The notes beneath the pieces were generated by a model that had not been told where the DNA came from, did no database searches, and was given only the letters and a program-made list of their open reading frames with translations. Below are positions 1 to 26,725 of a stretch of DNA of 26,725 nucleotides, piece after piece; within the stretch, counting starts at the first letter, position 1, and every line of letters starts with the position of its first letter. This stretch comes from a virus: the IMG/VR virus record IMGVR_UViG_3300008122_000013, positions 1-26,725 of that record. One strand, 5' to 3'. A program made the position numbers and the translations under genes.

Positions 1-13
1 AGAGGAAAGAACG

Positions 14-196
14 ATGCTTGACCTAGACACCATAGCTGGTAGAATGCTTGACTTGGAGACTAAGTACTATGAAATGCAAGACAAGTATCAGTTACTTATT
101 CACCACTATGAAGACTTGAAAGCAGAATATGAAGCGTATCGTATTGGACATAGAAACAACCTTAGATCACAACACGATTTGGATGGTAGTAACTAA
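14..196 (+). CDS. Small acidic coiled-coil protein of unknown function
   Basis: This 60-aa protein begins at an ATG preceded by a strong Shine-Dalgarno (AGAGGAAAG at the very left edge, about 5 bases upstream), which is why I treat it as real although its last 68 bases overlap the polymerase start in another frame. Residues 1-45 are rich in Leu, Glu, Tyr and Lys with heptad-like spacing, suggesting one alpha-helical or coiled-coil segment. The C-terminal 15 residues lie in the overlap and are low-information. I do not recognise a family. It may couple translation into the polymerase, whose own ribosome-binding site is weak. It could also be an accessory replication protein, but nothing in the sequence proves that. 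Confidence 0.6.
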   Translation: MLDLDTIAGRMLDLETKYYEMQDKYQLLIHHYEDLKAEYEAYRIGHRNNLRSQHDLDGSN

Positions 197-1844
197 GGAC
201 ATTGACAGCGGAGAAGTGAACGTATGGAAAGCAGCAGACAGCCTCGTGGAGTATTTAAAGGACGTTACATTGATAGTAGCCCACAACGGGATAAGCTTCG
301 ATTTCTCGATACTCAACAGGCTTTGGAGTACGAAGATTCGCTTGAACCAAGTGTTCGATACACTGATAGCCTCAAGACTGCTAGATCCCTCAATAGAGAA
401 CGGTCACAGCTTAGACGCTTGGGGCGAGAGATTGAAGGTGAAGAAGGTTAACTACAAAGGAGTGTGGCAATGGTTAATGGACAAACGAGAGGAGTACAAG
501 GGTGAGTGCTTTGATGTTCCTCACATGGGTCTGCTTGAGCATTATTGCATTAGGGACGTTGAGGTCACTTGCAATCTTTATAAGCACCTTACTGATGAAT
601 TCACTAAGAAAGACTTTTCACAAGAAAGCCTTACTCTTGAACATAAGGTAGCATCTATCATTGCTGAACAGGAACGTCATGGATTCAAACTCGATCAAGC
701 CTATACAACCTGTTTACTTGCTGACATCAAGGGAAAGATGGCAGGAATCTATGAACAGATGCAAGAGAGATGGCCTCCAGTCATCACACAAAGGTTCCAC
801 AAAACCAGTGGAAAGCCCATTAAAGACTGCATTGATACTTTCAATCCCGGAAGTAGAAAGCAAATTGGAGAGAAACTGATGGAGCTAGGATGGAAGCCTA
901 AGGTGTTCACTGAGAAGGGTCAGGCTATTGTCGATGAGTCTGTACTTGCTAAGGTTCCTCTACCTGAGGCTCAGATGATTGCTGAATACTTGATGCTGCA
1001 GAAACGAGTAGCTCAGATTGAAAGCTGGCTAGAGGCTGTGGGTAAGGACGGTAGAGTTCACGGTAAGGTAATAACGAATGGAGCTGTAACTGGTAGGATG
1101 ACACACAGTAGTCCTAACATGGCACAGATTCCTAATGCTGGAAGTATTTATGGCCCAGAGTGCAGAGAATGTTGGACTGTGGAAGCAGGTAACGTATTGG
1201 TTGGTTGCGACGCTAGTGGCCTTGAGCTTCGTATGCTTGCACATTATATGAAAGATGAAGATTATGTTAAAACGGTCACTGAAGGATCATCAAAGGATGG
1301 AACTGATGTTCACACGCAGAACCAGAAAGCTGCAGGTTTACAGACAAGGGATCAAGCGAAGACATTTATTTACGCATTCCTATACGGTGCAGGGCCAGCT
1401 AAGATTGGCTCCATTGTCGGTGGTAATTCTAAAGCGGGACAGAAACTTATCGATGCCTTTCTTACGAACACACCAGCCTTACAACGTCTTAGAAGTACGG
1501 TTAGCAGATATGCGGGTAAGGGCTTTGTACCGGGGCTTGATGGTCGTAAGATATGGGTACGCTCGGAACACGCAGCTCTTAATTCCCTCCTTCAAGGTGC
1601 AGGTGCAATCGTAATGAAGAAAGCTTTAGTACTATTTTATGATAAGACTAAGGCTAACAAGTGGCCTGTGAAGCTAGTAGCTAATGTCCATGATGAATTT
1701 CAACTTGAAGTTCCTAAGATATATGCTACAATGGTAGGTGAGGCTGCAAAGCAAAGTATCGTTGAAGCTGGTGAACACTTTAAGCTTCGTTGTCCATTAG
1801 ACGGGGAGTTTAAAATTGGTAACAACTGGCGTGAAACACATTGA
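129..1844 (+). CDS. Family A DNA polymerase, T7 gp5-like, with 3'-5' exonuclease
   Basis: Replicative polymerase of 571 aa. Proofreading exonuclease motifs are intact: Exo I D7-I-E9, Exo II NGISFD (53-58), Exo III Y139xxxD143. Polymerase motif A has D361 in VGCDASGLELR; motif B is R407-x3-K411-x3-Y415 followed by YG (419-420); motif C is H521-D522-E523. Tyr at 415 matches T7 Tyr526. The start is chosen because Exo I is at the extreme N-terminus, as in T7 gp5. The protein is about 130 aa shorter than T7 gp5 (704 aa). Much of the loss lies around residues 212-245, where T7 carries the thioredoxin-binding insertion in the thumb, so a thioredoxin clamp is probably not used. The 3' end overlaps the next gene by 29 bases. 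Confidence 0.96.
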   Translation: MKRIVLDIETTLDHNTIWMVVTKDIDSGEVNVWKAADSLVEYLKDVTLIVAHNGISFDFSILNRLWSTKIRLNQVFDTLIASRLLDPSIENGHSLDAWGERLKVKKVNYKGVWQWLMDKREEYKGECFDVPHMGLLEHYCIRDVEVTCNLYKHLTDEFTKKDFSQESLTLEHKVASIIAEQERHGFKLDQAYTTCLLADIKGKMAGIYEQMQERWPPVITQRFHKTSGKPIKDCIDTFNPGSRKQIGEKLMELGWKPKVFTEKGQAIVDESVLAKVPLPEAQMIAEYLMLQKRVAQIESWLEAVGKDGRVHGKVITNGAVTGRMTHSSPNMAQIPNAGSIYGPECRECWTVEAGNVLVGCDASGLELRMLAHYMKDEDYVKTVTEGSSKDGTDVHTQNQKAAGLQTRDQAKTFIYAFLYGAGPAKIGSIVGGNSKAGQKLIDAFLTNTPALQRLRSTVSRYAGKGFVPGLDGRKIWVRSEHAALNSLLQGAGAIVMKKALVLFYDKTKANKWPVKLVANVHDEFQLEVPKIYATMVGEAAKQSIVEAGEHFKLRCPLDGEFKIGNNWRETH

Positions 1845-2007
1845 CAAGAATCAGATTCTATTTAGTGTTGAAGGGGAAACTTTCAAGATTAAGATAGGAG
1901 AGGATCTAGACCTTGAAGAGGTGTACACTGTGCTCTTATCAGCACTTGTGCACTTAGAAGATCTAGCATCGGGTAATACAGCTCACCCGTCCCAAGAGCT
2001 GCATTGA
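1816..2007 (+). CDS. Small acidic hypothetical protein (TTG start)
   Basis: The 63-aa reading frame starts at TTG 1816 inside the end of the polymerase gene. GGGGAG at 1803-1808 sits 7 bases upstream, an ideal ribosome-binding site; a later GTG at 1831 would leave that site 22 bases away, so TTG is preferred. The N-terminal half alternates polar and hydrophobic residues (a beta-hairpin-like run around residues 10-28), followed by an acidic helix around EDLDLEEVY. No domain is recognised. It sits between polymerase and SSB, so a minor replication role is possible but unproven. Confidence 0.6.
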   Translation: MVTTGVKHIDKNQILFSVEGETFKIKIGEDLDLEEVYTVLLSALVHLEDLASGNTAHPSQELH

Positions 2008-2031
2008 TAGTAGAAACTAAAGGAAAATGAA

Positions 2032-2463
2032 ATGAGTATTGATACACTGAAACCCGTTAAAGTTGCTGGTGAAATCTTCTGGAGTAACTGGATGAACACC
2101 TTTAACACTAAGTTTAACGAAGACAACAAGAAGTACGAATGTACCATTGGTAACTTGAGTGATGCAGCTTGTGAGAAGCTTAAAGAGCTTGGCATCAATA
2201 TCAAGAACAAAGAGAGTATGGGTAACTTCATTGTTGCTAAGTCAACTTATTTGTTCACACCTGTGGATGAGGAAGGTAATCCTGTAGACATTGCCATGAT
2301 GGGTAATGGTACTAAGTGTCACGCAGTTGTCTCTTCATACCGCCACAAGATGTCAGCTAAGTTTGGTGCTGCTCCTTCTATTAAGAAACTCATCATTACT
2401 GAGTTGAAAGTCTACTCTCCTGAAGGTGAAGAAGCAACAGAGACAGCGGACGATGTCCTCTAA
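2032..2463 (+). CDS. Single-stranded DNA-binding protein, T7 gp2.5-like
   Basis: The 143-aa protein should coat ssDNA at the replication fork and in recombination. Evidence: a size suited to one OB fold, a conserved central segment with GNGTK (around residues 91-95) followed by beta strands ending in a SAKFGA region, and a strongly acidic C-terminal tail ending in ADDVL, which in gp2.5-type SSBs contacts polymerase and helicase. The start has a good Shine-Dalgarno (AAAGGAAAA) about 6-8 bases upstream. It lies directly between polymerase and exonuclease as in T7-like replication modules, and its end overlaps the exonuclease start by 11 bases. OB-fold assignment is from pattern and position, not a structural search. 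Confidence 0.8.
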   Translation: MSIDTLKPVKVAGEIFWSNWMNTFNTKFNEDNKKYECTIGNLSDAACEKLKELGINIKNKESMGNFIVAKSTYLFTPVDEEGNPVDIAMMGNGTKCHAVVSSYRHKMSAKFGAAPSIKKLIITELKVYSPEGEEATETADDVL

Positions 2464-3187
2464 CCGTCAGGTGACTGATAAGCCTACTGAGGCTATTGTA
2501 GATGCTGACTTTTTAGTTTATAAAGTTGGCTTCTCCAATGAGGAAGAAGAAGAACAGTGGGCACTAAATCGACTCACAGAGTGGTTTACCGACATCATCT
2601 ATATGCGTCTGAAGTGTGATGACTACAGAGCTTGGATTACAGGTAAAACTAACTTTAGATTTGAGATAGCTACCACTGTTCCTTACAAAGGTAATCGTAA
2701 AGATGCTCCCAAGCCTAAACATTACGATGCTCTCAGAAACCATCTCATGAAGCTCGGTGCTAAGATGTCTGAGAACGAGGAAGCTGATGATGCTGTAGGC
2801 ATAGCGTCCACTGAAGGTAACTACTGGATCGTCCACGTTGACAAGGATCTAGATCAGTTACCGGGGTGGCACTATAATCCTGTAAAGGATGAGGAGTATT
2901 ATGTTACTGAGTTTGAAGGCTTGTACAGTTTCTATAAACAGATACTGACAGGTGACAGAGTTGATAACATTGAAGGTATACGAGGTATTGGCCCTGTAAA
3001 GGCTGATAAGATCTTGAAAGACTGTACAACTGAAAAGGAATTATATGAAGCTTGTATCAAGGCTTATGACAGCAATACTGACAGGGTACTGGAAAACGGT
3101 AAGCTCCTATGGCTAAGAAGAAAAGCAAACCAGATGTGGCAACCTCCTTTGAACTTGCAGGATCAAAGTGGTACGTTAACTACGTAG
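2453..3187 (+). CDS. 5'-3' exonuclease, FEN-like, T7 gp6-like
   Basis: 244-aa nuclease expected to degrade DNA 5' to 3', removing primers and making recombinogenic ends or host nucleotides. Metal-ligand acidics are in FEN order: D17/D19 (VDADF), D112-D113 (EEADDA), D130 and D132 (VDKDLD), then D168 and D171 in a helix-3-turn-helix signature (GDRVDNIEGIRGIGP, about 168-181). A basic YKGNRK segment (78-83) is typical of the helical arch. I prefer ATG 2453 over an upstream GTG at 2426, because neither has a strong ribosome-binding site and homologous proteins begin near this point. It overlaps SSB by 11 bases, and its last 26 codons are shared out of frame with the next gene. Confidence 0.87.
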   Translation: MSSNRQVTDKPTEAIVDADFLVYKVGFSNEEEEEQWALNRLTEWFTDIIYMRLKCDDYRAWITGKTNFRFEIATTVPYKGNRKDAPKPKHYDALRNHLMKLGAKMSENEEADDAVGIASTEGNYWIVHVDKDLDQLPGWHYNPVKDEEYYVTEFEGLYSFYKQILTGDRVDNIEGIRGIGPVKADKILKDCTTEKELYEACIKAYDSNTDRVLENGKLLWLRRKANQMWQPPLNLQDQSGTLTT

Positions 3188-3411
3188 TGCACATGGATGA
3201 TATGGGTAAGTGTGACCCTGAGAAGCAAGTCATTTCTATTCGTATGGACATGAACAAGCAGACCACTGAGCAAACCTTCTACCATGAGTTAGTTCATGCC
3301 ATTATGTTTACAATGGGTAAGCTTACACATGATGAAGAGTTTGTAGATACCTTTGGAGCTTTCTTGCACCAGTATCATATTACTAAGGAGTACCATGAAG
3401 CCGAAGCGTAA
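3109..3411 (+). CDS. Putative small zinc metallopeptidase (HExxH)
   Basis: This 100-aa protein carries a clear zinc-peptidase motif, H59-E60-L-V-H63, in a hydrophobic helix. It is followed by an acidic segment (D75-E76-E77-F) that could supply the third zinc ligand, as in ImmA/IrrE- or SprT-like gluzincins. The N-terminus is basic (AKKKSK) and the middle shows beta strands typical of a minimal metzincin/gluzincin fold. It overlaps the end of the exonuclease by 79 bases and the endonuclease start by 17. Substrate is unknown; phage ImmA-like peptidases often cleave repressors, and host-protein or DNA-protein crosslink cleavage is also possible. The zinc-peptidase call is from the motif; the role is inference. 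Confidence 0.7.
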   Translation: MAKKKSKPDVATSFELAGSKWYVNYVVHMDDMGKCDPEKQVISIRMDMNKQTTEQTFYHELVHAIMFTMGKLTHDEEFVDTFGAFLHQYHITKEYHEAEA

Positions 3412-3832
3412 GAAGCCACTGACAGTTAGACAAGTAGCTTTGAAGCATGGCTTTAGATCTGGCTTAGAGGATAAGATAGCTGATAACCTAGTAGCCTTAG
3501 GTGTTCCATTTGAGTATGAGAAGCTAGTGATTGGGTATACGCAGCCTGAGAAGAAACGTACATACACTCCTGACTTCTTACTACTGAGTAACGGTATTAT
3601 CATTGAGAGCAAAGGTAGGTTCGTGACTGCTGATAGACAGAAGCATTTGATGGTGAAGGAACAACATCCTGAACTTGATATTAGATTTGTCTTCAGTAAC
3701 TCTAAGTCTAAACTCTCAAAGATAAGCCAAACTACATACGGGGATTGGTGCACTAAGCATGGATTCAAGTATGCTGATAAAGATATTCCAATGTCATGGT
3801 TAAATGAAAAAGGTTCTAAATATGTTAAATAA
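3395..3832 (+). CDS. Endodeoxyribonuclease I / Holliday junction resolvase, T7 gp3-like
   Basis: This 145-aa enzyme should cleave branched DNA, resolving replication and packaging intermediates and helping digest host DNA. The T7 endonuclease I catalytic set is visible: E25, D60 (YTPDF), E71 and K73 (IIESKG). Spacing E25-D60 is 35 residues, the same as E20-D55 in T7; D60 to E71 is 11 against 10. Overall length matches T7 gp3 (149 aa). The start is ATG 3395, fixed by a perfect AAGGAG 4 bases upstream; an upstream in-frame ATG at 3353 has no such site and adds a non-homologous extension. It sits in the replication operon after the peptidase gene. Confidence 0.93.
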   Translation: MKPKRKKPLTVRQVALKHGFRSGLEDKIADNLVALGVPFEYEKLVIGYTQPEKKRTYTPDFLLLSNGIIIESKGRFVTADRQKHLMVKEQHPELDIRFVFSNSKSKLSKISQTTYGDWCTKHGFKYADKDIPMSWLNEKGSKYVK

Positions 3833-4085
3833 TATTATTAAAGCTCTAGAGAATTCACCTGAGGTTCGTTATGCTTGGGATGATTTCACAGATGCTATTC
3901 TTGTTGAAAAACTTAAAGAGACTTATTTAAATACTCTAAATGGAGGACTTAGTAGTCACCCTGAAGACATTGCTGATAACAAGAAAGTTAGTGCAGCCAT
4001 TGCAGTTGTCTTAGGATACTTTATGTACGTTAAAGACGCTGAAGAATTCTTAAAGGAGGCTGAGAGTGAACGTAAATCTGATTAA
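3822..4085 (+). CDS. Hypothetical alpha-helical protein (87 aa)
   Basis: The preferred start is ATG 3822, with AAAAAGG 8 bases upstream inside the endonuclease gene; ATG 3804 would add six residues but lacks a site. The protein is mostly helical and acidic, with a hydrophobic segment (AAIAVVLGYFMYV) around residues 57-69, too short and too near charged residues to be a confident membrane helix, then a charged tail. No family is recognised. It overlaps the next gene by 20 bases, so it is co-translated within the replication operon. Confidence 0.65.
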   Translation: MLNNIIKALENSPEVRYAWDDFTDAILVEKLKETYLNTLNGGLSSHPEDIADNKKVSAAIAVVLGYFMYVKDAEEFLKEAESERKSD

Positions 4086-4260
4086 AGAACATGAGAATGG
4101 TGATGCCACTTATCAGTTTGACCTCACAGCTGAAGAAGCTCAATCACTCATATCCTTCGGTATCCTAGAAACTTTTAAATCTATGATACGTGAAGGTGAA
4201 AGACTAACAGTTGAAGGAGAAGACATTGAAGATTCTAGTAATCCCGGACTGTCAGATTAA
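4066..4260 (+). CDS. Conserved-looking small hypothetical protein (GTG start)
   Basis: 64-aa protein from a GTG preceded by a near-perfect AAAGGAGG six bases upstream, the best ribosome-binding site in the window, so strong translation is expected. It begins with a beta-strand pattern (LIKEHENGDATYQFDL) followed by an amphipathic helix (EEAQSLISFGILE) and an acidic tail. The layout recalls a small hypothetical family often seen in T7-like cyanophage and pelagiphage replication regions, remembered but not verified. It overlaps its upstream neighbour by 20 bases and the phosphoesterase by 35. Confidence 0.7.
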   Translation: MNVNLIKEHENGDATYQFDLTAEEAQSLISFGILETFKSMIREGERLTVEGEDIEDSSNPGLSD

Positions 4261-4990
4261 AGAGGGTGTACCTTTAGAGCACCTGACATGGGCTGGTAAA
4301 GCCATTGTCGATTACAAACCTGATGTAGTGATTAACATAGGTGACTTTGCAGATATGCCAAGCCTTAGCACTCACGACATCAAGGGAAGTAAATACTTTG
4401 AAGGTCTGCGTTACAAGAAGGACATTGAATCTGCTAAGGATGCCATGAAGTTGTTATTGGCTCCTTTGAGGGAACTTCAGAAGTCTCAGAAGTCATCTAA
4501 GCACAAGGTGTACAAGCCTCGTATGGTGATGACTTTAGGAAACCATGAGAACAGGATTGATAGAGCTATTAACAATAATCCTACACTTGAAGGCTTAATA
4601 TCTACAAAGGATCTTGAGTATGAGAAAGATTGGGAAGTACACGGTTTCCTTCACCCTGTGTTTATCAATGGTGTGGGTTTCAATCATTATTGGCCCGTTG
4701 GTGCGATGGGAAGACCTGCTGGTGCTGCTAGTGCTATCATTAATAAGTTACATATGTCTTGTGTTGCAGGACACCAACAGGGAAAGCAAATCGCCTATGG
4801 AAAACGTGCTGATGGAAAGCCTATATGCGCTATCATTGTTGGGAGTTATTACCTACACGATGAGTCTTATATGGATCAACTAAGCAATAGACACTGGAGG
4901 GGCTTACTGATGATGAATGAAGTACAGGACGGACACTTCGATGAGATGTTCTTAAGCGTAGAATACCTTGGGAGGAAGTATGGTAATTGA
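4226..4990 (+). CDS. Calcineurin-like metallophosphoesterase
   Basis: This 254-aa protein is a predicted two-metal phosphohydrolase. Family motifs appear in order: D8-x-Q10 after an initial beta strand (KILVIPDCQ), GD at 39-40 (INIGDFAD), GNHE at 105-108 (LGNHENR), and a late GH at 182-183 (AGHQQGK) that would supply metal-binding histidine. I choose TTG 4226 over TTG 4211: AAGGAG at 4214-4219 is 6 bases upstream of 4226, and this start places the first metal-binding strand at residue 2. Substrate is unknown; phage members have been proposed to act on nucleic-acid ends, cyclic nucleotides or proteins. The end overlaps the DUF3310 gene by 11 bases. Confidence 0.85.
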   Translation: MKILVIPDCQIKEGVPLEHLTWAGKAIVDYKPDVVINIGDFADMPSLSTHDIKGSKYFEGLRYKKDIESAKDAMKLLLAPLRELQKSQKSSKHKVYKPRMVMTLGNHENRIDRAINNNPTLEGLISTKDLEYEKDWEVHGFLHPVFINGVGFNHYWPVGAMGRPAGAASAIINKLHMSCVAGHQQGKQIAYGKRADGKPICAIIVGSYYLHDESYMDQLSNRHWRGLLMMNEVQDGHFDEMFLSVEYLGRKYGN

Positions 4991-5363
4991 TAAATGTAAT
5001 ACTTGCTTTTATAGCAATCTAGATAAAAGCATTCACCCTTGTAACCATTGCTTTCAGTTTGATAGATGGGTTCCTCGTAATATGTACATTCAAGAGTCTT
5101 CAAAGCCTTTAAGTGAAGCCATTAAAGAGTGGGTTGACTGTAAAGAGGGAGAAGTAGATGTAGTTAATCAACCTAAGCACTACACTGAACATCCATCAGG
5201 TATTGAATGTATCCAAGTTACTGAGCACATGGGCTTTAACTTAGGTAATGCAATCAAGTATATCTGGCGTTGTGACCTTAAGAAAGATGCCATTGAAGAC
5301 CTGAAGAAGGCTAAGTGGTACATTGACAGAGAGATTGATAAACGTGTCAAACATAACCTTTGA
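4980..5363 (+). CDS. Zinc ribbon plus DUF3310 protein (often annotated nucleotide kinase)
   Basis: The 127-aa protein has two parts. Residues 6-24 hold a C-x2-C-x11-C-x2-C zinc ribbon (C6, C9, C21, C24). Residues about 60-119 match the DUF3310 pattern: NQPKHY, then SGIECI, then an AIKYIWR helix and a DLKKAKWYIDREI helix. DUF3310 proteins lie in many phage replication modules and are sometimes called SaV-like or nucleotide kinases, but no Walker motif is present here, so I do not claim kinase activity. ATG 4980 is chosen because GGAGG lies 4 bases upstream; the in-frame TTG at 4968 precedes that site. The zinc-ribbon fusion suggests nucleic-acid binding, which is inference. Confidence 0.8.
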   Translation: MVIDKCNTCFYSNLDKSIHPCNHCFQFDRWVPRNMYIQESSKPLSEAIKEWVDCKEGEVDVVNQPKHYTEHPSGIECIQVTEHMGFNLGNAIKYIWRCDLKKDAIEDLKKAKWYIDREIDKRVKHNL

Positions 5364-5502
5364 AGAACTGAAAGAGGCTCTCAAGCGTTTGGATGAGGTC
5401 ACACTCTTGGAACTGCTAGGACTCCAGAGTGATGACCTTGTTGAAAGATTTGATGATGTGATTGAGAAGAAACAAGAATATTTAATAAAGGAACTAGACT
5501 AA
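5344..5502 (+). CDS. Small acidic helical protein (52 aa, GTG start)
   Basis: This short frame starts with GTG 5344, inside the last 20 bases of the DUF3310 gene, and stops one base before the reductase ATG. It encodes MSNITFEELKEALK followed by two more amphipathic, Leu/Glu-rich helices and ends in IKELD. Composition is clearly protein-like and similar in style to its neighbours, and it exactly fills the gap between two solid genes, so I accept it despite a weak ribosome-binding site; translation is probably coupled to the upstream gene. A similar short protein beside replication genes in T7-like cyanophages comes to mind, but I cannot confirm it. Function unknown. Confidence 0.65.
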   Translation: MSNITFEELKEALKRLDEVTLLELLGLQSDDLVERFDDVIEKKQEYLIKELD

Positions 5503-5503
5503 G

Positions 5504-7411
5504 ATGACAACAACAACTATGACACCATACCAAGAATACATTGGCAAGAGCCGTTATTCTCGCTACTTGGATGATAAAGGCCGTAGAGAGCACTGGCCTG
5601 AGACTGTAGCCCGATACTTTGACTTCATGACCAAGCACTTGAAAGATAAGCATGACTACACACTGACACAGCCACTACGTAACGAGCTGCAGTCTGCTGT
5701 GACTAACTTAGAAGTGATGCCATCAATGCGAAGCATCATGACAGCTGGTGATGCCTTGGAGCGTCAGAACATTGCTGGTTATAACTGTTCATACCTACCC
5801 ATTGATGATCCCAAAGCCTTTGATGAGGCTATGTACATTCTACTGTGTGGTACTGGTGTAGGCTTTAGTGTGGAGCAAAAGTATGTATCTAAGTTACCTG
5901 AGATTCCAGTTGATTTGTACAATAGTGGCACTGTCATTAATGTTAAAGACTCCAAAGAGGGATGGGCTAAAGCCTTACGACAAGTCATTGCCTTGCTATA
6001 TGCTGGTGAGATTCCAAAGTGGGATGTCTCCGGTGTTAGACCCGCTGGTGCAAGACTTAAGACTTTTGGTGGAAGAGCGTCAGGGCCTGAACCTCTCGTA
6101 TCCTTATTCCATTACGTCACTGCTAAATTCAAAGGGGCAACGGGCCGTAAGCTCACCTCGCTGGAAGCACATGACATATTATGTAAGGTGGGAGAAGTAG
6201 TTGTTGTAGGTGGAGTTCGTAGATCTGCCATGATCTCTCTGTCAGACTTGGGTGATGATCGTATGGCTCACGCTAAAGCTGGTAACTGGTGGGACGGTAA
6301 TGGTCAACGAGCCTTGGCTAACAACAGTGCCATCTACGAAGTTAAGCCTGAGGTTGGTAAGTTCATGCGTGAGTGGTCAAGCATTTATGAATCACATTCT
6401 GGAGAGCGAGGCATCTTTAATCGTTATGCAAGTGAACTTCAAGCAGCTAAAAGTGGACGTAGGGAATTGGGTAAAGAGTGGGGTACAAACCCTTGCAGTG
6501 AGATTATCCTTAGACCTTATCAATTCTGTAATCTGTCTTCTGTTATTGTTCGGAGCAGCGATAGTGTGGATACTCTACGGAATAAGGTGCGCTTGGCTAC
6601 TATTCTGGGGACTTTTCAATCGACAATGACTCACTTTCCGTACCTTCGTAAGGTGTGGCAGACAAACACTGAAGATGAGCGTTTGTTGGGTGTGTCTATG
6701 ACTGGTATCTTGGATAATGCACTGTTGAATAATCCTGACAGTACTGAACTACCTGCTATCTTGGAAGGAATGAAGAATGTGGCTATTGATACTAACGCTG
6801 AGTTTGCTGACGCTATCGGTATTAATCGTAGTGCTGCCATCACTGCCATTAAGCCAGAGGGGACTGTCTCTCAGCTTACAGGCACTGCTAGTGGTATCCA
6901 CCCTCAGCATAGTCAGTACTTTATTCGTCGTGTACGCTCTGATAACAAAGACCCTCTAACTGACTTCCTGAAGTCTCAAGGATTTCCTTCAGAGGCTTGT
7001 GTGATGAAGCCTGATAGCACAACTATCTTTAGCTTCCCCATGCGAGTTGAGAAGGGTGCTGTACTGCGTGAAGACTTGAATGCCATTAAGCATCTTCGCT
7101 TGTGGCTCCTGTTCCAGCGTCACTACTGTGAGCATAAGCCTTCAGTGACTATCTCAGTGAACGAGAATGAATGGCCTGAAGTTGGGGCTTGGGTGTGGAA
7201 TAACTTTGATGAGATTACAGGTGTGAGTTTCCTACCGATGGATGGTGGAACATACCGACAAGCTCCTTATGAGTCCATGACTGAGTTTGAGTATCACGAC
7301 ATGGTAGCCAATATGCCTCTAGGTATTGATTGGGATAAACTGGTTGAAGGCACTGACAACGTAGAAGGTGCTCAGCAGTTGGCCTGTACCGCTGGCGTAT
7401 GTGAGATATGA
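5504..7411 (+). CDS. nrdJ: Adenosylcobalamin-dependent (class II) ribonucleotide reductase, monomeric type
   Basis: 635-aa enzyme reducing ribonucleotides to deoxyribonucleotides to supply phage DNA synthesis, using vitamin B12 coenzyme and no oxygen. Active-site residues align with the Lactobacillus leichmannii RTPR: C95 (YNCSY), C331 and E333 (TNPCSEI), C342 (FCNL). C331-C342 spacing of 11 equals C408-C419 of that enzyme. The C-terminal re-reduction pair is C628-x4-C633 in CTAGVCEI. A phosphate-binding PEGTVSQLTGTASGI region lies at 451-465. It is about 100 aa shorter than RTPR (739), about 53 of these missing between C95 and C331, where RTPR holds its allosteric insertion. AAAGGA lies 11 bases upstream. 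The last four bases overlap the next gene. Confidence 0.95.
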   Translation: MTTTTMTPYQEYIGKSRYSRYLDDKGRREHWPETVARYFDFMTKHLKDKHDYTLTQPLRNELQSAVTNLEVMPSMRSIMTAGDALERQNIAGYNCSYLPIDDPKAFDEAMYILLCGTGVGFSVEQKYVSKLPEIPVDLYNSGTVINVKDSKEGWAKALRQVIALLYAGEIPKWDVSGVRPAGARLKTFGGRASGPEPLVSLFHYVTAKFKGATGRKLTSLEAHDILCKVGEVVVVGGVRRSAMISLSDLGDDRMAHAKAGNWWDGNGQRALANNSAIYEVKPEVGKFMREWSSIYESHSGERGIFNRYASELQAAKSGRRELGKEWGTNPCSEIILRPYQFCNLSSVIVRSSDSVDTLRNKVRLATILGTFQSTMTHFPYLRKVWQTNTEDERLLGVSMTGILDNALLNNPDSTELPAILEGMKNVAIDTNAEFADAIGINRSAAITAIKPEGTVSQLTGTASGIHPQHSQYFIRRVRSDNKDPLTDFLKSQGFPSEACVMKPDSTTIFSFPMRVEKGAVLREDLNAIKHLRLWLLFQRHYCEHKPSVTISVNENEWPEVGAWVWNNFDEITGVSFLPMDGGTYRQAPYESMTEFEYHDMVANMPLGIDWDKLVEGTDNVEGAQQLACTAGVCEI

Positions 7412-7566
7412 TACTAGACTTTGAATTCAAGACTGGCTTAGTCTTTGGTATAGAAGCTGATGAGCTTTATATCATGGATGAGGAGAACAATATGTCAGAG
7501 GAAGCTAATCAAGTTATCTACTTACACATAGGTTTTATAACACTAGCGTTTATTCTAGGACAGTAA
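7408..7566 (+). CDS. Small putative membrane protein (52 aa) at operon end
   Basis: Starts by an ATGA overlap with the reductase stop and ends just before the terminator. The first 20 residues (MILDFEFKTG and following) look like two beta strands, the middle is acidic (YIMDEENN), and the last third (VIYLHIGFITLAFILG) is hydrophobic enough for one membrane helix or a buried strand pair. I recall a similar short conserved protein in marine T7-like phages, unverified. Overlap with a solid upstream gene and clean fit before the terminator support it as real. Function unknown. Confidence 0.65.
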   Translation: MILDFEFKTGLVFGIEADELYIMDEENNMSEEANQVIYLHIGFITLAFILGQ

Positions 7567-7570
7567 CTAA

Positions 7571-7602
7571 AAAGCCCCTTAGGAGTGATCCTTTGGGGCT
7601 TT
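7571..7602. terminator. Bidirectional intrinsic terminator between convergent operons
   Basis: A hairpin with AAAGCCCC (7571-7578) pairing GGGGCTTT (7595-7602), a TT/TT internal mismatch, then AGGA pairing TCCT around a GTGA loop. On the + strand it is followed by a T-rich tract (ttattttatt); on the - strand the A-rich flank before it supplies a run of five T. It sits exactly between the end of the + strand replication operon and the end of the - strand lysis/structural operon, so it can stop both. Confidence 0.92.
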
Positions 7603-7605
7603 ATT

Positions 7606-8124
7606 TTATTCTATTTCATCATCGCTTAAGAATAATACTACTTCAGCTTTCCTTCGTTTAACTAATCCGGGTAACTCTCTACCACCTCCCTTAGTCCACT
7701 GCATGAAAGCTTCAGCAGCTGCATCCCATTCACCTCTATTGATCTTCATCCGAATAGTAGACCGCTGAAAATTGCCCAGTCCGGCATTGAAGGCAAAGCT
7801 GACACACGCATCGAAAGCCCCTTGACGACCAGATAGAGTAGGAGCAAGTCGAAGAACACCACGTTCAAAAAGACCGACATCATCTGCGAATAGTTTATCG
7901 ATTTCCTCTTTAGACCATACACGGTTATCCTCCTGTTTCAATGGGTACTCCTTACGAATCATCGTAGGTTGTCCCTCTTTAGCTACCATTGGTAAGCGTA
8001 TCTGTTCCTGATATAGAACATGACCATAGCCAATAGTCCAGATATGAGCAGGACACAGGTAAGGTTTATTCCTGCATCCCTCAAACCTGTGCATCAAGTC
8101 AGCTCCAGCTTTGCTTAGCTTCAC
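7606..8124 (-). CDS. Endolysin, GH24 phage lysozyme (muramidase)
   Basis: This 172-aa enzyme should cut N-acetylmuramic acid/N-acetylglucosamine bonds of peptidoglycan for lysis. The GH24 catalytic triad is present as E15-x8-C24-x5-T30 (FEG...C...WTIGYGH), the E-8-D/C-5-T pattern with Cys in the second position, a known variant. Aromatic TIGYGH is the family hallmark, and QGAFDACVSFAFNAG (around 99-113) matches the conserved alpha-helical lobe. A roughly 35-residue insertion after YGH separates the lobes. No signal peptide or SAR segment is seen, so release should depend on the holin upstream. It starts at GTG with GGAG about 8 bases upstream and overlaps the holin stop by 4 bases. Confidence 0.93.
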   Translation of the reverse strand: MKLSKAGADLMHRFEGCRNKPYLCPAHIWTIGYGHVLYQEQIRLPMVAKEGQPTMIRKEYPLKQEDNRVWSKEEIDKLFADDVGLFERGVLRLAPTLSGRQGAFDACVSFAFNAGLGNFQRSTIRMKINRGEWDAAAEAFMQWTKGGGRELPGLVKRRKAEVVLFLSDDEIE

Positions 8125-8624
8125 TTCTTACTCCAGCTACGTGAGCCAAACCAGAAGCCTATGATACCTCCAAGCATAGCCATCTCATCACTGCTAAAGA
8201 TAATGTCAGAGACTGCAATCAAGTTATCAATACTTGTAATCAACTCAGGATGGTTACTGACATAGATTGCAATCCAAGCATTGATGGCACATAGCTCAAG
8301 AATAAAGATGTAAGTTACAATAGGACGTACAGTACCTACAAAGTTAACTACCCATGTACTAGCTCTCTCCATGATCTTCTCATCATGCTTCAATGCAGCT
8401 TCAGTCATCTGAGCATCAGTCTGCATAGCAATCTGATCTGTACGAATTTCTTCAATACGCTCTTGAGCTGCAAAGCCAGCTGCAGCCATTTGAAGTTCAC
8501 GTTCAGTCTGCACTTGAGCTAAAGCTAACTCATGCTTCTGATCAGCTTTGTTCTGGAAGAAGTCTAATAGTTTAGGTAGACCTGAGATTAGTAGACCACC
8601 AAGGGTAGAAAATAGTGATAACAT
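8121..8624 (-). CDS. Holin, 3TM family (GTA-holin-like)
   Basis: The 167-aa membrane protein has a hydrophobic N-terminal segment (about 2-18), a long charged helical region (24-90), a second membrane segment (100-122, beginning VRPIVTYIF), and a third (147-160) ending IIGFWFGSRSW. The VRP..TY motif and the C-terminal GFWFGSR are the features I associate with the Holin_3TMs family first described for gene-transfer-agent release. It would make the membrane lesion that lets the endolysin reach the wall. It overlaps the endolysin (4 bases, GTGA) and the upstream small gene (1 base, TAATG), a classic lysis cassette. Confidence 0.85.
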   Translation of the reverse strand: MLSLFSTLGGLLISGLPKLLDFFQNKADQKHELALAQVQTERELQMAAAGFAAQERIEEIRTDQIAMQTDAQMTEAALKHDEKIMERASTWVVNFVGTVRPIVTYIFILELCAINAWIAIYVSNHPELITSIDNLIAVSDIIFSSDEMAMLGGIIGFWFGSRSWSKK

Positions 8625-8773
8625 TAGAGTCCTATCTTAGATAATAATAAAGTAACAATCTTGTCAGAAAGATCATCAGGGAGAAACTTAAGGAAGCCTA
8701 AGAAGTACAGAGCTACTAGACCATAGACAAATATCTTCAGGCACAGGTCAAATGTCTTCTGGTACTCATTCAT
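8624..8773 (-). CDS. Small single-span membrane protein in lysis cassette (49 aa)
   Basis: The frame begins MNEYQKTFDL, has one membrane helix (about 11-31, CLKIFVYGLVALYFLGFLKF), then a short polar tail ending SKIGL. It is fixed on both sides by TAATG stop/start overlaps, with the upstream 165-aa gene at 8773-8775 and with the holin at 8624-8626, which is strong evidence for a translated gene. One-span membrane proteins next to a holin can act as antiholin or second holin, but no sequence motif decides this. Confidence 0.75.
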   Translation of the reverse strand: MNEYQKTFDLCLKIFVYGLVALYFLGFLKFLPDDLSDKIVTLLLSKIGL

Positions 8774-9270
8774 TACCGTCCACACCTTTGAGTAGTTGTA
8801 CAGAAGTCCATTAACTCATTGACACCAACAAACACTAAGAATAGAACAAAGAAGACACCACCTATAATCATGGCTATCTCATTCATCTCTTGTTCTTTCT
8901 CCTTAGCTGCCTTCTCAGCTTTCTTCAGAGCACTTAGCTCCTTGGCATCAGCTAAATCCATCTCAGCTTGTCTAGCCTTAATCTTGTTCCAGACATCAAT
9001 CTTTCCAGTCTGCATGAAGAGCATCTTAAGTTCTTCTTCAAAGGCTCTAGCTTGCTCCAAAGCCATCTCAATCTGTAATGCAGTTCCCATGTTGGAACCC
9101 TTACCAGACTGTTTAGCCTGAAGCATAGCCTTTGTAGCTACACTCTTGGCATCAAACATCTTACCAATCATAGGTGCAAGAGAGCCTAGATCGTTGGCTA
9201 CCTTACTAGCCTTCTTAACCATGCTAATAGCTGACTGTATGCCAGCAAGGGCTGTCATTGGATCAATCAT
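8773..9270 (-). CDS. Hypothetical protein with coiled coil and C-terminal membrane helix
   Basis: 165 aa. The N-terminus (MIDPMTALAGIQSAISMVKK) is an amphipathic Ala/Ile helix. Residues about 65-130 are a long charged, Ala/Glu/Lys-rich coiled coil (AEKAAKEKEQEMNE), and 132-150 is a strong membrane helix (IIGGVFFVLFLVFVG). Two cysteines (157, 163) follow the membrane segment. The N-terminal MIDPxTA start is shared with a hypothetical family placed between internal virion proteins and lysis genes in marine podoviruses (from memory). A spanin role is conceivable from position, but i-spanins carry their membrane helix at the N-terminus. It overlaps the preceding gene by ATGA and the next by TAATG. 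Confidence 0.7.
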   Translation of the reverse strand: MIDPMTALAGIQSAISMVKKASKVANDLGSLAPMIGKMFDAKSVATKAMLQAKQSGKGSNMGTALQIEMALEQARAFEEELKMLFMQTGKIDVWNKIKARQAEMDLADAKELSALKKAEKAAKEKEQEMNEIAMIIGGVFFVLFLVFVGVNELMDFCTTTQRCGR

Positions 9271-9437
9271 TTGTTATATGCTTTCTTCCATTCTAGACAT
9301 ACGACAATACGAGTCTTATAGTCAGCCGCCCACTTCCATGTCCACCTAACACATCTATCTGCATTAGGGTCGAAGCCAGCTGTCGCTATAAAACTCGTAA
9401 AAAGGATTAGAAGAAGGGCTAGAGTTAGCCTCTTCAT
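9267..9437 (-). CDS. Small exported protein with signal peptide (56 aa)
   Basis: I place the start at ATG 9437, six bases after the stop of the upstream virion protein; the longer in-frame ORF only adds residues antisense to nothing and hides the signal peptide. The product begins MKR and then an apolar core (LTLALLLILFTSFIATA), a good Sec signal peptide with a likely ATA/G cleavage. The mature part (about 35 aa) has two Cys (C29 and C47) flanking a Trp-rich segment (RWTWKWAADYK), suggesting a disulfide-bonded periplasmic peptide. There is no lipobox, so it is not an obvious o-spanin. Placement beside the lysis genes suggests an envelope role; this is inference. Confidence 0.7.
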   Translation of the reverse strand: MKRLTLALLLILFTSFIATAGFDPNADRCVRWTWKWAADYKTRIVVCLEWKKAYNK

Positions 9438-9442
9438 TGGGT

Positions 9443-10939
9443 TTACTGTTGTGGTTCTTGAGGAACACCTGACAACATTCCTCGCCATGCCATATTAGGA
9501 GGAATCTGTGGAACCTGTCCAGATGCTACATCTGAGATCAGTCTATTTACACCACGTTGACGTAGAGCACCTTGAAGCTTATCAGCACCGTAACCTAGAC
9601 CTGCCACTGTAGCTGCAGCTGCTGGATTAGCAAAGGAACCTGCTACAGTACTAGCTTGCATAAGAGCACTACGCTCAGGATTCAGACGAGCTACAAGAGA
9701 CAGTAAAGGATCTCCAACAGGCCCAGAAGCTACACTCTTAATAGCATTCTTCTCACGCTCTGAAAAGAATCTCATCTTGTCTTTATTAGCAGCTAGATTA
9801 ATTAACTGTCTACGAATCAACTCACCCTCAGAAGCTTTAGGGTCTAATGCACGAGCTTCAGCAACATTCAAAGCATCTTCTAAGACAGTAGCACGAGATA
9901 AGTTACGCCAGTCCTTACGTGCATCCTGTACAGTTTTAACAGCTGTACCTAAATTACCCTGACTAGCCAATACATCTTTAGAGCCTAGCTTAGTAATGTA
10001 GTTATCTAGTTCAGATACAGCCTGTCCTGCATACTTACGAGTTGCTGCGTCTTTCTCTAACTTCAAGTCCACTAAGGCAGACCTCATCTGCTCTAGCTTA
10101 GTGAAAGAAACTCTTTGAGTTCCTACCATGTCTCTAACTTGTTCAAGCACTTGGGCAACAGGTTCATGCGCTTTAAGTTTAGGATTAAAGTTCTCTTTTA
10201 GTAAAGCAGCTTCAATATTGTTAAAGTTATCTAAAACACTTTTAGGCTTAAGAAAGACACCTTGCTGATCTACAGTTGCATAGGATCTTTGAGCACGTTG
10301 CTTAATCTGATCTAGAGTTATTAGAGGTTCACGAGTTGTAGTTGCAGCTGTAGCTCCCTTAGCAGCTCCAACACCAGCTACAGTACCTGCTGCAATACCT
10401 GCAATAGCACTTAGAAGTGGATTCTCAGTAGCCTCTTGCACCACATCTGCAGCAGCCTGTCCAGCCACACCACCAGCACCAGCCGCTGCAGTTTGCTGTA
10501 ATAGGTTCTGACGCAATGGAGCCAATGCAGCTGAAGTACCTGACATAGCAGCCTGTGCTGGAACACCTGCCATAGCTGCTGTACCAGTCTGTACAGCTCT
10601 TTCAAGACCTGTCTCAGGAGCTGGAAGACCAGCAGCAGTTAGAACATTCTGCAATCCTTGAGTTGGTGAAGCCATTACTTGCTTACCAGCTAACAGATTA
10701 ACACCTGCAGCCACAGGCTCAGCCAACATAGCAGGGAGTGAAGCTAAACCTGTAATGCCAGCCCTAGCTGTAAGACCTAACTGACGACCAGTCTCTTGAG
10801 CTAAACTACGCTGAGGCTTCTCAGCAGGTTTAGAGTAGTTCTGCTGTGCATAAGCTAAGACTTGCTCTTGTGTTGCTCCTTCAGGTGCTGTAATCTCATA
10901 CTCCTTACCATCAGGAGCTGTAACAACGTATGTAGGCAT
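9443..10939 (-). CDS. Putative internal virion / DNA-ejection protein (498 aa)
   Basis: Residues 1-40 form a small beta-rich module (YVVTAPDGKEYEI, then APEGATQEQVLAYAQQ) that I recall at the N-terminus of many podovirus internal or tail-associated proteins. Residues about 50-200 are Ala/Gly-rich hydrophobic stretches compatible with membrane-inserting segments of an ejected protein. Residues 210-400 are charged and helical; another Ala-rich run lies near 430-455. No lytic transglycosylase or protease motif is visible. It is the last of three consecutive genes after the tail nozzle, the T7 gp14-gp15-gp16 position. AAGGA precedes the ATG. The virion role is inferred from composition and order. 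Confidence 0.65.
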   Translation of the reverse strand: MPTYVVTAPDGKEYEITAPEGATQEQVLAYAQQNYSKPAEKPQRSLAQETGRQLGLTARAGITGLASLPAMLAEPVAAGVNLLAGKQVMASPTQGLQNVLTAAGLPAPETGLERAVQTGTAAMAGVPAQAAMSGTSAALAPLRQNLLQQTAAAGAGGVAGQAAADVVQEATENPLLSAIAGIAAGTVAGVGAAKGATAATTTREPLITLDQIKQRAQRSYATVDQQGVFLKPKSVLDNFNNIEAALLKENFNPKLKAHEPVAQVLEQVRDMVGTQRVSFTKLEQMRSALVDLKLEKDAATRKYAGQAVSELDNYITKLGSKDVLASQGNLGTAVKTVQDARKDWRNLSRATVLEDALNVAEARALDPKASEGELIRRQLINLAANKDKMRFFSEREKNAIKSVASGPVGDPLLSLVARLNPERSALMQASTVAGSFANPAAAATVAGLGYGADKLQGALRQRGVNRLISDVASGQVPQIPPNMAWRGMLSGVPQEPQQ

Positions 10940-10953
10940 TATGAATCCTTGTA

Positions 10954-12192
10954 TTAAGACTTAGGTTTAATAGACCATCCACTTTGGGTAGCCGCTGGAG
11001 CACCTGTCTGTGGTTGCTTAGACTTTAAGAACTCATCTAATGAAAGAGGTTGCAACCCCTGTGTAGTACGAACCCAGTTTGAATAGTGATTCTCAATCTT
11101 ATTCAAGTTCTTTTGAAGCTCTGCTTTAGATTGTCCTAACTCTAAAGATCCTACAGTGGCTTGCAAGGCTTGAAGTTCCTGTACAGCAACCTGACCCAAA
11201 GCACCACCTGTAGGACTTGCATCTCTCATCTGTTGTAAACGATCAAAGCCTAAGTTAGCTTTAAGAGTTACTAAACGCTGTTGTAGGTCATAAGCGGTTG
11301 TGCCGGGAACAAATGAAGAACCCTTACCAACAACACCTGTAGTCACTCCTGTAACAAGTCCTTGAGCAGACTGCACATCATTAATAACCTTAGTAGCGTG
11401 GTTAACAGCAGCCTTCTTAGCTTCTTCCTTCTTATCTTCCTTATCTGACTGTTTAGATTTTAAATCTGCTAAGCGTTGTTCAGCTAGTTCTTTTTGAACA
11501 CCTGTCAAAGCTGACTTAGAAGAGGCAGATATAGCCGCCAGTTGTTGTTTAAACTCTTGGTCACGTTGCTTTTCAATAGCACGTTGCTCAGCCTTCTCAC
11601 GTTCCAGATCAGCTTTAGCAATACGATTAGCTTCAGCAGTAGACTTACGCTCTAGTGTCTTAAAGATGTCATCAGGCTTACCATACTTACGCACAATATC
11701 TTCAACAGCTTTATCAGTAGCTTCAGCAGGTAAAGAAGCTAACTCAGCACGTAACTGTTCATCTTTAGCTTCACCACGAAGAATCTTACCTTGTTCAGCC
11801 AATGCTTTACCAGCTTGAGCTTCCTGTGTAAGTGTCTTAGCCTTTTCCAACTCCATAGCCTGAGCACGTTGCATCACTTGAAAGCCCAACTCAGGGTCTG
11901 TACTTTGTAAAGCTTGAGCCATCTGCTTCAAACCTTCAGGTGTGTTAGTATCATACTGAGAAGCCATCTGACGAAGCATAGTAGCTCTCTTGATAGATGG
12001 GTCTTGTACGTCTACACCAAAAGCACCAGCTAAGCCACGACCTAAGTTACCTGTGTTCTTGTAGATGTTATATGATGTCTGTTGTTGAGGAGTCATAGTA
12101 GCAAACTGCATAGCCTTTTGCTCTGTCATCTGTCGTTGCATTTCCTCAGGAGTACCCATGCCTCCGAATAAACCTTGTGGTAGTGTTGCCAT
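10954..12192 (-). CDS. Putative internal virion / ejection protein, coiled-coil rich (412 aa)
   Basis: A mainly helical protein. The N-terminal 60 residues are Gln/Met/Gly-rich; about 105-265 is a long Lys/Glu/Ala/Gln coiled coil (EREKAEQRAIEKQRD region); the C-terminal 120 residues hold a more ordered segment with LKANLGFDRLQQMRD and LGQVAVQELQAL. That last segment resembles a motif I associate with conserved structural proteins of marine podoviruses, without a database check. No membrane segments or enzyme motif. AAGGA lies 8 bases before the ATG. Middle gene of the three-gene ejection block. Confidence 0.6.
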   Translation of the reverse strand: MATLPQGLFGGMGTPEEMQRQMTEQKAMQFATMTPQQQTSYNIYKNTGNLGRGLAGAFGVDVQDPSIKRATMLRQMASQYDTNTPEGLKQMAQALQSTDPELGFQVMQRAQAMELEKAKTLTQEAQAGKALAEQGKILRGEAKDEQLRAELASLPAEATDKAVEDIVRKYGKPDDIFKTLERKSTAEANRIAKADLEREKAEQRAIEKQRDQEFKQQLAAISASSKSALTGVQKELAEQRLADLKSKQSDKEDKKEEAKKAAVNHATKVINDVQSAQGLVTGVTTGVVGKGSSFVPGTTAYDLQQRLVTLKANLGFDRLQQMRDASPTGGALGQVAVQELQALQATVGSLELGQSKAELQKNLNKIENHYSNWVRTTQGLQPLSLDEFLKSKQPQTGAPAATQSGWSIKPKS

Positions 12193-12206
12193 GTTATTCC
12201 TTATTA

Positions 12207-13193
12207 TTAACCGATTGTCTGGAAGTATGGATTAACTGTTTGTTGATAGTTAGAACTACCTCTAGATAGACCACTAATTAACTGACTGATAGGGTCTGTT
12301 AAGCCACCAACTACAGCATTGTTACGTTGCATCTGCAAAGCTGCTGCCTGTTGTGCTGCAGCATTCTGAATGTTAGCTGCTGCTGTAGAACCTGCTGTAA
12401 TAGATGAACCCAATCCTAAACCTTGAGTCAAAGCATTCTGACCTAAGTTTTCAATATTAGATGCACCTGCCATGTAGTTAGTGTATGGAGCTAGAGCTTG
12501 TGTCTGCAAACCATAACCAGCACCTTGAAGATTCAAACCACCAGTCATCAATCCTTGACCGAACTGTACTTGTTGATTGCCGAATGTCTGAGCATTAGCA
12601 GCTAACTGAGCATCTTGTTGTGCACGAGCATTCATTGCCGCTGCAATAGTAGGGTTAGTAGCCGCTAATCCGGGATCACCTGCTGCATAACCTGCCATAG
12701 TTCCACCGGTAGCTAGACCCATACGTCCTTGCTGTTGTTGTTGGTTATACAACTGAGCCATCTGTTGTTCACGACCGGGAGCAAGTAACTGCTGCTGCTG
12801 AGTCATGTATGCTTTAGCTACATCTTCAGGAGTCTTTTGAAGATACTTAGCACCTAAGTTAAACAGTCCTTGACCAGCTGTATTTATACCTGTCTGAGCA
12901 GCCTGTTGTGCTTGAGCTTGACCGATACCAGTACCAGCTAAGCCCATTAGACCTTCACGAGCTGCAGCTACGTCAGGAGCTACTTGATAACCAGCACCAA
13001 TCAGCTGTCCAGTTGTAGGGTCATAGTTAAATCCTGACTTACCGAACCTTGTAGTAACTCCTACAGGACGGAACTGTGCAGCCTGTGCAGCCTGTGCAGC
13101 AGCGTTAGTGGTAGCATTAGCAGCTTGATTAGAGCTATATACACTACCTGCAGTGCCCAACAATGGGCCAATTAAGTCTGTCCAATCAGCCAT
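12207..13193 (-). CDS. Putative internal virion / ejection protein, Ala/Gln/Gly-rich (328 aa)
   Basis: Low-complexity but clearly coding. The N-terminal 40 residues begin MADWTDLIGPLLGTAGSVYS and then an Ala/Asn/Gln run; a short ordered domain follows (about 41-80, with FRPVGVTTRFG and YDPTTGQL). Poly-Gln stretches occur near 132-156, and Ala/Gly/Gln-rich repeats run to a C-terminal tyrosine-containing tail. Small hydrophobic Ala-rich podovirus proteins in this position (like T7 gp14 or P22 gp7) are ejected to form a channel. Assignment is by composition and gene order only. Starts by TAATG overlap with the preceding gene. Confidence 0.6.
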   Translation of the reverse strand: MADWTDLIGPLLGTAGSVYSSNQAANATTNAAAQAAQAAQFRPVGVTTRFGKSGFNYDPTTGQLIGAGYQVAPDVAAAREGLMGLAGTGIGQAQAQQAAQTGINTAGQGLFNLGAKYLQKTPEDVAKAYMTQQQQLLAPGREQQMAQLYNQQQQQGRMGLATGGTMAGYAAGDPGLAATNPTIAAAMNARAQQDAQLAANAQTFGNQQVQFGQGLMTGGLNLQGAGYGLQTQALAPYTNYMAGASNIENLGQNALTQGLGLGSSITAGSTAAANIQNAAAQQAAALQMQRNNAVVGGLTDPISQLISGLSRGSSNYQQTVNPYFQTIG

Positions 13194-13423
13194 TAGTATG
13201 TGCCTCCGTCAACTGTTGCTGTAAAAGTACCAGAGACAGTAAGATTTACCGCAGTGGTTGTGCCTGTCAATGCACCGTTATTAGCATCAGGTTTAGAATT
13301 CACTGCTGATGCAATGTTATCAAACTCAGTGTTAACTTCAGTACCTTTAATGATCTTGCTTGGATTACCTGTATTCAGGCTATCCTTGATTGCAAAGTTA
13401 GTTGCTTTTGTATAGTTACTCAT
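13193..13423 (-). CDS. Short virion protein resembling a tail-fibre N-terminus (76 aa)
   Basis: The N-terminal sequence (SNYTKATNFAIKDSL, then NPSKIIKGTEVNTEFDNIA) matches a pattern common at the N-terminus of podovirus tail fibre/virion proteins. Here it stops after a short Thr-rich beta segment (TGTTTAVNLTVSGTF). Both ends are set by TAATG overlaps with neighbours, so this short length is genuine. It may be a small nozzle- or fibre-attachment protein, or a domain left from a longer fibre. Confidence in the gene is high, in function low. Confidence 0.7.
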   Translation of the reverse strand: MSNYTKATNFAIKDSLNTGNPSKIIKGTEVNTEFDNIASAVNSKPDANNGALTGTTTAVNLTVSGTFTATVDGGTY

Positions 13424-14961
13424 TATCGTGTCTTCCCTGTCTTAACATAGACATCAAGTTTCTGAATGGATATTGATTTATTAAATACACTGGTTTCAAA
13501 GCCAAGTTGAATAACCTTACCTGAACCACCAATGTTAATAATCTTATTATCGAAGGCTGTACCACCATACTCACCAATGTTATATTCAGCTATGTTGTAT
13601 TCAGCTACTGCAGCATTGGCTAAGTCAAACTGTCTAGTGTTTAAAATATCACTGTAATCAAAGCCAAACCTTAAAGTAACTGGATAACCACCACCACCAA
13701 TAACTGTTACGCCTACCTTCTTCATAATCTTAATCACAGTTGGTGACTGGAAGTCAAAGTAGTTAGTGTAGTATCTCATCAAGTATGAGTTAGCATTGTC
13801 TTTGTAGCCATCATACTTACCAATGTATCCAGCTCTTCCAAACAGTAAGTCTTTATTACGAGTGTACTTAAAAGCTGTTGGAACTAAACCATCCCATGTT
13901 GTAACCCTGTTAGCACCATTAGGTAGAGGTGCTCTCATGTCAAAGCAGTACACTAACTGACGAGCTGGTAAAGCTAACAGATAGAAAGCTTCCTTGTCTG
14001 AGTATATAGCTTTAATATCAGCTGAAGTCTCAAGACTAACCTCCAGTACAATATCATCACGTACATTGGCACTGATGTCTCTCATTGGAGCTGACTTCTC
14101 TTGAATGGTACGCATCAATGAACGTACACCTGAGTCAGACAAGAAGATTACATCACCACCTGTAGCTACTACTGAGTCTCTAGCTACACAGCCAATACCT
14201 GTGATAGCATCTGACAATGTTAGATTATTAGGGTCTGTAGCATTGGAATAGATAAGAATCTGTCTACGACCAAAGACAATCAAGAAGTTATTATGTGCAG
14301 CTAAGGATACAATCTCATCTGCACCATTAGGCCACACTTGAGATACATCCAATGTACCAGCTGTACCTGTACTTAAGACATGACCTGATAGCAAGTCTGA
14401 GAACTGAATGGTACTCTTAACTGAAGCATTATTAGCTGACCATGTACGACCATAGGCACTGATAACACAGTTGTTACTGGACACTGTAGCTACATAGCCA
14501 GTCTTCTCAGATACTCTCTTAAATGTAGTTGAGCTTACTGCAGGGTCAAACACTAAAGGATCATGTCCAGCTTGATAGAGATATAAGACTCCATTCAACG
14601 GAGCCATCTGCCAGTTACTGTCTGTGATTGTAGGAGCTGTACCACCACCTCCGTAGGTTAACTGTGATAGTGTAGTACCTACAAGCTTGAATAGTTTATT
14701 GTTACCAGCAGCAATAATGTATGAGTTACCTGAGTTATCAATCAACTCACCGATAGCTTTGACGTTAGCATCACTTAAGTCACTATTAGTTGCGTGAGAT
14801 GTAGACCATCCCTTACGAGCACCAATACGTCCAAACTTATCAATCACACAGTTATTAGCCACAGTAGCATAGCCAGCCTCTAGAGAGACTGAACTATCCT
14901 GTGTATTCAACCCCATGAATCCCGGAGCTGCTACAGTTGTGGTTAAGATTTTAGCTACCAT
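13423..14961 (-). CDS. Tail nozzle protein (tubular protein B / stabilization-protein-like)
   Basis: This 512-aa beta-rich structural protein has an N-terminal GFMGLNTQDSSVSLEAG pattern followed by an ANNCVIDKFGRIGARKGW segment, the 'rxGxrkGw' hallmark of podovirus nozzle/stabilization proteins. The rest alternates beta strands consistent with a propeller-like body (repeated motifs such as FLIVFGRRQILIYS and DVIFLSDSGVRSL). It directly follows the tubular-A-like adaptor (TGATG one-base overlap), as in T7 gp11-gp12 and marine podovirus genomes. It should form the distal tail tube through which DNA leaves. Confidence 0.8.
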   Translation of the reverse strand: MVAKILTTTVAAPGFMGLNTQDSSVSLEAGYATVANNCVIDKFGRIGARKGWSTSHATNSDLSDANVKAIGELIDNSGNSYIIAAGNNKLFKLVGTTLSQLTYGGGGTAPTITDSNWQMAPLNGVLYLYQAGHDPLVFDPAVSSTTFKRVSEKTGYVATVSSNNCVISAYGRTWSANNASVKSTIQFSDLLSGHVLSTGTAGTLDVSQVWPNGADEIVSLAAHNNFLIVFGRRQILIYSNATDPNNLTLSDAITGIGCVARDSVVATGGDVIFLSDSGVRSLMRTIQEKSAPMRDISANVRDDIVLEVSLETSADIKAIYSDKEAFYLLALPARQLVYCFDMRAPLPNGANRVTTWDGLVPTAFKYTRNKDLLFGRAGYIGKYDGYKDNANSYLMRYYTNYFDFQSPTVIKIMKKVGVTVIGGGGYPVTLRFGFDYSDILNTRQFDLANAAVAEYNIAEYNIGEYGGTAFDNKIINIGGSGKVIQLGFETSVFNKSISIQKLDVYVKTGKTR

Positions 14962-15611
14962 CAGACATCAACCCAAGTAGTTTCTTCATCGTATCTGTTA
15001 CGCTCAATGGCTACAGCATCTGCCAAAGCTAAGCGATATTGTTGATAAACCTCACTGAAAGCTGTACCTCCATCTTCACCTCGTTCACCAACAGCTTTAG
15101 CGTAGGCTAACATCTGTACTAAGTGATGAGGGACTAACAAAGCATCAGCATTGGCTGTTAAGTCAGCCTGAGGGATAATCAACTCAAACCTCAATGAGTA
15201 TTCACCATCAGGACGAGGCCATATATCAACCTGAGTATCATCACCGGAGATACCACTGTAGTTGTAGTACACCGGAGCTGCACTCTGTACATTACCTAAG
15301 TAGTACTGTCTATTCATCCAGTTAGTAGCTACAGCTCTCATAGGCACATCTTGAGTGTCATTTAAGACATCTACAGTACGGAACCTCTGACCTGAACCTG
15401 TCAGTGTATAGTTACGAGTATTAGCCACTGTAGGGATTACAATGGTTTGTGTGAGGACATTCCAATCGTAGGCATCCTCAATCTCTCTCTTAGCATCGTT
15501 AACAAATACACCCATAAGGGAACTATAAGGAGTATCACTAACTGACGATACTTCAGTCTCCCTCAAGCGTATCAATACGTTGTTTACCAACTGTAGATAT
15601 GTCGTAGCCAT
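14961..15611 (-). CDS. Tail adaptor / tubular protein A-like
   Basis: The 216-aa protein starts MATTYLQLVNNVLIRLRE, a helical start typical of podovirus gatekeeper/adaptor proteins. It continues with FVNDAKREIEDAYDWNVL, a Trp-containing helix conserved in tubular protein A / head-to-tail adaptor families. A beta insertion (60-130) and C-terminal helices (LVQMLAYAKAVGE; SEVYQQYRLALADAV) follow. It should connect portal to nozzle. It is the first gene after a sigma70-type promoter and has AAGGA 7 bases before the ATG, so it starts a transcription unit. Confidence 0.8.
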   Translation of the reverse strand: MATTYLQLVNNVLIRLRETEVSSVSDTPYSSLMGVFVNDAKREIEDAYDWNVLTQTIVIPTVANTRNYTLTGSGQRFRTVDVLNDTQDVPMRAVATNWMNRQYYLGNVQSAAPVYYNYSGISGDDTQVDIWPRPDGEYSLRFELIIPQADLTANADALLVPHHLVQMLAYAKAVGERGEDGGTAFSEVYQQYRLALADAVAIERNRYDEETTWVDV

Positions 15612-15635
15612 TATCTTCCTTATATCTTAATTAAT

Positions 15636-15664
15636 ATGGTAACATACTTTAGTGTTACTGTCAA
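15636..15664 (-). promoter_or_regulatory. Sigma70-type promoter upstream of tail adaptor gene
   Basis: On the - strand there is a perfect -35 TTGACA (15664-15659), a 17-base spacer, and -10 TACCAT (15641-15636), four of six matches. It is in one of the few untranslated gaps of the late block, with transcription starting near 15629, about 18 bases before the tail adaptor ATG (15611). The -35 overlaps the stop codon of the DUF6496 gene. It suggests host RNA polymerase adds expression to the tail, ejection and lysis genes. Confidence 0.7.
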
Positions 15665-15843
15665 GCCTTTTTAGACTTCTTTTTAGCTTTATTTGCTTCT
15701 GACATGGCAATAGCAATGGCTTGGTCACGAGACTTCACCACAGGGCCACCTTTACCGCTGTGGAGAGTACCTTCCTTGTACTCACCCATAACCTTCTTCA
15801 TCTTGTTCTTAGCTGTTCTTTGTCCACGTGTCGGTAGGTTCAT
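15661..15843 (-). CDS. Small basic DUF6496-like protein (60 aa)
   Basis: Start at ATG 15843, with GGAG 9-10 bases upstream; the longer frame from a TTG is rejected. The protein is very basic, with a core KKVMGEYKEGTLHSGKGGPV followed by SRDQAIAIAMSEA and a poly-Lys tail, the pattern of the DUF6496 small phage family as I remember it. The role is unknown; strong positive charge suggests contact with DNA or another virion component. The gene follows the small membrane protein with a one-base gap. Confidence 0.75.
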   Translation of the reverse strand: MNLPTRGQRTAKNKMKKVMGEYKEGTLHSGKGGPVVKSRDQAIAIAMSEANKAKKKSKKA

Positions 15844-15844
15844 T

Positions 15845-16075
15845 TTATTTAACTCCATTAAATTTACTATCAATAGCTAAGTAAATAGCTCCAAAGAAAG
15901 CACCTATGATGATAATAGGTTTAACAGCTTTAGCGATCCATTCGAGTACTTGGAAAGCTCCTGAGGCTGCATTAAAGGCTTGAACAACCTCTTGTGTATT
16001 CTTCTCTATGTTGTCTACCTTAGCTTCAACAGCTAGTAGACGCTCATAGATTTGCTCATGGCTTACATCGCTCAT
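15845..16075 (-). CDS. Small membrane protein, XhlA/holin-like topology (76 aa)
   Basis: Residues 1-35 form a coiled coil (EQIYERLLAVEAKVDNIEKN), 40-52 an amphipathic segment with a Trp, and 53-70 one membrane helix (PIIIIGAFFGAIYLAI) followed by a short charged tail. This order resembles XhlA-type holin accessory proteins and some phage membrane proteins of unknown role. It sits among tail genes about 7 kb from the main lysis cassette. It overlaps the tail chaperone stop by four bases (ATGA). Holin activity is only a possibility. Confidence 0.7.
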   Translation of the reverse strand: MSDVSHEQIYERLLAVEAKVDNIEKNTQEVVQAFNAASGAFQVLEWIAKAVKPIIIIGAFFGAIYLAIDSKFNGVK

Positions 16076-16569
16076 GGCGCATCAGGCCAAGTAATAGTCC
16101 AAGGGAAACCTGTCTGCGTAGTTACATCACGCAAGGCTTGACGATAGGTAGCCCATACTGCTTTGTCAACAGGAGCGTCCGCTACTTGTGTCCAATCACA
16201 GTCTTTCAGTTTCTCATCTCTTGAAGCACGAACACTCTTAGCCTGTTCAGCATCCTTAGAAGCCTTGTAAGCCACTTCTTGTTCAGCAGCAGTAGTAGTT
16301 ACACTATCTACCACTTGGTCAATGAAGACAGGGCCAAGGATGTACTTTGTGTACCACTTACCATCTACTTGCTCAACACCTTGTGCTTGAGAGTATTGGT
16401 AAACAGTTCCACCAGTAGCTTGTGCGCCTTCAAAGACTACATCAGCACCCAGAGCCTCTAAGACCTCAGTTGTTGTTGTATCCCATGATGGGCCTCCATT
16501 GGCTTTTGTGTATGCACGAAATTCACTCTCGTACATTACTGCGCCTGTTGATTGGATTCTTATTTGCAT
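16072..16569 (-). CDS. Phage tail assembly chaperone-like protein (165 aa)
   Basis: Start at ATG 16569, with GAGGT 7-8 bases upstream. The C-terminal third contains the segment SRDEKLKDCDWTQ-like (around 120-133), then DAPVDKAVWATYRQALRDV and a final FPWTITWP, which is the signature of the tail assembly chaperone/tail fibre assembly family (Phage_tail_APC-like, recognised from memory). The N-terminal half is beta-rich, with MYESEFRAYTKANGG. It lies immediately downstream of the 670-aa fibre-like gene (10-base gap), so it probably assists folding or attachment of that protein. Confidence 0.8.
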   Translation of the reverse strand: MQIRIQSTGAVMYESEFRAYTKANGGPSWDTTTTEVLEALGADVVFEGAQATGGTVYQYSQAQGVEQVDGKWYTKYILGPVFIDQVVDSVTTTAAEQEVAYKASKDAEQAKSVRASRDEKLKDCDWTQVADAPVDKAVWATYRQALRDVTTQTGFPWTITWPDAP

Positions 16570-16579
16570 TTTAATTACC

Positions 16580-18592
16580 TCAAGCAATTGCTAAAAAGAT
16601 GTATGTGCCACCACTTGCATTGATAGCGGCTGGCGCAGTTGAACTAATTTCAAACCCTGCGCTGTATGTGTCTATGTAGTCTGTATTGGTTACTTCAACA
16701 GCTGAAGTGTTTAAAAGCAAGTAAGGGTCATTACCGCTTACGATGCCTCGTGCTGAATCCCACACATACCACGAACCAGTTGAGTCTGTGCGCTTAATAA
16801 GAACGAACCTCGCACCGCCTGTAAAGCCACAATCAATTTGCTTAGTAGTGGCTGTGCCTGTGTAGCTTCCTACTTTGGAAACACCAGCGCAGGTTGCAAA
16901 TAGGTAGGCAACGTAAGTTGACGCAGACGCATTAACAGCATTATTTGTTCCTACAGAAAACACAGAAGATGTTGGGCTTGTGTCATTCCAATAAGTATTA
17001 TCATCTGCGGTAGCTGCAGTCGTATCTAATACTAAATAATCTGTGTTGTCGTTGTTGGCATATACAGCCCAAGCATTTGATGTACTTCTACGCCTAATAA
17101 TCATTAACTCAGGTACTGCCGCCAAGTTATGCGTCACAGTTCTGTTTGCTCCTGTCCCTGTATAGCAAACCTCATCAAAAAACGATGGAGCACGTTTGAA
17201 GAACTGTGTTACATAATCTGTACCACTTTCATTAAATGAACCAGTAACAGCATCAGTACCTAGTGAAATTCCATTCATATCAAACGATGTTATAGCAGTG
17301 GAGTCTCCAGTTCCTTCAGCACTATCTGAAGATGGGTATAAATGAACTGTTGAGCCTCGCAATCTATCTTTGAATGTTGTTCCATTAGCCCTTGTTCTAG
17401 CCTGACCCATTACAAAATCAGGAGCAAATCCAACTCCAGTAACAGTATCAGCAGAGCCTGTTCCTGTGTAAGTAATGGCTTTATAAACACTAGTCCCACT
17501 CGTAGGCACTTTCATCGGGCCTCTACGAATGGCTATGTAGATGTAGGTGTCACCAGAAGTATTGACAGTACCACCTACTGTATTGATTTGAAATCCTGTT
17601 GCGGTTGGGGCAATAGTAAATCCACCCGATTCAGCATTAGATAAATTAGGTCGTAAATACTTGGTATTTCCCGTATTTACATCGGATGCAGGCATTCCAC
17701 GCATATTGTCGTACATAATCCAATTGTCTGCTATAGTTGCGTTTTTGACCATCAACCATTGCGGTTCGTAGCCAAGCGTAACATTGTTACCAACAGCCCC
17801 TGTACCCGTATAACTCCCACACGAAATCACATTGTCTGTACCAGTTAGGCCAAAGCCTCCTGCGTTGTGGGCAAATAGGTAGGCTACGTAGGTTGCTCCT
17901 GCTGTATTCATAGCATTGCCAGAAGCATCGTTTACAAGGGCTGGAGCAAAACTTGTACTTGTCATTGCAGAAGAAAAGTTCTGATTTGTATAAAGCGCTG
18001 AGCCAGTTGTATTTAAACTTAGTCCGGTTACAGATGCACTAACAGAATTAGCCCGATGCCAAACACCCCATGCAGAAGTGCTATCAGTTCGCTTACAAAT
18101 AATACATCCGGGCACAGAGCCTAAATTATGTGATACACCAGCACCGGGATATGGGACATCCCCAGAATAAGTCACAACATCAAAGAACTTAGGTGCTTTT
18201 GCAAAAGACCAAGAAGCGTATGTATAACTTGATTTATTTGAATCGTATGTTCCAGCGCCTAAATTAAATCCATTTGTATTGAAGGCTGAAACGTATGTGT
18301 TTAATGCCGAATAAGAATCTGTTGCATTAGAGTAAAGAACATTATTAGTACCGCGAACAGTATCTACAAGCGCGTGCCAACCGTCGTATGTTCCTGTTGG
18401 ATTTGTTCTGCTTTTTGTCCAAACCAATCCTCCTTTAGTGGAAAGGTCAATTCCATTGTTTATACTTTGTGTTGCACCTGTACCTGTGTATAAATACGTA
18501 GAAAACACATCCTCAATGTAGTTAGGCACAACAGGAACACCACCACCAAAGGCATCGTAACTAGCCGCACCAGAAGTTGCTTGTAATGGCAT
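16580..18592 (-). CDS. Fibre-like virion protein with six ~100-aa beta repeats (DUF7483-like)
   Basis: 670 aa made of about six tandem domains, each opening with a Y-T/S-G-T/D-G strand (YTGTGATQ at about 35, then near 142, 257, 366, 471 and 582). Each continues with a hydrophobic strand (for example FAPDFVMGQAR, PELMIIRRR, RFVLIKRTD), a Trp-x-x-x-D or -x-RG turn, and closes with a Tyr-rich strand (YVAYLFA, YIYIAIRRG, YIFLAIA). I recognise this as the DUF7483-type repeat seen in phage tail/receptor-binding proteins (from memory). Repeat sequences have diverged, so expansion is old. It follows the fibre ORFs and precedes a tail chaperone; a role in host surface recognition is likely. Confidence 0.78.
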   Translation of the reverse strand: MPLQATSGAASYDAFGGGVPVVPNYIEDVFSTYLYTGTGATQSINNGIDLSTKGGLVWTKSRTNPTGTYDGWHALVDTVRGTNNVLYSNATDSYSALNTYVSAFNTNGFNLGAGTYDSNKSSYTYASWSFAKAPKFFDVVTYSGDVPYPGAGVSHNLGSVPGCIICKRTDSTSAWGVWHRANSVSASVTGLSLNTTGSALYTNQNFSSAMTSTSFAPALVNDASGNAMNTAGATYVAYLFAHNAGGFGLTGTDNVISCGSYTGTGAVGNNVTLGYEPQWLMVKNATIADNWIMYDNMRGMPASDVNTGNTKYLRPNLSNAESGGFTIAPTATGFQINTVGGTVNTSGDTYIYIAIRRGPMKVPTSGTSVYKAITYTGTGSADTVTGVGFAPDFVMGQARTRANGTTFKDRLRGSTVHLYPSSDSAEGTGDSTAITSFDMNGISLGTDAVTGSFNESGTDYVTQFFKRAPSFFDEVCYTGTGANRTVTHNLAAVPELMIIRRRSTSNAWAVYANNDNTDYLVLDTTAATADDNTYWNDTSPTSSVFSVGTNNAVNASASTYVAYLFATCAGVSKVGSYTGTATTKQIDCGFTGGARFVLIKRTDSTGSWYVWDSARGIVSGNDPYLLLNTSAVEVTNTDYIDTYSAGFEISSTAPAAINASGGTYIFLAIA

Positions 18593-18595
18593 GGT

Positions 18596-19471
18596 TTAAG
18601 CCTTAAATTGTGTGTTGCTTGCCAAGACTGTGAAAGTCGCACTACCTGTCTTGATTAAAATATAGCGGTAACTGTCTATTCCACTTGCATTTCCCGCAGT
18701 AGGCGCACCACCTAGCCACCTAGTAGTCACTCCAGATGTAGTGCCATCAACTTGCACAGCAGAGTTATAGTAAGCAGTAGAGCCTTGAGTCACCAAGAAA
18801 GCCACAGTCATTGATTGACCTGTACTCATTAAAGTATTCAATGACGTACCGCTAGAGGCTCTAAAGTTAACTGTCCAGTTAGCACTTGCGTTACTTGTGT
18901 AGTACAAGACTGACTGAGTGGTAATGTCGTAGTTAATCGTTCCAGTAGCCGCAGTAGCTGATACTGTTGCTACCTCTGCTGCATCGTTTAGAACAATGGC
19001 AGTAGCAGATGAAGTACCTGTAAAGAGAGTCTCAGTACCTGCAAGTGTAGCAAAGGAGCCAGCTGTTAGAGTAGCTTGAGTCCATGCTGAACCACTCCAC
19101 ACCCATAAGTTAGATGATGTTGAATTCCAGTACAGAGCACCTGTAAGTAGAGTATTACCATCATTGTCCACTGATGGAGCTGAAGACTTAGGGCCTAAGT
19201 AGCGATCATCAAAGCTATCATAGGACGCTGCAGCTGAACTAGCAGAAGCACTGGCTGCAGAGGCTGATGATGAAGCTGCAGAGGCTGAGTTACTTGCATT
19301 GGTTGCTGATGTTGCTGCTGCAGACGCTGATGTAGCTGCTGATGTTGCACTACCTAGAATACTGTCAACATACACTTTAGTTGTTAAGTCAGCATCAGCA
19401 CTTGGAGTTGCTGTACTTGTAACCTTGTTAGCACCCATGACAATGTTACCTGTCATAGTTCCACCTGCCAA
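18596..19471 (-). CDS. Tail fibre, C-terminal fragment (out of frame with its upstream half)
   Basis: 291 aa from TTG 19471, but that start has no ribosome-binding site. The reading frame continues open upstream for 17 codons into the end of the 225-aa ORF, encoding DATTKTYVD and DAKLA, a normal fibre repeat. I therefore read this as the distal part of one fibre. Contents: LAGGTMTGNIVMGANKV repeat, a coiled-coil-like Ala/Ser run (about 40-83), a DRYLGPKSSAP linker, an ALYWNST...LWVWSGSAW beta domain (about 110-132), and a C-terminal beta domain ending TQFKA. The extra base at 19523-19524 is what separates it from the N-terminal half. Confidence 0.75.
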   Translation of the reverse strand: MAGGTMTGNIVMGANKVTSTATPSADADLTTKVYVDSILGSATSAATSASAAATSATNASNSASAASSSASAASASASSAAASYDSFDDRYLGPKSSAPSVDNDGNTLLTGALYWNSTSSNLWVWSGSAWTQATLTAGSFATLAGTETLFTGTSSATAIVLNDAAEVATVSATAATGTINYDITTQSVLYYTSNASANWTVNFRASSGTSLNTLMSTGQSMTVAFLVTQGSTAYYNSAVQVDGTTSGVTTRWLGGAPTAGNASGIDSYRYILIKTGSATFTVLASNTQFKA

Positions 19472-19524
19472 GGCTAACTTAGCATCACCAACACCATCTA
19501 CGTAGGTCTTAGTTGTAGCATCAA
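19472..19524 (-). other. Frameshift junction within the tail fibre gene
   Basis: The 225-aa frame ends GCT GGT TGA; the 291-aa frame runs on as GAT GCT ACA ACT AAG. Removing a single T (19523 or 19524 on the - strand) gives GCT GGT GAT GCT ACA, joining both halves through 17 codons without a stop into a 533-aa fibre. Codons in between encode a recognisable fibre repeat, so the join is biologically sensible. The site is only a two-base T run, not a long homopolymer, and no upstream Shine-Dalgarno-like stimulator is obvious. Confidence 0.8.
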
Positions 19525-20198
19525 CCAGCTAGGGGAAGCTTAGCAGCAATAGAGTTAGTGACAGTAGTGGAGAATGAAGCATCATCATTCAAGGCTGCAG
19601 CAAGTTCATTTAAGGTATCCAATGCTGCTGGAGCACCATCAACAAGATTACTAATAGCTGTATCTACGTAGCCTTTAGTGGCTGCATCACCTGAGTTAGT
19701 TGGAGATGTGAGGTTAGTAATAGTGGCTGCTGAGGAAGCATCCATGTTCAAGCCACCGTTAATGGTAACATCATTGAACGATGAAGTACCTGTGGAGGCT
19801 GTTACGTTACCAGTTAAGTTACCTGTGACGTTGCCTGTAACGTTACCTGTCAAGTTACCAGTTACGTTACCAGTCACAGCACCTGTGATAGCACCTACAA
19901 AGCCTGTCGTTGCAGTTACTGTAGTACCTGTAATGGCTGCAGCTGTAGTGCCACCAATGGGTGTATTATTAATTGTACCACCAGTCTGAGCTACTCCAGC
20001 TACAGTACCACCTGTAATGGCAGCTGCTGAAGCTTCTTGATTACCTAAAGAGCCAACAATCCTAACAACTGTACTTGAATTATCTTTAGTGTACAGCTTC
20101 TTATCTGTTACGTTAATGGCTAACTCACCCTTAGTTAAGTCTCCAGCTGCAGGTGTAGCAGATGCTGTACTGCTATTCTTTGTAATGATCGTTGTCAT
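19521..20198 (-). CDS. Tail fibre, N-terminal part (truncated by frameshift)
   Basis: 225 aa. The N-terminus (MTTIITKNSSTASATPAAGDLTKGELAINVTDKKLYTKD, here described over residues 1-39) is a common phage fibre attachment module with a GELAINVTD-KKLYTKD signature. Then come Thr/Gly-rich shaft repeats, including a TGNV/TGNL array (about 109-133), and an AATKGYVDTAIS segment typical of fibre repeats, ending in KLPLAG and a stop. In related fibres LAG is followed by GTMTG; here the frame breaks. ATG abuts the stop of the SGNH gene. As it stands the product lacks the distal, receptor-binding end. Confidence 0.8.
   Translation of the reverse strand: MTTIITKNSSTASATPAAGDLTKGELAINVTDKKLYTKDNSSTVVRIVGSLGNQEASAAAITGGTVAGVAQTGGTINNTPIGGTTAAAITGTTVTATTGFVGAITGAVTGNVTGNLTGNVTGNVTGNLTGNVTASTGTSSFNDVTINGGLNMDASSAATITNLTSPTNSGDAATKGYVDTAISNLVDGAPAALDTLNELAAALNDDASFSTTVTNSIAAKLPLAG
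19800..19874 (-). repeat. 12-bp repeats encoding T-G-N-V/L fibre shaft units
   Basis: About six successive 12-base units encode Thr-Gly-Asn-Val or Thr-Gly-Asn-Leu. Such units probably build an extended beta-helical or triple-stranded shaft, and the near-identical DNA units are prone to expansion and contraction, changing fibre length in frame. Confidence 0.8.
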
Positions 20199-22637
20199 TT
20201 AAGCTCCGTATGTAGAGTTGTACCATTGTGCCAGCGGTGTAGCAACATCACGAGGCACTGCTGGAAGTAATCTGTTATAGTTTTGTTGAATAGCGTTATA
20301 GTAGTCTGCAGTGTTCAAAGGTACACGCTGAGTTGGTAATGCACCTACTCCACCTGTACCTCCAGTGCCTCCACCAGAAGTGAGTGCAGCTCCTCCTAGA
20401 AGTCCTCCAACACCACCTACTATGTTAGCAATTTGACCGGGAGTTAGATTACTTAGTATATTTTCAAGACCAGTGCCTACACCTGTCGATGGCAATACTG
20501 TTCCACCTGTTCCATAGACGCCCATGCCAGCATCTAAGGCAGATAAACCAATGTTACCAGTATTAGGATAAACACCCATGCCAGCATCCAGAGCACTTGG
20601 AATAATGTTGCCAGTATTGGGATAAACGCCCATGCCAGCGTCTAATGCACTAGGAATAATATTTCCCGTATTAGGATAAACGCTCATGCCAGCGTCTAAG
20701 GCACTTAAACCAATGTTGCCAGTATTGGGATAAACGCCCAACCCTGCATCTAAAGCAGATAAACCAATGTTGCCAGTACTGGGGTAAACACCCATTCCCG
20801 CATCTAGTGCGCTTAATCCACCAGCAAGACCACCTGCTGTACCACCTGTTCCATAGACACCCATGCCAGCGTCTAATGCAGATAAGCCTCCAGCGATGCC
20901 TCCTGCTGTTCCTGCCGCCCCTGTTCCATAAACGCCTAAACCTGCGTCTAATGCACTTAGACCTGCCGTACCTGCAGCACCTGCAGTAGGCGCACCAGCA
21001 GCAAATAAACTAGGTGCTGCCAAACCTAAACTTGCAATTGCAAGTAATGGAGCGTACTGTTTAAATTCAGAACTTGACTCACCACCTGTATAAAAAACTG
21101 GAGTGCCGTCAGGAGCAAACTGAACTCGATAGCCTGTCTTACCTTTACCTGCAAATGTCCCGCCAAATGCGTCAGCTCCTGTTTCGTAGTTATTTGCAAT
21201 GGCTTGGCCTGTAAGTTTATTGCCGAATGTGGTTTTCCCAGTGTCTCCAACTAACTTTCCATCCACTGTCTTAATTTTTGATTGGTCAACTGGTACGTAA
21301 GATGAACCATACTCACCACCACCATCTCTAGCAACACCATAAACAGTTTCAAGTTTTGCATCTTTAGGAACTTCAACCACACGCATTTCAGGGCTTGTGT
21401 ATTCTCCAGTATCCGTACTGTTATAAGTCAGCGTTTTCCCTGTAGGCTCGTAAATATAACTAGAAGTTTTGCCGTCTTCATCAGTTTGGGTAAAAACTCG
21501 TTTTCCGTTGTATAGCGTATCAATTGGTACTACAGGCTCTAAATCAGGAATTACACCAAATTGTTTAATGTCAGTAATGCCAGCATCAGACAGAAGTCTA
21601 GCCATGTCAGCAGCATTGGCTTCAGGAGAACCTAAACCTTGCCCAGACCATTGGCTTGAAGTGCCTTGAGCAAGAATCTGATTTTTAATTTTAGTTACAA
21701 TGTCTTCTGGTGCTGTTGTTGCTCCTGCTACAGTTCCTGCTGTTGCTTGGTTATCCAATAATGATGGTGTCTGAGCCGCTGCTACAGGAGGAGTAACAGA
21801 AATAGCTTTAGGGGCTACTCCAGTAGTGGTTGTTTTAATAGCATCAGCTAAGTTAGTACCCAATAAACCATAGGTAGCAGCCGTTGGGTGAACAGGGTCT
21901 GCGGCTGAAGTAGCATTAGATAAACCACTTGTATATGTATATTTATCATCTAATGTTGAACCTGTTTGCTGAGAAACACTTCTAACAACATCAGCGTATG
22001 TACCAACATTCTGTGCCCAAGCATCGGTAGAACTTGTAGAGTTAGGTGTCTGAAGAATAACCTTTTTACCTACAGCTTGTAGTGTCTGAACAGCAGTTAA
22101 AAGATTGTTAGCAAATGTTGCAGGGTCTTCATTGCGATATGCCTCGTTCATACCATAGTTTAAAACTACAGTACCAGCACCACTTGATAATGCTTTATCA
22201 AAGTCAGAACTGTTTAAGAAATCTCCAGCAGTTGTTGAGTTGATACCCAAGTTAGAAACAGAGTAATCGCTACCTAGAGCCTTTTGAGCTGTAGTAACCA
22301 TGTTTTCTGCAACTTGATTACCTTGGTTATAACCCCAAGTCGTAGAGTCTCCAACAGCTACAACCTTTTTAGGGTCAATTTGTGTAGCCAAAGGATTAGC
22401 TTCTATATATGCAGCAACTGCTTGAGAATTAGCAGCTTGCGGTTGTTGTTGAATAGTAGCGGCTACAGATTGATTAAAGTTAGCATATAACTGGTCAGGA
22501 GACACAACACCAGCTTTAAGAGCATCTAACCAAAAATTATAGCCTTCAGTATCAATTTGACCAGCAGCATTACCCATGCCAGTCCTACCAATAGAACTAT
22601 AGGCTCCTTGTACAATATCTTCATAGGATAAAGCCAT
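20199..22637 (-). CDS. SGNH/GDSL hydrolase-domain virion protein with tandem repeats (812 aa)
   Basis: N-terminal residues about 1-60 (YEDIVQGAYSSIGRTG, then IDTEGYNFWLDALKAG) resemble a DUF4214-like adhesin module. Residues 90-268 are an SGNH hydrolase: block I GDST with nucleophile S98, G131 in block II (NLGINS), N164 in block III (GMNE), and D247-x-x-H250 in block V, so the catalytic set is complete. It should remove acyl esters, plausibly from host capsule or O-antigen. Residues 559-708 hold eight copies of SALDAGxGVY, the last six in an exact 18-residue period. Gly-rich linkers and a C-terminal LPAVPRDVATPLAQWYN segment follow. It sits directly before the fibre genes; the virion location is inferred from order and an AAGGTGA-driven start. 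Confidence 0.82.
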   Translation of the reverse strand: MALSYEDIVQGAYSSIGRTGMGNAAGQIDTEGYNFWLDALKAGVVSPDQLYANFNQSVAATIQQQPQAANSQAVAAYIEANPLATQIDPKKVVAVGDSTTWGYNQGNQVAENMVTTAQKALGSDYSVSNLGINSTTAGDFLNSSDFDKALSSGAGTVVLNYGMNEAYRNEDPATFANNLLTAVQTLQAVGKKVILQTPNSTSSTDAWAQNVGTYADVVRSVSQQTGSTLDDKYTYTSGLSNATSAADPVHPTAATYGLLGTNLADAIKTTTTGVAPKAISVTPPVAAAQTPSLLDNQATAGTVAGATTAPEDIVTKIKNQILAQGTSSQWSGQGLGSPEANAADMARLLSDAGITDIKQFGVIPDLEPVVPIDTLYNGKRVFTQTDEDGKTSSYIYEPTGKTLTYNSTDTGEYTSPEMRVVEVPKDAKLETVYGVARDGGGEYGSSYVPVDQSKIKTVDGKLVGDTGKTTFGNKLTGQAIANNYETGADAFGGTFAGKGKTGYRVQFAPDGTPVFYTGGESSSEFKQYAPLLAIASLGLAAPSLFAAGAPTAGAAGTAGLSALDAGLGVYGTGAAGTAGGIAGGLSALDAGMGVYGTGGTAGGLAGGLSALDAGMGVYPSTGNIGLSALDAGLGVYPNTGNIGLSALDAGMSVYPNTGNIIPSALDAGMGVYPNTGNIIPSALDAGMGVYPNTGNIGLSALDAGMGVYGTGGTVLPSTGVGTGLENILSNLTPGQIANIVGGVGGLLGGAALTSGGGTGGTGGVGALPTQRVPLNTADYYNAIQQNYNRLLPAVPRDVATPLAQWYNSTYGA
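20514..20963 (-). repeat. 54-bp coding tandem repeats (SALDAGMGVYPNTGNI units)
   Basis: Eight coding units with the core SALDAGxGVY begin at protein residues 561, 586, 609, 627, 645, 663, 681 and 699. The last six are spaced exactly 18 codons (54 bases; regular part about 20514-20819). The DNA copies differ mostly at third positions, with a few amino-acid exchanges (GL/IP before SALDAG, M/L and G/S), so the array is partly diverged rather than newly duplicated. Confidence 0.92.
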
Positions 22638-22642
22638 AATGC

Positions 22643-22975
22643 TTATTCACCTTTTCTATATAGTTCAAACGTGTTGGTAGCTGACATAGCGGATGCAGCT
22701 TCAGGAGTAATCCTCACTTGATCACCTTCTTCAAGGACAACAAAAGCACCACCATCAAACCTGAGATATTGTGTGGTAGCTAACTGGTAAGCATCAACAA
22801 CTACAATCTCAGTATCTGCACTTGAGTCATACCACCAAACACTTACAGTTTTGTTATTACCTGTATGATTTGAGATAAAACAAAGGTTCCACTTAGCATA
22901 GTAGCCCGTTGGAACTGTGTATACAGTAGTCTTAGAGCCAGCTGTTAGGTTATTACCCGTTGATACTGGTTTCAT
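22643..22975 (-). CDS. Small beta-rich structural protein (110 aa)
   Basis: The sequence is beta-rich: an N-terminal TAGSKTTVYTVPTGYYAKW strand pair, FISNHTGNNKTVSVWWYD, a Y-x-L turn, then GGAFVVLEEGDQVRI, ending FELYRKGE. The VPTGY...NHT...WYD...VLEEGD pattern resembles a small structural protein often found between capsid and tail fibre genes in marine podoviruses (remembered, not checked). It may be a capsid decoration or a neck protein. It overlaps its upstream neighbour by 23 bases and ends six bases before the SGNH gene. Confidence 0.7.
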   Translation of the reverse strand: MKPVSTGNNLTAGSKTTVYTVPTGYYAKWNLCFISNHTGNNKTVSVWWYDSSADTEIVVVDAYQLATTQYLRFDGGAFVVLEEGDQVRITPEAASAMSATNTFELYRKGE

Positions 22976-23132
22976 CTTGTTTCACTGTTTTCTTAGATGA
23001 TGTTGTTACTTTAGGAGCTTCAACTACCACTTCAATAACTTCAGTGTAACCAGTGTGTTTCCTCATCTCAGCAATCTCATGCTCTTGGAAGAACTCTACT
23101 GTGTTACCAGATTGAATACATTTGAATTTCAT
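22953..23132 (-). CDS. Small hypothetical protein (59 aa)
   Basis: The frame starts at ATG 23132, with AAAGG about 8 bases upstream, begins MKFKCIQSGNTVEFFQEHEI, and continues with AEMRKHTGYTEVIEVV before a Lys/Thr-rich tail. It fills the otherwise empty stretch after the capsid terminator and overlaps the next gene by 23 bases. The opening (MKF.CI.SGN..EF..EH.I..MR.H..Y.EV) is a pattern I recall for a conserved small protein beside podovirus capsid genes. Function unknown. Confidence 0.75.
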   Translation of the reverse strand: MKFKCIQSGNTVEFFQEHEIAEMRKHTGYTEVIEVVVEAPKVTTSSKKTVKQDETSING

Positions 23133-23171
23133 TTGCTGTTACCTTTCTGATGTACTAAAGAGTAATACATT

Positions 23172-23201
23172 AAAAAGGCTCCCTCCTCGTGAGAGGGAAC
23201 C
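23172..23201 (-). terminator. Intrinsic terminator after the major capsid gene
   Basis: On the - strand GGTTCCCTC (23201-23193) pairs with GAGGGAGCC (23185-23177), nine pairs with one G-T wobble, around a 7-base loop, and is followed by TTTTT (23176-23172). It begins about a dozen bases after the capsid stop codon (23214). Partial termination here would raise capsid mRNA relative to downstream tail genes. Confidence 0.9.
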
Positions 23202-23213
23202 CTTAAAGTCTAC

Positions 23214-24173
23214 TTAGACGGGAACCACGAGGGCAACGCCACCGTAGTTACGCAGCTCAGCGCAACCGTACAAAGTATCAGCTGTGAACAATGTACCGAG
23301 GTACTCTTGTTTGTACTGAGTCTGTGAACGGACACCAACTTGCTCAACCAGAACCATAGAATCTTTGTGAGCCATCAAGCACACACGACCCAAGCTAGTA
23401 CCGGAACCATCAGCAGCAGACTTAGCTGTGCCAGCATTAGACGAAACGTAGACTGGAACACCATAGATGTCACCAATCATGCCGTTACGGATGCTGTTAG
23501 CAGAACCAGCTTCACCAACGCTGTTGAAGGTTGTGAACTCAGTCAAACCGAGGATAGTGTTACGTACATTTGGGGGAATCAAGAAGAAGCGGTTGTCCAT
23601 AGGAACATCGCTGTCATCAAGACGCTGAATTGTACGACGAATACCAGCAGCTGTCAAAGTGGAGGCATTGCCAGCACCAGAGGAGGCTGAGTAGTCAAAC
23701 GCTGTAGAACCGTCAGCACCAACAAAAGCACCAGCGTAGCGGAAGTTACCTGCGCCAGCTGTTGAAACATTGAACTGTTGACCCAAGTTTACCAAGTCAG
23801 TATCAACTTGACGACCCAAAGAATAACCAGCATCATCAGTGTAGAACTGACGGAGGCTAGACAATGCTTGAGCTTCAACGATGTCCTCAATCAAACGTGA
23901 GTACTCGTAGTGCTTGTTGATAGAGATAGTTACTTCTGATTCAGTAGCTGCGATGAGTGTAACTTGTGTAGAAGCTGCCTTAGCAGAAGCTGTGCCACGT
24001 GCAGGGACTGGAATGTGAACTACGTCACCTTTCTTGCCCTTGAAGCTCATCTTCTTAACTAGGTTAGCTGCAACCAAGCTCTTTTTGTACGCAGCAGCAA
24101 TCTCGTCACTCCAAACTTCTGGAATAAACGTTGCTGCTGTGGTACTCGTTACGTGATCTGTTCCTAATGCCAT
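23214..24173 (-). CDS. Major capsid protein (HK97-fold, podovirus type)
   Basis: The 319-aa shell protein begins MALGTDHVTSTTAATFIPEVWSD as a typical N-terminal arm. It then has AAYKKSLVAANLVKKMSF, KGDVVHIPVPARG, a HYEYSRLIEDIVEAQA helix and FYTDDAGYSLGRQVDTDL, a combination characteristic of capsid proteins of marine podoviruses and related phages (recognised from memory). The length fits an HK97-fold subunit without a fused scaffold. Codon use is cleaner and more GC-rich than its neighbours, as expected for the most highly expressed gene. AGGAG precedes the ATG by about 9 bases, and a strong terminator follows. The scaffold gene lies immediately upstream. Confidence 0.88.
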   Translation of the reverse strand: MALGTDHVTSTTAATFIPEVWSDEIAAAYKKSLVAANLVKKMSFKGKKGDVVHIPVPARGTASAKAASTQVTLIAATESEVTISINKHYEYSRLIEDIVEAQALSSLRQFYTDDAGYSLGRQVDTDLVNLGQQFNVSTAGAGNFRYAGAFVGADGSTAFDYSASSGAGNASTLTAAGIRRTIQRLDDSDVPMDNRFFLIPPNVRNTILGLTEFTTFNSVGEAGSANSIRNGMIGDIYGVPVYVSSNAGTAKSAADGSGTSLGRVCLMAHKDSMVLVEQVGVRSQTQYKQEYLGTLFTADTLYGCAELRNYGGVALVVPV

Positions 24174-24222
24174 TTTAAAATTCTCCTGATGTGAATTAAA
24201 TTAATATTTACTTTACCCTTTA

Positions 24223-24240
24223 GTGTGAATTATTTCACAC
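24223..24240. promoter_or_regulatory. Perfect 18-bp dyad with CRP-family core (TGTGA-N6-TCACA)
   Basis: GTGTGAA (24223-24229) and TTCACAC (24234-24240) are exact inverted repeats around four bases; the core reads TGTGA, six bases, TCACA, the consensus half-sites of CRP/CAP-family regulators. It overlaps the scaffold stop codon, about 55 bases upstream of the capsid ATG. On the - strand a TTTAAT (24200-24195, five of six -10 matches) lies downstream, putting the dyad centre near -43, close to the class II activator position. It could instead be an mRNA hairpin. No T-run follows, so it is not a terminator. Confidence 0.5.
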
Positions 24241-25045
24241 GTCCTTCAGAGTACGCAGCCATAATCTCAGGTTGCAGTGCCTCATAACGGTCAGGATCTT
24301 GCATACGTAGCCGGATAAGGTCGGCACGACGATATACTTTCTTAGCAGACTCTCCAGTTCCCCCAACATCGACACCAGCTGCTTTCAGATTCTGTTTGCG
24401 AACAGCGTTACCTGCTTCAGTAGTTTGTTGTGTCTTAGATGTACGGATCTGTTTGAATGTAGAGAGAAGTTCATCAGCTGCACCAAAATCATAATTAGCA
24501 TCTGCCATTGCGTAGATGTTGAGCCTCATTGGAGAAGCTTTAACCCACTCAATAAACTCACCATCACGTACAATATCTGCAAAGTCAGGATGCTTCTTGT
24601 TGAGCATTGCTTGTGTCTGAATTTGCTTTAACTGTAATGATGCCTGTTTAGCGGCAATTACGTCAGGATGATTCGCTACAGCACGATTAACGTGACTCTG
24701 CGGATCTTCAAAGAAATCAATCTCTTGTGAGGCGTTATTTACCTCATTTGGTTGAACTTGTTGTTGATTCTTTTGAGCTATGCTCTGTTTGATGAGATCA
24801 TCAGCTAAACGCCTAACTTCACCAACTTCCTGTGCTTGCCTACCAATTAGCTTTTCAGCCTCTTGGTGCATACGAACAATATCTTCGAGATTCTTCCCCT
24901 TGTATTTCTCAGGGATCTCTTGTTGTGGAGCTTGCTCTTCACTTGGTTGTGGTGTCTGTTTAGCATTTGAAGACTGTTGTTTAAAGTCCTCAGCTTCTAT
25001 CTCACTAACGTTACCTAGTTCCTCATTGCTATCAATTAAAGCCAT
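24230..25045 (-). CDS. Capsid scaffolding protein
   Basis: This 271-aa protein is highly charged and Gln/Glu-rich, with an acidic, disordered N-terminal 60 residues, coiled-coil stretches (around 60-155), and a basic C-terminal helix-turn-helix-like end (KKVYRRADLIRLRMQD, DRYEALQPEIMAAYSEGR). The last part matches the C-terminal capsid-binding end of podovirus scaffolds as I know them. It lies directly upstream of the capsid gene. I choose ATG 25045 over GTG 25066, because the former has AAAGG/AGGT close upstream. It should direct procapsid assembly and leave before DNA packaging. Confidence 0.8.
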   Translation of the reverse strand: MALIDSNEELGNVSEIEAEDFKQQSSNAKQTPQPSEEQAPQQEIPEKYKGKNLEDIVRMHQEAEKLIGRQAQEVGEVRRLADDLIKQSIAQKNQQQVQPNEVNNASQEIDFFEDPQSHVNRAVANHPDVIAAKQASLQLKQIQTQAMLNKKHPDFADIVRDGEFIEWVKASPMRLNIYAMADANYDFGAADELLSTFKQIRTSKTQQTTEAGNAVRKQNLKAAGVDVGGTGESAKKVYRRADLIRLRMQDPDRYEALQPEIMAAYSEGRVK

Positions 25046-25114
25046 ACCTAACCTTTCCCTGTCCACGTTGATGGATTACAGGATAATTTCAAAATAAAAT
25101 TGGGTTGCCTGAAG

Positions 25115-25351
25115 CTATTCAGATCCTCTCTTTTGTTCCTGCTTGAGCCTGTCAGCTCTCACAGCAGCCCACTTAGCCGTTGCACCGGGGAAGTCACCAG
25201 ATATGGCATCTAACCCAATGGTAGGAGCTGAAATGAGCCTGATAGCGTCCTTACTACATACTTTGCATTTAGCAGTTGTATGATCGCTATCTACCAGCGA
25301 TTCAGTTATGTGATTGTTGGGACATAAGAAATCATAAAGACGTTTACTCAT
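25115..25351 (-). CDS. Small zinc-ribbon protein (78 aa)
   Basis: A possible zinc site is formed by C10 and H14 (CPNNH) with C29 and C32 (CKVC), an FmdB-like ribbon. The C-terminal half (PTIGLDAISGDFPGATAKW, then RADRLKQEQKR) is a conserved-looking helix with basic residues; proteins like this occur between portal and scaffold in many podoviruses and myoviruses. Function unknown, possibly a nucleic-acid or virion assembly factor. The ATG overlaps the stop of the upstream gene by four bases. Confidence 0.72.
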   Translation of the reverse strand: MSKRLYDFLCPNNHITESLVDSDHTTAKCKVCSKDAIRLISAPTIGLDAISGDFPGATAKWAAVRADRLKQEQKRGSE

Positions 25352-25578
25352 CCTTGTAGATCCTCATATACCTTCTCACACACAGCCTTACGCCCTAAAA
25401 CCAATTCAAGAATATCTAACTGTCCTTTACGATAATGTAGTGTTTGTGTATCGTTGACAGTAGAAATATCGTTTAAACTAGCCTTAATCTCTTCAAAGTC
25501 TTCAATTAAGAAGTCCCAACCCTTAGTACTCATGGTATTAAAGGTTTCTTCGTAATACTTTTGTAGGTCTTTATCCAT
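25348..25578 (-). CDS. Small hypothetical helical protein (76 aa)
   Basis: Acidic, helical protein: MDKDLQKYYEETFNTMSTKG, then WDFLIEDFEEIKASL, a short loop with NDTQTLHYRKGQL, and a final helix. The STKGW and HYRKGQLD motifs recall a conserved hypothetical protein between portal and scaffold in T7-like marine phages (unverified). Translation starts at ATG 25578 with AAAGG about 10 bases upstream. It is the first - strand gene downstream of the endonuclease insertion and must be reached by portal transcripts crossing that gene in antisense, or by a local promoter I cannot identify. Confidence 0.68.
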   Translation of the reverse strand: MDKDLQKYYEETFNTMSTKGWDFLIEDFEEIKASLNDISTVNDTQTLHYRKGQLDILELVLGRKAVCEKVYEDLQG

Positions 25579-25636
25579 TTAAGGAGAACCTTTCTATAGT
25601 TTATTAAACAATATTAATATTTTATCATAAAAAGAC

Positions 25637-25666
25637 TTGACATGCACTAGTAACATGTGCTACAAT
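25637..25666 (+). promoter_or_regulatory. Strong sigma70 promoter for the HNH-like gene
   Basis: Perfect -35 TTGACA (25637-25642), 18-base spacer, -10 TACAAT (25661-25666, five of six). Transcription should start near 25673, about 24 bases before the ATG at 25697. The spacer contains an interrupted dyad GCAC-N9-GTGC (25644-25660), which may be chance. The promoter points against the surrounding late operon. Confidence 0.8.
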
Positions 25667-25696
25667 TACGTTTTAACTTAAATAAAAAGGATTACT

Positions 25697-26254
25697 ATGA
25701 CATTTAGGTATAAAACTACATCTCAAGAGCGTGAAAACATGTTGCAATGGCTTCGTGAAGGAGTCTCATACACTGAAATATCTAAGCGTTTAGAGGGTAA
25801 ATTAACCAAGCAACGTATCAAACAAATAGCTCAAAAGAACAATATTGATGCTTTTCAGATACGTCAAACTATTAAAACAAAGGAATATACCGATAGAATG
25901 TTTGCTAAGAATGGATCTAAATGGAATGATCCTGAGTTTACTAAGTCTTTAATCTTTCAATCTATGAAAGAGAAGTTTCGCAACAAGAAAGGTAACAAAT
26001 ATGGATGGGAATGGACTATTGAGTTTGGAGATCTTGAGTTTCCCTCTCATTGTCCAGTATTAGGTCTTGAACTTGATTACTTTACAGAAGGTAAAGGACG
26101 TTTAGAAAACTCAGTATCCTTTGATCGTGTAGATCCTACTAAAGGTTACATTAAAGGTAACGTTATTGTGATGTCTTGGAGAGCCAATCGCATTAAAAAC
26201 GATGGAACTTCCCAAGAACACCAACAAATTGCTGACTTTATGCGCTCTTATTAG
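25697..26254 (+). CDS. HNH-like (homing-type) endonuclease with N-terminal HTH
   Basis: 185 aa on the strand opposite to all flanking genes. Residues about 8-50 look like a helix-turn-helix (QERENMLQWLREGVSYTEIS, then a second helix with KQRIKQIAQKNN). Residues 115-169 hold a CPVLG motif (119-123), and SFDRVDPTKGYIKGNV followed by MSWRANRIKND, a pattern I know from a group of phage HNH-type nucleases (S-x-D-R-I/V-D-P-x-K-G-Y). The AAAAAGGA site is 6 bases before ATG, and it has its own sigma70 promoter. Its last 17 bases overlap the end of portal in antisense. Independent expression, reversed orientation and HNH motif suggest a mobile intron-less homing gene; the cut site is unknown. Confidence 0.72.
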   Translation: MTFRYKTTSQERENMLQWLREGVSYTEISKRLEGKLTKQRIKQIAQKNNIDAFQIRQTIKTKEYTDRMFAKNGSKWNDPEFTKSLIFQSMKEKFRNKKGNKYGWEWTIEFGDLEFPSHCPVLGLELDYFTEGKGRLENSVSFDRVDPTKGYIKGNVIVMSWRANRIKNDGTSQEHQQIADFMRSY

Positions 26255-26725
26255 CTTTAGTCATCATCTGAAGGCTTGCAATACGCTCATTTGAGGCAAT
26301 ATCAGCAGCTTTCAGGTTAACTTGCTTCTCTTTAAGCATCATGTCAGCCAGTTTCAGACGCTTCTCAAAGTCATCACCTCTGTCTAGGTTAGTAGATGCA
26401 GCTTGAACGAGCTTTACACGCTGCTCTTCAGGAATCATCTGAGCTTCAATCATGGTTTTCTGAGCCTCAGCTGACTGTTTCTGAGCCTTAGAAGTCAAAT
26501 CAGCCACCTGAGCCTGTGCCAGCTCCATTGCAGCCTGTTGTTGCATCTGTTGAGCCTCAGCAGCCTGTGGGTTAGGTTGAGACATCTGATCCAGAGCCTT
26601 CATCAACTCACCACGGTTAGACAATGAGCTATTCTGCAAGATACCTTTAAGGATCAATGGCAATACTGGTGTATTTGGGCCTAAGGTCTGCAACAAACCA
26701 ATCATCTGTTGTTGTTCAAACTCTC
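26238..26725 (-). CDS. Portal protein, C-terminal part (cut by window edge)
   Basis: The frame is open to the right edge, so only the C-terminal 162 or so residues are visible. They begin EFEQQQMIGLLQTLGPN and continue with ILKGILQNSSLSNRGELMKALDQM, then Gln/Ala-rich coiled coil (PNPQAAEAQQMQQQAAMELA, then a long charged helix) to the stop. Long Gln/Ala-rich C-terminal helices of this kind are the barrel region of podovirus portals, and the position upstream of scaffold and capsid fits. The ring would occupy one capsid vertex for DNA entry and exit. The N-terminal two thirds and the terminase lie beyond the window. Confidence 0.75.
   Translation of the reverse strand, partial: EFEQQQMIGLLQTLGPNTPVLPLILKGILQNSSLSNRGELMKALDQMSQPNPQAAEAQQMQQQAAMELAQAQVADLTSKAQKQSAEAQKTMIEAQMIPEEQRVKLVQAASTNLDRGDDFEKRLKLADMMLKEKQVNLKAADIASNERIASLQMMTKANKSA

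Follow-up and report, generated by a model that had tools for sequence, protein, structure and literature searches.

Comparison of a linear IMG/VR viral fragment of 26,725 bases, the whole stretch analysed here and called the window, with related viral contigs leads us to posit that its split tail-fibre gene is probably the product of local misassembly in a repeat-rich, strain-variable gene, and that the phage genome most likely carries one 586-aa tail-fibre gene, like the near-identical records L160 and L002. We prefer this reading because the junction that breaks the frame is absent from other viral contigs, both joins are blunt, a divergent block lies between them, sister records carry comparable scars and the C-terminal frame is undecayed.

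The fibre gene as read in the window

The fibre reading frame is broken at GGT-TGA (window 19526-19521), where the bases across the first of two joins read CTAGCTGGT-TGATGCTACAAC. The features concerned are as follows.

19521-20198, minus strand: N-terminal part of the tail-fibre gene, 225 aa; ATG start; TGA stop at 19523-19521, created by join 1
18596-19522, minus strand: C-terminal part of the same gene; 308 codons open, giving 291 aa from the first TTG and 286 aa from an ATG at 19456
19523-19524, minus strand: join 1; 71 bp (GGTACTATG...GCAGGAAC) absent, present in L002, L003 and L160; no microhomology; frame lost
19025-19026, minus strand: join 2; 87 bp (29 codons) absent, present in L160 and L002; no microhomology; in frame
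19115-19204, minus strand: patch of 10 SNPs relative to L003 and L160, all synonymous, the rest of the 8.2 kb being near-identical
20199-22637, minus strand: upstream 812-aa structural-region protein carrying tandem repeats and a GDSL lipase/esterase domain (context)
16580-18592, minus strand: downstream tail-fibre/structural protein, DUF7483 (context)
16072-16587, minus strand: tail-fibre assembly chaperone-like protein (context)

ORF reading places the 291-aa ORF at 18596-19471 on the minus strand with TTG as its first start, and the 17 codons between it and the 225-aa ORF (DATTKTYVDGVGDAKLA) are part of the frame open from 19522. These coordinates bear out the claim of an earlier note on this DNA that the two ORFs belong to one fibre frame, and its arithmetic is correct: dropping one T joins 225 and 308 codons into 533 aa (225 + 17 + 291). 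The same note had given the 291-aa ORF a TTG start only, with no ribosome-binding site. TTG is indeed the first start, but direct reading of the sequence shows that the in-frame ATG at 19456 is preceded, four bases away, by AGGTGG. That AGGTGG is probably a coincidence, because within close intact relatives the same bases encode a conserved Gly-Gly-Thr-Met. The ATG would suit two fibre genes each with its own start, yet relatives whose sequence spans the region have a single continuous ORF, as does the cultured phage CRP-1, and we regard such an arrangement as scarcely conceivable.

Judged from the L160 protein, the intact gene encodes a phage tail fibre of a familiar, ordinary type; only the break sets the window's copy apart. 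This protein matches the tail-fibre family phrog_38058 (E 3.8e-32) as well as phrog_454 (6.1e-14), phrog_7032 and others; P0001 matches phrog_1197, a tail protein (1.4e-17), and the tail-fibre family phrog_454 (4.1e-14), and P0002 matches phrog_38058 (1.3e-31). The gene's position among tail genes, adjoining those for the DUF7483 fibre protein and the chaperone-like protein, agrees with this assignment. A Pfam search of the fibre returned no match.

Intact relatives and the two joins

Relatives were gathered by a viral-contig search with each ORF half. Three of them, L160, L003 and L002, are nearly the same phage. L160 (the full record of L004, IMGVR_UViG_3300032050_002620) is 99.83% identical to window 19524-26725, the differences over these 7.2 kb being three SNPs and a 9-bp repeat indel, and L002 (IMGVR_UViG_3300032116_012463) is 96.9% identical in the N-terminal part; in both, the fibre is a single 586-aa ORF, not the 533 aa previously proposed as full length. 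The 225-aa ORF is 100% identical to L003 and L160 up to window 19524. Exactly between window 19524 and 19523, L160/L004, L003 and L002 have 71 more bases, which in L160 and L003 are GGTACTATGACAGGTGCTATTGCAATGGGTACGTCTAAGATTACTGGCTTAGGTACTCCAACTGCAGGAAC and amount to a fibre repeat unit; in a protein alignment, the repeat that full-length relatives carry at this position reads GGTMTGAIAMGTSKITGLGTPTAGTDATTK. Comparison with related phage genomes, which the earlier note had recommended, thus revealed 71 bp absent from the window and, in the relatives, a fibre frame uninterrupted at this point. A single extra T, the lesion first suspected, was rejected on the evidence of these sister records.

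The wider set agrees. The frame was followed in about 88 loci from relatives, some of them on the same contig, with N-terminal halves 57-100% identical: every one stays open past the position of the window's stop, and codon 226 is a stop in none of the scored relatives. The fibre ORFs of L003 and L060 are shorter, ending much further downstream and each by its own frameshift. In L060 this frameshift falls near codon 390, with a stop at codon 400, and the protein continues in another frame.

Join 1 is blunt on either side, with 0 bp of microhomology, and a search with the junction sequence found it in no other IMG/VR viral contig. Join 2, the second loss within 500 bp, is likewise without any flanking homology, and the search of other records for it returned only two unrelated chance 17-mer matches. 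Between the joins lies the block 19523-19026, the only divergent stretch of the 8.2 kb compared with L160. All 10 of its SNPs are synonymous, with a chance expectation of about 1.6e-6 if SNPs are independent, and the C-terminal frame is stop-free with no decay seen; together these observations indicate that the C-terminal part was under coding selection until very recently. A search for the window's SNP allele brought up no other record of this strain; the only hits were L168 and L169, distant loci at 71-74% identity.

Sister records carry scars of their own. L003 lacks 183 bp at window 21371-21189, in the neighbouring 812-aa gene, with blunt ends. It also carries a 5-bp duplication, CTTTA, exactly where join 2 falls in the window and the right-hand piece starts (CTTTACAGGTACTTC), which looks like two contig ends abutted with their overlap left unmerged. 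In the near-identical record L171, the gene at window 12207-13193 is short of 51 bp (17 codons, window 12978-12928), and the two sides of that join share 1 bp of homology. Of these length changes, 51, 87 and 183 bp are divisible by three, and the 71-bp loss and the 5-bp gain are not, a sample too small to judge real deletions by.

Assembly, deletion and recoding

We suggest that the contig consists of three separately assembled stretches (up to 19524; 19523-19026; from 19025 on) placed end to end, which would lose 71 bp at join 1, breaking the frame, and 87 bp at join 2, keeping it. The synonymous SNP block makes the middle piece look like a strain variant placed between two others. Both flanks align to independent records with sub-kb gaps (71 bp and 87 bp relative to L160 and L002, 71 bp relative to L003), and we infer from the combined pattern that the assembly, rather than the phage, made the joins. 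The earlier note had listed assembly error beside frameshifting and phase variation; that option is the best supported, but with 71 bp lost as its cause and not one T gained. Two considerations count against misassembly. First, de Bruijn assembly normally depends on k-mers common to both pieces, and an overlap-free join therefore points to a scaffolding or gap-closing step; second, similar blunt indels in near-identical records from several samples could reflect real illegitimate recombination in a mixed population.

The second consideration bears on a real and recent 71-bp deletion in one lineage, a loss of function leaving a 225-aa stub, possibly with a C-terminal piece made by re-initiation. 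The record as deposited reads this way, its flanks are otherwise clean and fibre gene length varies between strains. We nevertheless consider such a deletion unlikely: it would have arisen with zero microhomology beside a second such loss within 500 bp, no other record has the junction, sister records bear similar scars, the SNPs in the C-terminal frame are all synonymous, and loss of the fibre in a lytic phage should meet strong counter-selection. Were the deletion true, the phage would have a disrupted host-recognition protein, and the ATG at 19456 with its upstream AGGTGG would permit re-initiation. That the lineage lives with a split fibre, pairing an N-terminal stub with a C-terminal receptor-binding piece produced from this ATG or by low-level frameshifting, strikes us as very improbable.

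Repeat-driven switching, or phase variation, would toggle the fibre on and off, and the gene does contain TMTG repeats whose number varies among relatives. In L005, which differs in repeat number, a real-looking deletion respects the register of the repeat units and preserves the frame, as slippage or recombination between fibre repeats would produce, unlike the window's joins: join 1 has no direct repeat, does not fall in a simple repeat and does not keep to the register of the fibre repeats. The same off state is found in no record, and we hold phase variation to be exceedingly doubtful.

Programmed +1 ribosomal frameshifting at GGU-UGA, raised earlier as a means of making both a short and a long fibre, would profit from the intact downstream frame. 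The first 100 nt downstream also fold somewhat better than shuffles (z -2.1), but this fold is mildly stable and not specific, and a stable hairpin appears only about 45 nt downstream, in sequence common to intact relatives. GGU is a poor +1 slip codon, at which the P-site tRNA-Gly would need to re-pair on GUU. The GGU-UGA site occurs in the window record only, its stop being made by the join, all scored relatives read through in frame, and no Shine-Dalgarno-like element lies upstream. Such recoding seems to us highly implausible. A conserved frameshift was rejected: the site is absent from relatives, and the combination of slippery codon and stimulatory element was not found.

If misassembly is indeed the cause, the case carries a caution: what looks like a frameshift in the fibre gene of an uncultivated phage contig can be a join made where the sequence is rich in repeats and varies between strains, and setting sister contigs side by side can expose it even without reads.

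Neighbouring variable sites and known systems

Other sites in the window also vary between records. The 812-aa protein (20199-22637, minus strand) has the tandem repeat SALDAGMGVYPNTGNI and differs in length among records, with the 9-bp indel at 20975. Near the C-terminus of the chaperone-like gene, window 16111-16225 (minus strand) shows about 60 differences from L003 between near-identical flanks, and record L170 begins close by, at window 16233; this stretch is a strain-variable block and a point where assembly probably breaks. At window 7569, in the gap between two convergent genes whose ends lie near 7411 and 7606, an extra 18 bases in L170, absent in the window, hold the inverted repeat GTGGC-ATA-GCCAC beside a terminator-like T run.

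In virome assembly, repeats, hypervariable host-interaction regions and strain variation lead to fragmentation and misassembly (PMC6350398; PMC11094077). Assembly benchmarks define a local misassembly by a gap under 1 kb on the same strand (PMC6350398), and the two flanks of this repeat- and strain-rich gene align likewise, here by contig comparison. The near-identical uncultivated phages L160/L004 and L002 share with the window the same protein in the C-terminal part and N-terminal 225 aa that are 100% identical, but carry the two stretches that it lacks (71 bp and 87 bp) within a single ORF of 586 aa. More distantly, the Roseobacter phages CRP-1, CRP-2, CRP-13 and others (for example QBQ72452.1) encode a putative tail fibre protein with a similar repeat-bearing central region, 73-80% identical to residues 111-225 in six phages and 65-70% in two more. 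In the cultured roseophage CRP-1 the related fibre is a single CDS, as in the intact relatives, but it is longer (3243 bp) and its N- and C-terminal parts are unlike those of the fibre described here.
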